Source: Micromonospora rhizosphaerae
GTDB lineage: Bacteria; Actinomycetota; Actinomycetes; Mycobacteriales; Micromonosporaceae
NCBI RefSeq assembly: GCF_900091465.1
Contig: NZ_FMHV01000002.1
Coordinates: forward strand, 6,014,001 to 6,078,000
Direction of reading: 5' to 3'
Length of the DNA stretch: 64,000 bases
This document shows positions 1 through 64,000 of this stretch, piece by piece. Each line of letters starts with the position of its first letter. Positions within the stretch are counted from its first letter, which is position 1. The position numbers and the translations under genes are program-made. Below the pieces are notes generated by a model, which did no database searches, had not been told where the DNA came from, and was given only the letters and a program-made list of their open reading frames with translations.

Positions 1-459
1 CGCCCGCTGCGCGGCGAGCGCGAAGATGCGCGGGTTGGGCTTGCTGACCCCGGCCTCCTCGGAGATCAACCAGTCGGCGACGTACCGGTCCAGGCCGGTC
101 CGGCGGATCTTGGCATCCTGCTGGCGGACCACGCCGTTGCTGACCACCACCGGCACCCAGCCGGCGTCGTCGGCGATCCGCAGCGCGCAGGCCACCAGCG
201 GGTCCAGCCGGGTGTTCGCCACCACCCCGTCGTGCAGCTCCTCGACCAGGTCGATGGCACGGATGCGCAGCTGGTAGCGGTCCCGGACGGCGTCCGCGAC
301 GTCCCACCGGTCGGTCAGCCCGTCCGCGTCGATGGAGAGCAGCCAGTCGATGTCGGCGGGGGGCGCGCCGATGCCGTCCAGGAAGCGCTCTCCCCATGCG
401 CGGAACGCCCCGGCCCGGTCAAGCAGGGTGTTGTCCAGGTCCAGCAGGAGCAGCGGCAC
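1..459 (-). CDS. HAD family hydrolase (3' end missing)
   Basis: Haloacid dehalogenase-like hydrolase, probably a phosphatase of unknown substrate. The GTG start opens directly into motif I, LLLLDLDNTLLD, whose two aspartates are the nucleophile and the general acid/base. Motif II is seen as VPVVVSNG, and the start of motif III as the lysine and following Pro of GVSKPNPRIF. The reading frame stays open to base 1, so about 153 residues are present and the rest lies outside the window. The next gene lies upstream, also on the minus strand, ending 61 bases away. Family assignment is firm; substrate cannot be told. Confidence 0.88.
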   Translation of the reverse strand, partial: MPLLLLDLDNTLLDRAGAFRAWGERFLDGIGAPPADIDWLLSIDADGLTDRWDVADAVRDRYQLRIRAIDLVEELHDGVVANTRLDPLVACALRIADDAGWVPVVVSNGVVRQQDAKIRRTGLDRYVADWLISEEAGVSKPNPRIFALAAQRA

Positions 460-520
460 GGGGGCACCTTACGGGACCGAGGTGTCCTGCCGACAGGGCC
501 CAGCCGCCCCGCGCCGTCCG

Positions 521-1381
521 TCAGCCGCGCAGCGCCGTTCGGGGGAGCCCCTGGTCGGGAAGGCGGTCGGCGAGCATCGTGTGGGCCGCCCGGGTGGCTG
601 CCAGGGCACCGGGTTCGAGCGTCGCCACCAGCACCTCCTCCCCCGCGTCGGCGCCGCGGGCCAGCGGGCGCCCCTCCGGGTCGTACACCGCCGCCCCGCC
701 GTTGAACCGCCACGGGTCGGCGCCGCCGACCGCGTTGGCGAAGACGACGTACATGGTGTTGTCCAGGGCGCGGGCCGCGTAGTAGAGGTCGCGCCGGTGC
801 TCCGAGCCGGCCAGGTAGCCGCTGGGGCAGAGGTAACCGTGCGCGCCGTCGGCCGCGGCGGCCCGGCCATGCTCCGGAAAGCAGCCGTCGTAGCAGATGC
901 CGAGGCCGAGGCGCCAGTCACCGACCAGCAGCGTGGCGCCGCGCCGGCCCGCGTCGAACAGCTCGCGCTCGCCGCCCCAGACATGCTGCTTGTCGTACGC
1001 CGACCGCACCGTTCCGGACGGGTCGAAGACGAGCGAGGAGATGGTCCGCCGCCCGTCCGGGTGCCGGACGGCCGCGCCGACCACCACCGTGGTCCCGCCG
1101 TCCCAGGCGGCCCGCCGCAGCGGGTCGAGCCGAGCGTCGTCGACCCGGTCGTCCTCGGCGGCGGCCACGTCCGTGCCGGTCGGGTCGGCGGCCAGGGTCG
1201 GCGGGTGGTACGCCGGCAGGAACAGCTCGGGCAGCACGGCGATCCGGGCGCCGGCGTCGGCCGCCCGGTCGACCAGTCGGGCGGCGGTGGCGGCATTGCC
1301 GGCGACATCGCCGGGGACCGGCTCGGCCTGGACCGCGGCCACGGTCAGCGAATGCTCGGGAAGCGGGGCGGGCGGAGTCAC
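521..1381 (-). CDS. Carbon-nitrogen hydrolase (nitrilase superfamily)
   Basis: A 286-residue hydrolase of the nitrilase/amidase superfamily, which cleaves non-peptide C-N bonds. The catalytic triad is visible: Glu52 in VLPELFLPAY, Lys131 in YDKQHVW and Cys163 in GICYDGCFPE. Length is typical for a single-domain member. It has no signal peptide and is likely cytoplasmic. The gene is divergent from a TetR-family regulator, with 105 bases between the starts and a palindrome in that gap, so common control is plausible. The exact substrate (omega-amide, carbamoyl compound or nitrile) cannot be inferred. Confidence 0.9.
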   Translation of the reverse strand: MTPPAPLPEHSLTVAAVQAEPVPGDVAGNAATAARLVDRAADAGARIAVLPELFLPAYHPPTLAADPTGTDVAAAEDDRVDDARLDPLRRAAWDGGTTVVVGAAVRHPDGRRTISSLVFDPSGTVRSAYDKQHVWGGERELFDAGRRGATLLVGDWRLGLGICYDGCFPEHGRAAAADGAHGYLCPSGYLAGSEHRRDLYYAARALDNTMYVVFANAVGGADPWRFNGGAAVYDPEGRPLARGADAGEEVLVATLEPGALAATRAAHTMLADRLPDQGLPRTALRG

Positions 1382-1435
1382 GCGGCGATCCTAACGGACC
1401 GCGAAGCTGGGTCGATCTTGCAAAAATGGATATTC

Positions 1436-1453
1436 AAGCCGTACGTACGGTTT
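1436..1453. promoter_or_regulatory. Palindromic operator candidate upstream of TetR gene
   Basis: The core CCGTACGTACGG at 1439-1450 is a perfect 12-base palindrome. Extending it by three bases each side gives 18 bases with one mismatched pair. It lies 34 bases before the TetR-family GTG start and 55 bases before the divergent nitrilase start. The flanks are unusually AT-rich for this genome. TetR proteins commonly bind such sites as dimers and repress their own gene, so autoregulation is the likely use. Confidence 0.6.
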
Positions 1454-1486
1454 GCATCGGCCCGGGGCACCTGTCACGATCGTTCC

Positions 1487-2059
1487 GTGCCCAGAGTAAG
1501 TCAGGATCAGCTCGACGCGCGCCGCCAGGAGATCCTCGCCGCCGCGCGGGCCTGTTTCGCCCGGTACGGCTACGAGGGCGCGACCGTACGCCGCCTGGAG
1601 GAGGCCACCGGGCTGTCCCGTGGCGCAATCTTCCACCACTTCCGGGACAAGGACTCGCTCTTCCTGGCCGTGGCCGAGGACGACGCCGCCGCCATGGTGG
1701 AGACGGTGGCCCGCAACGGCCTGGTCCAGGTCATGCAGGATCTGCTCGCCCGGGCGGCCTCCCCGGACACCACCGGCTGGCTCGGCAGCCAGCTCGAGGT
1801 CTCCCGGCGGCTGCGCACCGACCCCGCCTTCGCCAAGCGCTGGGCGGAGCGCTCCGCCGCTATCGCCGAGGCCACCCGGGAGCGGCTGCTCCGTCAGCGG
1901 GAGGCCGGCGTGCTGCGCGCGGACGTGCCGATCGACGTGCTGGCGCAGTTCCTGGAACTGGCCTACGACGGGCTGGTGCTGCACCTGGCGATGGGCCGCC
2001 CGGCCGGCGACCTCGGGCCGGTGCTCGACCTGGTCGAGGAGGCGGTCCGCCGCCGCTGA
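1487..2059 (+). CDS. TetR-family regulator, AcnR-like
   Basis: A 190-residue TetR-family repressor. The N-terminal helix-turn-helix spans about residues 12-58, with the recognition segment TGLSRGAIFHHFRDKDSLF. The C-terminal half is the ligand/dimer domain. The sequence resembles the AcnR branch of actinobacteria (aconitase repressor; mycobacterial relative Rv1474c), both in the SRGAIFHHF block and in the closing VLDLVEEAVRRR. No aconitase gene is in this window, so its target here could differ. The GTG start was chosen because the homology begins at VPRVSQDQ; the frame is open far upstream but reads antisense through the nitrilase gene. A palindrome lies just upstream. Confidence 0.88.
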   Translation: MPRVSQDQLDARRQEILAAARACFARYGYEGATVRRLEEATGLSRGAIFHHFRDKDSLFLAVAEDDAAAMVETVARNGLVQVMQDLLARAASPDTTGWLGSQLEVSRRLRTDPAFAKRWAERSAAIAEATRERLLRQREAGVLRADVPIDVLAQFLELAYDGLVLHLAMGRPAGDLGPVLDLVEEAVRRR

Positions 2060-2188
2060 CCGCTGCCCGCACGACCGCGTCGATTCCCCCGGATCTCGGT
2101 CTGGTAACTCGACCGCCGGACCGGGTCACCCCTGGCGGCGCTGCTCCACAATGAGGCCGCGATTCCCCTCGCGTTACAGGAGCAGGCC

Positions 2189-3106
2189 ATGAAGCTGCTG
2201 GCGGCATCGGGCGACACCTGGGGCATCCCGGGACCCGTCTTCCTCACGACCTACGTCACGGCGGCAGCCGTGATCCTCCTTGCCTGCGTGGTCCACCGGT
2301 ACCTGGTCCTCCGCGGGCGAACCCCGAAGGACCCGATCGACGCCGAGTCGGCGGCCTACCTCAGCGGCGGTGAGCAGCTGGCACTGTGGAGCGCGCTCGC
2401 CGCGATGCGCAGGGCGGGCGTGGTCGGCGTGCGAGCCGGGAGGCGGCTGGAGGCCACCGGCCCGGCGAGCGCCGGGATGACTCCGCTGGCGCAGGCCGTC
2501 CACCGGGCTGCCGCCCGAGGGGCGCGCAGCCGCGACCTGGGCACCGACCCGCGGGTCGCGAATGCGGTGGACGGGCTGCGCCAGAGCCTCGAACGGCGGG
2601 GGCTGATCGTCGGCCAGCGGCAGCGCCGGGCCGCCCGGGCCGGGGTGGTGGCCCTGTCGGTGCTGCTGCTGGTCGGTCTGGTTCGGATCGCGGCGGGGCT
2701 GTCGGCCGGTCGCCCGACGGGATATCTGATCCTCAGCGTGCTGGCACTCGCCGTGGGGCTGATCGTGCTGTGGCCGCTTCCGCGCGACACGCGTGCCGGG
2801 CACACCGTCCTGACGGGACTGCGGCGGAAGCACACGTACCTCTCCCCCGCCGCCCGCCCCGCGTACACCACCTACGGCAGCGCGGAGGCCGCGATGGGGG
2901 TGGCGCTCTTCGGCACCGCGTCGCTCTGGGCGCTTGACGCGGACTTCGCCCAGCAGGCCCAGATCAAGTACCAGGCTGCGGCGAGCAGCGGCTACTCCTC
3001 CGGGTACGGCGGCTCGTCCGGTGGAGGGGGCGGCTGTGGCAGCGGGGCCAGCTCCTGCGGCGGCGGGGGCGGCGGGGGCTGCGGCGGCGGGGGCTGCGGC
3101 GGATGA
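2189..3106 (+). CDS. TIGR04222-type membrane protein with Gly/Cys-rich tail
   Basis: A 305-residue membrane protein. Hydrophobic segments lie at about 17-41, 152-171 and 178-198, and a weaker one at about 231-249. A basic, helical region of about 110 residues lies between the first and second segments. The last 40 residues are almost pure Gly/Ser with four cysteines (Cys283, Cys290, Cys298, Cys303) in GGC-type contexts. This architecture matches the TIGR04222 family, which has no known function. The start has the Shine-Dalgarno CAGGAG eight bases before ATG. The stop codon overlaps the start of the MNIO gene (ATGA), showing tight translational coupling. The cysteine tail is therefore the best candidate substrate for the MNIO enzyme; that is inference. 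Confidence 0.85.
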   Translation: MKLLAASGDTWGIPGPVFLTTYVTAAAVILLACVVHRYLVLRGRTPKDPIDAESAAYLSGGEQLALWSALAAMRRAGVVGVRAGRRLEATGPASAGMTPLAQAVHRAAARGARSRDLGTDPRVANAVDGLRQSLERRGLIVGQRQRRAARAGVVALSVLLLVGLVRIAAGLSAGRPTGYLILSVLALAVGLIVLWPLPRDTRAGHTVLTGLRRKHTYLSPAARPAYTTYGSAEAAMGVALFGTASLWALDADFAQQAQIKYQAAASSGYSSGYGGSSGGGGGCGSGASSCGGGGGGGCGGGGCGG

Positions 3107-3921
3107 CCGGGCCGAGCGGCGTGGGCATCGGCTGGCGGCCGGAGATCGCCGGCTTCGTGGCCGACCTGCCCGGGTTGCGCTTCGTCGAGGTGGTGGCGGA
3201 GACCGTCCCAGCCTCGGGTCCGGTGCCGGACGGCCTGGCCGAGCTGCGCGAGCGGGGCCTCACGGTCGTACCGCACGGGGTGCGGCTCTCCCTCGGCGGC
3301 GCGGAGCCGGTCGAGCCGGCCCGGGTGGCCCACCTGGCCGGGGTGGCCGCACTGGTCGACGCGCCGCTGGTCAGCGAGCACATCGCCTTCGTCCGGGCCG
3401 GCGGGCTGGAGGCCGGGCACCTGCTGCCGCTGCCGCGCAGCCGGGAGGCGGTCGCCGCGGTGGTGGCGAACGTCCGGCGGGCCCAGGCCGAGCTGCCGGT
3501 GCCGGTCGCCCTGGAGCCGATCGCCGCGCTCTTCGACTGGCCGGACGACGAGCTGGACGAGGCCGCCTTCCTGACCGAGATCCTGGACGCCACCGGGGCG
3601 CTGCTGCTGCTCGACATCGCCAACGTGCACGCCAACGCCCGCAACCGGGGCGCCGACCCGCTGGCGCTGCTGGACCGGCTGCCGCTGGAGCGGATCGCCT
3701 ACGTGCACGTGGCGGGCGGGGCCGAGCAGGGCGGCTTCTACCACGACACGCACACCGATCCGGTGCCCGCCGAGGTGCTCGACCTGGTGGGCGAGCTCTG
3801 CGCCCGGCATCGGCCGCCCGCCCTGCTGCTGGAACGGGACGGGCACTACCCACCGGCGCCCGAGCTACGCGCCGAGCTGGACGCGCTCGCCGCCGCGTCC
3901 GGGTTCCCGGTGATCACGTGA
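3103..3921 (+). CDS. MNIO family (DUF692) iron enzyme
   Basis: A 272-residue TIM-barrel protein of the DUF692/MNIO family (multinuclear non-heme iron oxidative enzymes; relatives MbnB, TglH, BufB). Family landmarks are in order: GVGIGWR at 7-13, FVEVVAET at 27-34, VPHGVRLSL with His58, VSEHIAF with His93, HLLPLPRS, Glu138, LLLDIANVHANARN with Asp171 and His176, YVHVAGG with His202, HDTHTDPVP with Asp215 and His217, and LLERDGHYP with Glu244. The metal-binding set thus looks complete. One oddity is LEPI where relatives usually have an ENP-type motif. Known members oxidise cysteines of ribosomal peptides with the help of a partner protein. Here the flanking overlapping genes supply a Cys-rich protein and a possible partner. 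Confidence 0.93.
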   Translation: MTGPSGVGIGWRPEIAGFVADLPGLRFVEVVAETVPASGPVPDGLAELRERGLTVVPHGVRLSLGGAEPVEPARVAHLAGVAALVDAPLVSEHIAFVRAGGLEAGHLLPLPRSREAVAAVVANVRRAQAELPVPVALEPIAALFDWPDDELDEAAFLTEILDATGALLLLDIANVHANARNRGADPLALLDRLPLERIAYVHVAGGAEQGGFYHDTHTDPVPAEVLDLVGELCARHRPPALLLERDGHYPPAPELRAELDALAAASGFPVIT

Positions 3922-4424
3922 CCCGCCCCGAGGGCCGAACCGGTGGGGCGGTCGTACGGCCAGCGCGCGGGATCGACGCGGGCGGGGATCTCGCCGCGCG
4001 GCAGGCGGCGCTGGTCGCGACGCTGGTCGCCGGGGGCCCGCTGCCGGCCGGGTTCGCGCCGGCGCCGGTGGCGACCGCCCGCCGTGCCCTGCTGCGCAAG
4101 CGCGGCGGCGACGTGGCCCGGCACTGGCCGCTGCTGGCCGCCGGCCTCAGCGCCGCCTGGCCGACGACCTTCGCCGACTGGGCGGCGGACCGCCCGACCC
4201 AAGGGTCGCTGCGCGACGGCTGGGACCTGGCGCGGGAGCTGCGCGACCGCGGCACCCTGCCGCCGCTGGGGGCCGAGGAACTGGCCGTCCGGGAGGCGGC
4301 CAGCCGCTACGACGGACGGACGGCGCCCCGCCCGCGCCGGCTGCCTGCGGTCGCGTGGGTCGGCGGCGCCGTCGCGGTGCAGCTCGCCGGTCGGGTACGC
4401 CTGCTGCGCCCCGCCCGCAGCTGA
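3918..4424 (+). CDS. Putative MNIO partner protein (SCO6045-like)
   Basis: A 168-residue cytoplasmic protein starting at GTG within the stop region of the MNIO gene (GTGA overlap). The core at about 24-75 contains DLAARQAALVATLVAGGPLP, followed by a block of PAPVATARRALLRKRGGDVARHWPLLA. This resembles the SCO6045-like domain found beside actinobacterial DUF692 genes. A second block, about 80-130, includes WPTTFADWAADRPTQGS and ends in a basic tail. By position it corresponds to the partner proteins (MbnC, TglI, DUF2063 types) that present the substrate to an MNIO enzyme. The role is inferred from position and faint similarity. It could also be a structural subunit. Confidence 0.7.
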   Translation: MTRPEGRTGGAVVRPARGIDAGGDLAARQAALVATLVAGGPLPAGFAPAPVATARRALLRKRGGDVARHWPLLAAGLSAAWPTTFADWAADRPTQGSLRDGWDLARELRDRGTLPPLGAEELAVREAASRYDGRTAPRPRRLPAVAWVGGAVAVQLAGRVRLLRPARS

Positions 4425-4466
4425 GCCGGTTGGCACGGCGTTGCCGGCTGCGGCAGGATCGGCCCC

Positions 4467-5228
4467 ATGGATCTCGGATTGACCGATCGGGTGTACGTGC
4501 TGACCGGCGCCTCCCGTGGCCTCGGCTTCGCCACCGCCGAACAGCTCGTCGCGGACGGCGCGCGGGTGGTGATCTCGGCCCGGGCCCCGGAGCGGGTGGC
4601 CGCGGCGGTAGAGGCGCTCGGCGGCCCGGAGCGGGCGATCGGCCTGACCGCCGACCTGACCGACCCGGAGACGCCGCAGCGGCTGGTCACGGCGGCCCGG
4701 GAGCGGTTCGACCGTGTTGACGGCGCGCTGATCTCGGTGGGCGGACCGCCCCGCGGCACGGCCGCCCAGGTGACCGACGAGCAGTGGCGGGAGTCCTTCG
4801 AGACCGTCTTCCTGGGCAGCGTCCGCGCCGCCCGTACGGTGGCCGCGGCGCTGACCGACGGCGGCGCGATCGGGCTGGTCCTCTCCACGTCGGCCCGCGG
4901 GCCGGTGCCCGGCCTCGGCATCTCCAACGGCCTGCGTCCCGGCCTGGCCGGGGTGGCGAAGGACATGGCCGACGAGTACGGCTCTCGGGGCGTACGCGTG
5001 GTCGGCCTGCTGCCCGGCCGGATCATGACCGACCGCAACCGTGAGCTCATGGCCGCCACCGGAGACGCCGAGCAGGCCCGGGCCGAGGCGGAGGCCGGCA
5101 TCCCGCTGCGCCGGTTCGGCGATCCCGCCGAGTTCGGTCGGGTCGCCGCTTTCCTGCTCTCCCCCGCCGCCAGCTACCTCACCGGCGTCACCGTGCCGGT
5201 CGACGGCGGCGCGCTGCGCGGCCTGTGA
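4467..5228 (+). CDS. SDR family oxidoreductase with altered catalytic site
   Basis: A 253-residue short-chain dehydrogenase/reductase. The nucleotide-binding TGASRGLGFA lies at 13-23, with the later VGLLPGRIMTDR and VPVDGGA motifs also present. The usual Ser-Tyr-Lys triad is not kept: Ser140 is present, but the Tyr and Lys positions (thirteen and seventeen residues on) are Ser153 and Arg157 in ISNGLRPGL. An SN-x-x-R version of this site is a recognised minority type within SDRs, so the protein may bind NAD(P) without classical catalysis or use another acid. It follows the MNIO cassette by 42 bases and overlaps the glycosylase gene by four bases (GTGA). Confidence 0.88.
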   Translation: MDLGLTDRVYVLTGASRGLGFATAEQLVADGARVVISARAPERVAAAVEALGGPERAIGLTADLTDPETPQRLVTAARERFDRVDGALISVGGPPRGTAAQVTDEQWRESFETVFLGSVRAARTVAAALTDGGAIGLVLSTSARGPVPGLGISNGLRPGLAGVAKDMADEYGSRGVRVVGLLPGRIMTDRNRELMAATGDAEQARAEAEAGIPLRRFGDPAEFGRVAAFLLSPAASYLTGVTVPVDGGALRGL

Positions 5229-5851
5229 CGGGCCCGGTGAGAAACGAACGCCGGGCAGCTCGGGAGCCGGTTGGCAGTCGGCGGGCGCCTGCGGCATCCC
5301 GCTACCCCCGGCCGACGCGCGAGGAGCTGGCGGCGGCGGCCGACCGGACCATCCCTGACCTGATCGCCCCGGGGTTGGACGTGCTCTTCGTCGGCATCAA
5401 CCCGGGCCTCTGGTCGGCGGCCACCGGCCGGCACTTCGCCCGGCCGGGCAACCGGTTCTGGCCGGCGCTGCACCGGGGCGGCTTCACCCCGCGTCAGCTG
5501 CCTCCCAGCGAGCAGGAAGAGCTGCTCCGCTACGGCCTGGGCATCACCAACCTGGTGGACCGGGCAAGTGCCCGGGCCGACGAGCTGACCGCGGAGGAAC
5601 TGGTGGCCGGCGCGGAGAGCCTGACCGCCAAGGTCGAGCGGTACCGGCCCCGGTGGGTGGCGGTCGTCGGGGTGACCGCGTACCGGATCGGTTTCGCCCG
5701 GCCGAAGGCCGGATTCGGGCCGCAGCCGGAGCTGCTGGGCGGCGCCCGGCTCTGGGTGCTGCCCAACCCGAGCGGGCTGAACGCGCACTTCACCCCGGAG
5801 ACGCTCGGCGCCGCCTTCGCGGAGCTGCACGCCGCGACGACCGCCGGCTGA
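5225..5851 (+). CDS. mug: Mismatch-specific uracil/thymine DNA glycosylase
   Basis: A 208-residue Mug-type glycosylase that removes uracil or thymine from G:U and G:T mismatches. The active-site motif VGINPGLWSA holds Asn59, which positions the water. HFARPGNRFWPAL follows, and the DNA-intercalating/base-reading loop is LPNPSGLNAHF near residues 176-186. The first about 35 residues are basic and Ala/Arg-rich, and are not part of the core. The start is a GTG overlapping the SDR stop; another in-frame GTG lies four codons later. The enzyme suits a GC-rich genome with frequent cytosine deamination. The convergent ABC transporter gene ends 12 bases downstream. Confidence 0.92.
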   Translation: MTGPVRNERRAAREPVGSRRAPAASRYPRPTREELAAAADRTIPDLIAPGLDVLFVGINPGLWSAATGRHFARPGNRFWPALHRGGFTPRQLPPSEQEELLRYGLGITNLVDRASARADELTAEELVAGAESLTAKVERYRPRWVAVVGVTAYRIGFARPKAGFGPQPELLGGARLWVLPNPSGLNAHFTPETLGAAFAELHAATTAG

Positions 5852-5863
5852 CCCCGGCCGGGG

Positions 5864-7855
5864 TCAGTTCGCCGCGGCGGGCGGCATCGCCTCGTCGGCG
5901 ACGTACGTCCCCATCGGCATCGTGATCACCGATTCGGGACCGGTCGCGTCCGCGTACGGGGCGGGCGAGTCGGCGACCGCGAACTGGGTGCGGTAGAGCT
6001 CGGCGTAGAGGCCGCCCACGGCGACCAGCTCGTCGTGCCGGCCCCGCTCGACGATCCGCCCCTCGTCGAGGACGAGGATCTGGTCGGCGTCGCGGACGGT
6101 GGAGAGCCGGTGCGCGATCACCAGCGCGGTACGCCCGCTCAGCGCCACCGACAGCGCCCGCTGCACCGCCGCCTCGCTCTCCGAGTCCAGGTGCGCGGTG
6201 GCCTCGTCGAGGATCACGATCGACGGCGCCTTGAGCAGCAGCCGCGCGATCGCGATGCGCTGCTTCTCGCCGCCGGAGAAGCGGTAGCCCCGCTCGCCGA
6301 CCATGGTCTGAAGGCCGTCGGGCAGGGAACGGACCAGGTCGGCGACCTGCGCGCCCGCGAGGGCGGCCCAGATCTCGTCGTCGGTGGCGTCCGGCTTGGC
6401 GTAGCGGAGGTTCTCCGCGATGGTCTCGTGGAACAGGTGGGAGTCCTGAGTGACCACGCCGATCTCGTCGCGCAGCGAGGCCAGGGTGGCGTCCCGGATA
6501 TCGACCCCGCCGACCAGCACCTGGCCGTCGGTGACGTCGTAGATCCGGGAGATCAGCATGGACAGCGTCGACTTGCCGGCGCCGGAGGGGCCGACCAGCG
6601 CGACCATCTGCCCGGGCTCGACGGTGAACGAGACGCCCTTGAGCACCGGTTCGTTGACCGTGCGGTCGAGGGCGGCGACGTCCTCCAGGGAGGCCAGCGA
6701 CACCTCGTCCGCGCTCGGGTAGCGGAACCGCACGTCGCGGAACTCGACCCGGCCGTTGGCGCGCGGCACGGGCACGGCGTCCGGCCTCTCCTCGATGCCG
6801 GGGCGCAGGTCGAGCACCTCGAAGACCCGGTCGAAGGAGACCAGGGCGCTCATCACGTCGACCCGGACGTTGGAGAGCGCGGTCAGCGGGCCGTAGAGGC
6901 GGGTGAGCAGCAGGGCGAGGGTGACCACGGTGCCGGCACTGGCCGCGCCGGTGACGGCGAGCCAGCCGCCGAGGCCGTAGGTGAGCGCCTGGGCCAGCGA
7001 AGCGACCAGCAGCATCGCCACGAAGAAGGTCCGCGAGTACATGGCGGACATGATGCCGATGTCGCGGACCCGTTCCGCCCGGCCGGCGAAGCGACGCGCC
7101 TCGACCTCCGGCGAGCCGAAGAGCTTGACCAGCAGCGCCCCGGCCACGCCGAACCGCTCGGTCATCGTCGCGTTCATCTTCGCGTCGAGGTTGTACGCCT
7201 CGCGGGTGATCTCGGCGAGCCGCCGGCCGACCCGGCGAGCCGGGATGATGAAGATCGGCAGCAGGATCAGCGAGAGCGTGGTGATCTGCCAGGAGAGGGT
7301 GAACATCACGCCGGCGGTGAGCACCAACTGGATGACGTTGCTGACCACGCCGGAGAGCGTCGAGGTGAACGCCCGCTGGGCGCCCAGCACGTCGTTGTTG
7401 AGCCGGCTCACCAGGGCGCCGGTCTGGGTGCGGGTGAAGAACTGCAGCGGCATCCGCTGGACGTGGTCGTAGACCCGGGTCCGCAGGTCGAGGATGATGC
7501 CCTCGCCGATCCGGGCGGAGTACCAGCGCTGGGCCAACGAGAGCAGCGCGTCCGCCACCGCCAGCGCGGCGATGACCAGCGCCAGGCGGACGACCAGCGA
7601 CCCAGCCTCGGAGCCGCCGCGGTTGATCGCGTTGATCACGTCACCGGCGAGCACCGGCGTGGCGACCCCGATGATCGCGGCCAGCACCACGGTGACCAGG
7701 AAGATCATGATGTCGCGCCGGTACGGCCGGGCGAAGTCGATGATCCGCTTGGCGGTGCCGCGCTTGAGCTGATGGGTGGAGATCTGGTCGCGGTCGCGCA
7801 TCGACCGGAGCATGCTCCAGCCGGCCATGCCGCCACCGGCCATGTGGTTGGACAC
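5864..7855 (-). CDS. ABC exporter, fused permease and ATPase
   Basis: A 663-residue half-transporter. It has six membrane helices (about residues 45-335), including the exporter coupling stretch RMPLQFFTRTQTGALVSR. The nucleotide-binding domain follows: Walker A GPSGAGKST, signature FSGGEKQR, Walker B IVILDEATA and H-loop IAHRLST. It probably works as a homodimer, as no second half-transporter is next to it. An extra segment of about 22 residues separates the A-loop FRYP from VLKGVSF, a trait I associate with an actinobacterial subfamily. The substrate is unknown. The gene is monocistronic by spacing: the next gene upstream starts more than 800 bases away and is convergent to nothing here. 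Confidence 0.92.
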   Translation of the reverse strand: MSNHMAGGGMAGWSMLRSMRDRDQISTHQLKRGTAKRIIDFARPYRRDIMIFLVTVVLAAIIGVATPVLAGDVINAINRGGSEAGSLVVRLALVIAALAVADALLSLAQRWYSARIGEGIILDLRTRVYDHVQRMPLQFFTRTQTGALVSRLNNDVLGAQRAFTSTLSGVVSNVIQLVLTAGVMFTLSWQITTLSLILLPIFIIPARRVGRRLAEITREAYNLDAKMNATMTERFGVAGALLVKLFGSPEVEARRFAGRAERVRDIGIMSAMYSRTFFVAMLLVASLAQALTYGLGGWLAVTGAASAGTVVTLALLLTRLYGPLTALSNVRVDVMSALVSFDRVFEVLDLRPGIEERPDAVPVPRANGRVEFRDVRFRYPSADEVSLASLEDVAALDRTVNEPVLKGVSFTVEPGQMVALVGPSGAGKSTLSMLISRIYDVTDGQVLVGGVDIRDATLASLRDEIGVVTQDSHLFHETIAENLRYAKPDATDDEIWAALAGAQVADLVRSLPDGLQTMVGERGYRFSGGEKQRIAIARLLLKAPSIVILDEATAHLDSESEAAVQRALSVALSGRTALVIAHRLSTVRDADQILVLDEGRIVERGRHDELVAVGGLYAELYRTQFAVADSPAPYADATGPESVITMPMGTYVADEAMPPAAAN

Positions 7856-7956
7856 TCGTCACCTCCGGGTCGCGGGCAGCCTCGGACCGTCGGGTCAATT
7901 CTCCCGACGACTACGACAACCTCGGCAGTAACCCGGATCTTCCCAAACGGTCCTTA

Positions 7957-8724
7957 CTATTCTCCCCGCCCGGCGAGATCACGCAGCCGGCGGGTCTGCG
8001 CCTCCCGCTCGGCGCGCTGCTGCTCGGCGTGGGACCGACCGGCGGCGCCGGCCAGCAGCGCCTTGATCTCCACCACGGCATCCCGGTTGTTGGCCAGCAG
8101 GCCGGCGGTCAGGTCCCGCACCGCGGCGTCCAACTCGGCGTTGGGCACGACGAGGGTGGCCAGCCCGATCCGGTCCGCCTCGGCGGCGTCCATCCGGCGG
8201 CCGGTGGTGCAGATCTCCAGCGCCCGGGAGTAGCCGACCAGCTCGACCAGGCGCTTGGTGCCGGCGAGGTCGGGGACCAGGCCGAGAGTGACCTCGGCCA
8301 TGGAGAGCTTGGCATCCTCGGCGAGGACCCGCAGGTCGCAGGCGAGGGCGAGCTGGAAGCCGGCGCCGATGGCGTGCCCCTGCACGGCGGCCACCGAGAT
8401 CACGTCGGGCCGGTGCAGCCAGGTGAAGCCGGCCTGGAACTCGACGATCCGGTCCGCGCACTCCTGCTCGGGCAAAGTAGACAGCTCGGCGAAGGAGCCC
8501 GGCCCGGAGGCGCCGGCCACCGACAGGTCGAGACCGGCGGAGAACGCCCGCCCCTCGCCGCGCACCACGACGACCCGTACGTCGCCGGGCAGCTCCCGGG
8601 AGAAGTCGCTCATCGCGCGCCACATGGTCGGGGTCTGCGCGTTGAGCACGTCGGGCCGGCACAACGTCACCGTCGCGACCGGCCCGTCGCAGTCGAGTCG
8701 TACCCCGGCCGTCTCGGCGGTCAC
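7957..8724 (-). CDS. Enoyl-CoA hydratase/isomerase family protein
   Basis: A 255-residue crotonase-fold protein. The oxyanion-hole blocks are AFSAGLDLS at about 60-68 and QGHAIGAGFQLALACDLRVL at about 111-130; AEVTLGLVPDLAGTKRL follows. Crotonase Glu residues are not both obvious: the position after GLVPD has Asp, and the stretch is Asp-Leu-Ala-Gly. Substrate and reaction type (hydratase, isomerase or hydrolase) are therefore open. GTG 8724 was picked because homology begins at VTAETAGVRLDCDGPVATVT; the 56 codons open upstream run across the neighbouring HTH gene. The small HTH gene ends 43 bases upstream on the same strand. Confidence 0.87.
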   Translation of the reverse strand: MTAETAGVRLDCDGPVATVTLCRPDVLNAQTPTMWRAMSDFSRELPGDVRVVVVRGEGRAFSAGLDLSVAGASGPGSFAELSTLPEQECADRIVEFQAGFTWLHRPDVISVAAVQGHAIGAGFQLALACDLRVLAEDAKLSMAEVTLGLVPDLAGTKRLVELVGYSRALEICTTGRRMDAAEADRIGLATLVVPNAELDAAVRDLTAGLLANNRDAVVEIKALLAGAAGRSHAEQQRAEREAQTRRLRDLAGRGE

Positions 8725-8767
8725 CGGACCGCCCGGGGCACGGCGCTGATGGACGCTGGTGAGCGGG

Positions 8768-8995
8768 TCACGCCTTCTTGCGGCGCCGGGCACCGCCACG
8801 CTGCCGCAGCTGCACCCCGGACTCGGTGAGCACCCGGTGGATGAACCCGTAGGACCGGCCGGTCGAGGCCGCGAGCGCACGGATGCTCTCACCCGAGGTG
8901 TACCGCTTTACCAGGTCCTTGGCGAGCGTCTGACGCTCGGCTCCGACGATCCGGCGACCCTTCTCAGTGCTGGTGGCTGTGCCAGTGGCTGCCAT
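8768..8995 (-). CDS. Small helix-turn-helix protein
   Basis: A 75-residue basic protein. The Resolvase/HTH_7-like helix-turn-helix spans about residues 28-62, with GESIRALAASTGRSYGFIHRVL as its core, followed by an Arg/Gly/Lys-rich tail ending RRKKA. I recognise this as a small protein widespread in actinobacteria, but know of no function. It has a dinucleotide-scale distance to nothing: 43 bases to the enoyl-CoA hydratase gene downstream and 165 bases to the ABC-F stop upstream, so it probably has its own promoter. The tail suggests nucleic-acid binding. It may be a nucleoid-associated or regulatory protein. Confidence 0.8.
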   Translation of the reverse strand: MAATGTATSTEKGRRIVGAERQTLAKDLVKRYTSGESIRALAASTGRSYGFIHRVLTESGVQLRQRGGARRRKKA

Positions 8996-9160
8996 GCTGA
9001 TTCCTCACGTCCCAGACTGTGCGGTTCGGATACGGTCCCACCTATTAGACCGCCTCCAACGATCATGCGCCAGATATCAACTCTTCGCCAACCGACACGC
9101 TGTGCAATGTCAACTTCCCGATAGCGTGACCTTCCCGACCGCCCGGATCGGCCGCCGCCG

Positions 9161-10765
9161 TCAGGCAAGTTCGACCAGTTCAAGGAGGTCGTCGCTCCAG
9201 GCGTCCTCGTCGCCGTCGGGGAGCAGGATGGCGCGGTCCGGCTTGAGCGCGGTGACGGCGCCCGGGTCGTGGGTGACCAGCACGATCGCGCCCGGGTACC
9301 GGGCGATCGCGTCGAGCACCTGCTCGCGGCTGACCGGGTCGAGGTTGTTGGTCGGCTCGTCCAGCAGCAGCACGTTGGCGCCCGAGCAGACAAGCGTGGC
9401 CAGGGCCAGCCGGGTCTTCTCGCCGCCGGAGAGCACCCCGGCCGGCTTGTCCACGTCCTCCCCGGAGAAGAGGAACGCACCGAGGATCTTGCGCAGGTCG
9501 GTGTCGGTCTGCTCCGGCGCGGCGCTGCGCATGTGCTCCAGGATCGTCCGGTCCACGTCCAGCGTCTCGTGCTCCTGGGCGTAGTAGCCCAGCCGCAGCC
9601 CGTGGCCCGGGCGCACCGCGCCGGTGTCCGGCTCCAGCAGGCCGCCGAGAATCCGCAGCAGGGTCGTCTTGCCGGCGCCGTTGAGCCCCAGGATGGCCAC
9701 CCGGGAGCCGCGGTCCACCGCGACGTCGACGTCGGTGAAGATCTCCAGCGACCCGTACGACTTGGAGAGGCCGGTCGCGGTGAGCGGGGTCCTGCCGCAC
9801 GGGGCAGGGGTGGGGAAGCGCACCTTGGCCACCTTGTCGGCGACGCGTACCTCGTCCAGGCCGGCCAACAGCTTCTCGGCGCGGCGGGCCATGTTCTGCG
9901 CGGCGACGGTCTTGGTGGCCTTGGCGCGCATCTTGTCCGCCTGGGCCATCAGCGCGCCGGCCTTCTTCTCGGCGTTGGCCCGCTCCCGGCGCCGGCGCCG
10001 CTCGTCGGTCTCCCGCGCCTCCAGGTACGCCTTCCAGCCCAGGTTGTAGACGTCCACCACGGAACGGGTGGCGTCGAGGAACCAGACCTTGTTGACCACC
10101 GACTCCAGCAGCGAGGCGTCGTGGGAGATCACGATCAGGCCGCCCTTGTGGTTGGCGAGGAAGCCGCGCAGCCAGGTGATCGAGTCGGCGTCCAGGTGGT
10201 TGGTGGGCTCGTCGAGGAGCAGGATGCCGCCGCCGTTCTCGCCGGCGTCGCGGAACAGGATCCGGGCCAGCTCGATCCGGCGGCGCTGGCCACCGGAGAG
10301 GGTGCCGATGGTCTGCGCCAGGGCGCGGTCCGGCAGACCCAGGTTGGCGCAGATCCGCGCGGCCTCGGCCTCGGCCGCGTACCCGCCGAGGGCGGCGAAC
10401 TGGTCCTCCAGCGCGCCGTAGCGGCGGACCAGCTTCTCGTCGGCGTCCTCGGCGAGCCGGGCCTCCATCTCCTTCATCTGCGCCATGAGCAGGTCCAGGC
10501 CCCGGGCGGAGAGCACCCGATCCCGCCCGGTGACCTCCAGGTCACCGGTGCGCGGGTCCTGCGGCAGGTAGCCGATGGCGCTGCGCCGGTCGATCTGCCC
10601 GGCGTACGGCTGCCCCTCCCCCGCCAGCACCTTCAGGGTGGTGGTCTTGCCGGCGCCGTTGCGCCCGACCAGGCCGATCCGGTCGCCCGGCTGCACCCGC
10701 AGGGTGGTGTCGGACAGCAGGATCCGGGAACCGGCGCGCAGTTCCAGGCCGGTGGCAGTGATCAT
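9161..10765 (-). CDS. ABC-F family ATPase
   Basis: A 534-residue protein of two ABC domains with no membrane segments. Domain 1 has Walker A GRNGAGKTT, signature LSGGQRRR and Walker B ILLLDEPTNHLD. Domain 2 has GLNGAGKTT, LSGGEKTR and LLLDEPTNNLD. Between them lies a charged linker (about 245-310) rich in Arg/Lys/Glu, the P-site tRNA interaction region of ABC-F proteins. These act on ribosomes as translation factors or antibiotic-protection factors. No resistance neighbour is present, so a housekeeping (EttA/Uup-like) role is as likely as protection. The short carboxyl end lacks the long extension of some resistance types. Confidence 0.92.
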   Translation of the reverse strand: MITATGLELRAGSRILLSDTTLRVQPGDRIGLVGRNGAGKTTTLKVLAGEGQPYAGQIDRRSAIGYLPQDPRTGDLEVTGRDRVLSARGLDLLMAQMKEMEARLAEDADEKLVRRYGALEDQFAALGGYAAEAEAARICANLGLPDRALAQTIGTLSGGQRRRIELARILFRDAGENGGGILLLDEPTNHLDADSITWLRGFLANHKGGLIVISHDASLLESVVNKVWFLDATRSVVDVYNLGWKAYLEARETDERRRRRERANAEKKAGALMAQADKMRAKATKTVAAQNMARRAEKLLAGLDEVRVADKVAKVRFPTPAPCGRTPLTATGLSKSYGSLEIFTDVDVAVDRGSRVAILGLNGAGKTTLLRILGGLLEPDTGAVRPGHGLRLGYYAQEHETLDVDRTILEHMRSAAPEQTDTDLRKILGAFLFSGEDVDKPAGVLSGGEKTRLALATLVCSGANVLLLDEPTNNLDPVSREQVLDAIARYPGAIVLVTHDPGAVTALKPDRAILLPDGDEDAWSDDLLELVELA

Positions 10766-11011
10766 CTCGCGGTACTCGCTCTCGGGATTTCAGAAGGGCT
10801 GACTCAGGGCACGCGAAAGCGCCGGCGGGCCCGATGGACCGTCGGCGCGGGGCGGTTCAGCCTTCGCAGAGCAGCACGCGGCAAGTGTACCGGGCGGCCT
10901 GTCGCGCTCCGTCCGGATTACCGAGCAAGATCATCGGGTACCGAAACGGCGTCCGGACCCGGTCCGGTACCGCAACCACCAAAACTGGATCTAACGGTGA
11001 TCGGGGTCATT

Positions 11012-11926
11012 ATGGAGCTGAACGAGAACGCGCGGATCGACACCAGCCAGGTGGATGATCGGCGGGGGTCCGGCGGAGGCGGCGGGATGGGGATACCGAT
11101 CCCGATCGGCGGCGGCCGGGGGGGCATCGTCGGCATCATCATCGCCGTGCTCGTCGCCCTCATCGGCGGCGGTTTCGGCCTCAACGCGGCGACCAACGGG
11201 GGCTCGGACGACCAGGGCGACAACACCTCGCTGGAGCAGAAGTGCTCGGCCGAGGACCGGCTCCAGCAGCTCGACTGCCGCAACACGCTCTACGTCAACT
11301 CGATCCAGGCGTACTGGCGCAAGGCCATGCCGGAGGCCTTCGGCGATCAGTACCAGGCCGCCAAGACCGTCTTCTTCAGCCAGGGCGTCAACACCGGCTG
11401 CGGGCAGGCGGACTCCGGCGTCGGGCCGTTCTACTGCCCGGCCGACGACCGGGTCTACATCGACCTGACCTTCTACCGGTTGCTCGCCGACCAACTCGGC
11501 GCCGAGGGCGAGTTCGCCCAGCCGTACGTGCTGGCCCACGAGTACGGCCACCACGTGCAGGACCTGCTCGGCACCGAGGCGCAGATGCGGCGCCAGCAGC
11601 AGCGCGACCCGAACAACGCCAACGCGCTCTCGGTGAAGCTGGAGCTGCAGGCCGACTGCTACGCCGGCGCGTGGGCCAAGAACGCCACCGGCACCGCCGA
11701 CGAGCAGGGCCAGAAGGTCTTCAAGAGCATCACCGAGCAGGACATCCAGCAGGCGATCGACACCGCCGAGAAGATCGGCGACGACGCGATCCAGAAGCGC
11801 TCAGGCCGGCCGGTGAACCCGGACGAGTTCACCCACGGCACCTCCGAGCAGCGCAAGCAGTGGTTCACCAAGGGGTACTCGACCGGGGACCCGAAGTCCT
11901 GCGACACCTTCGGCAACAGCCGGTAG
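11012..11926 (+). CDS. Neutral zinc metallopeptidase, membrane-anchored (YpfJ-like)
   Basis: A 304-residue protein of the KPN_02809/YpfJ zinc-peptidase family. Residues 1-36 form a Gly-rich cytoplasmic stretch, 38-58 one membrane helix, and the rest is external. The zinc motif is HEYGHH (His176, Glu177, His180), with the downstream acidic ligand likely in KLELQADCYAG. Conserved cysteines (Cys78, Cys89, Cys130, Cys142, and others) suggest disulfides outside the cell. The ATG start was chosen over the GTG five codons earlier because MELNENARID matches family starts. It is divergent from the ABC-F gene. The physiological substrate is unknown. Confidence 0.9.
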   Translation: MELNENARIDTSQVDDRRGSGGGGGMGIPIPIGGGRGGIVGIIIAVLVALIGGGFGLNAATNGGSDDQGDNTSLEQKCSAEDRLQQLDCRNTLYVNSIQAYWRKAMPEAFGDQYQAAKTVFFSQGVNTGCGQADSGVGPFYCPADDRVYIDLTFYRLLADQLGAEGEFAQPYVLAHEYGHHVQDLLGTEAQMRRQQQRDPNNANALSVKLELQADCYAGAWAKNATGTADEQGQKVFKSITEQDIQQAIDTAEKIGDDAIQKRSGRPVNPDEFTHGTSEQRKQWFTKGYSTGDPKSCDTFGNSR

Positions 11927-11962
11927 AACCGGCGCCCGGCCGCACCGGCCACGCGACGACGA

Positions 11963-12002
11963 GGACCCCGGCGACCGGGTGGGCGAGCCGCCGCCGGGGT
12001 CC
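11963..12002 (+). terminator. Terminator hairpin after zinc peptidase gene
   Basis: Perfect 11-base arms, GGACCCCGGCG at 11963-11973 and its complement at 11992-12002, lie 37 bases after the metallopeptidase stop with an 18-base loop. There is no U-run, as is usual for actinobacterial terminators. It also sits downstream of the convergent SnoaL-like gene and could serve both. Confidence 0.6.
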
Positions 12003-12128
12003 CGTGCCGTGGAGATGAGGACGCGGCCAGCTGTTCCGCCGTCTTCCACGACACCGCCGCACTCTCCGGCTCGAAGGTGGCGGGGCGTTCGCCAGGTCGC
12101 CGAGGTTTCGGTCATCGAGGGCTTCGGT

Positions 12129-12494
12129 TTATTCGAGCCGCGATACCTGGTAGTGGCTGATGAACCAGGCGTCGCCGATCCGTCGCACGATCACGCTGAG
12201 GTAACCGGTCAGGACCGGCCGGTCGGTGAAGGCGAAGTCGACACTCAGGTAACCGAGGACAAGGTCGTCGGCGAGGCGCCGGGTCTCCCGAATGTCGTAC
12301 GCGGCAGTCATGCCGATCGGCTGGGAGGCGTAATACTCGGCAACGCCTTCGCGGCCGACACTGTACGGGTGCAGGCCTTGGAAGATCGCGTCGTCGGTGA
12401 AGTACGACGCGACCCGATCGGGGTCGTGGGCGTTGACGGCGGACCTCCACTGGTCGAGGACGGTACGCAGGATCTGGGCCTCGATGCTGGTCAT
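12129..12494 (-). CDS. SnoaL-like / SgcJ-EcaC family protein
   Basis: A 121-residue protein of the NTF2-like fold (SgcJ/EcaC, DUF4440 type). Family signs are the opening LRTVLDQWRSAVNAHDPDRVASYFTDDAIF, the PYSVGREGVAEYY block in the middle, and closing strands such as LTGYLSVIVRRIGDAWFISHYQVS. Such proteins are cone-shaped pockets that act as isomerases, cyclases or binding proteins, and often dimerise. No biosynthetic genes lie nearby, so the role is unknown. The ATG at 12494 was chosen because the conserved fold begins there; the 62 codons upstream in frame look non-coding. Confidence 0.83.
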   Translation of the reverse strand: MTSIEAQILRTVLDQWRSAVNAHDPDRVASYFTDDAIFQGLHPYSVGREGVAEYYASQPIGMTAAYDIRETRRLADDLVLGYLSVDFAFTDRPVLTGYLSVIVRRIGDAWFISHYQVSRLE

Positions 12495-12865
12495 GGTGGT
12501 CTTCCCATGCTGTTGGACGGATGAGCGCTGACGCTCGACGTCGGCACGCTCGGTCTCGAGACCGACATGGCGTGGATCCCGTCGGGCGACCCGTTCCGGG
12601 GTTACCGGGCGAGGCTGACCGGGTCGTTCGGGTGCGGCGACAAACGGAGTAATGCAGTCCCTTCGCCGGGCACCCACCACTGCCTATTTTGCAGGGGAAA
12701 ACGCCCCTTTGGGTGCGACTGCCGCCTTTCGGTACGCCGCCTGCTCGCCGACTCGGGAAGCTCAGTGCCGACCGGCAGTCACGGCGGGTCCACCCCGGCT
12801 CGGGTGGCGACACGGGTTCCTCGGCCGGATCCGGCCGCCGCGGGCGCCAACGCCAACCGCTCGGG
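12495..12865. other. Intergenic stretch with a nested hairpin
   Basis: These 371 bases lie between the SnoaL-like start and the VLRF1 stop, both minus-strand. I see no credible gene. It holds one structured element at 12670-12716: outer arms GCACCCA (12670-12676) and TGGGTGC (12710-12716), and an inner hairpin AGGGG (12693-12697) with CCCCT (12704-12708). The element is more AT-rich than its surroundings. It could end the VLRF1 transcript or lie in the 5' leader of the SnoaL-like gene; I match it to no known riboswitch. Confidence 0.45.
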
Positions 12866-13522
12866 TCAGCCGGCGCGGTCGGGGTCGCGGACCAGGATGC
12901 GCACGGCTCGGGCGGCGGCGATGGCACCCACCAGCACCGCTTGCCGGGGCTCGGGCACGTCGAGCAACCGCTCGGCGCGCAGCGCGGCGAGCGGGGCGAG
13001 CCGCCGGTCGGCCAGCACGGTGTCCACGGACCGCCGGTCGCCCCCGCAGACCAGGGCGCTCAGCGTCGCCGCCTCCGGCAACAGCAGCCGTACGGCCAGC
13101 TCCACCGCGTCGCCCAGGGCCGCCTTCGCCTGGTTGTCCCGCCGCCGGGCGAAGCGCTGCTGGGACCACCCGCCCGCGGCGGTGCGCCCCTGCACGTACC
13201 GGGTGTCCACCTTGGAGACCACCAGGTCGGTGCCCGCCGCGACACCGACCGCCACCGCGCCCTTTCGGGCGAGCAGCAAGCCGAGCCGGCGTGGTGCGGC
13301 GGCGGCGACCACGAATCCGGGCACGTCGGTGGCGGCCGCCGCCCCAGGCGGGGTGTGCAGCTCGGCGGTCGCGCCGTCCGGGGCGGAGAGCAGCAGGCCG
13401 TACTCCTGGACGGTCGTGGTGGGCGGGCCGTGCCGGTCGGCGAAGCCCTCGACCCAGCGGGCGACGCGGGCCGGGTCGACCTCGACCCACCGGCCGCCCC
13501 CGGCTGCGGGTCGGCTGGTCAC
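12866..13522 (-). CDS. VLRF1-type peptidyl-tRNA hydrolase (release-factor-like)
   Basis: A 218-residue protein resembling the actinobacterial VLRF1 group (Vms1-like release factor 1; acVLRF1). The release loop is GGWSQQRFARRRDNQ, with Gly-Trp-Ser-Gln121-Gln122 at the place of the catalytic GxxQ. The protein has the preceding strands DLVVSKVDTRYVQGR and the closing LVGAIAAARAVRILVRDPDR. Eukaryotic Vms1 and bacterial relatives free nascent chains from peptidyl-tRNA on stalled large ribosomal subunits. A role in ribosome rescue is inferred from this motif. The alternative start six codons upstream (ATG 13540) is possible. The LysE-like gene ends 57 bases upstream on the same strand. Confidence 0.82.
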   Translation of the reverse strand: MTSRPAAGGGRWVEVDPARVARWVEGFADRHGPPTTTVQEYGLLLSAPDGATAELHTPPGAAAATDVPGFVVAAAAPRRLGLLLARKGAVAVGVAAGTDLVVSKVDTRYVQGRTAAGGWSQQRFARRRDNQAKAALGDAVELAVRLLLPEAATLSALVCGGDRRSVDTVLADRRLAPLAALRAERLLDVPEPRQAVLVGAIAAARAVRILVRDPDRAG

Positions 13523-13579
13523 CGCCCGACCGTACGGCACGGCGGCGGCTGTCGGGTCCGTCGGGGCGCTGTCCGGCGG

Positions 13580-14209
13580 TCAGCCGGGCGGCAGCATGTC
13601 GACCGCCAGCGCGGCGATCAGAGCGCTGGAGGCCAGGGCGGTGGCCGTCCGGCCGCGAGGCCCGGCGAGCGCACGCCCGACCAGGGTCCCACCACCGGCC
13701 ACGAGCAGCTGCCAACTCGCCGACGCCAGGAAGGCGCCCGCCACGAAGAGCGCCGCTGTCACGGCGCTGAGGTCACCGGCGTCCCGACGACCGAGCACGA
13801 GCGCGGCGAAGTAGACGATGGTCATCGGGTTCAGCAGGGTGAGCGCCAGCAGCGCGGCGAACGCACGCCCGGGCGTGCTCAGCCCCGTGGTTCCACCGGA
13901 CCGGCCGGGCTCCGCCGGCCTGGGCCGCAGCGCCCGCCAGGCGCCGTGTCCGGCCAGCACTAGGAGCACTCCGGCCGCGATCCAGCGCAGCGGGTCGGCG
14001 ACCGGCCCGACCAGACCGGCCAGCGCGGCACCGCCGAGCGCGGCCACGGCGGCGTAGAGCCCGTCCGCGGTGGCCACCGCGAGCGCCGCGGCGGCGCCGA
14101 CCCGGAAGGAGGTACGGGCACTGAGCCCGAGGATCAGCACGGCGATCGCGCCGACGGGAATGGCGACGCCGTAGCCGGCGAGCAGGCCGGCCACGAACGC
14201 GGCGGTCAT
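13580..14209 (-). CDS. LysE family amino-acid exporter
   Basis: A 209-residue membrane protein with about six helices. The first contains GYGVAIPVGAIAVLILGLSARTSFRVG, the conserved N-terminal pattern of LysE/RhtB exporters. The middle has FAALLALTLLNPMTIVYFAALVLG, whose Asn-Pro is a family landmark in the fourth helix. A charged loop at about 95-112 separates the helix triads. These carriers export amino acids such as lysine, arginine or threonine by proton exchange; the substrate here is unknown. No LysG-like regulator is adjacent. The gene probably precedes the VLRF1 gene in one transcript. Confidence 0.88.
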   Translation of the reverse strand: MTAAFVAGLLAGYGVAIPVGAIAVLILGLSARTSFRVGAAAALAVATADGLYAAVAALGGAALAGLVGPVADPLRWIAAGVLLVLAGHGAWRALRPRPAEPGRSGGTTGLSTPGRAFAALLALTLLNPMTIVYFAALVLGRRDAGDLSAVTAALFVAGAFLASASWQLLVAGGGTLVGRALAGPRGRTATALASSALIAALAVDMLPPG

Positions 14210-14383
14210 GCCGGCGGGCCGGAGACCGTCGCGGATCGCCGCACCGCCTGCTGTCGCCGGCCAGGCCTGGCCGCCGCGACAGGGACGTGCATACGGGTCC
14301 GTGCGATCACGACGACGATTGTCCCGGCCCGGACGGGCCGGCGCGACGGGATTTCCAGTCGCACATCGACGTACACGTGCGGC

Positions 14384-14409
14384 GGGGCCGCGGCGTAGGC
14401 CGCGGCCCC
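14384..14409 (-). terminator. Hairpin after decayed gene fragment
   Basis: A perfect 11-base stem, GGGGCCGCGGC with its complement, around a four-base loop (14395-14398). It begins 19 bases after the stop codon of the broken reading frame at 14428, on the minus strand. That position suggests it was the terminator of the once-intact gene. Confidence 0.6.
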
Positions 14410-14427
14410 ACCTTGCTGCGCGGTGCG

Positions 14428-14638
14428 TCAGTCGGCGCAGTGCACGTCGACGAAGTAGGTGGCGCTGACGACGACCTGGTGCCGCCCTGCTCGGCCGCCT
14501 CGACGTGGGCCTCGTGGAACGCCAGCACGGCCGGGTTGTACTCCGAGTACTTCACGTTGGACGCGCCGTTCGTGTCGAGCCACGTCGCCGCGAGCCCGTC
14601 GACCGGCTCGGCCACGCCCGGCTTCCAGAAGCGAAAGC
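14428..14638 (-). pseudogene. 3' remnant of a gene, with one frameshift
   Basis: The minus strand carries a protein-like stretch beginning RFRFWKPGVAEPVDGLAATW and running through NVKYSEYNPAVLAFHEAH to EAAEQGGT. At about 14475-14480 the sense continues in another frame as QVVVSATYFVDVHCAD and a TGA at 14428. One extra base would join both halves. The upstream edge meets the terminator of sufT, so the 5' part of the gene is missing. The composition (Tyr, Asn, His, Phe) differs from typical antisense noise in this genome. I do not recognise the family. A functional small protein cannot be excluded, but the frame break argues for decay. Confidence 0.5.
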
Positions 14639-14666
14639 GGCCGGCCCGGCTTTCGCCGGGCCGGCC
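14639..14666 (-). terminator. Terminator of the suf operon
   Basis: A perfect 12-base GC stem, GGCCGGCCCGGC at 14639-14650 and its complement at 14655-14666, around a TTTC loop. It begins 20 bases after the sufT stop on the minus strand, so it most likely ends the SUF transcript. Confidence 0.75.
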
Positions 14667-14685
14667 GTAGTCGGAATTCGACAGC

Positions 14686-15060
14686 TCAGACGTTGAAGCC
14701 GAGGGAGCGGAGCTGCTCCCGGCCCTCGTCGGTGATCTTGTCCGGGCCCCACGGCGGCAGCCAGACCCAGTTGATCCGGATGTCGTTGACCAGTCCGCCG
14801 CCCGGCCCGGTGGTCAGCGCCTGCCGGGCCTGGTCCTCGATCACGTCGGTGAGCGGGCAGGCCGCCGAGGTCAGCGTCATGTCCAGCGTGGCCACGTTGT
14901 CCTCGTCCACGTGCACGCCGTACACCAGGCCGAGGTCGACCACGTTGATGCCCAGCTCCGGGTCGACGACGTCCTTCATCGCCTCCTCGATGTCGGCGAC
15001 GCTGGCCTTGCCGCCGTCGGCCGCCGGCGTCGCCGCGGTGGCGGTTTCCTCGCTACTCAT
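14686..15060 (-). CDS. sufT: SufT-like metal-sulfur cluster assembly factor
   Basis: A 124-residue DUF59/MIP18 family protein that helps mature or deliver iron-sulfur clusters. The core VVDPELGINVVDLGLVYGV appears at about residues 35-53. LTSAACPLTD carries the conserved cysteine, and INWVWLPPWGPDKITDEGREQLRSLG ends the fold. About 22 Ala/Thr-rich residues precede the domain. The ATG overlaps the sufU stop (ATGA) and has a strong GGAGGTGA ribosome site. It is the last gene of the suf operon and is followed by a strong terminator hairpin. Confidence 0.92.
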   Translation of the reverse strand: MSSEETATAATPAADGGKASVADIEEAMKDVVDPELGINVVDLGLVYGVHVDEDNVATLDMTLTSAACPLTDVIEDQARQALTTGPGGGLVNDIRINWVWLPPWGPDKITDEGREQLRSLGFNV

Positions 15061-15533
15061 GCCTTCACCTCCGTTGAACTCATGCCCACGCCGGCGCGTG
15101 CCGCGGCGTCCTTGAACGCCATCCACGGCAGCAGCGCGCACTTGACCCGGGCCGGGTAGCGCGCGACACCCGCGAACGCCACCCCGTCACCGAGCACGTC
15201 CTCGTCCGGCGCGACCTGGCCACGGCCGGACATCAACTCGACGAACGCCTCGTGCACGGCGAACGCCTCGCCCGCGCCCCGACCGCGCAACAGCTCGTGC
15301 AGCACGCTCGCCGAGGCCTGACTGATCGAGCAGCCCATGCCGTCGTACGAGATGTCGTGGAGCACGTCGCCGTCGGTGGCCACCCGGACGGTGACCTCGT
15401 CGCCGCAGGTCGGGTTGACGTGGTGCGCCTCGGCGACCCGGTCGGCCGGGTCGTCGGCGTCGCGCAGGCCACGCCCGTGCGGGTGCTTGTAGTGATCCAG
15501 GATGATCTCCTGGTAGAGCTGGTCGAGCTGCAT
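15057..15533 (-). CDS. sufU: SufU zinc sulfurtransferase
   Basis: A 158-residue SUF-type U protein. It accepts sulfur from SufS and passes it to the SufBCD scaffold. The zinc ligands are visible: the cysteine in NPTCGDEV (with the adjacent Asp), the cysteine in GMGCSISQAS, and the one in RVKCALLPW. The SufU-specific insert GRGQVAPDEDVLGDG lies between the second and third ligands, which separates it from IscU. The ATG shares one base with the sufS stop (TGATG), and the stop overlaps the sufT start, so all three are translationally coupled. Confidence 0.94.
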   Translation of the reverse strand: MQLDQLYQEIILDHYKHPHGRGLRDADDPADRVAEAHHVNPTCGDEVTVRVATDGDVLHDISYDGMGCSISQASASVLHELLRGRGAGEAFAVHEAFVELMSGRGQVAPDEDVLGDGVAFAGVARYPARVKCALLPWMAFKDAAARAGVGMSSTEVKA

Positions 15534-16837
15534 CAGTCGAACACCTTCCGCGCCTGCTCCAGACCCGCCACCAGGGCGTCGATCTCCTCCGTGGTGGTGT
15601 ACAGGTAGAACGACGCCCGCGTCATGGCCGGCACGCCGAACCGGCTGCACACCGGCTTGGCGCAGTGGTGGCCCACCCGGACCTGCACGCCGAGCGAGTC
15701 GAGCACCTGGCCCACGTCGTGCGGGTGGATGTCGCCGAGCGCGAACGAGATGGTCCCGCCCCGGCCGACCGGCACCGTCGGCCCGAAGATCCGCAGGCCG
15801 GGCACGGTGGCGAGGGCGTCCAGCGCGTACGCGGTCAGCGCCTTCTCGTGCCACTGGATGGCCCGCATGCCGATCCCGGTGAGGTAGTCCACCGCCGCGC
15901 CGAGCGCCACCGCCTCGGCGATCGGCGGGGTGCCCGCCTCGAACCGGGCCGGCGGCGCGGCGAAGGTCGACCGCTCCATGCCGACGGTCTCGATCATCGA
16001 GCCGCCGCCGAACACCGGGGGCATCGCGGCGAGCAGCTCGGACCGGCCCCAGAGCACCCCGATGCCGGTCGGGCCGCACATCTTGTGCCCGGTGAAGGCG
16101 ATGAAGTCGGCGTCGTAGTCGACCACGTCCATCGGCATGTGCGGCACCGACTGCGAGCAGTCGAGCAGCAGCAGCGCGCCGACCTCCCGAACCCGCTGGG
16201 TGATCCGCGAGGTGGCGTTGACCGTGCCGAGGATGTTGGACATGTGCACCAGCGAGACGATCTTCGTCCGCTCGGTGACCAGGTCCGCCAGCCCCGACTC
16301 GTCCAGCCGGCCCTGCTCGGTGACCGGGAACCAGCGCAGGGTCGCGCCGGTCCGCTCGGCCAGCAGCTGCCACGGGACGATGTTCGAGTGGTGCTCCATC
16401 TCGGAGATCACGATCTCGTCGCCCGGGCCGATCCGGAACCGCGGGTCGGCGTCGGGCCGCAGCGAGGCGTTGGAGAACGCGTACGCCACGAGGTTGATCG
16501 CCTCGGTGGAGTTCTTGGTGAACACCACCTCGTCCGGACTCGGCGCGTTGATGAACGCGGCGATCTTCGCCCGCGCCCCCTCGTACGCCTCGGTCGCCTC
16601 GGTGCCCAGCGTGTGCACCGAGCGCGACACGTTGGCGTTGTGCATCGCGTAGTGCTCGGCGAGCACGTCGAGCACCTGCCGCGGCTTGTGCGAGGTGTTG
16701 GCGCTGTCGAGATAGACCAGCCGGTGCCCGTTGATCTCCCGATCGAGGATCGGGAAGTCCGCGCGCACCTTGGACACGTCGAAACGCGGCACGTCGTCGT
16801 ACTGCGGCATCCCCTCGGGGATGGCGATGGTGGTCAT
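15533..16837 (-). CDS. sufS: SufS cysteine desulfurase
   Basis: A 434-residue pyridoxal-phosphate enzyme of the SufS (group II) type. It takes sulfur from cysteine as a persulfide for Fe-S assembly. The PLP-lysine lies in AFTGHKMCGP, and the catalytic cysteine in RVGHHCAKPVCSR. Length and the ANVSRSVHTLGTEATEAYEGAR block are typical. Its catalytic loop is in the short form that works with SufU, consistent with the gene order sufS-sufU. The first about 20 residues precede the core. It follows sufC by 22 bases. Confidence 0.95.
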   Translation of the reverse strand: MTTIAIPEGMPQYDDVPRFDVSKVRADFPILDREINGHRLVYLDSANTSHKPRQVLDVLAEHYAMHNANVSRSVHTLGTEATEAYEGARAKIAAFINAPSPDEVVFTKNSTEAINLVAYAFSNASLRPDADPRFRIGPGDEIVISEMEHHSNIVPWQLLAERTGATLRWFPVTEQGRLDESGLADLVTERTKIVSLVHMSNILGTVNATSRITQRVREVGALLLLDCSQSVPHMPMDVVDYDADFIAFTGHKMCGPTGIGVLWGRSELLAAMPPVFGGGSMIETVGMERSTFAAPPARFEAGTPPIAEAVALGAAVDYLTGIGMRAIQWHEKALTAYALDALATVPGLRIFGPTVPVGRGGTISFALGDIHPHDVGQVLDSLGVQVRVGHHCAKPVCSRFGVPAMTRASFYLYTTTEEIDALVAGLEQARKVFD

Positions 16838-16859
16838 CTCAGCGGCCCCTGTCCGTGTG

Positions 16860-17633
16860 TCAGGCCCGCGCCGAACCGGCCCCGGCGACGTACCGCTCGT
16901 AGCCCTCGTCCTCGAGCTTGTCGGCCAGCTCCGGGCCGCCCTGCTCGACGATCCGGCCGGCGACGAAGACGTGCACGAAGTCGGGCTTGATGTAGCGCAG
17001 GATCCGGGTGTAGTGGGTGATCAGCAGCAGGCCGGTGTCGCCGGTGTCGCGGACCCGGTTCACGCCCTCGCTGACCACGCGCAGCGCATCGACGTCCAGA
17101 CCGGAGTCGGTCTCGTCGAGGATGGCCATCTTCGGCTTGAGCAGCTCCAGCTGCACGATCTCGTGCCGCTTCTTCTCACCGCCGGAGAAGCCCTCGTTGA
17201 CGTTGCGCTGGGCGAACGCCGGGTCCATCTGGAGGCGCTCCATGGCGCCGCGCAGCTCGCCGCCCCAGGTGCGCAGCTTCGGGGCCTCGCCGTCGATGGC
17301 GGTCTTGGCGGTACGCAGGAAGTTGGCGACCGAGACGCCGGGGACCTCGACCGGGTACTGCATGGCCAGGAAGAGGCCGGCGCGGGCCCGCTCGTCGACG
17401 GACATGGCCAGCACGTCCTCGCCGTCGAGGGTCACCGAGCCGCCGGTGATCTCGTACTTGGGGTGGCCGGCGATCGAGTACGCCAGGGTGGACTTGCCGG
17501 AGCCGTTCGGGCCCATGATCGCGTGGGTCTCGCCCGACTTCACGGTCAGGTCGACACCGGCCAGGATCGGCTTGAGCTCACCCTCGGGCAGCTTGACCGA
17601 CACCTTCAGGTCGCGGATCTCCAGGGTGCTCAT
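16860..17633 (-). CDS. sufC: SufC Fe-S assembly ATPase
   Basis: A 257-residue ABC-type ATPase of the SufBCD scaffold. Walker A is GPNGSGKSTLA, the signature FSGGEKKR is close to the SufC norm, and Walker B is MAILDETDSGLDVDALR, the characteristic SufC sequence. It drives the conformational change of SufB-SufD needed to build the cluster. Its ATG shares one base with the stop of the upstream Rieske gene (TAATG), so translation is coupled. Confidence 0.95.
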   Translation of the reverse strand: MSTLEIRDLKVSVKLPEGELKPILAGVDLTVKSGETHAIMGPNGSGKSTLAYSIAGHPKYEITGGSVTLDGEDVLAMSVDERARAGLFLAMQYPVEVPGVSVANFLRTAKTAIDGEAPKLRTWGGELRGAMERLQMDPAFAQRNVNEGFSGGEKKRHEIVQLELLKPKMAILDETDSGLDVDALRVVSEGVNRVRDTGDTGLLLITHYTRILRYIKPDFVHVFVAGRIVEQGGPELADKLEDEGYERYVAGAGSARA

Positions 17634-17959
17634 TATCGGGTCACTCCATTGCTCGGCGTCAGGCTGACGTAGATGTCGCCGTCGCGGACTTCGACGGGAT
17701 AGACGGGAACGGGTTCGGTCGCGGGCAGCCCGGTGGGCTCACCCGTCCGCAGGTCGAAACGGGATCCGTGCAGCCAGCATTCCAGCGTGCACCCGTCGAC
17801 CTCGCCCTCGGAGAGGGCCACCGCGGCGTGCGAGCACTCGTCGTACACGGCGTAGAAGTTGTCGTCCTCGCCGTGCACGATGGCGATCTGGGTGCCGTCC
17901 ACGTCGGCGCTGATCGCGGTGCCCTTCGGCACGTCCTCGGTCGAGCAGATCTTGATCAT
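17633..17959 (-). CDS. Rieske ferredoxin-like protein of the suf operon
   Basis: A 108-residue soluble [2Fe-2S] Rieske-type ferredoxin of the bph/non-heme oxygenase ferredoxin class. The ligands are Cys-Ser-His in YDECSHAAVAL and Cys-Trp-Leu-His in LECWLHGSRFDLRTGEP. It lacks the extra disulfide cysteines of high-potential Rieske proteins. The gene lies between sufD and sufC, sharing one base with each neighbour's stop or start. This position is typical of actinobacterial suf operons. It may supply electrons for cluster assembly or be a client; its task there is not established. Confidence 0.92.
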   Translation of the reverse strand: MIKICSTEDVPKGTAISADVDGTQIAIVHGEDDNFYAVYDECSHAAVALSEGEVDGCTLECWLHGSRFDLRTGEPTGLPATEPVPVYPVEVRDGDIYVSLTPSNGVTR

Positions 17960-19107
17960 CAGGCGCCGGCCTTGGTGAGTCGCGCCTCGATCGCGTCGCC
18001 GAGCCGCTCGCGCAGCTCCTCGACCGGGATCTTGTTGATCAGCTCGGCGAAGAAGCCGCGGACCACCAGGCGGCGGGCCTCGGCCTCCGGGATGCCCCGG
18101 GCCATCAGGTAGAACAGCTGCTCGTCGTCGAAGCGGCCGGTCGCGCTGGCGTGGCCGGCGCCGGCGATCTCGCCGGTCTCGATCTCCAGATTCGGTACGG
18201 AGTCCGCCCGGGCGCCGTCGGTGAGCAGCAGGTTCCGGTTGATCTCGTACGTGTCGGTACCGGTCGCCTCGGCGCGGATCAGCACGTCACCCACCCAGAC
18301 GGTGTGCGCGCTCTCCCCCTGCAGGGCGCCCCGGTAGCCGACGTAGCTGCGGCAGTCCGGCACGGTGTGGTCGACCAGCTGGCGGTGCTCCAGGTGCTGG
18401 CCGGAGTCGGCGAAGTAGACGCCGTACAGCTCGGCCTCGCCGCCCCGGTCGGTGTACTCGACCGAGGTGTACTGGCGGACCAGGTCGCCGCCGAGGCTGA
18501 CCTGGACGTGCACCACCCGGGCGTCCCGACCAAGCTTGATCTTGATGTGCTGCGCCTGCACCGCGTCGGGCGCCCAGTCGGCCACGGTGACCAGGGTCAG
18601 CTTGGCCCCGTCGCCGACCGTCACCTCGACGTTGTCGGCCAGCGTGGCCGAGCCCTCCTGGGAGAACACGACCGTCGCCTCGGCGAACCGGCCCACCTGG
18701 ACCTGGGTCCGGGCGAAGGAGAGCTCCTCGGGGTACGCGCCCAGCAGCCGGACGACAACCGGCTCGGACACCACGGCCTCGGCCGCCACCTCGACCACCG
18801 CGACCCGTGCCGCCCCAGCGTGGGCCAGCGCGCTGATCCGGTCGATCGGCACGAGCACCGACGCGACGCTGGCGTCGGTCGGCTCGACGAACCGCACCGA
18901 CACCCCGGCCGGCAGGCGCGGGTGCTCCACGGTGACGCCCCGGCCGGTGGCGGCCGAAGTGTCCGCCGTGGCCAGGCCGCGCAGGCGCTTGAGCGGGGTG
19001 AAACGCCACTCCTCCTCCAGGCCGGTCAGGGCCGGGAAGTCGGCGACGTCGTACGAGCGGAGCGCCTGCGACTTGGTGCTGGGCGGCGCGGAAGCCTGGG
19101 TAGTCAT
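17959..19107 (-). CDS. sufD: SufD scaffold subunit
   Basis: A 382-residue SufD protein, partner of SufB in the SufBC2D scaffold. The right-handed beta-helix core runs through the middle, and the C-terminal signature is HASATGRFDDEQLFYLMARGIPEAEARRLVVRGFF. The GxxS-type histidine in GHASATG lies where SufD provides a cluster ligand. The N-terminal part, which is variable, begins after MTTQASAPPSTKSQA. ATG 19107 was chosen because homology stops there. The stop overlaps the Rieske start by one base. Confidence 0.93.
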   Translation of the reverse strand: MTTQASAPPSTKSQALRSYDVADFPALTGLEEEWRFTPLKRLRGLATADTSAATGRGVTVEHPRLPAGVSVRFVEPTDASVASVLVPIDRISALAHAGAARVAVVEVAAEAVVSEPVVVRLLGAYPEELSFARTQVQVGRFAEATVVFSQEGSATLADNVEVTVGDGAKLTLVTVADWAPDAVQAQHIKIKLGRDARVVHVQVSLGGDLVRQYTSVEYTDRGGEAELYGVYFADSGQHLEHRQLVDHTVPDCRSYVGYRGALQGESAHTVWVGDVLIRAEATGTDTYEINRNLLLTDGARADSVPNLEIETGEIAGAGHASATGRFDDEQLFYLMARGIPEAEARRLVVRGFFAELINKIPVEELRERLGDAIEARLTKAGA

Positions 19108-19163
19108 CTCTTCCTTGGTCTGTTCTGCGACGACGGTGTCTGGTGCGGGTCGGGCGGGCGGCG

Positions 19164-20594
19164 TCAGCCGACCGCGCCCTCCATCTGGAGCTCGATCAGG
19201 CGGTTGAGCTCCAGGGCGTACTCCATCGGGAGTTCCTTGGCGATCGGCTCGATGAAGCCGCGCACGATCATCGCCATCGCCTCGTCCTCGCTCAGCCCCC
19301 GGCTCATCAGGTAGAAGAGCTGGTCGTCGCTGATCTTGGAGACGGTCGCCTCGTGCCCCATCGACACGTCGTCCTCGCGGATGTCGACGTACGGGTAGGT
19401 GTCCGAGCGGGAGATGGTGTCGACCAGCAGCGCGTCGCACTTGACCGTGCTCCGGCTGCTGTGCGAACCCTCCAGCACCTGCACCAGGCCGCGGTACGAG
19501 GTGCGGCCGCCACCCCGGGCGATCGACTTCGACACGATGGTGCTGCTGGTGTGCGGCGCGGCGTGCACCATCTTGGCGCCCGCGTCCTGGTGCTGGCCCT
19601 CGCCGGCCATGGCCACCGAGAGCACCTCGCCCTTGGCGTGCTCGCCGGTCATGTAGACCGCCGGGTACTTCATGGTGACCTTGGAGCCGATGTTGCCGTC
19701 GACCCACTCCATGGTCGCGCCCTCGTGGCAGACGGCGCGCTTGGTGACCAGGTTGTAGACGTTGTTCGACCAGTTCTGGATGGTCGTGTAGCGGCAGCGC
19801 GCGTTCTTCTTGACGATGATCTCCACGACCGCGCTGTGCAGCGAGTCCGAGGAGTAGAGCGGCGCGGTGCAGCCCTCGACGTAGTGCACGTACGCACCCT
19901 CGTCGACGATGATCAGGGTCCGCTCGAACTGGCCCATGTTCTCCGTGTTGATCCGGAAGTAGGCCTGCAGCGGGATCTCCACGTGCACGCCCTTCGGCAC
20001 ATAGATGAACGAGCCACCGGACCACACGGAGGTGTTCAGCGCGGCGAACTTGTTGTCGCCGACCGGGATCACCGTGCCGAAGTACTCCTTGAAGATGTCC
20101 TCGTGCTCCTTGAGGGCGGTGTCGGTGTCCAGGAAGATGACACCCTGCTCCTCGAGGTCCTCACGGATCTTGTGGTAGACCACCTCGGACTCGTACTGCG
20201 CCGCGACACCGGCGACCAGCCGCTGCTTCTCCGCCTCCGGGATGCCCAGCCGGTCGTAGGTGTTCTTGATGTCCTCCGGCAGGTCCTCCCAGCTGGTGGC
20301 CTGCTTCTCCGTCGAGCGGACGAAGTACTTGATGTTGTCGAAGTCGATCCCGGTGAGGTCGGCGCCCCAGGCCGGCATCGGCTTGCGGTCGAACAGCCGC
20401 AGGCCCTTCAGCCGCAGGTCGAGCATCCAGGCCGGCTCGTTCTTCTTCGCCGAGATGTCCCGCACCACCGCCTCGTTGAGGCCGCGCTGAGCGGAGGCCC
20501 CGGCGACGTCGGGGTCGGCCCAGCCGTACTCGTAGCGGCCCAGGGCGGCGAGCTGCTCCTCCTGGGTCAGGGGCTGGACGATCTGCTCGGTCAT
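19164..20594 (-). CDS. sufB: SufB scaffold subunit
   Basis: A 476-residue SufB, the scaffold subunit on which the Fe-S cluster is built. It contains the [18 protein letters not shown] segment, with the conserved cysteine thought to take sulfur, and [21 protein letters not shown]. The C-terminus is the SufB/D signature [24 protein letters not shown]. No intein is seen, in contrast to mycobacterial SufB. The ATG overlaps the stop of sufR (ATGA), so translation is coupled to the regulator. Confidence 0.95.
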
Positions 20595-21391
20595 TTATCT
20601 GTCCTCACAGTGGTGACGGTCTTACCGGACATGCGTGGCTGAGTGGGGATGTGCGTGGTGCACACCCCGTCGCCGTGCGCGATGGTGGCCAGGCGCTGCA
20701 CGTGGGTGCCGACCAGACGGGAGATCACCGCGGTCTCGGCCTCGCACAGCTGGGGAAACTCGGCGGCCACGTGCGCCACCGGGCAGTGGTGCTGACACAG
20801 CTGGCCGCCGGAGGCGATCGTGGACGCGTTGGCAGCGTAGCCCTCGGCGGTCAGCGCCCCGGCGAGTGCCTCCGCCCGCGCGAGGGGGTCGTCGCCGGCG
20901 TCCTCCATGGCCGCGCGACAGCGGGCCTCCAGGGTGGCGACCTGATCGGCGGCGAACGCCTCGACCGCCTCCGACCCGCCGTTGCGGGCGATCCAGCGCA
21001 GCGCGGCGGTGGCCATGTTGTCGTAGTGGTGGGTGCCGCAGCGGACCCGGGCCGCGTCCGTCAGCAGGAAGACCTTGGCCGGGCGGCCCCGCCCGCGGGT
21101 GCCCCGGACGGCCTGCTCGCGGGCGACCACGTCGCCGTCGGCCAGCATCGCGTCGAGGTGCCGGCGGATCGCCGCCGGGCTGAGCCCGAGCGCCGAGCCG
21201 AGCTGCGCGGCGGTGGTCGCCCCCCGCTCCAGCAGCAGCTGGGTGACCCGGTCGCGGGTGGAAAGATCGGCGGACGCGGCCTGCGACAACTCCAGCTCGG
21301 CGCGTCTGACGCCGCGCCGCGAGCTGGAGCCGTCGCCGGCGACCGGAGCGGTCGTCGGCTGGTGCCCGGGGAGCGCCGCCGCGTTTTTCAC
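20591..21391 (-). CDS. sufR: SufR-like Fe-S sensing transcriptional repressor
   Basis: A 266-residue regulator with a winged helix-turn-helix near residues 40-90 ([24 protein letters not shown]). A C-terminal cysteine set binds an Fe-S cluster: Cys-x3-Cys in [10 protein letters not shown], a cysteine in FPQLCEAE, and one in GDGVCTTH. It represses the suf operon when cluster supply is enough. It is the first gene of the operon and overlaps sufB. GTG 21391 is chosen; an in-frame ATG 36 bases upstream is possible. The palindrome TTACGTAA at 21402-21409, just upstream, may be the operator, but this is weak evidence. It is divergent from ctaA. Confidence 0.9.
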
Positions 21392-21489
21392 AACGCCAAC
21401 GTTACGTAATTCGTCGGAGGCCCGCAAACCCGGGTCCCGGTGATCCGGAACACCGGGTCGGCGGAGTCACCCGATCGGGTACCACTACG

Positions 21490-22452
21490 GTGCGTAGGAT
21501 TCGCTCCGTGAAGCCTTCCGTCCGGTTCCCGGTCTCCGCCTCGCTGCTGCGCCGCCTCGCGTACGCCTCGATCATCGCGAACGTGGCGATCGTGGTCACC
21601 GGCGGGGCGGTCCGGCTCACCGCCTCCGGCCTCGGCTGCCCCACCTGGCCCCGGTGCACCGACGCGTCGTACCACACGACGCCGGAGATGGGCGTGCACG
21701 GGATGATCGAGTTCGGCAACCGGCTGCTGACCTTCGCGGTGGGGATCATCGCGCTGGCCGTGCTGCTCGCCGTGCTGGCCCAGCGGCCCCGCCGGCGCGG
21801 GCTGCTGCCGCTGGCGATCGCGGTCTTCCTGGGCATCCCCGCGCAGGCGGTGATCGGCGGGATCACCGTGCTGACCAACCTCAACCCGTGGGTGGTCGGG
21901 CTGCACTTCCTCGCCTCGATGGCGGTGATCGCGGCCGCGTACGCCCTCTGGCGGCGGATCGCCGACCCGGACGGCCCGGCGGTGGCCACCGTGCCCGGGC
22001 CGCTGCGCACGCTGGCGCTGCTCACGACGCTGGTGAGCGCGGCGGTGCTGGTGGTGGGCACGTGGGTGACCGGCAGCGGCCCGCACGCCGGCGACCAGGG
22101 CGCCGCCCGCAACGGCCTGGACCCCGAGTCGATCTCCCAGGTGCACGCCGACGGGGTGTTCCTGCTGATCGGGCTCTCCGTGGCGCTGATCTTCGCCTTC
22201 CGGGCGGTCGGCGCGACCCGGGCGACGCGGGCCGCCGTGGTGCTGGTCGCGGTGGAGCTGGGTCAGGGCCTGATCGGCTTCGTGCAGTACTTCACCCACC
22301 TGCCGGCGGCGCTGGTCGCCGCGCACATGCTCGGCTCCTGCCTGGTGCTGCTGGCCGCCCTGGGGGTGCTCTGGTCGACCCGCGAGCGCCGCCCCGTCGA
22401 GCCGACCCCGACCGCCACCCCGGCCGCCGAGCCGGTCACCGCGGCCGCCTGA
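21490..22452 (+). CDS. ctaA: Heme A synthase (CtaA/Cox15)
   Basis: A 320-residue membrane enzyme that oxidises the C8 methyl of heme O to the formyl group of heme A, for cytochrome aa3 oxidase. It has eight hydrophobic segments. Family motifs include VVVTGGAVRLTASGLGCPTWPRC in the first helix/loop, HGMIEFGNRLLTF with its heme-ligand His, and HFLASMAVIAAAYAL, HADGVFLLIG and HMLGSCLVLLA further on. The Cys pair typical of the first outer loop is only partly kept (Cys in LGCP and WPRC). A second GTG start lies six codons later. The partner gene ctaB is 1.6 kb downstream on the other strand. Confidence 0.94.
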   Translation: MRRIRSVKPSVRFPVSASLLRRLAYASIIANVAIVVTGGAVRLTASGLGCPTWPRCTDASYHTTPEMGVHGMIEFGNRLLTFAVGIIALAVLLAVLAQRPRRRGLLPLAIAVFLGIPAQAVIGGITVLTNLNPWVVGLHFLASMAVIAAAYALWRRIADPDGPAVATVPGPLRTLALLTTLVSAAVLVVGTWVTGSGPHAGDQGAARNGLDPESISQVHADGVFLLIGLSVALIFAFRAVGATRATRAAVVLVAVELGQGLIGFVQYFTHLPAALVAAHMLGSCLVLLAALGVLWSTRERRPVEPTPTATPAAEPVTAAA

Positions 22453-22492
22453 CGCCGCTCCCGCACCCCCCACGGCGGCCGGAGACGGGAAC

Positions 22493-22533
22493 GGGTGCGT
22501 TTGTTTGTCGCTGGGGCGACAACAAACGCACCC
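22493..22533. terminator. Bidirectional terminator between ctaA and ATP-grasp gene
   Basis: A hairpin of 18-19-base arms, GGGTGCGTTTGTTTGTCGC at 22493-22511 and its near-perfect complement at 22516-22533, around a four-base loop, with one T bulged. It lies 41 bases after the ctaA stop and 9 bases before the end of the convergent ATP-grasp gene, so it can end both. Confidence 0.8.
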
Positions 22534-22541
22534 GGAGAAGG

Positions 22542-23510
22542 TCAGGCGCTGGGGTGCAGGTGGGTGGCGATCGCCTCGGCGAGGCGGTCGGGGGCGCCGT
22601 CGGCGTACCCGATGAACAGGCTCGGCTCGGTCAGCTCCAGCTCGACCAGCACGGGTGAACCGTCCGGACCGGGGATGAGGTCCACCCGGGCGTAGAGCAG
22701 ACGGTCGGGGCCGCCGGGCACCACGGCCAGGGTCTTCTCCGCCACGGCCAGCTGCTCGGGCGTGGCCGTCCGGGCGGTGATCTCCTCGGGCTTGTAGAGC
22801 CCCTCCACGCCCAGATCCGGGCCGGTCAGCATCGGGCCCTTGCGGATCGCGTGGCTGAACGCCAGGCCGTCCGGGCCGGCCAGGAAGAGCAGCGCGGTCT
22901 CGCCGACGGTGTCCACCGCGGTCAGGTACGGCTGCAGCATGGTGAGCCGGCCCGCGTCGGAGAGCCGCCGTACGTGCGCGACGGCCAGCTTGCGGTGCTC
23001 CGGGTCGGCCAGGTCGTACCGGCCGGTGTCCTGGCTGCCGGCGCTGACGGCGGGCTTGATGACGTACTCGGCACGGTCGGCCGGCAGGGTCCAGGTCTCC
23101 CCCGGCGCGACCCACGAGGTCGGGACGGTCGGCACTCCGGCGGCGGCGAGCTCGCCCAGGTAACGCTTGTCGGTGTTCCAGCGGACCACGTCGGCCGGGT
23201 TGGCCAGGGCGGGCACGGTCTGCGCCCAGGCGACGAACTCGTCGCGGCGCAGCGCGTAGTCCCACGGCGAGCGGAGCACGACCAGGTCGTACGCGGACCA
23301 GTCCACGGCCCGGTCGTCCCAGACCACCGCCTCGGCGGCGATCCCGCGGGCGGCCAGCGGGGCGAGCACGAGCCGGTCGTCCGGGTCGAGGTCGGACAGC
23401 TCGGTACAGGTGACGAGCGCGACCCGGGGTTCCCCCCGGGTCGACTGCTGGTGGTGGTTGGTCAATTTGTCGGTCAACGGGCCATCGTGCGCCGGGCCAT
23501 GGACCGCCAC
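22542..23510 (-). CDS. ATP-grasp domain protein
   Basis: A protein of up to 322 residues with an ATP-grasp fold (RimK/cyclo-ligase-like). Early motifs are VDWSAYDLVVLRSPWDY and VRWNTDKRYLGELAAAGVPTVPT. The ATP-lysine strand is EYVIKPAVSAGSQDTGR, and the metal-binding stretch is VLVELELTEPSLFIGY near residues 290-305. Such enzymes join a carboxylate to an amine; the general layout recalls the cycloserine cyclo-ligase DcsG, but no cycloserine genes are near. The start is unsure: ATG 23510 overlaps the upstream gene by 37 bases, and TTG codons at 23477 or 23465 are alternatives. The substrate is unknown. Confidence 0.82.
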   Translation of the reverse strand: MAVHGPAHDGPLTDKLTNHHQQSTRGEPRVALVTCTELSDLDPDDRLVLAPLAARGIAAEAVVWDDRAVDWSAYDLVVLRSPWDYALRRDEFVAWAQTVPALANPADVVRWNTDKRYLGELAAAGVPTVPTSWVAPGETWTLPADRAEYVIKPAVSAGSQDTGRYDLADPEHRKLAVAHVRRLSDAGRLTMLQPYLTAVDTVGETALLFLAGPDGLAFSHAIRKGPMLTGPDLGVEGLYKPEEITARTATPEQLAVAEKTLAVVPGGPDRLLYARVDLIPGPDGSPVLVELELTEPSLFIGYADGAPDRLAEAIATHLHPSA

Positions 23511-23809
23511 AGGTCGTTGCTCGGACGCATCTGGTCCATCAGTTCACGCTCCCAGGCGTTCTCGACGGCGACCCCGGCCTTGGCGCAAGCCTGCCGCGCG
23601 ACGTCGGTGCCGGCCGCGAACTGGTCGGCCCACGCCCCGTCCTCACCCACGAGCACGATCCGCGCACCGCGCTTTCCGACGTACTCGATGACCGCCTTCG
23701 CCCCGCCGTGTCCGGCGGCGAACGACTTGATGCCCGAGACCAGGCCGTTGGGGGCCTGCTCCGGAGCGGTCTGCTCAGCCGTCAGCGTCGTATCGGAACC
23801 ATCTGCCAT
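23474..23809 (-). CDS. Conserved small protein of unknown function
   Basis: A 111-residue soluble protein with no recognised domain. It has a Thr/Glu/Ala-rich start, then GLVSGIKSFAAGHGGAKAVIEYVGKRGARIVLVGEDGAWADQF as the most protein-like core, and an acidic/aromatic end with NAWERELMDQMRPSNDLWRSMARR. ATG 23809 was chosen because the codon pattern becomes less typical and AT-rich above it; that AT-rich leader (23810-23900) may hold the promoter. Its end overlaps the longest possible start of the ATP-grasp gene, suggesting co-transcription. I cannot assign a function. Confidence 0.65.
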   Translation of the reverse strand: MADGSDTTLTAEQTAPEQAPNGLVSGIKSFAAGHGGAKAVIEYVGKRGARIVLVGEDGAWADQFAAGTDVARQACAKAGVAVENAWERELMDQMRPSNDLWRSMARRTMAR

Positions 23810-24049
23810 GACGCGAAGCCTAAGCAGAGTTCCATCCGGGTGCGCGAGTTCGACGAACACTTTGTGATGCCAATTACGAAGAGGTTTAAGGAAGACCACA
23901 GGAAATTTGCCCGGATGTGTCGCTTAAGTTCGGGCGAAGCGGACAGGTGAGATCATCACAGTCTGTCCCGATTGAGCCGCCCTGACTCACGTCGAAAAAA
24001 ATCCGGAAAAATTCTTCGGGACTCGTCCCACCGGCCGGACGGAACCGGC

Positions 24050-25003
24050 TCAGATCAGGGCGTCCAGCGCCACAGCGGCGAACAGGATGGTGAGGTAGGT
24101 GGTGGACCAGTGGAACAGCCGCATCGGCTTGACCGCCTCGCCGCGCGCCGCGCGCCGGCAGAGCTTGTGCGCCTCGACCACGAAGATGCCGCCGACCACC
24201 AGCGCGGTGACGCCGTAGATCGGGCTCATCCCCAGCGGCCAGACGGCCAGCGAGGAGAGCAGGGTCAGCCAGGAGAAGATGATGATCTCGGCATTGACCC
24301 GTCGCACGGAGGCCACCACCGGCAGCATCGGGATGCCGGCCCGGGCGTAGTCGGCCTTGTACTTGATGGCGAGCGCGTAGAAGTGCGGCATCTGCCAGAA
24401 GAAGACCACCGCGAACAGGCCCCACGCGGCGGGGGCCAGCGAGCCGGTGACCGCGGCCCAGCCGATCAGCACCGGCGCCGCCCCGCACACCCCGCCCCAG
24501 AAGGTGTTCTGCGCCGTGGTCCGCTTGAGCCAGAGCGTGTAGACCAGGTCGTAGTAGGCGATCGCCGCCAGGGTCAGCCCGGCCGCCAGCAGGTTGGTGA
24601 ACACGGCCATCAGGGCGACCGACACCACCGCCAGCACCAGCCCGAAGACCAGCGCGTTGCGCGGCGACACGGTGTGCGCGGGCAGCGGACGGCGCTTGGT
24701 GCGCCGCATCAACTGGTCGATGTCCCGGTCGATGTAGCAGTTCAGCACGCTGGCCGCGCCGGCGGCGAGGGAGCCGCCGACCAGCACTACGGCCACCAGC
24801 CAGAGCGGGGGCATCCCCCCGTCGGCGAGCATCATCGCCGGCACGGTGGTAACCAGGAGCAGCTCGACGATCCGCGGCTTGGTCAGCGCGACGTACGCGG
24901 AGACGACGGCCCGGACGTCCCGACGGCCGCTCGCCGACGCCTCGGCCACCGTGCGCACCGGCGGCTGCCCGGCAGGGTTGCTGACGGGGCGCTCGGTGAT
25001 CAT
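24050..25003 (-). CDS. ctaB: Protoheme IX farnesyltransferase (heme O synthase)
   Basis: A 317-residue UbiA-type membrane prenyltransferase adding farnesyl to heme B to give heme O, the step before CtaA. The first Asp-rich site is [21 protein letters not shown] and the second is around [21 protein letters not shown]; the Asp-x-x-x-Asp motif and downstream basic run are typical. About nine membrane helices are seen. The first about 35 residues are a hydrophilic actinobacterial extension. GTG 25009 two codons upstream is also possible. It is divergent from the tkt operon, as in many actinobacteria. Confidence 0.94.
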
Positions 25004-25274
25004 GCTCACGGATTGCCACCTTCCGGCGTCGGCAGGGGGGGTCGGGGTCGGCCGGACCCGTCCCGGGTCCACACACCGCCCCACAGACTACGCGTCGTCG
25101 TTTGCGCTGCCCGGGCGACCCGAGAACGGTGCGGGCCGTCACAGTCGGAGCTGACCGACCGATCCGTCCGGACCCGTACAGACGAGCATGCACTGATCCC
25201 CGGGCGGACGTTTAGGACCGCTCGATAGGGTCATCAGTGAGGGTTCCGCCCATCTGCCGAGGAGCACAACGATC

Positions 25275-27413
25275 GTGGCTGCCAACCGACCCGAGCAACC
25301 CGCACTCAACTGGTCCGACCTCGACCGCAGGGCCGTCGACACGGTCCGCGTGCTGGCCATGGACGCCGTGGAGAAATCCGGCAACGGCCACCCGGGCACG
25401 GCGATGAGCCTCGCGCCCGCGGCGTACCTGCTCTTCAACCGGGTCATGCGGCACAACCCGGCCGACCCGAACTGGCCCGGCCGGGACCGCTTCGTGCTCT
25501 CCGCCGGGCACTCCAGCCTGACCCTCTACATCCAGCTCTTCCTCTCCGGCTACCCGCTGAGCCTGCAGGACCTCCAGTCGCTGCGCCAGTGGGGCTCGCT
25601 CACCCCGGGCCACCCGGAGCACGGGCACACCCCGGGCGTGGAGACCACCACCGGGCCGCTCGGCCAGGGCATGGGCAACGCGGTCGGCATGGCGATGGCG
25701 GCGCGCCGCGAGCGCGGCCTCTTCGACCCGGAGTCCGAGGCCGGCGAGTCGGTCTTCGACCACGACATCTGGTGCATCGCCTCGGACGGCGACATCGAGG
25801 AGGGCATCAGCCACGAGGCCAGCTCCCTCGCCGGCCACCAGCAGCTGGGCAACCTCACGGTGATCTACGACGACAACGAGATCTCCATCGAGGACGACAC
25901 CCGGATCGCCAAGAGCGAGGACGTCGCGGCCCGCTACGAGGCGTACGGGTGGCACGTGCAGACCGTCGACTGGCGCCGCGGCGACGCCGACCAGGGCGAC
26001 TACCACGAGGACGTGGAGGCGCTCTACCGGGCGCTGCTGGCCGCCAAGGCGGAAACCGCCCGCCCCTCCTTCATCGCGCTGCGCACCATCATCGGCTGGC
26101 CCGCGCCGAACAAGAAGAACACCGGCAAGATCCACGGCTCGGCGCTCGGCGCCGACGAGGTGGCCGCCACGAAGCAGATCCTCGGCTTCGACCCGGCGAA
26201 GAGCTTCGAGGTCGACGAGGAGGTGCTCGACCACGCCCGAACGGTGATGGGCCGGGGCGCCGCCGCCCAGCAGGAGTGGAACGGCGCCTTCGAGGCCTGG
26301 GCCAAGGCCAACCCGGAGCGCAGGGCGCTCTACGACCGGATGGCCGCTCGGGCGCTCCCCCAGGGCTGGGCGGACGCCCTGCCGACCTTCCCCGCCGACG
26401 CCAAGGGCATCGCCACCCGGGCCGCCTCCGGCAAGGTCCTCGAGGCGCTCGCGCCGGTGCTGCCGGAGCTCTGGGGTGGCTCGGCCGACCTGGCGGAGAG
26501 CAACAACACCACGATGAAGGGCGAGCCGTCCTTCATCCCGGCGAACCATGCCACCAAGGACTTCCCCGGCCACGAGTACGGCCGCACGCTGCACTTCGGC
26601 ATCCGTGAGCACGCCATGGGCGCCATCCTCAACGGCATCGCCCTGCACGGCGGCACCCGCCCGTACGGCGGCACGTTCCTGGTGTTCAGCGACTACATGC
26701 GCCCGTCCGTCCGACTCGCCGCGCTGATGAAGCTGCCGGTGGTCTACGTCTGGACGCACGACTCGATCGGCCTCGGCGAGGACGGGCCGACCCACCAGCC
26801 GGTGGAGCAGGTGACCGCGCTGCGGGCCATCCCCGGCCTGGACGTGGTCCGCCCGGCCGACGCGAACGAGACCGCCTGGGCGTGGCGGCAGGCGCTGGAG
26901 CACACCGACCGGCCGACCGCGCTGGCGCTCAGCCGCCAGCCGCTGCCGACCCTCGACCGCGACCAGCTGGCCGGCGCCGAGGGCGTCGCCAAGGGCGGGT
27001 ACGTGCTGGCCGAGGCGTCCACCGGCAGGCCGCAGGTGATCCTCGTCGGCACCGGCTCCGAGGTGCAGCTCTGCCTCACCGCGCGGGAGCGGCTGGAGGC
27101 CAGCGGCACGCCGACCCGGGTCGTCTCGATGCCCTGCCAGGAGTGGTTCTTCGAGCAGGACGAGGCGTACCGGGAGTCGGTCCTGCCACGCGGGGTAAAG
27201 GCACGGGTGAGCGTGGAGGCGGGCATCGCCATGTCCTGGCGCGCCATCGTCGGCGACTGCGGCGAGAGCGTCAGCCTGGAGCACTACGGGGCGAGCGCCC
27301 CGCACACCGTGCTCTTCGAGCAGTTCGGCTTCACCCCCGACCGGATCGTGGCGGCCGCACACGCGGCGCTGACCCGGGTGGGCGACATCACCGGTAACCC
27401 GACCGGCAACTGA
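25275..27413 (+). CDS. tkt: Transketolase
   Basis: A 712-residue thiamine-diphosphate enzyme of the non-oxidative pentose phosphate branch. The substrate loop [18 protein letters not shown] lies at about 27-45. The ThDP/metal motif is [16 protein letters not shown] (Gly-Asp-Gly with downstream residues). The pyrimidine domain holds [15 protein letters not shown] and [14 protein letters not shown]. It opens the tkt-tal-pgi-zwf-opcA-pgl operon typical of actinobacteria. The GTG start follows a ribosome site, GAGGAGC, 9 bases upstream. The 271-base region to the divergent ctaB should hold both promoters; I see no clear operator in it. Confidence 0.95.
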
Positions 27414-27429
27414 GGGGAGCGTGGAGGGG

Positions 27430-28608
27430 ATGACGGACAGGCTGGCTGAGCTCAGCGCCACGGGTGTGGCGATCTGGCTCGACGATCTTTCGCGGGTGCG
27501 GCTGAGCACCGGCGGGCTGGACCAACTGCGCCGGGAGAAGCACGTGGCCGGGGTGACCTCGAACCCGACCATCTTCGCCAAGGCGCTCAGCGCCGCCGAC
27601 GAGTACAACTGGCAGCTGAAGGACCTGGCCGTCCGCGGGGTGGACGTCGAGGAGGCGGCCCGCATGCTCACCACGTACGACGTGCGGTGGGCCTGCGACG
27701 TGATGCGGCCGTCATACGAGAAGAGCGCCGGCATCGACGGCCGGGTCTCCCTCGAGGTGGACCCGCGGCTGGCCCACGAGACGGAGAAGACGGTCGCCGA
27801 GGCGAAGGCGCTGTGGTGGCTGGTCGACCGGCCGAACCTCTTCATCAAGATCCCGGCCACCCTGGAGGGCCTGCCGGCGATCACCGCGACCCTGGCCGAG
27901 GGGATCAGCGTCAACGTGACGCTGATCTTCGGCCTGGACCGGTACTCCCAGGTGATGGACGCCTTCCTCGCCGGCCTGGAGCAGGCGAAGGCGAACGGCC
28001 ACGACCTGTCGAAGATGGGCTCGGTGGCCTCGTTCTTCGTCTCCCGGGTCGACAGCGAGGTCGATAAGCGGCTGGAGAAGATCGGCTCCGACCAGGCCAA
28101 GGCGTTGTGTGGCAAGGCCGCGATCGCCAACGCCCGGCTGGCGTATGAGCGCTACTGCGAGGTCTTCTCCTCGGACCGCTGGCAGGCCCTGGCCGACGCC
28201 GGCGCCCACCCGCAGCGCCCGCTCTGGGCCTCCACCTCGACGAAGAACCCGAACTACCGGGACGTCATGTACGTCGAGGAGCTGATCGCCCCCGGCACGG
28301 TGAACACCATGCCGGAGCCGACCATCCACGCCGTCGCCGACCACGGTGAGGTCCGGGGCGACACCATCACCGGCGCGTACGACGATGCCCGCAAGGTCTT
28401 CGCCGACCTGAAGTCGGTCGGCGTCGACATGGCCGACGTGGTCGCCGTGCTGGAGCGGGAGGGCGTGGAGAAGTTCGCGGCCAGCTGGCTGGAGCTGCTC
28501 GACGGCGTACGCAAGTCGCTCGCCGCGGCCGGCCAGGGCAGCGGCAAGCCCGGCGCGGCCGCAAAGGGCAGCGCCCAGGCCGCCGAGCAGGCCGGGGGCA
28601 ACGCGTGA
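27430..28608 (+). CDS. tal: Transaldolase
   Basis: A 392-residue transaldolase of the long bacterial type. It transfers a dihydroxyacetone unit between sugar phosphates. The Schiff-base lysine lies in [14 protein letters not shown]. Other blocks are [12 protein letters not shown] near the start and [24 protein letters not shown] in the last third. The last about 28 residues are Ala/Gly-rich and look like a disordered tail beyond the family norm. ATG 27430 is preferred to GTG 27421, as GGAGGGG lies right before it. Spacing from tkt is 16 bases. Confidence 0.94.
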
Positions 28609-28681
28609 CGAACGGCGCCGGACGCGCCCCGGGGCGACCCGGGGCGCGCCACCCCGTTCCCGGGCCCGGCGGGGTGGCGTC

Positions 28682-30331
28682 GTGAGCGACCTGCTGGCCG
28701 GGCCGGCGGAGGCAGCCGCCGGGCTGACCGTGTACGGCGCGGACCCGGTCGACCGGTCCGCGCCCGCGTCCGCCCGGGAAGCCCTGGTGGCGCGGGGCTC
28801 TCCGGCCAAGCTGGCGGCGAAGGACCCGACGCTGTGGGGCCCGGAGGCCGAGGCGACGGCGCGGATCCGCCTGGGCTGGCTGGACACCCACCGCCGCAGC
28901 CGGGAGCTGCTCCCCCAGCTCGCCGAGCTGACCGAGGAGCTGGCCGAGCTGGACCACGTGGTGCTCGCCGGGATGGGCGGCTCGTCGCTCGCCCCCGAGG
29001 TCATCGCGCGCAGCCTGGGCCGGCCGCTGACCGTGCTGGACACCACCGACCCCGGACAGGTGCGGGCGACGCTGGCGGACCGGCTGGAGCGCACCGTGGT
29101 GGTGATCTCCAGCAAGTCGGGCTCGACGGTGGAGACCGACGCCCACCGGCGCACGTACTGGCAGGCGTTCCTCGACGCCGGCATGACCGAGTCGGAGGCC
29201 GCCCGACACTTCGTGGTGGTCACCGACCCGGATTCGCCGCTCGCGGCGACCGCCGCCGAGATGGGCCCGCTCACCATCAACGCCGACCCCGAGGTGGGCG
29301 GCCGGTACTCGGCGCTGACCGCGTTCGGCCTGGTCCCGACCGCGCTGGCCGGGGTCTCCGTGACAGAACTGCTCGACGAGGCCGAGGCGCTGTCGCCGGC
29401 GCTGGGCCGGGACCGGGACAACCCCGGCCTGGCCCTGGGTGCCGCCCTGGCCGCGGCCGCCACCGTCGGACGGGACAAGGTCGCCCTGGTCGCCGACGGC
29501 ACCGGAATCGATGGCCTGGGCGACTGGATCGAGCAGCTGATCGCCGAGTCCACCGGGAAGGCCGGGGTCGGCATCCTGCCCGTGGTGGTGGAGTCCCCGC
29601 AGGCCCCCGTCGCCGCCGGCCCGGACGTGCTGACCGTGACCTACGGCGGGGCACTGACCGCCGGGGACGTGCCCGGTGGCGGCTGCGACCCGGACGTGGC
29701 GGTCAACGGCCCGCTCGGCGCCCACTTCCTGACCTGGGAGTACGCCACCGCGATCGCCAGCGTGGTGCTCGGCGTCAACCCGTTCGACCAGCCGAACGTC
29801 ACCGAGAGCAAGGAGAACACCGACCGCATCCTCGCCTCGGGCCCGCCGGCGGAGACGCCGTCGTTCACCGAGGGCGCGATCGAGGTGTACACCCCACCGG
29901 GCGCCCCGGGTGACCTGACCGGTGTGCTGCGCCGGCTCCTCGACGGGCTCGCCGACGACGGCTACCTGGCCGTCATGGCGTTCCTCGACCGGCACGCCGA
30001 CGCCGCGCTGGCCGGCCTGCGCCCGCTGCTGGCCCGGGCGACCCGCCGGCCGGTCACCTTCGGGTGGGGGCCGCGCTTCCTGCACTCCACCGGGCAGTAC
30101 CACAAGGGCGGCCCGCCGCTCGGCAGCTATCTTCAGGTGACCGGCGCGGTCGCCGATGATCTGCCGGTGCCCGGGCGCCCGTACTCCTTCGGACAGCTGC
30201 AGGCGGCCCAGGCCGCCGGCGACCGGCAGGCCCTGGCCGGCCGGGGGCGTCCGGTGCTGCGACTGCACCTGACCGAGCGGGCGGCGGGGGTCGCCCAGCT
30301 GCTCGAGGCGGCCGGACGGACACTGACGTGA
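28682..30331 (+). CDS. pgi: Glucose-6-phosphate isomerase
   Basis: A 549-residue sugar-phosphate isomerase that links glycolysis to the pentose phosphate branch. The sugar-isomerase domains hold GMGGSSLAPEVI, ISSKSGSTVETDAH, the PNVTESKENTDR segment and the C-terminal FLHSTGQYHKGGPPLGSYLQ. The last block matches the bifunctional/actinobacterial variant that appears in zwf operons. The GTG start was taken as the first start after tal, 73 bases away. It is translated from the same operon as tal and zwf. Confidence 0.93.
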   Translation: MSDLLAGPAEAAAGLTVYGADPVDRSAPASAREALVARGSPAKLAAKDPTLWGPEAEATARIRLGWLDTHRRSRELLPQLAELTEELAELDHVVLAGMGGSSLAPEVIARSLGRPLTVLDTTDPGQVRATLADRLERTVVVISSKSGSTVETDAHRRTYWQAFLDAGMTESEAARHFVVVTDPDSPLAATAAEMGPLTINADPEVGGRYSALTAFGLVPTALAGVSVTELLDEAEALSPALGRDRDNPGLALGAALAAAATVGRDKVALVADGTGIDGLGDWIEQLIAESTGKAGVGILPVVVESPQAPVAAGPDVLTVTYGGALTAGDVPGGGCDPDVAVNGPLGAHFLTWEYATAIASVVLGVNPFDQPNVTESKENTDRILASGPPAETPSFTEGAIEVYTPPGAPGDLTGVLRRLLDGLADDGYLAVMAFLDRHADAALAGLRPLLARATRRPVTFGWGPRFLHSTGQYHKGGPPLGSYLQVTGAVADDLPVPGRPYSFGQLQAAQAAGDRQALAGRGRPVLRLHLTERAAGVAQLLEAAGRTLT

Positions 30332-30368
30332 CGATGAATGACGTAATCCAGCGGAGCGAGGAGGCGGC

Positions 30369-31883
30369 ATGAACCCGCTGCGCGAGCCACAGGACCGGCG
30401 GCTGCCGCGGATTCCGGAGTCGTGCGCTCTGGTGATCTTCGGGGTCACCGGTGACCTGGCCCGAAAGAAACTGCTGCCGGCGGTCTACGACCTGGCCAAC
30501 CGGGGGCTGCTGCCGCCCGGTTTCGTGGTCCTCGGCTTCGCCCGGCGGGACTGGGGCGACGGCGACTTCGAGTCGGTCGCCCACGACGCGGCGAAGAAAC
30601 ACGCCCGTACCCCGTGGCGGGAGGAGGTCTGGTCCCGGCTGGCCGGCAACATCAAGTTCGTCGGCGGCTCGTTCGACGACGACGCCGCCTTCGACCACCT
30701 CGCGGCGACGCTCGACGAGCTGCGCGACAGCCACGGCATCCCCGGCAACGCCGCCTTCTACTTCTCCATCCCGCCGGCGGCCTTCCCCGTGGTGCTCAAG
30801 CAGCTCGCCCGCACCGGCATGGCGGACAACGCCAAGTCCGGCGGCTGGCGGCGGGTGGTGGTGGAGAAGCCGTTCGGCAACGACCTGCCCTCGGCGAAGG
30901 CGCTCAACGACCTGGTCGACGACGTCTTCACCCGCGAGGACGTCTTCCGGATCGACCACTACCTGGGCAAGGAGACGGTCCAGAACATCCTCGCCCTGCG
31001 GTTCTCGAACAACCTGTTCGAGCCGCTGTGGAACGGCAAGTACGTCGACTCGGTGCAGATCACCATGGCCGAGGATGTCGGCATCGGCACCCGGGCCGGC
31101 TTCTACGACTCCGCCGGCGCGGCCCGGGACGTGCTGCAGAACCACCTGCTCCAGCTGCTGGCGCTGGTGGCGATGGAGGAGCCGACCAGCTTCGACGCCG
31201 ACGAGATCCGGACCGAGAAGCTCAAGGTGCTCAAGGCGATCACCGTGCCGAAGGACGTGGCCCGGTACACCGTCCGGGGCCAGTACCTGCCCGGCTGGGT
31301 CGCCGGCGAACGCGCCGTCGGCTACCTGGAGGAGCGGGGCGTCCCAAAGGACTCCACCACGGAGACCTACGTGGCGGTCCGGCTCGGCATCCAGAACCGG
31401 CGCTGGGCCGAGGTGCCCTTCTACATCCGGGCCGGCAAGCGGCTGCCCCGGCGGGTCACCGAGGTGGCCATCATCTTCAAGAAGGCGCCGCACCTGCCGT
31501 TCAATCCGGCGGACGTGGAGTCGCTCGGCAGCAACCAGCTGGTCATCCGGGTCCAGCCGGACGAGGGCGTGGTGCTGAAGTTCGGCTCCAAGGTGCCCGG
31601 CACCGCGATGGAGGTCCGCGACATCGCGATGGACTTCCAGTACGGCGAGGCGTTCACCGAGTCCAGCCCGGAGGCGTACGAGCGGCTGGTGCTGGACGTG
31701 CTGATCGGTGACCGCACCCTCTTCCCCGACGCCGCCGAGGTCGAGCAGAGCTGGGCGGTGGTGGACCCGCTGGAGCGCGCCTGGGCGGAAACGAAGCCAG
31801 AGCCGTACCGGGCCGGCGAGTGGGGCCCGCGGGCCGCCGACGAGATGCTGGCCCGCGAAGGCCGGGCCTGGCGGCGGGCGTGA
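30369..31883 (+). CDS. zwf: Glucose-6-phosphate 1-dehydrogenase
   Basis: A 504-residue NADP-dependent enzyme, the first step of the oxidative pentose phosphate branch and the main NADPH source. The nucleotide fingerprint GVTGDLARKKLLPAVYDL is at 25-42. The active-site motif RIDHYLGKETVQN, with the catalytic His after Asp and the substrate Lys, is near residues 195-207. VVVEKPFGNDL precedes it. The distance from pgi is 37 bases with a GAGGAGG ribosome site just before ATG. OpcA, encoded next, is known as its assembly/activity partner. Confidence 0.96.
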   Translation: MNPLREPQDRRLPRIPESCALVIFGVTGDLARKKLLPAVYDLANRGLLPPGFVVLGFARRDWGDGDFESVAHDAAKKHARTPWREEVWSRLAGNIKFVGGSFDDDAAFDHLAATLDELRDSHGIPGNAAFYFSIPPAAFPVVLKQLARTGMADNAKSGGWRRVVVEKPFGNDLPSAKALNDLVDDVFTREDVFRIDHYLGKETVQNILALRFSNNLFEPLWNGKYVDSVQITMAEDVGIGTRAGFYDSAGAARDVLQNHLLQLLALVAMEEPTSFDADEIRTEKLKVLKAITVPKDVARYTVRGQYLPGWVAGERAVGYLEERGVPKDSTTETYVAVRLGIQNRRWAEVPFYIRAGKRLPRRVTEVAIIFKKAPHLPFNPADVESLGSNQLVIRVQPDEGVVLKFGSKVPGTAMEVRDIAMDFQYGEAFTESSPEAYERLVLDVLIGDRTLFPDAAEVEQSWAVVDPLERAWAETKPEPYRAGEWGPRAADEMLAREGRAWRRA

Positions 31884-31914
31884 GTAGTGTGAGCGAGCGG
31901 ACCGGGAGGCTCCA

Positions 31915-32931
31915 GTGATCGGCCTGTGGGACACCACCGGCAACGAGGTGGTCAAGGCGCTCGCCGCCGAGCGGCGCAGCGCGGGCGGGGTGGCCAGCGG
32001 CATGGCGCTCACCCTGATCGTGGTGGTGGAGGAGAAGCGGGTCCGCGAGGCGGAGGCGGCGGCGACCATCGCGGCCGCCGCCCACCCGTGCCGGATCGTG
32101 ATGGTGGTCCGCTCGGACATCGAGCGCGAGCGCAACCGGCTGGACGCGGAGATCGTGGTCGGCGGCCGGCTCGGCCCGTGCGAGGCGGTGGTGACCCGGA
32201 TGTACGGCCGGCTCGCCCTGCACGCCGAGTCGGTGGTGCTGCCGCTGCTGGTGCCGGACGTGCCAGTGGTGACCTGGTGGCACGGCGAGCCGCCGGCCGA
32301 GATCGCGACCGACTTCCTGGGCGTGGTGGCGGACCGGCGGATCACCGACGCGGCCCAGGCCGCCAACCCGGTCGCGGCCCTGGAGCAGCGGGCCCGGGAC
32401 TACGCTCCGGGCGACACCGACCTGGCCTGGACCCGGATCACCCTGTGGCGCACGCTGGTCGCCGGGGCGTTCGACACCATCGAGGCGAAGGTCACCGAGG
32501 CGACCGTGGTGGCGCCGCGCACCGACCCGACCGCGGCGCTGATGCGCGGCTGGCTGGCCGCCCGGCTCGGCATCGACCCGATCTGGGAGAGCACCACCGA
32601 GTTTCCGCGGATGCGAGGGTTGCAGCTGCGCTGCGCCAACGGCGACGAGCTGACGCTCATCCGGGAGGAGAACATGGCGACCTTCCGGCGTACCGGCCAG
32701 GAGGACCGGATGCTGCCGCTGGTCCGGCGACCGCTCGGCGACGAGCTGGCCGAGGAGCTGCGCCGGCTCGACGCCGACCAGGTGTACGCGGAGGCGCTCG
32801 GCGCCCTCGCCGGCATCTCGGGCCTGCAGCAGCGTCCCGCCCAGCGCGTGCACCTGTGGAAGGACCCGGCGACCGCGCAGCGGGCCGAGGCCGGGATCAC
32901 CGCGCACGGCGGCACGACCGCGAACCACTGA
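31915..32931 (+). CDS. opcA: OpcA, glucose-6-phosphate dehydrogenase assembly protein
   Basis: A 338-residue OpcA, needed for the assembly and full activity of Zwf in actinobacteria and cyanobacteria. Family blocks are IGLWDTTGNEVVKALAAER at the start, VSRS-like VRSDIERERNRLDAEIVVG, the PDVPVVTWWHGEPP segment and ITLWRTLVAGAFDTIE. The gene is next to zwf with 31 bases between, as expected for a dedicated partner. The GTG start fits the family beginning. It has no catalytic motif of its own. Confidence 0.95.
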   Translation: MIGLWDTTGNEVVKALAAERRSAGGVASGMALTLIVVVEEKRVREAEAAATIAAAAHPCRIVMVVRSDIERERNRLDAEIVVGGRLGPCEAVVTRMYGRLALHAESVVLPLLVPDVPVVTWWHGEPPAEIATDFLGVVADRRITDAAQAANPVAALEQRARDYAPGDTDLAWTRITLWRTLVAGAFDTIEAKVTEATVVAPRTDPTAALMRGWLAARLGIDPIWESTTEFPRMRGLQLRCANGDELTLIREENMATFRRTGQEDRMLPLVRRPLGDELAEELRRLDADQVYAEALGALAGISGLQQRPAQRVHLWKDPATAQRAEAGITAHGGTTANH

Positions 32932-33047
32932 GCCGGCTCCCGGGACCCTGCGGACGGCCGGTACGCCGGGCGCGGGCCGGGACCGCTCGGCGGGTCGGAC
33001 AGCACAGGTGACCGCGCCAAGCGGTCGGAACACGAAGGCACGGACGA

Positions 33048-33818
33048 ATGAGTGAGGCGAGTGTCGCCGTACACGCGGATGCCGACCTGCTGGCGCAGGC
33101 GGTGGCGGCCCGGTTCGTGGTGAAGCTGCTCGACGCCCAGGCGGACCGGGGCGAGGCGTCGGTGGTACTGACCGGCGGGCGGATCGCCGCGGCGGTGTAC
33201 CGGGCGGCGGTGGCGCTGCCGGCCCGGGACGCCGTCGACTGGTCCCGGGTCGACGTCTGGTGGGGCGACGAGCGGTTCCTGCCGGCCGGCCACCCGGACC
33301 GCAACGAGACCCAGGCCCGGGCGGCGCTGCTGGACGCGGTGCCGCTGAACCCGGCGCGGATCCACCCGATGCCCGCCTCCGACGGGCCGGCGGGCGCCGA
33401 CCCGGAGGCGGCCGCGGCCCGGTACGCCGAGGAGCTGGCCAGCGCGGCCCGGCCCGGCCACGCCGCGCTTCCCCACTTCGACGTGCTGCTGCTGGGGGTC
33501 GGCGAGGACGGGCACGTGGCGTCGGTCTTCCCCGAGCACCCGGTGCACTACGAGAGCCGGCCGGTCAGCGCGGTCCGGGGCAGCCCCAAGCCGCCGCCGG
33601 TGCGGATCACGCTCACCCTACCGGCCATCAACACCGCCGAGGAGGTGTGGCTGGTGGCCAGCGGGGCGGACAAGTCCCGGGCGGTGGGCATGGCGCTGGC
33701 CGGGGCGGGCCCGGTGCAGCTGCCCGCGGCCGGGGTGCACGGCGTCGGTCGTACCCTCTGGTTGCTGGACCGGGCCGCGGCGGCCGAGGTGCCGCCCCGG
33801 CTGCGCAGCCTGCGCTGA
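33048..33818 (+). CDS. pgl: 6-phosphogluconolactonase
   Basis: A 256-residue lactonase of the NagB/DevB fold, hydrolysing 6-phosphogluconolactone made by Zwf. Seen are the sugar-phosphate loop LTGGRIAAAVY, the DVWWGDERFLPAGHPDRNE block and LLGVGEDGHVASVFPEHP with its catalytic acid and His. It closes the pentose phosphate operon 116 bases after opcA, and is convergent with rbpA, which ends 37 bases further. 6-Phosphogluconate dehydrogenase is not in this window. Confidence 0.95.
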   Translation: MSEASVAVHADADLLAQAVAARFVVKLLDAQADRGEASVVLTGGRIAAAVYRAAVALPARDAVDWSRVDVWWGDERFLPAGHPDRNETQARAALLDAVPLNPARIHPMPASDGPAGADPEAAAARYAEELASAARPGHAALPHFDVLLLGVGEDGHVASVFPEHPVHYESRPVSAVRGSPKPPPVRITLTLPAINTAEEVWLVASGADKSRAVGMALAGAGPVQLPAAGVHGVGRTLWLLDRAAAAEVPPRLRSLR

Positions 33819-33855
33819 ACGGGCGCAACCCCGGCGGTCTCCGGGCTGCCGGGCG

Positions 33856-34197
33856 TCAGCCGCCGCGGCGCTCGCGCAGCGCGGCGAGGGCCTCGGCGAG
33901 GATGGCCTCGGCCTGCTCCGGGGTGCGCCGCTCCTTCACGTACGCCAGATGGGTCTTGTAGGGCTCGGTGCGGGCCCGCCCGGGCGGGTGCTCGGCGTCC
34001 GGCCCGGCCGGCTGGCCGCAGCGCGGGCAGTCCCACACCGGCGGCGCCTCGGCCTCGGCCGCGATCAGGAATTCGACGCGGTGGTGGTTGCCGCACCAGT
34101 AGGTGACTGCCCGGCGCGGGGCCGGCTCGGACCGTTCGGTCGGCCGTTCGGGGCCGGACCCGATCCGGGTGCCCCGGATGGCGTTGCGAGTCGCCAC
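33856..34197 (-). CDS. rbpA: RNA polymerase-binding protein RbpA
   Basis: A 113-residue actinobacterial transcription factor that binds RNA polymerase and sigma factors and aids open-complex formation. It has the N-terminal ATRNAIRGTRIGSGP, the zinc-binding core with Cys in TYWCGNHHRVEF and the pair in WDCPRCGQPAG, and the sigma-interaction end EPYKTHLAYVKERRTPEQAEAIL. Length and order match the family. GTG 34197 was chosen by homology; a long upstream extension in frame is non-coding. The stop is 38 bases from the end of convergent pgl. Confidence 0.95.
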   Translation of the reverse strand: MATRNAIRGTRIGSGPERPTERSEPAPRRAVTYWCGNHHRVEFLIAAEAEAPPVWDCPRCGQPAGPDAEHPPGRARTEPYKTHLAYVKERRTPEQAEAILAEALAALRERRGG

Positions 34198-34328
34198 GGC
34201 TGCTCGCTCCTGTCGTCGAGAGGGGACCGCCGCTCGGATGGGCGGCGGGCGACGCGGTGCCGCGAAAAGGACTGCGCGCGGCCCGTCGTGACGGACCGCG
34301 CGCAGATTGTACGACTCGACCGGCTGGG

Positions 34329-34592
34329 TCAGGCTGCCCCGCTGCCGAGCTGGAGGCGGAGCCAGAGCCCGATCCCGACGATGCACGCGAACCAGATGAT
34401 CCCGACCAGAACGGTGTAACGGTCGAGGTTCTTCTCGGCCACCGAGGACCCGGCCAGGCTGGAGCTGACGCCGCCGCCGAACATGCTCGACAACCCGCCG
34501 CCCTTACCTCGGTGCAGGAGGATCAGCAGGGTGAGCAGGATGCTCGTGATGACCAGCAACACGATCATCGTGTACGCGAACCAGATCGGCAT
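34329..34592 (-). CDS. secG: Preprotein translocase subunit SecG
   Basis: An 87-residue membrane protein of the Sec translocon. It has two hydrophobic helices (about 5-25 and 60-80) and, between them, the family hallmark LHRGKGGGLSSMFGGGVSSSLAGSSVAEKNLDRYT. It helps SecA-driven export across the membrane. It is followed downstream by rbpA and preceded by tpiA with 96 bases between. The order gap-pgk-tpiA-secG is a conserved actinobacterial block. ATG 34592 fits the family start. Confidence 0.94.
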   Translation of the reverse strand: MPIWFAYTMIVLLVITSILLTLLILLHRGKGGGLSSMFGGGVSSSLAGSSVAEKNLDRYTVLVGIIWFACIVGIGLWLRLQLGSGAA

Positions 34593-34688
34593 GGCGGGGG
34601 TCAGTCCTCTCGTTGCGATCATCTACCCGGTCCTGTCGGGCACGGTGGCACCGACCGGCGGACGGGCGGGGTCAAGGATAGCGAGCCG

Positions 34689-35479
34689 TCAGCGGGCCAT
34701 GTGCTCCGGGAACCGGCAGATCTGCGCGAATTCCTCGGCGTCCAGGCTCGCCCCGCCCACCAGGGCCCCGTCCACGTCCGGCTGGGCCATGATCGCCGCG
34801 ACGTTCGACGCCTTGACCGACCCGCCGTAGAGGATCCGGACCTGGTCCGCGGTGGCCGCGCCGAAGGTCTCGACCAGCCGCTTGCGCACCTCGCCGCAGA
34901 CCTCCTGGGCGTCCTCCGGGGTGGCCGTCTTGCCGGTGCCGATCGCCCAGATCGGCTCGTACGCGACGACGACGCTGGTCACCTGCTCCGGGGTGAGCCC
35001 CTTCAGCGCCGCGTCCAGCTGGTCGCAGCAGTGCGGGACGTGCCGGAGCTGCTCCCGGATCTCCAGCCCCTCCCCGATGCAGAGGATCGGGGTGAGCCCG
35101 TTGCTGAGCGCCGCCGCGACCTTGGCGTTGACCACGGCGTCGTCCTCGTAGTGGTAGGCCCGCCGCTCGGAGTGGCCGACCACCACGTAGGTGCAGCCGA
35201 GCTTGGCCAGCATCGGCCCGGAGACGTCCCCGGTGTACGCCCCCGACTGGTACGGCGACAGGTCCTGCCCGCCGTAGCCGATCAGCAGCTTGTCGCCCTC
35301 CACCACGGTCTGTACCGTGCGCAGGTCGGTGAAGGGCGGCAGGACCACCGTCTCCACCTCGGTGAGCTGCTTCTCGGTGAGGCTCGCCGCCAGCTTCTGC
35401 AGCAGGAGGTTCGCCTCGAGGTGGTTCAGGTTCATCTTCCAGTTGCCGGCCATCAACGGCCGGCGGGTGACGGCCGCCA

Positions 35480-35480
<1 letters not shown>
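34689..35480 (-). CDS. tpiA: Triose-phosphate isomerase
   Basis: A 263-residue TIM-barrel enzyme interconverting the triose phosphates. The N-terminal substrate lysine is in [12 protein letters not shown]. The catalytic His is in VVGHSERR, and the catalytic Glu with loop 6 is in [22 protein letters not shown]. The phosphate-binding [11 protein letters not shown] follows. The ATG shares one base with the pgk stop (TGATG), so translation is coupled to pgk. All key residues are present. Confidence 0.96.
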
Positions 35481-37872
<2,392 letters not shown>

Positions 37873-37943
37873 TTATCCGAGCATGTGGCACCGCGCTGCG
37901 CCGGGTGGTGATCCGGCCCGCATCGTGGCACCCCACCGTCCTA

Positions 37944-38924
37944 TCAGACCACGAGCATGTCGGGCGTGACGGCCGCTTCCGTATCCGGGATGCCCAGGTC
38001 GCGGGCCCGCTTGTCGGCGAGCGCCAGCAGCCGGCGGATCCGGCCGGCGATGGCGTCCTTGGTCAGCGGCGGGTCGGCCAGCGCGCCCAGCTCCTCCAGC
38101 GAGGCCTGCCGGTGCTCCAGCCGCAGCCGGCCGGCCGAGGTGAGGTGGTGGGGCGCGTCGTCGGCGAGGATCTCCAGCGCGCGGGTCACCCGGGCCGCGG
38201 CGGCCACCGCGGCGCGGGCCGAGCGGCGCAGGTTGGCGTCGTCGAAGTTGGCCAGCCGGTTTGCGGTCGCCCGGACCTCGCGGCGGACCCGCCGCTCCTC
38301 CCAGGCCAGCACGCTGGAGTGGGCGCCGATCCGGGTCAGCAGCGCGGCGATCGCGTCGCCGTCCTTGACCACCACCCGGTCCACCCCGCGCACCTCGCGG
38401 TTCTTGGCGGTGATGCCGATCCGGCGGGCCGCGCCGACCAGGGCCAGCGCCGACTCCGGGCCGGGGCAGGTGATCTCCAGGGCGCTGGAGCGGCCCGGCT
38501 CGGTCAGCGAGCCGTGCGCCATGAACGCGCCCCGCCAGGCCGACACCGCGCAGCAGACGTTCGCGGCGACCACGTGCGGCGGCAGGCCACGCACCGGACG
38601 GCCGCGCACGTCCAGCAGGCCGGTCTGCCGGGCGAGCGCCTCGCCGTCCTTGACCACCCGCACGATGAAATGGCTGCCCTTGCGCAGGCCGCCCGACGCC
38701 AGCACGTGGATCTCGCTCGGGTAGCCGTAGACCTCGGCGATCTCCCGCCGGAGCCGCCGGGCCACCGCCCCGGTGTCCAGCTCGGCCTCCACCACCACGC
38801 GACCCGACACGATGTGCAGGCCGCCGGCGAAGCGCAGCAGGGCCGCCATCTCCGCCCGCCGACAGCAGGGCTTCGGCACGTCGACCCGACTCAGCTCGTC
38901 CTTGACCGCGGCCGTCATCGCCAT
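37944..38924 (-). CDS. whiA: WhiA sporulation/developmental regulator
   Basis: A 326-residue DNA-binding protein, a degenerate LAGLIDADG homing-endonuclease-like domain fused to a helix-turn-helix. It controls sporulation-septation genes in Streptomyces. Visible are the start [25 protein letters not shown], the LAGLIDADG-related [27 protein letters not shown] stretch, and the C-terminal HTH with [31 protein letters not shown]. Length is typical. It lies in the widespread rapZ-yvcK-whiA order, downstream of yvcK. Confidence 0.95.
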
Positions 38925-38947
38925 AGTGCGCCCCCTCACGGACCGGT

Positions 38948-38964
38948 ACCGGCGTGTCGCCGGT
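38948..38964 (-). terminator. Short hairpin between yvcK and whiA
   Basis: A perfect seven-base stem, ACCGGCG and its complement, around a three-base loop, lies in the 54-base gap after the yvcK stop and 24 bases before the whiA start. It may attenuate read-through or stabilise an mRNA end; small size keeps certainty low. Confidence 0.35.
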
Positions 38965-38978
38965 GATTACGTAGGTGC

Positions 38979-39968
38979 TTAACGATCGGCGCGCAGGACA
39001 GGCACCAGCGCGGCGCCCAGGGCGGCCGGATCATGACGGGGCGTGCCGTCGGTGACGGCGACGGGAGCGAGGACCAGCCGGGCACCCAGCGATTCTGCCG
39101 CACCTTCGACCGCTTCGGGGTCACCCACCGCCTTGGAGTCGGCCAGCACCATGTCCACCTTCAACTCGGGCAGATAGCGGTGCAGGGTGTCCAGATGGTC
39201 GGCCAGGGAGAGGCCGAGCGTCTCCTTTTCCGCCACCAGGTTGAGGGTGACCAGCCGCCGGGCCGGGCTGGCGACGATCGCGTGCGCCAGCCCCGGCACC
39301 AGCAGGTGCGGCAGCACGCTGGTGTACCAGCTACCGGGCCCGAAGATCAGCCAGTCCGCGTCGGCCACCGCGGCCACCGCCTCGGCGCAGGCCACCGGCG
39401 CGGCGGGGGTGAGCCGCAGCGACTCCACCTGCCCGGCGCTGACCGCGACCTGGTGCTGGCCGCGTACGGTGCGGACCTCCTCGGGGTGGTCAGCGTCGGC
39501 ACCGCGGACCCGGGCCTCGATGCCCACCGGCTGCCGGGACATCGGCAGCACCCGGCCGACCGCGCCGAGCATCGCGCCGGCGTGGTCGAGCGCGGCCACC
39601 GGGTCGCCGAGCAGCTCCATCAGGCCGCAGAGCACCAGGTTGCCGACCGCGTGCCCGGCCAGCGGGTCCGCCCCGCTCCCCGCGCCGGTGCCCGCCTTGC
39701 CGACGGCCGCGAAGCGGTGCTGGAACAGCCCGGCGCTGCGTCGGGTGGCCGGATGGTCGCCGGCCAGCGCGACCAGGGCCTGCCGCAGGTCGCCCGGGGG
39801 CAGCCCGCCCCGCTCGGCGCGCAGCCGGCCGCTCGATCCGCCGTCGTCGCCGACGGTGACCACCGCGGTGATGTCGAGGTCGAGCTCCGGTACGCAGTGC
39901 CGCAGTGCCCGCAGGGACGCGGAGAGGCCGTGCCCGCCGCCGAAGGCGACCACCTTCGTCTGGGTCAT
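38979..39968 (-). CDS. yvcK: YvcK/CofD-like gluconeogenesis factor
   Basis: A 329-residue protein of the UPF0052/YvcK family, which binds UDP-sugars and is needed for growth on gluconeogenic carbon and for cell shape in other bacteria. It opens with VVAFGGGHGLSASLRALR and continues VVTVGDDGGSSGRLRAERGGLPPGDLRQALVAL, both family signatures, and has the LIFGPGSWYTSVLPHLLVPG block. The ATG overlaps the rapZ stop (ATGA). The link to carbon control suits its place between glycolytic genes and rapZ, but nothing here proves regulation. Confidence 0.93.
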   Translation of the reverse strand: MTQTKVVAFGGGHGLSASLRALRHCVPELDLDITAVVTVGDDGGSSGRLRAERGGLPPGDLRQALVALAGDHPATRRSAGLFQHRFAAVGKAGTGAGSGADPLAGHAVGNLVLCGLMELLGDPVAALDHAGAMLGAVGRVLPMSRQPVGIEARVRGADADHPEEVRTVRGQHQVAVSAGQVESLRLTPAAPVACAEAVAAVADADWLIFGPGSWYTSVLPHLLVPGLAHAIVASPARRLVTLNLVAEKETLGLSLADHLDTLHRYLPELKVDMVLADSKAVGDPEAVEGAAESLGARLVLAPVAVTDGTPRHDPAALGAALVPVLRADR

Positions 39969-40909
39969 TCCCGCCCCAGGTCCCGGTGCTGGGCGTTGGC
40001 GGCGATGCCGGACTGGCGCAGCCGGGCGGCCAGCTCCTCGGCGATCGCGACGCTGCGGTGCTTGCCGCCGGTGCAGCCGACGGCGACGGTCAGGTAGCGC
40101 TTGCCCTCACGTTCGAACCCGGCGGTGGTGGCGTTGACCAGGTCGGCGTACCCGGCCACGAAGGCGTCCGCGCCCTCCTGGCCCAGCACGTACGAGCTGA
40201 CCGCCTCCTCCCGGCCCGTGTGCTCGCGCAGTTCGGGCACCCAGTACGGATTGGGCAGGAACCGGGCGTCCATCACGAAGTCGGCGTCCGGCGGCAGGCC
40301 GTACTTGAAGCCGAAGGAGATCACCGTGATCCGCAGCCGGCGGGAGTCCTCGCCGCCGAAGAGCTCCTCCACCCGGCGGCGGAGCTGGTTGACGTTGAGG
40401 TGGCTGGTGTCGATGATCACGTCCGCCTGGTCCCGGGCCTCCTCCAGCAGGGCGCGCTCGACGGCGATGCCGTCGGCGAGCCGCCCCTCGCCCTGCAGTG
40501 GGTGCGAGCGGCGGACGCTCTCGAACCGGCGGATCAGCACCTCGTCGTCCGCGTCGACGAAGACCACCCGGGGAGAGAACCCGCGGTCCTTCAGCTCCCG
40601 GATCGCCCCCGCGAGATCGGTGGAAAAGGCGCGCGACCGGACATCCAGCACCATCGCCGTACGCCGGGCCGCGCCGCCGGCCTTGAACGCCAGCTCCGCC
40701 ATGTCGAGCATCAACGCCTGCGGCAGGTTGTCGACCACGTAGTAGCCGACGTTCTCCAGCGCCCGGGCCACCGTGCTGCGACCGCCGCCGGAGAGGCCGG
40801 TGACCACCACCAGGCTGGTCTCCGCCTCGGTCGGCGCGGGCTGCCCCAGCGCCGTCTCCGCCGGCGTGTCGGCCAGCACCTGCTCCTCCGCCGTCCGCGC
40901 CTCGCTCAC
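39965..40909 (-). CDS. rapZ: RNase adapter RapZ / nucleotide-binding protein
   Basis: A 314-residue RapZ/YvcJ protein with an N-terminal P-loop ATPase domain and a C-terminal domain. The P-loop is GLSGGGRSTVARAL; Arg in place of the usual Walker Lys also occurs in actinobacterial members. VFVDADDEVLIRRFESVRRSHPL and VAVGCTGGKHRSVAIAEELAARL are the later signatures. RapZ directs RNase E to a small RNA in E. coli; the actinobacterial role is less sure. About 32 acidic/polar residues precede the P-loop domain. Its upstream region is shared with the divergent recQ, 250 bases. Confidence 0.94.
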   Translation of the reverse strand: MSEARTAEEQVLADTPAETALGQPAPTEAETSLVVVTGLSGGGRSTVARALENVGYYVVDNLPQALMLDMAELAFKAGGAARRTAMVLDVRSRAFSTDLAGAIRELKDRGFSPRVVFVDADDEVLIRRFESVRRSHPLQGEGRLADGIAVERALLEEARDQADVIIDTSHLNVNQLRRRVEELFGGEDSRRLRITVISFGFKYGLPPDADFVMDARFLPNPYWVPELREHTGREEAVSSYVLGQEGADAFVAGYADLVNATTAGFEREGKRYLTVAVGCTGGKHRSVAIAEELAARLRQSGIAANAQHRDLGRE

Positions 40910-41159
40910 CCGCTACCCCCAAGCCGTGGCGCCGCGGCCATTCGGCCGCGCGTGGTCAATCAGCGACTTTAACCGTTGGGACCCCGCCCGGGATTCCACG
41001 GGTGACGACGGGAACACCGGCATGTCCGGTTTCGGGGCCGCCGTACCACCCGGCGGGGCCGGGGCGCGCCTTCCTCCGGGCCCTGGCCGTGCCGCCGCGA
41101 CGCCCTTCAACGGCGGTTCGTCCGATCAGGGTGTCGGGGTCGGTTCGTAGGATGCGCCA

Positions 41160-43004
41160 ATGGTCTCCCCCACCGATCTGCGGACCGAGGACGCGCTGCG
41201 GGTGCTCCGGCGGGTGTTCGGCTACGACGCCTTCCGGGGCTTCCAGCGGGAGGTCGTCGACCACGTGGTGGCCGGCGGCGACGCGCTGGTGCTGATGCCG
41301 ACCGGTGGCGGCAAGTCGCTCTGCTACCAGATTCCCGCGCTGGTCCGGGACGGCGTGGCGGTCGTCGTCTCGCCGCTGATCGCCCTGATGCAGGACCAGG
41401 TCGACGCCCTGACCGCGGTCGGCGTGCGGGCCGGCTTCCTCAACTCGACCCAGGATCCGGACGCCCGGCGCCGGGTCGAGGCGGCTTTTCTCGCCGGCGA
41501 GCTGGACCTGCTCTACCTGGCTCCGGAGGCGCTGGCCGTCCGCTCCACCGTCGCGCTACTCGACCGCGGCACCATCGCGCTCTTCGCCATCGACGAGGCG
41601 CACTGCGTCTCCCAGTGGGGTCACGACTTCCGCCCCGACTACCTCAACCTGTCGATGCTGCACGAGCGGTGGCCCGGCGTACCGCGGATCGCGCTGACCG
41701 CGACCGCGACCAGCGCCACCCGCGCGGAGATCGCCACCCGGCTCAAGCTCACCGAGGCCCGGCACTTCGTGGCCAGCTTCGACCGGCCCAACATCCAGTA
41801 CCGGATCGTGCCCAAGCGGGAGCCGCGCAAGCAGCTGCTCGCCCTGCTGCGCGACGAGCACCCCGGCGACGCCGGCATCGTCTACTGCCTCTCCCGCGCC
41901 TCGGTGGAGAAGACGGCCGAGTTCCTGGTCCAGCAGGGCATCCCGGCGCTGCCCTACCACGCCGGCCTGGACGCGGCGACCCGCGCGGCCAACCAGCAGC
42001 GCTTCCTGCGCGAGGACGGCCTGGTCATGGTGGCCACGATCGCCTTCGGGATGGGCATCGACAAGCCCGACGTCCGCTTCGTCGCCCACCTCGACCTGCC
42101 CAAGTCGGTGGAGGGCTACTACCAGGAGACCGGCCGCGCCGGCCGGGACGGCCTGCCCTCCACCGCCTGGCTCGCCTACGGGCTCCAGGACGTGGTGCAG
42201 CAGCGGAAGATGATCGAGACGTCGGAGGGCGATCTGGCGCACCGCCGCAACCTCGCGACCCACCTGGACGCGATGCTGGCCCTCTGCGAGACGGTCCGCT
42301 GCCGCCGGGTCCAGCTGCTCGAATACTTCGGCGAGACGGCGACGACCGCGTGCGGCAACTGCGACACCTGCCTGAGCCCGCCCGAGTGCTGGGACGGCAC
42401 GGTCGCCGCGCAGAAGCTGCTCTCCACCGTCTTCCGGTTGGACCGGGAGCGCAACCAGCGGTTCGGCGCCGGGCACTGCATCGACATCCTGCTCGGCCGG
42501 CGGACCGACAAGATCACCCAGTACGGCCACGACTCGCTGACCGTCTTCGGCATCGGCACCGAGCTGCGCGAGGCCGAGTGGCGGGGCGTGGTCCGGCAGC
42601 TGCTCGCCGAGGGCCTGCTGGCCGTCGAGGGCGACTACGGCACGCTGGCGCTGACCGCGGCGAGCTCCGAGGTGCTGGGTCGGCGGCGCACCGTGACCAT
42701 GCGCCGCGAGCCGGAGCGGCCGGCGTCCGGCCGGGCGGCGAAGCCCCGGGGCGCTGCCACCATCGTCGCCGAGCTCTCCCCGGCCGCCGCTTCGGTCTTC
42801 GAGCGGTTGCGGGCGTGGCGGGCGACCACCGCGAAGGAGCAGGGGGTGCCGGCGTACGTGATCTTCCACGACGCCACCCTGCGCCAGATCGCCACCGACG
42901 CGCCGGCCTCGCTCGCCGAGCTGTCCCGGATCAACGGCGTCGGCGAGAACAAACTGGCCAGGCACGGCGAGCAGATTCTGACCGTGATCGCCGAGGAGCC
43001 CTGA
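41160..43004 (+). CDS. recQ: RecQ family ATP-dependent DNA helicase
   Basis: A 614-residue 3'-5' DNA helicase. Motif I is [16 protein letters not shown], motif [19 protein letters not shown], motif [14 protein letters not shown]. The RecQ-Ct zinc site is formed by Cys in CETVRCRRV and the CGNCDTC cluster, followed by a winged-helix stretch. The HRDC domain is at the end ([27 protein letters not shown]). It acts in recombinational repair. It sits in the opposite strand between uvrC and rapZ, genes that are adjacent in many actinobacteria. It is convergent with uvrC, with 25 bases between stops. Confidence 0.95.
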
Positions 43005-43029
43005 CCACCGCGGCCCGGCCACTCGGGGG

Positions 43030-44973
43030 TCAGTCGGTCGTCGGGGCCTTCGCCTCGCCGTCGTGCAGGGCGGCGAGGATCGCCTCCGCCGTCCGCTTCC
43101 CCACCCCGGGGACCTCGGTGATCTCCTCGACCGTCGCGGCCGAGAGCCGCTTGAGCGAGCCGAAGTGTCGCAGCAGCGCCTTGCGCCGCACCTCGCCCAG
43201 CCCGGGGATGTTGTCCAGCGCCGAGGCGGTCATCCGCTTGGACCGCCGCTGCCGGTGGAAGGTGATGGCGAACCGGTGGGCCTCGTCCCGGACCCGCTGC
43301 AGCAGGTAAAGCCCCTCGGAGGTGCGCGGCAGGATGACCGGGAACTCGTCGTCGGGCAGCCAGACCTCCTCCAGCCGCTTGGCCAGCCCGCACAGCGCCA
43401 CGTCGTCGATGCCCAGCTCGGCCAGGGCCTGCGCGGCCGCCGCGACCTGCGGCGCGCCGCCGTCGACCACCACCAGTTGCGGCGGGTACGCGAACTTGCG
43501 CGGCCGGCCGGTGGTGGGGTCGATGCCGGGCCGGTCCGGGTCGCTGGCGGTCTCGTCGCCGATCTCCCCGGTCTCGGCGCGGGCGTCGAGGTAGCGGGCG
43601 AAGCGCCGGCGCAGCACCTCCGACATCGCCGACAGGTCGTCGGTCGCGCCCCGGACGATGAACCGGCGGTATTCGCTCTTGCGCGGCAGCCCGTCCTCGA
43701 AGACCACCATGCTGGCGACCACGTCGGTGCCCTGGATCTGCGAGACGTCGAAGCACTCGATGCGCAGCGGCGAGGTACGCATGCCGAGCCCGTCGGCGAT
43801 CTCGTCGAGCGCCTTGCTGCGGGTGGTCAGGTCACCGGCCCGCTTGAGCTTGTGCCGGGCCAGCGCGTCCTTCGCGTTGCGCTCCACGGTCTCCAGCAGC
43901 GACTTCTTGTCGCCGCGCTGCGGCACCCGCAGCGACACCCGGCTGCCCCGGTGGGTGGCCAGCCAGTCCGCGAGGGCGTCGGCGTCGGTGGGCAGCGCGG
44001 GCACGAGCAGCTCCCGGGGCACGTCCGCCTCGCCCTGCTCGCCGCCGTAGACCTGGGTGCAGAAGTGGTGCACCAGGTCGCCCATGGTGAGGTCCTCGGT
44101 CTTCTCCACCACCCAGCCACGCTGGCCGCGAACCCGGCCGTCGCGGACGTGGAAGACCTGGACGGCCGCCTCCAGCGGGTCGTCGGCGAAGGCCACCACG
44201 TCGGCGTCGGTGCCGTCGCCGAGCACCACGGTCTGCTTCTCCATCGCCCGGCGCAGCGCCGCGATGTCGTCCCGCAGCCGGGCCGCCCGCTCGAACTCCA
44301 GCTGCTCGCTGGCCTCGATCATCTCCCGTTCGAGCTTGCGGACCATGGTGTCGGTGCGGCCGGCCATGAAGTCGCAGAAGCCGTTGACGGTCTCCCGGTG
44401 CTGCTCGGCGGAGACGCTGCCGACACAGGGCGCGGAGCACTTGCCGATGTAGCCCAGCAGGCACGGACGGCCGACCTGCCCGGCCCGCTTGAACACGCCG
44501 GACGAGCAGGTCCGCGCCGGGAAGACGCGGAGCAGCAGGTCGAGCGTCTCGCGGATGGCCCAGGCGTGCGAGTACGGCCCGAAGTAGCGCACTCCCTTGC
44601 GCTTGGCGCCCCGCATGACCTGCAGCCGCGGATACTCCTCGTCGAGGGTGACGGCCAGGTAGGGGTAGGACTTGTCGTCGCGGTAGCGGACGTTGAACCT
44701 CGGGTCGTACTGCTTGATCCAGGTGTATTCGAGCTGGAGCGCCTCGACCTCGGTGCCCACGGTGACCCAGTCGACCGACTCGGCGGTGGTGACCATCTGC
44801 TGGGTGCGCTGGTGCAGGCCCCAGAGGTCGGCGAAGTAGGAGTTGAGTCGGCTGCGCAGATTCTTCGCCTTGCCGACGTAGATCACCCGGCCGGTGCCGT
44901 CACGGAAGCGGTAGACCCCCGGCGACTCCGGGATGGTGCCGGGTGCCGGACGGTAGGTCGAGGGGTCAGCCAC
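43030..44973 (-). CDS. uvrC: UvrABC excinuclease subunit C
   Basis: A 647-residue nuclease that makes both incisions in nucleotide excision repair. The N-terminal GIY-YIG domain has [25 protein letters not shown]. The UVR motif is [25 protein letters not shown]. The RNase H-like C-domain has [34 protein letters not shown] and [13 protein letters not shown]. Two C-terminal helix-hairpin-helix repeats follow ([17 protein letters not shown] and [14 protein letters not shown]). GTG 44973 was chosen because homology starts at [12 protein letters not shown]. uvrA lies 1.4 kb upstream on the same strand. Confidence 0.96.
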
Positions 44974-45032
44974 GCCAGCAAGCGTAGTCCCCACCCCCGA
45001 CACCACCCCGCCGCCGCGCGGTCGCCCCGACA

Positions 45033-45096
45033 CGTTGATCATGGAGTTGGCCGGCAGCCGGGGAGATCGACATCGCCGCCAACTCCATGATCAACG
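45033..45096. repeat. Inverted repeat, REP-like family, copy 1
   Basis: Perfect 19-base arms (CGTTGATCATGGAGTTGGC at 45033-45051 and its complement at 45078-45096) with a 26-base loop. It lies between the uvrC start and the end of the first Rieske gene, so it may end the latter's transcript. The arm shares GTTGATCATG-AGTT with the element at 63736-63793, which indicates a dispersed repeat family. Confidence 0.8.
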
Positions 45097-45113
45097 GGAG
45101 CTGGCTGGCCGGG

Positions 45114-45602
45114 TCAGGCGAGGGAGATCTGGTCGCCGGTGACCTTGATGTTCTTGGGGGCCAGGGGGCGAGTCGCGGGGCCCTGCTTCACCGAGCCGTC
45201 GGCGATGGAAAATTTGCTGTTGTGGCAGGTGCAGTTGATGGTGCCGCCGTCGACGTTCGACACCGGGCAACCCTGGTGGGTGCAGATCGGGTCGAAGCCC
45301 TTGAACTCACCCGGGTTCGGCTGGGTGATCACCACGCCCTTGCTGGCGAAGACCGCCCCGCCGCCGACCGGGATGTCCGTGGTGCGTGCCAGCGGGCCGG
45401 TGGTGTCCCGGTTGCCGCCCGCGGGGTCGCCGGCGCTGCTCACGCTCGGGCCACCGCTGGTCGGGGCCGTGCCACCGCCGGTCTCGCCCGCGTCACCGCC
45501 GCAGCCGGCCAGCACGACCGACGCCCCGACCGCGCCTACGCCCGCGAGCAGTGTCCGTCGCGTCTGCGTACCCGGTCCGGTCAGCACCTGATCGTCACTC
45601 AT
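45114..45602 (-). CDS. Rieske (2Fe-2S) lipoprotein 1
   Basis: A 162-residue exported Rieske protein. The N-terminus QTRRTLLAGVGAVGASVVLAGCGG has twin arginines (Tat export) and a lipobox LAGC, so a membrane-anchored outer protein is expected. A 45-residue Gly/Ser/Thr linker follows. The Rieske domain has CTHQGC and NCTCHNSKF: two Cys and two His bind the cluster and the other two cysteines form the usual disulfide. It is a high-potential type. Its redox partner is unknown. A close paralogue is encoded next to it; the two share most of the domain and differ mainly in the linker. Confidence 0.92.
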   Translation of the reverse strand: MSDDQVLTGPGTQTRRTLLAGVGAVGASVVLAGCGGDAGETGGGTAPTSGGPSVSSAGDPAGGNRDTTGPLARTTDIPVGGGAVFASKGVVITQPNPGEFKGFDPICTHQGCPVSNVDGGTINCTCHNSKFSIADGSVKQGPATRPLAPKNIKVTGDQISLA

Positions 45603-45767
45603 CTCCCGGCCTCTCTCTCGGCTGCCGCCGCCCCATCATGATCCGCGGCCACACTGCTGGACACGGATCACTGTGCCGCCCGGTTCATACGGTTGGGTCA
45701 CCGTATGGATATCGGAGCGGGCGGACCCGGCCGCCGCCGGGGTCCGCCCCGTCCGTGCCGTCCGGAA

Positions 45768-46211
45768 TCAGGCCAGGGAGATCTGGTCGCCGGTGACCTT
45801 GATCTCCTTGGCCGGGAGAGGCTTGGTGGCCGGGGGCGCCTTGACCGAGCCGTCGGCGATGGAGAACTTGCTGGCATGACAGGGGCAGTTGATGGTGCCG
45901 CCCTCGATGCTTGTGACCTTGCAGCCCTGGTGGGTGCAGATCGCGCTGAAGGCCTTGAATTCACCGGGCTTCGGCTGGGTGACCACGACATCCCGGTCGG
46001 CGAATATCTTGCCGCCACCGACCGGGATTTCGCCGGTCTTGGCCACGGGCTGGCCACTCTGAGCGGGGGACGTGGGGCCGGCGGCCGCGTGGCCGGAGTC
46101 GTCGCTGCCGCAGCCGGCCAGTACCGCCGCCGCGCCGACCGCGCCCGCACCGGCGAGCAGTGCCCGGCGGGTCTGGTTACCCGGTTCGGCGAGCACCTGA
46201 TCGTCACTCAT
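45768..46211 (-). CDS. Rieske (2Fe-2S) lipoprotein 2
   Basis: A 147-residue paralogue of the neighbouring Rieske lipoprotein. It has the same layout: MSDDQVLAEPGNQTRRALLAG start with twin Arg, lipobox LAGC, a shorter linker of about 30 residues, and a Rieske domain with CTHQGC and NCPCHASKF. The C-terminal ends of both proteins match (VTGDQISLA). The two genes are 165 bases apart on the same strand and probably arose by tandem duplication. ATG 46211 was chosen because the signal begins there as in the paralogue. Confidence 0.92.
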   Translation of the reverse strand: MSDDQVLAEPGNQTRRALLAGAGAVGAAAVLAGCGSDDSGHAAAGPTSPAQSGQPVAKTGEIPVGGGKIFADRDVVVTQPKPGEFKAFSAICTHQGCKVTSIEGGTINCPCHASKFSIADGSVKAPPATKPLPAKEIKVTGDQISLA

Positions 46212-46354
46212 GACGCCCCTCTCTGCCGCCGCGCCCGTCATGATCCGCGGTCACGTTCCTGCCACGGATCACCCTGCCAGAGATTTCACCCGCTTTGCGC
46301 GGATTCCGGCCGGCCGGGGCCGGCCACCTAACCGGGTACGCGGCCGCGAGGATG

Positions 46355-49297
<2,943 letters not shown>

Positions 49298-49696
49298 GGT
49301 GGGTGTACTCCCGGGTGAGTGAATCTGTCCGCTCCGGAGCGGCTCTGAGCGGTTTAGCGGGGCGCAGGAAAGACGCTCAGCAACTTTAGCCCCGAGGTAC
49401 GACAGTTTTCCGCGCCCGCCCATTCCCCCAGCTCAGGGCGGTCGGGCCGGCCGTGTCGCCGGGCGCCGTCCGACCGTCGGCGATGACCCGCCGCGTGGAG
49501 GCGTCCCCGACGACCGGGACGGTCGGTCGCACGCTTTGCTCTGCTGCAGCGGAGGCGACAGTGACGCGGCCTCGGTGTTGCACGGGCTGCAGCAGGGCAA
49601 AGCGGTCACCGCACACGGGCTCCGCCGCAGCCGCCCCGACCGCCCATACCAGGGGTGGGCAGGCAGCGGCAGGCTCCGCCGCATCCCCCGCCGTGG
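49298..49696. other. Intergenic region upstream of uvrA
   Basis: These 399 bases between the uvrA start and the rsgA stop hold no credible gene. They must contain the uvrA promoter, but I see no LexA-like GAAC-N4-GTTC site. The only clear structure is the long imperfect inverted repeat at 49533-49603, listed separately. Confidence 0.5.
49533..49603. repeat. Inverted repeat with GCTTTGCTCTGCTGCAG arms
   Basis: Two 17-base arms, GCTTTGCTCTGCTGCAG at 49533-49549 and its complement with one mismatch at 49587-49603, around a 37-base loop. It lies between rsgA's end and the uvrA upstream region. It could end the rsgA transcript or be a dispersed repeat; only one copy is in this window. Confidence 0.65.
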
Positions 49697-50743
49697 TCAG
49701 GGGCGGGCCGCGCGGCGCCGCCCGCCCCGCCAGCCGCCCCGCCGCTCGGCGGCCAGCCGCGCCTCCCGCCGCCCGGTCTCGAAGGCGATCTCCCGCTGGA
49801 GCCGGCGCCAGCTCTCCCAGCGCCGGGCGGTCAGCTCGCCGGTCGCCAGGGCCTCCCGGACCGCGCAACCGGGCTCCGCGTCGTGCGCGCAGTCGCCGTA
49901 CCGGCAGCCGGTGGCCAGCTCGGCGATGTCGGCGAACGCCCGGTCCAGCCCGACCGAGCCGTCGAGCAGACCGACGGCCCGGACGCCCGGGGTGTCCACC
50001 ACCGCACCGCCGCCGGGCACCGGGATCAGCGCCCGCCAGGTGGTGGTGTGCCGACCCTTGCCGTCGACCCGGCGGATCGCCTGGGTCGGCATGACCACCG
50101 CGCCCGCGAGGGCGTTGACCAGGCTCGACTTCCCGGCGCCAGAGGGCCCGAGCAGGCCGAGCGTGCGGCCGGGGGCCACGAAGGGGCGCAGCGGGTCGAG
50201 CCCGGCGCCGCGTTCGGCGCTGACCGCCAGCACCGGCACCCCGGGCGCGACGGCGGCGAGCTGCCGGGCGATCGCGGCCGGGTCGGCGGCCAGGTCGGAC
50301 TTGGTGAGGACGATCAGCGGCCGGGCCCCCGACTCGTGCACCAGGGAGAGCGCCCGCTCGACCCGGCCGACGTCCGGCTCGGGATGCACCGGCTCGACGA
50401 TCGCGGCGGCGTCCAGGTTGGCGGCGAGCACCTGGCCGCTGGCGTCCTTGCCGGCGGTGCGCCGAATCAGCGCGGTGCGTCGGGGCAGCACCGACTCGAC
50501 GGTCACCCGCCGGTCCGGCCAGGTGCCGACCAGCACCCAGTCGCCCGCGCAGGGCAGCGCGGTCAGGTCACGGGCGGCGGCGGCCAGCACCCCGCCGCCC
50601 AGGCTGGCGCGGACCGGGCCGTCCGCGCAGAGGACGGTGCAGACGCCGCGGTCGACCCGGGCCACCCGGCCCGGACGGTGGTCGCGTCGTACGTGTGCCG
50701 CCCGCTCGGCGTCCCAGCCGAGGGCGGTCAGATCGATGGTCAT
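49697..50743 (-). CDS. rsgA: Ribosome small-subunit-dependent GTPase A
   Basis: A 348-residue circularly permuted GTPase that checks 30S ribosome maturation. In the permuted order it has G4 LTKSDLA first, then G1 GPSGAGKSSLVNAL and G3 VDTPGVRA. The N-terminal OB-fold region is about 20-95. The C-terminal zinc site has Cys in GCRYGDCAHDAEPGCAV. The ending is basic and Arg/Gly-rich. ATG 50743 was chosen over ATG 50773, as homology begins at TIDLTALGWD. It lies upstream of the MDMPI gene on the opposite strand with 180 bases between starts. Confidence 0.93.
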   Translation of the reverse strand: MTIDLTALGWDAERAAHVRRDHRPGRVARVDRGVCTVLCADGPVRASLGGGVLAAAARDLTALPCAGDWVLVGTWPDRRVTVESVLPRRTALIRRTAGKDASGQVLAANLDAAAIVEPVHPEPDVGRVERALSLVHESGARPLIVLTKSDLAADPAAIARQLAAVAPGVPVLAVSAERGAGLDPLRPFVAPGRTLGLLGPSGAGKSSLVNALAGAVVMPTQAIRRVDGKGRHTTTWRALIPVPGGGAVVDTPGVRAVGLLDGSVGLDRAFADIAELATGCRYGDCAHDAEPGCAVREALATGELTARRWESWRRLQREIAFETGRREARLAAERRGGWRGGRRRAARP

Positions 50744-50923
50744 GGCATCCTCATCGGTGTCGAGGCGGAACATGGCGAAACACGCGTGCTACGACCCGGC
50801 ATGATCACCACCTCCGCTCCGACGTCCCGGTGCCGCGTTCGAGGACGACGGTAGGGGGCGCACGGACGCACCGAAACCTATTTCCCCGGCGACGCGGCCG
50901 CGCCGTACCGTTAGGGTCGGTGC

Positions 50924-51643
50924 GTGACCACCGATCCGCTGCTGCTGACCGGCGAGGTGGACGACGCCACGGCCCGCCTGGTGCGCACCGCGGCCGCCCT
51001 CGACACCGCCGACGTCGCCGCCGCTTCCCTGCTACCGGGCTGGACCCGGGGGCACGTGCTGACCCATCTGGCCCGGAACGCGGACGGCTTCGTCAACCTG
51101 CTCACCGCCGCCCGCACCGGCGGGCGGATCCCGATGTACGCCAGCGCCGCGGCCCGGGCCGCCGACATCGAGGCCGGCGCCGCCCGGCCGCCGGCGGCTC
51201 ACCTGGAGGACCTGCGCCGGTCCGCGGACCGGTTCGGCGAGGCGGTCGCCGCCATGCCGGCCGAGGCGTGGACCGCCACGGTCGAGACGCCGCGCGGTCC
51301 CCGGGTGGCCACCCTGCTGGTCTGGGGCCGGCTGCGGGAGATCGAGGTGCACCACGTGGACCTGGCCGCCGGCTACCGTCCGGCGGACTGGCCCGAGGCG
51401 TTCAGCCACCGGCTGCTGCACGAGGTCGCCACCGACCTGGCCGACCGCTCCGCCGCGCCGGCAATGGTGCTGCGCTTCGAGGGCAGCGGCTGCCACGAGC
51501 TGGTCATCGGCGACCGCGAGGGCGCGCCGGCGGTCTCCGGCCCCGCCCCCGAACTCGCCGCCTGGCTGATCGGCCGCGGCGTGGGCGAGCTGCTCACCGT
51601 CGCCCCCGACGGTCCCCTGCCGATCCCACCGGAATGGATATAG
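50924..51643 (+). CDS. Maleylpyruvate isomerase-family mycothiol-dependent enzyme
   Basis: A 239-residue protein of the DinB-like/MDMPI family, in which mycothiol, the main thiol of actinobacteria, is co-substrate. The metal ligand His in GWTRGHVLTHLARNADG (near 46) and the Glu/His in WGRLREIEVHHVDL (near 146-150) form the expected set. A C-terminal domain of about 70 residues ends VAPDGPLPIPPEW. The reaction could be conjugation or isomerisation; the family is broad. The start is GTG. The next gene, an MBL hydrolase, begins 9 bases after the stop, so the two form one operon. Confidence 0.87.
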   Translation: MTTDPLLLTGEVDDATARLVRTAAALDTADVAAASLLPGWTRGHVLTHLARNADGFVNLLTAARTGGRIPMYASAAARAADIEAGAARPPAAHLEDLRRSADRFGEAVAAMPAEAWTATVETPRGPRVATLLVWGRLREIEVHHVDLAAGYRPADWPEAFSHRLLHEVATDLADRSAAPAMVLRFEGSGCHELVIGDREGAPAVSGPAPELAAWLIGRGVGELLTVAPDGPLPIPPEWI

Positions 51644-51652
51644 GAACCCGCC

Positions 51653-52306
51653 ATGACCTACACCGGAGACGTCACCCCCGGCGGCGCACCGGCCGTACGC
51701 GAGCTCGACCGGCTCACCATCACCAAGGTGTCGGTGGGGCCGATGGACAACAACGCCTACCTGCTGCGCTGCCGGGACACCGGCGAGCAGGTGCTGATCG
51801 ACGCGGCGAACGAGGCGCCCCGGCTGCTCGAGCTGATCGGTGACGATGGGCTCACCAGCGTGGTCACCACCCACCGGCACATGGACCACTGGGTGGCCCT
51901 GGAGGAGGTGGTCGCCAAGACCGGCGCCCGCCCGCTGGTGCACGCCAACGACGCCGCCGGGCTCCCGATCGACGCGGAGCCCCTCGCCGACGGCGACCCC
52001 GTCGCGGTCGGCGACTGCGCCCTGGAGGTCATCCACCTCGAGGGACACACCCCCGGCTCGATCGCCCTGCTCTACCGCGACCCGTCCGGGATCCCGCACC
52101 TCTTCACCGGCGACAGCCTCTTCCCCGGCGGAGTGGGCAACACGGACCAGGACCCGGAGCGCTTCGGGCAGCTCATCGACGACGTGGAGCACAAGCTCTT
52201 CGACCGGCTGCCGGACGAGACCTGGTTCTACCCGGGCCACGGCAAGGACAGCACCCTGGGCGCGGAGCGTCCGTCGCTGCCGCAGTGGCGCGCCCGCGGC
52301 TGGTGA
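51653..52306 (+). CDS. Metallo-beta-lactamase fold hydrolase
   Basis: A 217-residue MBL-fold hydrolase of the glyoxalase II/thioesterase type. The metal motif is THRHMDHW (His74, His76, Asp78, His79); later ligands are in EGHTPGSIALL and TGDSLFPGG, and in WFYPGHGKDSTLG. It likely acts on a thioester or related bond. Coupling to the mycothiol-dependent enzyme suggests a pathway that processes a mycothiol conjugate; this is inference. It ends 67 bases before the convergent DedA gene. Confidence 0.9.
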   Translation: MTYTGDVTPGGAPAVRELDRLTITKVSVGPMDNNAYLLRCRDTGEQVLIDAANEAPRLLELIGDDGLTSVVTTHRHMDHWVALEEVVAKTGARPLVHANDAAGLPIDAEPLADGDPVAVGDCALEVIHLEGHTPGSIALLYRDPSGIPHLFTGDSLFPGGVGNTDQDPERFGQLIDDVEHKLFDRLPDETWFYPGHGKDSTLGAERPSLPQWRARGW

Positions 52307-52372
52307 CCGCACCGGCCGGTGCGGACTGCCACGGCCGCCGCACCCGCCACCACCGCCCGACCCGGCGACCCG

Positions 52373-52996
52373 TCAGGCGGTCGGACCGACCGTGGCCAGC
52401 GCGCGCAGCCGGTGCCGGGTGCCGAGCAGCACCGGACCGGCGAGCAGCAGGCCCACCGCCATGGTGACCGCCGTCGGGCTCGGCGCCCCGGGCAGCAGCG
52501 CGGTCAGCGCCCGGGCCGCGGTGCCGAGCAGCACGTAGAGGCCGGCCCAGAGCGTCGCGCCGAGCGCCGCGCAGCCGAGGAACCTCCGGTACGACATCCG
52601 CAGCCCACCCGCGGCCAGCGGCAGCAGCGCGTTGAACACCGGCAGGAAGGGTGCGACCAGCACCATCCGGCCGCCGCCGCGGCGCAGGATCACCTCGGCC
52701 GCCGACCACCGCGACTCGCCGATCCAGCCGCCCACCCGGCTGTGCCGCAGCCGCTCGCCCCAGCGCCGTCCGGCGAGGAAACTGAGCGACCAGCCGGCGA
52801 GGCAGCCGGCCACCACCGCTGCCACGGTGGCCAGTCCGGTCGCCGGCCGCCCCGCGCCCACCGCCGCGAGGACCGCCGCGTCGCCGGGGACCAGCACCCC
52901 GAGCAGCGGTACGGCGTCGGCGACCATCACCATGCCGAGGATCCCCATCAGCAGAGTGGTGGGCAGGTCCCCGACCTGGGCCAGCAGATCCGTCAT
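52373..52996 (-). CDS. DedA/VTT family membrane protein
   Basis: A 207-residue integral membrane protein of the DedA (VTT/SNARE-associated) family, thought to move lipids such as undecaprenyl phosphate or keep membrane potential in other bacteria. It has the early hydrophobic helix with [18 protein letters not shown], the [20 protein letters not shown] block, and the conserved re-entrant segment [30 protein letters not shown]. The usual Arg of this segment (F-x-x-x-R) is not clear here. Length is typical. It is a single gene between a convergent MBL gene and a methyltransferase. Confidence 0.87.
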
Positions 52997-53095
52997 GCCC
53001 GTACGCTATGGCCGCCGGATCGCCCGCACATCCGGTCCGATCCCCCAGCGGGCCCTGATCTCGCCTCGGGGTCGACCCCGAGCCCACCCGGCCGG

Positions 53096-53788
53096 TCACG
53101 CCGGACGGAGCACCTGCACCGGGCGCACCGGCGAGCCGACGCAGGGTTCGGTGCTGAGCACCGGGTAGCTGGCCACCGTCTCCAACCGGTCCGGCGGCAG
53201 GTGTCCCCGATCGGGGTCCCCGATCAGCACGTCCGCGCCGCCGGCGGCGGCCCGGCACAGGAACGCCAGCACCCGCTCGGCCATCGCAACGTCGTAGAGC
53301 ACGTCCCCGGCCAGCAGCAGGTCCGCTGTCACCTCGCTGTCCAGCAGGTCGTCACCACTCGCCGCGACCACGACCCGGTTGGCCCGAGCGTTGACGGTGA
53401 CAGCGGCGACCGCGTACGGGTCGATGTCGTTGGCGACCACCCGCTCGGCCCCGACGAGCGCGGCGGCGATCGCCACCAGCCCGGACCCGGCGGCCAGGTC
53501 GAGCACCCGCCGCCCCGCGGCCAGCTCGGGATGGTCGAGCAGGTGGCGGGCCAGCGCCTGCCCGCCGGCCCAGGCCGAGGCCCAGTACGGCGGCGGCAGG
53601 GACCGACCCGCCTCCGCCTCCATCCGGGCCCACCAGACGATCGCGTCCTCGGCCAGGTGCAGCCGCACCTCCGGCACGAACGGCGTCCGCACCAGCCGGA
53701 GCCGGTCCAGACCGGCGCCCGGAGCGGCGATCTCCCGCTCCAGCTCGGCCAACGCTCTCGCCGTGGGACCCCTCACCGGCGCAAGCAT
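53096..53788 (-). CDS. Class I SAM-dependent methyltransferase
   Basis: A 230-residue methyltransferase related to the ETFB lysine/nicotinamide N-methyltransferase-like group. Motif I is [20 protein letters not shown], followed by [19 protein letters not shown] (motif II acidic residue). The [23 protein letters not shown] segment matches the D-V-x-Y acceptor region. The first about 45 residues are Ala/Arg-rich and contain an Asp/Trp-rich entry [22 protein letters not shown] 53788 was chosen because only poor-quality sequence lies upstream. The substrate is unknown. Confidence 0.85.
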
Positions 53789-53953
53789 GCCCCGTCCCGC
53801 CCCCGACCGGGCGGCTTTCGTTCCGGAAGGATTCCCGAAACGCCCCGGCGCTTCCGCCAGCGGAACGCTGTCCGGGCGGTTACTGTCGGGGAGGTACAGG
53901 GCGATCATCGGCCTCGCGGCCGGTGCTCACCCGCTTTGAGCAGGGAGAGATGC

Positions 53954-54157
53954 ATGGCAACCGGCACGGTCAAGTGGTTCAACTCGGAAAAGGGCTTCGG
54001 CTTCATCGAGCAGGACGGCGGAGGCCCGGACGTCTTCGTCCACTACTCGGCCATCCAAGCCGGCGGCTACCGGGAGCTGCACGAGGGCCAGAAGGTCGAG
54101 TTCGACGTGACCCAGGGGCAGAAGGGTCCGCAGGCGGACAACGTCCGTCCGCTGTAG
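53954..54157 (+). CDS. Cold-shock protein (CspA family)
   Basis: A 67-residue single-stranded RNA/DNA-binding protein with the OB-fold. RNP1 is KGFGFIEQ at residues 14-21 and RNP2 VFVHYSAI at about 27-34; the opening [18 protein letters not shown] is nearly universal. It works as an RNA chaperone. The ribosome site GGGAGAG lies just before ATG. Upstream it faces the divergent methyltransferase (166 bases), and downstream the convergent MFS gene ends 49 bases away. Confidence 0.96.
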
Positions 54158-54205
54158 CTCCGTGCCGGTGGCGGCGGTCGGCTCCCGACCGCCGCCGCAG
54201 CGCAT

Positions 54206-55528
54206 TCAGGCGGGTCGCGCCGCCGCCGGCAGGTCCCGTCGCCGCCGCAGCGGCCCGACGAGCAGGATCAGCGGGGTGAGCGCCAGCCAGCCGGTCATCG
54301 CCCAGATCGCCCGGCCCGGCCCGTACGCGCTGCCCAGCGCCCCGGCCAGCACCGCCGCCAGCGGGATGGTGCCGAAGTTGAGCAGCTGCATGCTGACCGT
54401 CACCCGGCCCAGCAGGGCGTGCGGGGTGTACGTCTGCCGGAAGCTGCCCTTGACCACGTTGCCCACGGCGACCGCGAGACTGACCACCACGCCCCCGAGG
54501 ACCAGCCAGAGCACCTGGGCGCCGGGACCGGCGAGCGGGATGAGCAGCGCGGGCGGCCCGGTGCCCAGGGCGGCCAGCAGCAGCGCGCGGGCGGTGCCGA
54601 CCCGGCGGGCGAGGGCCGTGGCGATGGTCGCGCCGACGATGCCGCCCAGGCTGGCCAGGCCGATCAGCAGGCCGACCAGGCCGGGCGACAGCCCCGCCGA
54701 GCGGACCAGGAACACCACCAGCACGGCCTGGTAGCCGGTGAGCCCGATGTTGCTGGCCGCCCCGAAGACCGCCAGCACCCGCAGGTACGGATCCCGGGCG
54801 ACGAAGCGGATGCCGGCCGCCACCTCCCGGCGCAGCGAGGGCGGGCCGTCGGGGCGGCGCGGCCGACGCTCCACCGTCCGGATGCGCCACAGGCAGGCCG
54901 CCGAGACCAGGAAGCTCACCGCGTCGAGCAGCAACGCGGTCACCGCACCGGCGAGCTGGGCGACGAGGCCGGCCAGCCCCGGGCCGACCACGTAACTCGC
55001 GGTCTGGGTGGCCTGCAGCTTCGCGTTGCCCTCCGGCACCTCGTCGGGCCGCAGCAGGGTGGGCAGGTAGACCTGGTGGGCGGTCTCGAAGAAGACCCGG
55101 GCCAGGCCCGCGCCCAGCGCCACGGCCAGCAACTGGCCGACGGTGAGCACCTTGAGGAGGGCGGCCACCGGCACGCTGAGGAACAGCAGCGCCGACACCA
55201 GGTCGCAGCCGATCATCACCGGCCGGCGGCGCAGCCGGTCCACCCAGGCCCCGGCCGGCAGCCCGACCAGCAGCCACGGCAGCCACGCCGCGGCGGTGAG
55301 GACGGCGACCTGGAAGGTGGACGCGTCCAGCACGGCCACCGCGACCAGGGGCAGCGCGACGGTGGTCACGTTGCTGCCGATGCTGCTGACGGTCTGCCCG
55401 GTCCAGAGCAGCCGGAAGTCCCGGTGCCGGAGCAGGCCGCCGCGCCGCCGCATCGTCACGTCCGATGCCCGGGTACGAGAGACCGGCGCGGCGCCAGCCG
55501 GCGGGTGGCTGGTCGAGGGCGCGGTCAC
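54206..55528 (-). CDS. MFS transporter
   Basis: A 440-residue drug-type exporter of the major facilitator superfamily. It has twelve hydrophobic segments and a first-loop motif with the GxxxDRxxRR pattern (AGAWVDRLRRRPVMIG) near residues 70-85. About 25 residues before the first helix are Arg-rich. The start GTG 55528 overlaps the ArsR stop (GTGA), so the pump and its likely repressor are translationally linked. The substrate is unknown; the arrangement suggests an inducible efflux pump under the ArsR regulator. Confidence 0.92.
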   Translation of the reverse strand: MTAPSTSHPPAGAAPVSRTRASDVTMRRRGGLLRHRDFRLLWTGQTVSSIGSNVTTVALPLVAVAVLDASTFQVAVLTAAAWLPWLLVGLPAGAWVDRLRRRPVMIGCDLVSALLFLSVPVAALLKVLTVGQLLAVALGAGLARVFFETAHQVYLPTLLRPDEVPEGNAKLQATQTASYVVGPGLAGLVAQLAGAVTALLLDAVSFLVSAACLWRIRTVERRPRRPDGPPSLRREVAAGIRFVARDPYLRVLAVFGAASNIGLTGYQAVLVVFLVRSAGLSPGLVGLLIGLASLGGIVGATIATALARRVGTARALLLAALGTGPPALLIPLAGPGAQVLWLVLGGVVVSLAVAVGNVVKGSFRQTYTPHALLGRVTVSMQLLNFGTIPLAAVLAGALGSAYGPGRAIWAMTGWLALTPLILLVGPLRRRRDLPAAARPA

Positions 55529-56100
55529 GGCTGCGCCGGAATGCCGTACGCGAAGAGGAAGACCGGTTCCCGGCGCTGTCCGTCGTCGGGCACCTCGCGG
55601 TCCCCCCACCGGGCGAACAGGTCGATCACCTCGCGCCCCAGCTGGGCCAGCTCCTCCGGGGTCAGGTGCAGCCATCGGTCGGTGGAGAAGGGCCCCTCGC
55701 CCCAGGCGGCGTGGGTCTCGTCGTCGGCGGCGTGCCAGGCGCGGGCCAGCGAGACGTGCCGATCCAGGTTGAGCGAGGCGGCGGCGTCGGCGACCGCGCG
55801 GGCGGCGGGGTCGGCGTCGAAGTCGGCGTTGGACCAGCGCACGCCGCGGTGCACCAGCTGCCACCACCGCTCCCGGCGGTCCCGGGCCAACTCGGGCGCC
55901 TCCGCCACGAGTTCCGCGGCCGCCAGCACCTTGAGGTGGTGGCTGACGTTTGCCGGAGCCTGGCCGGTCCGCTCGGCGAGCAGGCCGACGGTCGACGGAC
56001 CGTGCACCTTGAGCACGTCCATCAACCGTCGGCGCAGCGGGTGGGACAGCGCGGCGAGGACGCGGGAGTCGGTCACCTGTCGGACTTCGGGATTCGACAT
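55525..56100 (-). CDS. ArsR/SmtB-family HTH regulator
   Basis: A 191-residue regulator, longer than a classic ArsR protein of about 110 residues. The winged HTH is at about 10-75 (SHPLRRRLMDVLKVHGPSTVGLLAERTGQAPANVSHHLKVLAAAEL). The C-terminal about 110 residues, with many Trp, Asp and His, likely hold the sensing part. No Cys-x-Cys metal site is seen. ATG 56100 was chosen because homology begins at MSNPEVRQ. It is co-translated with the MFS gene. A palindrome at 56119-56146, 19 bases upstream, is a likely operator. Confidence 0.9.
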   Translation of the reverse strand: MSNPEVRQVTDSRVLAALSHPLRRRLMDVLKVHGPSTVGLLAERTGQAPANVSHHLKVLAAAELVAEAPELARDRRERWWQLVHRGVRWSNADFDADPAARAVADAAASLNLDRHVSLARAWHAADDETHAAWGEGPFSTDRWLHLTPEELAQLGREVIDLFARWGDREVPDDGQRREPVFLFAYGIPAQP

Positions 56101-56118
56101 GCCGACAGCCTGGCATCT

Positions 56119-56146
56119 GCAACAGCTATTGCGCAATATCTGTTGC
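56119..56146. promoter_or_regulatory. 28-base palindrome, likely ArsR operator
   Basis: Arms GCAACAG and CTGTTGC (seven bases each) frame a central ATTGCGCAAT, itself palindromic; only one inner base pair position on each side fails. It lies 19 bases upstream of the ArsR-family start and overlaps the last codons and TAG stop of the CocE-like gene (56126-56128). It is the best operator candidate for the ArsR-MFS pair. Confidence 0.65.
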
Positions 56147-57793
56147 GAAACAGGCCGGACCGGTCAGGATGGGCAGGACGATCGCCGACGGGTGCTCCGG
56201 GTCGTGCAGGATCTCCCGTCGGCCGGCACGGAGGGTCACGGCAGTGCCGAGGGGTTCGCCGGTGCCCGGATTGCGGGCGTACCGGGGATGGGCGCCGCCG
56301 GAGACCTGCACCCGCAGCCGGTGCCCGGGGGCGAACCGGTGCGCGGTCGGCCAGAGGGTGACCGGCACCCGCACCGCCCCGGACGGATCGGCCGGGAAGC
56401 GGCCCGGCGCGACCCGGACCAGGCCATCACAGACGTTCCACGACCGGCCCCGGCGGTCCACGTCGCAGAGCCGCACGAAGACGTCGAGGTAGGACAGCTC
56501 ACCGCGGACGTGGATCTCGGCGTGGACCGGACCGACCACCTCGACCGGCGCGTCGAGCCGCGCGCTGGTGTAGGTGAGCACGTCGGGGCGCGCCTCCACC
56601 GGCCGGTTGTCCACCGCGCCGGCCCGCTGGGCGACCAGGAGCGGACCACCGAGCGACGGCGTGGGGTCGGCGGGGTCGTACCAGATCGCGTCGGGCGCCG
56701 ACGGCGTCGGCCGGGCCGGCGCGAGGGCACCGCCGGCGTGCAGGTGCCACCGGGTGGGTACGGCCGGCGGCGGCCAGTCGGGCAGGTCCCGCCAGCCGCC
56801 GCCCTCGCCGCAGACGTGCACCCGCACCGGTGCCCGGCGGGGCGTCGGCCGCCCGGCCAGGTGCTCGTCGAGCCAGTCGAGACCCTCCCGCAGGGCGGCC
56901 ACGAACAGGCCGGGGCTGCCGTGGGTCCACGGCCCGATGGTCAGTCGCGGGCGGGCGCCGGCGGCGCGCAGCGCGGCGTAGTCCTCCAGCTGGGCGGGGA
57001 GGAAGATGTCCTGCCAGCCACTGATCATGGCCACCGGCGCCCGCACCTCGGCGATCCGGCCGCCGAAGATCCGGGGTCGCCAGTAGTCGGCGTCCGGGGT
57101 GTGGTGGCGCAGCCACTCCTGGAAGAACGGCACGGTCACGCCGGTGGCGATCCGGTCGGCCTCGACGAGCGGCAGGTGGGCCAGCGCGGCGGTCAGCCGG
57201 GGCTGCCCCCGCTTGAGCTCCCACTGCCGGGCCAGCCACGGCACGGTCTGCGCCTGGAGCAGCTCCGTCCAGGTCAGCACGGTGTCCAGGGCGAAGGACT
57301 CGCCCGCGTACGTCGAGTCACGGGTGGCCGAGGCGGTCGCCACCGCGACCATCCCCCGCAGCTCGTCGGCCGCCTCGGCGGCCAGCGCCCACTGCACGAA
57401 GCCCTGGTAGCTGGCGCCGAACATGCCGAACGTCCCGGACCACCAGGGCTGCCGGCGCAGCCAGTCGACCGTGTCCAGGCCGTCGTCGCGCTCGTGCACC
57501 AGCGGGGCGAACTCCCCGCCGGAGCCGTAGGTGCCCCGACAGGACTGGATCACCACGTGGAAGCCGCGTTCGGCGGCGAGCCGGCCGAGCAGCCGCATCG
57601 GCCCGCCCCGACCGTACGGGGTGCGGATGAGCACGGTCGGGGCGGGCAGGTCCGGGGCGTAGTGGTCGGTACGGAGGGTGACGCCGTCGCGGACCCGGAC
57701 CGGGATGTCCCGGGTCACCGCGACCCGCCGGGTCCGGGCGGCGGGCAGCCGCAGCACGGCGGTGGCGAGTCGGGTGGCGAGCCGATCCAGCAC
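56126..57793 (-). CDS. CocE/NonD family serine hydrolase
   Basis: A 555-residue hydrolase of the cocaine-esterase/X-Pro dipeptidyl-peptidase group. The alpha/beta-hydrolase core contains the nucleophile Ser128 in MFGASYQGFVQW, the acid Asp in MISGWQDIFLPAQ, and the His in IGPWTHGSPG. Between them lies the cap with TRDSTYAGESF. A C-terminal jelly-roll (about 330-540) is typical of the family. There is no signal peptide. The substrate is likely an ester or amide; the real one is unknown. The gene ends inside the palindrome of the ArsR-family gene. Confidence 0.92.
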   Translation of the reverse strand: MLDRLATRLATAVLRLPAARTRRVAVTRDIPVRVRDGVTLRTDHYAPDLPAPTVLIRTPYGRGGPMRLLGRLAAERGFHVVIQSCRGTYGSGGEFAPLVHERDDGLDTVDWLRRQPWWSGTFGMFGASYQGFVQWALAAEAADELRGMVAVATASATRDSTYAGESFALDTVLTWTELLQAQTVPWLARQWELKRGQPRLTAALAHLPLVEADRIATGVTVPFFQEWLRHHTPDADYWRPRIFGGRIAEVRAPVAMISGWQDIFLPAQLEDYAALRAAGARPRLTIGPWTHGSPGLFVAALREGLDWLDEHLAGRPTPRRAPVRVHVCGEGGGWRDLPDWPPPAVPTRWHLHAGGALAPARPTPSAPDAIWYDPADPTPSLGGPLLVAQRAGAVDNRPVEARPDVLTYTSARLDAPVEVVGPVHAEIHVRGELSYLDVFVRLCDVDRRGRSWNVCDGLVRVAPGRFPADPSGAVRVPVTLWPTAHRFAPGHRLRVQVSGGAHPRYARNPGTGEPLGTAVTLRAGRREILHDPEHPSAIVLPILTGPACFATDIAQ

Positions 57794-57806
57794 GTCGCTC
57801 GTCCGG

Positions 57807-59282
57807 TCAGACCCCGATGCCGCGCCAGTCGCCCCAGATCGCGAACGTCAGCCCCCGGCTCGCCTGGATGTTGACGAACAGCGTGTGCCCGTCCGGGCTG
57901 AACGTGGACCCGGCGAACTCGTCGTTCGACCGGTCCGCCCCGGTGCTGCTGACCAGCCGGTTCAACGCGATGTCGAACAACTCGCCGTGCGGGGTCAGGC
58001 CGCGTACGTAGTTGTCGGCCACGTTGTCCTCGCAGACGACGATGGTGCCGCGCGGGCTGGTGGTCACGTTGTCCGGGAAGTCGAGCACGTCCGGCCCGGG
58101 CGACTCGTAGACCAGACGCAGCACCTGCGACCGGCAGTCGTACGCCCAGACCTGGCCGTGCCCGTTGCCGTAACCGTCGGCGATCGGCCCGGTGGACGCC
58201 TCGGCCGGCCCACCGCCCTGGGTGGCGGTGAAGTAGACGACGCCGTCGTCGTACGCCGAGCCCTCCAGCCGCGAGAAGTACGCCGCGCCGCGCGCCCAAC
58301 CCTGCCGGGAGACGTACGTCAGGGCCGTGTCGTTGCTGGTCGGCGCCGCCTCGCCCGGGGTGTAGGGGAACTCGGGCGCCGGGTCGTCGATGTCCACCCA
58401 CTGCACCGGATAGGTCGCGTGCCGGGGCTGCGCCGCGGCCAGGTCGAGGTTGGGCCGGTCACGCACGGCGAGCATCTGCAACCGGCCGCCGTCGCCCAGC
58501 CGACCGGACCGCATCGGGTGCTCCGGCGGGGTGTACCGGTAGAAACCGGACGCGTAGCCGAAGTTGTCCTCGGTCAGATAGAGGTGGCCGTCGACCGGGT
58601 CGAACGCCACCGACTCGTGGGCGAACCGGCCGGCCGCGGTGAGCGGACGCCGCTCGGACGGTCCGTCCACCGGGACCTCGAAGATGAAGCCGTGCGGCCG
58701 GGTGAGCGGCACGTTCGACGTGCCGGTGAAGTCCGGGCCGACGTCCGGGCCGTTGACCGTCTCCTCGCAGCTGATCCAGCTGCCCCACGGCATCCGGCCG
58801 CCGGAGCAGTTCATCATGGTGCCGTTCAGGCTGGTCCAGGCCCGGCGTACCTCGCCGAACCGGGTGACCTCGATGGTGGTGGTGCCGCCCTGGGCCATCG
58901 GGTCGTACGCCAGGGAGGCATCGCCGAAGGCGGCACCGGGGCTGTTCACCTCGTGGTTGCGGACCAGCCGGATCGTGTCGCCGGGGCCACGGAAGGCGCC
59001 CATGCCGTCGTGGCGACCGGGCAGCCGGGTGCCGTCGTCGAGGACGACCGGGAACTCGGTGTCGTGGAACGACCGGTACTGGAAGCCCGCCGGCAGGTGC
59101 AGGCGCACCTTGCCGTCGCGCAGGTCCGGCACCGGGCCGAGGGTGGGGTGGGGCGCCGGGCGGCTGCCTACCGCCCCCGCCTCGCCACGAGCGACGAAGC
59201 CGAGGAACGGGCCGCCGAGGACGGCGCCGCCGGCCGCGGCCGCAGCACCGCGGAGCAGGGAACGCCGGTTGACTTCGGGCAT
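57807..59282 (-). CDS. PhoX-like (DUF839) Tat-exported phosphatase
   Basis: A 491-residue exported protein of the PhoX/DUF839 beta-propeller family. The N-terminal NRRSLLRGAAAAAGGAVLG is a Tat signal. Family traits: VRNHEVNSPGAAF (Asn-His-Glu), SWISCEETVNGPD with the conserved Cys and Glu-Glu, HESVAFDPVDGHLYLTEDN, and C-terminal PDNVTTSPRGTIVVCEDN. PhoX enzymes use calcium and iron to release phosphate from esters; activity here is inferred. The start MPEVNRRSL is chosen because homology and the Tat signal begin there. The CocE-like gene starts 13 bases downstream of its stop. Confidence 0.9.
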   Translation of the reverse strand: MPEVNRRSLLRGAAAAAGGAVLGGPFLGFVARGEAGAVGSRPAPHPTLGPVPDLRDGKVRLHLPAGFQYRSFHDTEFPVVLDDGTRLPGRHDGMGAFRGPGDTIRLVRNHEVNSPGAAFGDASLAYDPMAQGGTTTIEVTRFGEVRRAWTSLNGTMMNCSGGRMPWGSWISCEETVNGPDVGPDFTGTSNVPLTRPHGFIFEVPVDGPSERRPLTAAGRFAHESVAFDPVDGHLYLTEDNFGYASGFYRYTPPEHPMRSGRLGDGGRLQMLAVRDRPNLDLAAAQPRHATYPVQWVDIDDPAPEFPYTPGEAAPTSNDTALTYVSRQGWARGAAYFSRLEGSAYDDGVVYFTATQGGGPAEASTGPIADGYGNGHGQVWAYDCRSQVLRLVYESPGPDVLDFPDNVTTSPRGTIVVCEDNVADNYVRGLTPHGELFDIALNRLVSSTGADRSNDEFAGSTFSPDGHTLFVNIQASRGLTFAIWGDWRGIGV

Positions 59283-59377
59283 CGGGACTCCTTTGTCTCC
59301 GGTGGCCCCGTCGGTCGGGACCGGTCCAAAGTGATCCTTGTCACCTGGCAACCGCGTTGGCATCCCTCAAACGGTCG

Positions 59378-60250
59378 TCAGTAACTCAGGCAGACGCACT
59401 CCGTCATCAGCGCCCGCACGTTGCGCACGTACTGCGGGTTGGGGATGGCCAGCGGCTCGCCCTCCTGGGCCACCGCGCCGTGCCCGTAGTTGTACGCCGA
59501 GATGATGGCGTTGAGCAGGCAGGAATTCAGCTCGTCGGTGCAGAGCGAGGCGTCCAGCCGGTAGTCGGACTCGAAGTACATGTCGCCGATGTACTTGGTG
59601 AGCCAGGCGAGGTAGTTGGCGCCCAGGTAGGCGTTGTCCTGGTAGTCGTTGATGTCGTACGACTGGCCGAAGCGCTGGTTCATCCAGTCCGCGGTGGCGG
59701 GCATGACCTGCATCAGCCCGATCCCGCCGTCGCAGGCGATGATGTTCGACTGCCAGCCGCTCTCCTGCCAGGCCGTCGCCTTGAGCAGGGTGAGCGGAAT
59801 CTTGATGTCCGGGGCTGAGGTCGGCCAGTAGGTCTTCGCCGCGGCGTCGCCCAGCGCCGCCTTCACCTGGCTGCGGGTCGCCTGGGTGCCCTTGTAGGTC
59901 GGCTCGCAGCCGCTCGGCGCCGGCTTCGGCGGGGGTGGCGGCACCCGCGTCTCGGTGGGCGGCTTCGGGGTGGGCAGCGGTCCGGCCACGGTCCGGGTCG
60001 GCTTCGGCTTCGTCGTGGGCTTGGCGGTCCGGCTGGCCGTGGCGCTGGGCGCGGCACCCATCCCCTCGACCGCCGGCGGCGCCTCGCTCGGCTGGTCGGC
60101 CGGCGCCTCCGCGGGCAACTCGGTCGGCAGCCCGGCCGGCGCGGCCACCTCCCGCGGCACGCGGTCCTCGCCGCCGCACCCAGCGATTCCGCCCGCCAGC
60201 AGCAATCCGGCGACCACCGCCGCGCTCACCCGGCCGATCCGTCGGCGCAT
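59378..60250 (-). CDS. SLT-domain lytic transglycosylase lipoprotein
   Basis: A 290-residue lipoprotein that cuts peptidoglycan. The signal peptide and lipobox are at 1-25 (LLLAGGIAGCGG). A Pro/Ala/Thr/Lys-rich linker of about 95 residues follows (PTTKPKPTRT and similar), then an SLT domain at about 125-260. Its catalytic Glu is in KATAWQESGWQSNI, with GIGLMQVMPATADWMNQRF after it. The C-terminal part has SDYRLDASLCTDELNSCLLNAIISAYNYGHG. Its ATG overlaps the stop of the upstream membrane gene by one base, so they may be transcribed together. Confidence 0.92.
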   Translation of the reverse strand: MRRRIGRVSAAVVAGLLLAGGIAGCGGEDRVPREVAAPAGLPTELPAEAPADQPSEAPPAVEGMGAAPSATASRTAKPTTKPKPTRTVAGPLPTPKPPTETRVPPPPPKPAPSGCEPTYKGTQATRSQVKAALGDAAAKTYWPTSAPDIKIPLTLLKATAWQESGWQSNIIACDGGIGLMQVMPATADWMNQRFGQSYDINDYQDNAYLGANYLAWLTKYIGDMYFESDYRLDASLCTDELNSCLLNAIISAYNYGHGAVAQEGEPLAIPNPQYVRNVRALMTECVCLSY

Positions 60251-61647
60251 CAGACCCCTCCCCCGTGGCTGTCCGACCGGCACCCTAGCAAGGATCGGGC
60301 GGGTGGCGCGTCCTCGCCGACCGCCCGGTCCCGGGTGGCCCAGGCGACCATGAACACCACCGTCCACGCCACCCCGAGCAGGACCGACGTGGCCGTACCG
60401 CTGGCGGTGCTCCAGCCGAGATAGAGCCGGGCGCCGCCGATGGCGACCACGCCCGCCGCGGCGGCGGTCCAGACCGCCACCGCCGCCGGCCAGCGGGCGC
60501 GCCGGGAGAGCAGCCAGGCCAGCGTGCAGAGGCTCGCCGTGGCCACCGCGTTCTGGGTCGGGAAGAGGGCGTCGTCGGCCCCGCCGGGCCCGGTGAGATC
60601 GGCCACCAGGGCCAGCACCACCAGCGGCACGAAGGCCCCCACGCTGCCGACCACGCTCAGCAGGTCGGCCCGCCAGGGCCGGGTCCGCCAGGCCAGCACC
60701 GCGGCGACCACCGCGACCACCGCGATCAGGAATGACCCGCGCAGCACCGAGGCCGCGGTCAGCGCGGCGTCGACCACCCCGGGGGTACGCCGATCGGCGA
60801 ACCAGTCCGCGATGAGGCCGTCGACCACCGCCAGTCCGCTGTGCCGCACCACCGCCTCCAGCGCCCAGGCGATGGCCAGCCCGGCGGTGAAGAGCAGCAC
60901 CAGGCCGGCGGCGAGGTTGAGCAGCAGCGTCCAGGCCGGCCCGATCCGCATGGCGAGCAGGAAGAAGAGCACCCCGTAGCGCCCGCGGAGCCAGCGCACC
61001 GGCGGCAGGGCGGCGGCCCGGGCGGCCAGCGCCCGCGCCGGATCGGGATTGCGCCCCAGCCACCGCCCCGCCAGCACCACCGCGGCGAGGCAGAGCAGCA
61101 GCACGAGCACCGCGCCGGTGGCCCGGCCGAGCAGGCGGGAGACCGTCTGATACGACTCTCCGGCCAGGTAGCCGAGCAGAACGGAGCCACCCACCCAGGT
61201 CACCACCCCGCCCAGGTTCCACGGCGCGAACCGCCGGTACGGCATCCCGGCGGCGCCGGCCAGCCGGGGCACCAGGGTGCGGGCGAAAGCCACCCAGCGG
61301 GCGGCGAACACGCCCCGCCCACCGAGCCGGGCGAGCATCGCGTCCGCCCGACCCAACCGTTCGGGGCCGACCCGGGCGCCCAGCCCGCCGGCGCGCAGCC
61401 GGCCGTACCGACGGCCGGCCCGGAAGGCGAGTGTGTCGCCGATCACGGCCGCGACCGTCATCACCAGCAGCGCCGGGACGAGCCGCAGCGTCCCCGCGTA
61501 CGCTAGGAAGCCGACCAGCAGCAGGGTCGCCTCGCCCGGCACCAGCAGACCGAAGATCACCGCGGTCTCCCCCGCGACGATCGTCGCGGCGGCCACGTAG
61601 ATCAGCAGGGACGGCAGGCCCTGCAGCGACGTCAGCAGGTCAGGCAT
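60250..61647 (-). CDS. DedA-PAP2-like fusion membrane protein
   Basis: A 465-residue membrane protein. Residues 1-205 are a DedA domain ([39 protein letters not shown], and [30 protein letters not shown], with the Arg of F-x-x-R present). Residues 220-440 have several helices laid out like a PAP2 lipid phosphatase. The PAP2 catalytic motifs are altered: P-S-G-H becomes Pro363-Thr-Gln-Asn366, and the second His and Asp motif becomes Ser413 and Gly417 in the [11 protein letters not shown] stretch. The second half is therefore probably not a phosphatase, unless it uses other residues. It may be a lipid carrier or structural part. Confidence 0.82.
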
Positions 61648-61780
61648 CCGGTCCCCAGGAACACGGGGCCAGCATGCCAGCCGCTGGAACGGTCGGAACA
61701 GCAGTTTCGGCACAGATCCGGGCGATCTCGGGGTGACCCCGACACGCGCCTCCGCAACCGCAGACAGGAGTATGGAGGGT

Positions 61781-63649
<1,869 letters not shown>

Positions 63650-63667
63650 CCCACTCCCGGCCCCACT

Positions 63668-63699
63668 GGAGCCCGGACCGCCCACGCGGTCCGGGCTCC
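63668..63699 (+). terminator. Terminator after typA
   Basis: A perfect 14-base stem, GGAGCCCGGACCGC and its complement, around a four-base loop (63682-63685). It begins 18 bases after the typA stop; a C/T-rich run follows. Confidence 0.75.
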
Positions 63700-63735
63700 G
63701 CTGTCTCCCTCCCCCTCCCCCCGCCGCCCAGCTCT

Positions 63736-63793
63736 GTTGATCATGAAGTTGTTGCCCTCCACCCCGGCGTGTCTGAGCAATAACGTCATGATC
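63736..63793. repeat. Inverted repeat, REP-like family, copy 2
   Basis: Left arm at 63739-63754 (GATCATGAAGTTGTTG) and right arm at 63778-63793 pair with 14 of 16 bases. The element opens GTTGATCATG-AGTT, like the one at 45033-45096. It lies between typA and the convergent methyltransferase, as expected for a dispersed intergenic repeat. Confidence 0.7.
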
Positions 63794-63797
63794 GGCC

Positions 63798-63836
63798 GGG
63801 GCGGGGCGGGGGCCGGGGTGGGGGGTGGGGTGGGGG
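63798..63836. other. G-tract array, likely G-quadruplex
   Basis: Seven runs of four to six G separated by one or two bases (63798-63801, 63803-63806, 63808-63812, 63815-63818, 63820-63825, 63827-63830, 63832-63836). Such spacing is ideal for a stable G-quadruplex on the plus strand. It ends eight bases before the stop of the minus-strand methyltransferase gene, and a C-rich run lies at about 63704-63724 on the other side of the repeat. Confidence 0.6.
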
Positions 63837-63844
63837 TGGTCGGG

Positions 63845-64000
63845 TCAGGTGGGTTTGGTGGCCTGGAGGGCGAGGATGTCGGGGACGGGGCCGGAGCCGG
63901 ACTCCTCAACTCTGGTCAGCACCAGACCGGCCCGGGCGACGGCGTTGCACAGATCGGCAAGGGGCACGTGCCAGGCGCCGACGCGCGCCCGCACCCCGGT
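63845..64000 (-). CDS. Methyltransferase C-terminus (5' end outside window)
   Basis: The last 51 residues of a protein, open to the window edge. The pattern WHVPLADLCNAVARAGLVLTRVEE and the ending VPDILALQATKP match the closing strands of class I SAM-dependent methyltransferases. The SAM motifs lie beyond base 64000, so the substrate cannot be told. It is convergent with typA. Confidence 0.6.
   Translation of the reverse strand, partial: TGVRARVGAWHVPLADLCNAVARAGLVLTRVEESGSGPVPDILALQATKPT

Follow-up and report, generated by a model that had tools for sequence, protein, structure and literature searches.

We found that three overlapping genes of Micromonospora rhizosphaerae form a cassette in which, judging from the sequences, an iron enzyme and its helper probably make a chemical change to a membrane protein at its cysteine-rich tail. 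The genes, which we call A, B and C (Table 1), lie in the window, that is, the whole stretch of 64,000 nucleotides that was analysed (contig NZ_FMHV01000002.1, positions 6,014,001 to 6,078,000). The cassette is real, conserved and coupled, and it is of a published kind. The explanation that we consider best overall, with a probability of about one half, is that the Gly/Cys tail of gene A would be modified on the cytosolic face of the membrane by gene B together with gene C and would stay tethered there.

Table 1. Coordinates of the cassette, of the predicted parts of gene A and of the upstream regulator gene (positions in the window).
Feature	Position	Strand	Length or basis
AcnR-type TetR regulator	1487..2059	+	PDB AcnR E 4.5e-57; TetR_N
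Gene A: TIGR04222 membrane protein, putative MNIO substrate	2189..3106	+	305 aa
Gene A, predicted transmembrane segment 1 (residues 17-35)	2237..2293	+	hydropathy over 78 aligned rows, window included; model helix 15-42
Gene A, soluble domain (about residues 50-145), possibly GPP34/GOLPH3-like, predicted cytosolic	2336..2623	+	VIA-align, hhalign
Gene A, predicted transmembrane hairpin (residues 153-171 and 179-197)	2645..2779	+	hydropathy of 78 rows; AlphaFold2 model
Gene A, disordered Gly-rich tail (residues 268-305), putative modification site	2990..3103	+	sequence; pLDDT <50 over most of tail
Gene B: MNIO (DUF692) enzyme	3103..3921	+	272 aa
Gene C: MNIO partner protein (SCO6045-like / PME-type 2)	3918..4424	+	168 aa

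The original prediction described three genes that overlap end to end, and we obtained the same coordinates, with overlaps of 4 nt at both junctions (ATGA between A and B, GTGA between B and C). No sigma-70 promoter or terminator consensus was found near the cassette. The original prediction knew of no characterised system of this kind. The idea is already in print, as a computational prediction in which TIGR04222 proteins are putative substrates of MNIOs that have small partners (Antoine et al. 2025, PMC12452194). That study collected more than 1,000 Cys-containing proteins that lack a signal peptide and are encoded ahead of an MNIO gene, and 40% of these are TIGR04222 proteins. For a subset of the latter it was proposed that the Cys-rich tail is modified. 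A TIGR04222 protein of Micromonospora purpureochromogenes was modelled there, and so was a PME-type 2 partner of Micromonospora matsumotoense (PMC12452194). A TIGR04222 peptide was also mentioned in a bacteriocin cluster in a 2016 Pseudonocardia genome paper (PMC5183585). We found no mass, metal or phenotype data on such cassettes in the open-licence PMC literature.

The family assignments of genes A and B agreed with those first proposed. Gene A matched NCBIfam TIGR04222 with 152.6 bits (cut-off 43). Its tail carries four cysteines among glycines (Cys 283, 290, 298 and 303), and CGG forms its C-terminal end, as it does in 77 of the 78 aligned gene A rows, window included. Gene B matched PF05114 with 259.9 bits (cut-off 25) and is the only MNIO found in its own 7.2-Mb genome. 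The iron ligands of TglH are His71, His107, Glu151, Asp184, Asn187, His216, Asp229, His231 and Glu258 (PMC10880893). They align with H58, H93, E138, D171, N174, H202, D215, H217 and E244 of gene B (9/9 identical, counted by eye on the alignment), and the nine residues are invariant in all 42 aligned MNIOs linked to such tails. The residue that follows the ligand Glu138 is Pro139 in gene B; in the 42 linked MNIOs this position holds Asn (33), His (5) or Pro (4), and in TglH it holds Asn. Among the curated MNIO models gene B scored best with the BufB equivalog, at 177.5 bits against a cut-off of 310, and it obtained 23.4 bits against 325 with the MbnB equivalog (TIGR04159). Because no cut-off of a curated MNIO equivalog was reached, we left the reaction of gene B without assignment; as a guess by analogy, a bufferin-type thiooxazole would be the nearest known product.

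Gene C itself had no Pfam or NCBIfam match, DUF2063 included. Its relatives in the databases carry PF26136, and some of them bear the name "SCO6045-like C-terminal domain", which bears out its description as SCO6045-like. Two relatives matched DUF2063 slightly below the curated cut-off (E 6.5e-6 and 7.8e-6). The closest structural matches of the gene C model (pLDDT 85) were TglI and MbnC, with 7-8% identity in the structural alignment, which supports a partner fold for this protein as modelled. Gene C agrees with the PME-type 2 partners in position, as it directly follows the MNIO gene and has no DUF2063 match, and in fold, as its model resembles known MNIO partners; NGO1945 (3dee), the yardstick for PME-type 2 in PMC12452194, was absent from the structural matches listed. 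The gene C domain is fused to the MNIO in 39 of 75 loci. Going by the Pfam-derived name, SCO6045 may be an MNIO-partner protein of S. coelicolor; it is tabulated among the genes controlled by the HbpS-SenS-SenR redox system (PMC4991794).

We analysed the best 80 of 415 relatives of gene B. They come from Micromonospora (including M. matsumotoense), Salinispora, Actinoplanes, Catellatospora, Actinomadura, Pseudonocardia and other genera. Among these 80 loci, gene C was present in 80/80 and gene A lay upstream in 71/71 that had upstream sequence; in the remaining nine the contig ends at most 63 bases from the MNIO domain. The co-occurrence of all three genes, proposed as a check of the cassette, was thus observed, and since the A-B-C arrangement is conserved across the best 80 of 415 relatives, it is not a product of chance. 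A tail with at least three [GSA]C[GS] motifs was found in 68 of the 71 loci. The three exceptions are L186, where the Cys tail lies in another reading frame than the body, L194, with two cysteines, and L216, which has no such tail. A start codon of gene B at the 4-nt overlap is present in 51/71 loci (nearest in-frame start taken).

We wanted to see how the tail cysteines relate to the enzyme across genomes. For this purpose we surveyed 324 genomes of the actinobacterial class, scoring at most 8 TIGR04222 candidates per genome; 93 had a TIGR04222 match and 80 an MNIO (E <= 1e-8). A tail was called Cys-rich if it held at least three [GSA]C[GS] motifs, a criterion fixed after the tails had been viewed and before the contingency counts, which covered 122 proteins from the 93 class genomes and left out three loci from the wider phylum. 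An MNIO anywhere in the genome was present in 49 of the 50 genomes with a Cys-rich TIGR04222 tail, as against 18 of the 43 TIGR04222 genomes without one; these counts ignore kinship. In the lone exception, G350 (locus L082), the domain lies within 0.5 kb of a contig end, on the side where the MNIO would follow. Further, to control for glycine content, we took the tails whose last 60 residues include 12 or more Gly (80 tails). Cys-rich tails made up 47/47 of those with an MNIO in the locus, 7/16 of those whose genome has its MNIO at another place and 1/17 of those without an MNIO. Another draw, of 296 genomes from the phylum, gave 15 with an over-cut-off TIGR04222 match, and 14 of these have an MNIO (tails not split by Cys). 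The genome of the window has three TIGR04222 genes and one MNIO, and only the MNIO-linked TIGR04222 protein has tail cysteines.

The dependence that runs from the tail to the enzyme is therefore the pattern expected of a substrate that needs its enzyme. On the domain tree the label changed 11 times, with only 4 independent pairs on well-supported branches, and the test was not significant. The dependence is milder in the counts of PMC12452194, which accept any Cys and follow that paper's own definition of neighbourhood or genome; our tail criterion is stricter, and we counted an MNIO anywhere in the genome. According to that study, more than a quarter of TIGR04222 proteins lack a C-proximal Cys and many clusters have no MNIO, as does a sizeable share of the clusters even for Cys-holding TIGR04222 proteins (Fig. 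4b of PMC12452194); an MNIO is absent from 490 of 1372 TIGR04222 genomes (PMC12452194). On balance, the present comparisons of sequences strengthen the reading of the tail as an MNIO substrate, which it probably is.

Seven Cys-tailed proteins are encoded away from an MNIO. In L007, L011, L032, L041 and L043 the MNIO lies elsewhere in the same genome as the Cys-tailed TIGR04222 gene, which suggests action in trans. In L087 the Cys tail continues into what is left of a partner domain, and no MNIO lies in between; this looks like a decayed operon, and the locus was counted as Cys-tailed.

The MNIO might instead have another substrate, the Cys tail being unmodified and binding metal or forming disulfides, and the linkage reflecting a shared metal or redox response. 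This is suggested by the 31 of 80 MNIO genomes in which a Cys-rich TIGR04222 tail is absent. We rescanned 23 of these 31 with most or all candidates scored and found no further over-cut-off TIGR04222 protein, only three weak sub-threshold matches (L161, L167 and L168). We consider this explanation unlikely, in view of the direction of the dependence (49/50), of the A/B overlap in most of the named genomes among the best 80 of 415, and of an adjacent gene C that resembles an MNIO partner. We inspected 18 MNIO loci that have no Cys-tailed TIGR04222 gene for a substitute substrate and saw none that was convincing. Cys-bearing open frames occur in 10 of the 18 and were judged unlikely by eye, as they have no Gly/Cys tail and overlap other genes. 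In L117 a short Cys-containing tandem repeat lies in an open frame directly after the MNIO-partner fusion, in the last 150 bases before the contig end.

The original prediction had also named homologues without tail cysteines that keep the enzyme as evidence against itself, and such homologues exist. In genus g7 (by inference Streptomyces) we observed a paralogue clade of 20 rows (SH-aLRT 100) in which none is Cys-tailed (0/20) and 18/20 have an MNIO in the locus; single Cys-free homologues were also found in L067 and L216. In L023, L025, L035 and L040 the Cys-free paralogue stands in tandem after a Cys-tailed copy, and for this reason we read the clade as a different protein and not as a substrate that lost its tail. 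In the other rescanned g7 genomes the Cys-free paralogue was the only over-cut-off TIGR04222 protein with a full domain. The proposed logic of substrate, enzyme and partner fits the comparisons within the subfamily of the window, and overall it is partly supported. An MNIO-partner fusion stands beside the Cys-free TIGR04222 paralogue in L016, L017, L019, L020, L024, L027-L031, L034, L036, L042 and L044, and in L028 a membrane- or secreted-looking gene (4072-4911) lies between the two. The Cys-tailed g7 proteins of L005, L010, L022, L023, L025, L026, L035, L038 and L040 all have a WCA motif close to where the tail begins; the tail in the window has no WCA.

We also analysed on which side of the membrane the tail would lie. 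The TIGR04222 tail, including that of a Micromonospora protein, was placed in the periplasm in PMC12452194. In the 78 aligned rows, the mean number of Lys and Arg per protein was 0.08 before transmembrane segment 1, 3.15 after it and 4.67 after segment 3; the positive charges are thus placed after segment 1, before segment 2 and after segment 3. Among 57 diverse Cys-tailed proteins, 34 have exactly three hydrophobic segments, and 33 of these 34 favour an N-out/C-in orientation. The soluble domain and the tail of gene A may therefore both lie on the cytosolic face. This analysis, which relies on sequence and model, disputes the published side of the membrane.

If the tail lay outside, it would be modified before or during insertion and would act extracytoplasmically like a bufferin. 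Apart from the published topology prediction, this is favoured by the moderate hydrophobicity of a fourth stretch of gene A, residues 231-249 (mean 1.38 over 78 rows), and 12 of the 57 Cys-tailed proteins have four hydrophobic segments. We nevertheless find an outside tail improbable, about as much so as another substrate. Besides the charges and the 33/34 proteins mentioned above, this fourth stretch is split into short helices in the AlphaFold2 model (pLDDT 82.6), its insertion was unfavourable in 78/78 rows (by an insertion scale that also misses segment 2 in 56/78), and it holds at least two charged residues in 44/83 family members. Finally, the soluble domain resembles GPP34, which in GOLPH3 is not extracytoplasmic. 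VIA-align matched this domain to GOLPH3/Vps74, and the local hhalign probability against GPP34 was 90.6, compared with 0.2-0.9 for six controls. The Pfam cut-off of GPP34 (PF05719) was not reached: gene A had no match, and 1 of 22 diverse relatives matched at E 0.025.

A role of gene A as membrane anchor or second partner of the MNIO, in place of substrate, appears very improbable: PMC10880893 mentions a DUF692 enzyme that has a transmembrane partner, but gene C already has a partner-like fold, and 7 of the 13 nearly constant positions in 22 diverse relatives fall within the tail, which carries little weight as all 22 were picked for their Cys tail.

Our computations gave the family of each of the three genes, the iron ligands of gene B, a partner-like fold for gene C, the fusion of MNIO and partner, and the link of tail Cys to the MNIO. 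In the preferred reading, modification of a cytosolic tail, gene A would be a membrane protein of three segments, its soluble domain and its disordered Gly/Cys tail both facing the cytosol. Gene C would recruit the tail to the MNIO in the cytosol, and the MNIO would oxidise at least one tail cysteine. The product would remain attached to the membrane on its inner side and would not be released or exported like bufferins. The modified tail might plausibly be metal-binding or redox-active, its role with metals being a guess.

The gene of an AcnR relative lies 129 bases upstream of the cassette on the same strand, and it is a possible candidate regulator. It is 94-96% identical in two same-genus loci, conserved far beyond gene A, and an AcnR-type relative is present in the stretches of 51 of the 80 named loci (best 80 of 415). 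A gene of the aconitase family, one of two in the genome, lies approximately 13 kb before the AcnR relative. The neighbouring SDR and UDG genes were read as synteny, as close copies (77-87%) were found only in two same-genus loci among those then compared. As a tentative extension, there could be an actinobacterial class of integral-membrane MNIO substrates that are never released. In it, a GPP34/GOLPH3-like cytosolic platform would show the tail to a cytosolic MNIO-partner pair, often fused, and the resulting tethered metal or redox tail would perhaps be linked through AcnR to iron and citrate; we regard this as rather doubtful.

MNIO enzymes are known for the modification of small peptides, and this picture would, if the reading is true, be widened by a protein substrate that is anchored in the membrane. 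The side on which the tail lies decides whether it could buffer metals inside the cell or act outside it. As Cys-rich tails depend on an MNIO, likely substrates can be picked by a simple rule from the many TIGR04222 proteins.

Among known systems, the TIGR04222-MNIO-PME-type 2 clusters of PMC12452194 share with the cassette the families, a TIGR04222 gene before the MNIO gene, the phylum and examples from Micromonospora. They differ in the published periplasmic tail, which here would be cytosolic, and the genome count in the parts of that paper considered here is not split by tail Cys, whereas ours gave 49/50 against 18/43. The soluble domain of gene A is similar to GPP34/GOLPH3 (PF05719) in remote profile and fold; GOLPH3 is a peripheral membrane protein (PMC7425898), whereas gene A is predicted to be integral. 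DUF2207_C (PF20990) was matched weakly by gene A (14.4 bits, E 0.031, under the 33-bit cut-off) and by 9 of 22 diverse relatives (best E 0.012), and it is annotated in databases in two close relatives (P0212 and P0268). Bufferins (BufA/BufB/BufC) are similar in that gene B is nearest to BufB among the curated models, the target contains Cys and a partner protein is present. Their precursors have Sec signal peptides and their PME-type 1 partners contain DUF2063 (PMC12452194), whereas gene A is predicted to be multi-pass and gene C has no DUF2063 match of its own. TglH/TglI and MbnB/MbnC resemble the cassette in the nine TglH ligands and in the structural alignment of gene C to TglI and MbnC. 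Their substrates are soluble peptides, whereas gene A is a membrane protein, and the identity of gene C to their partners is low.
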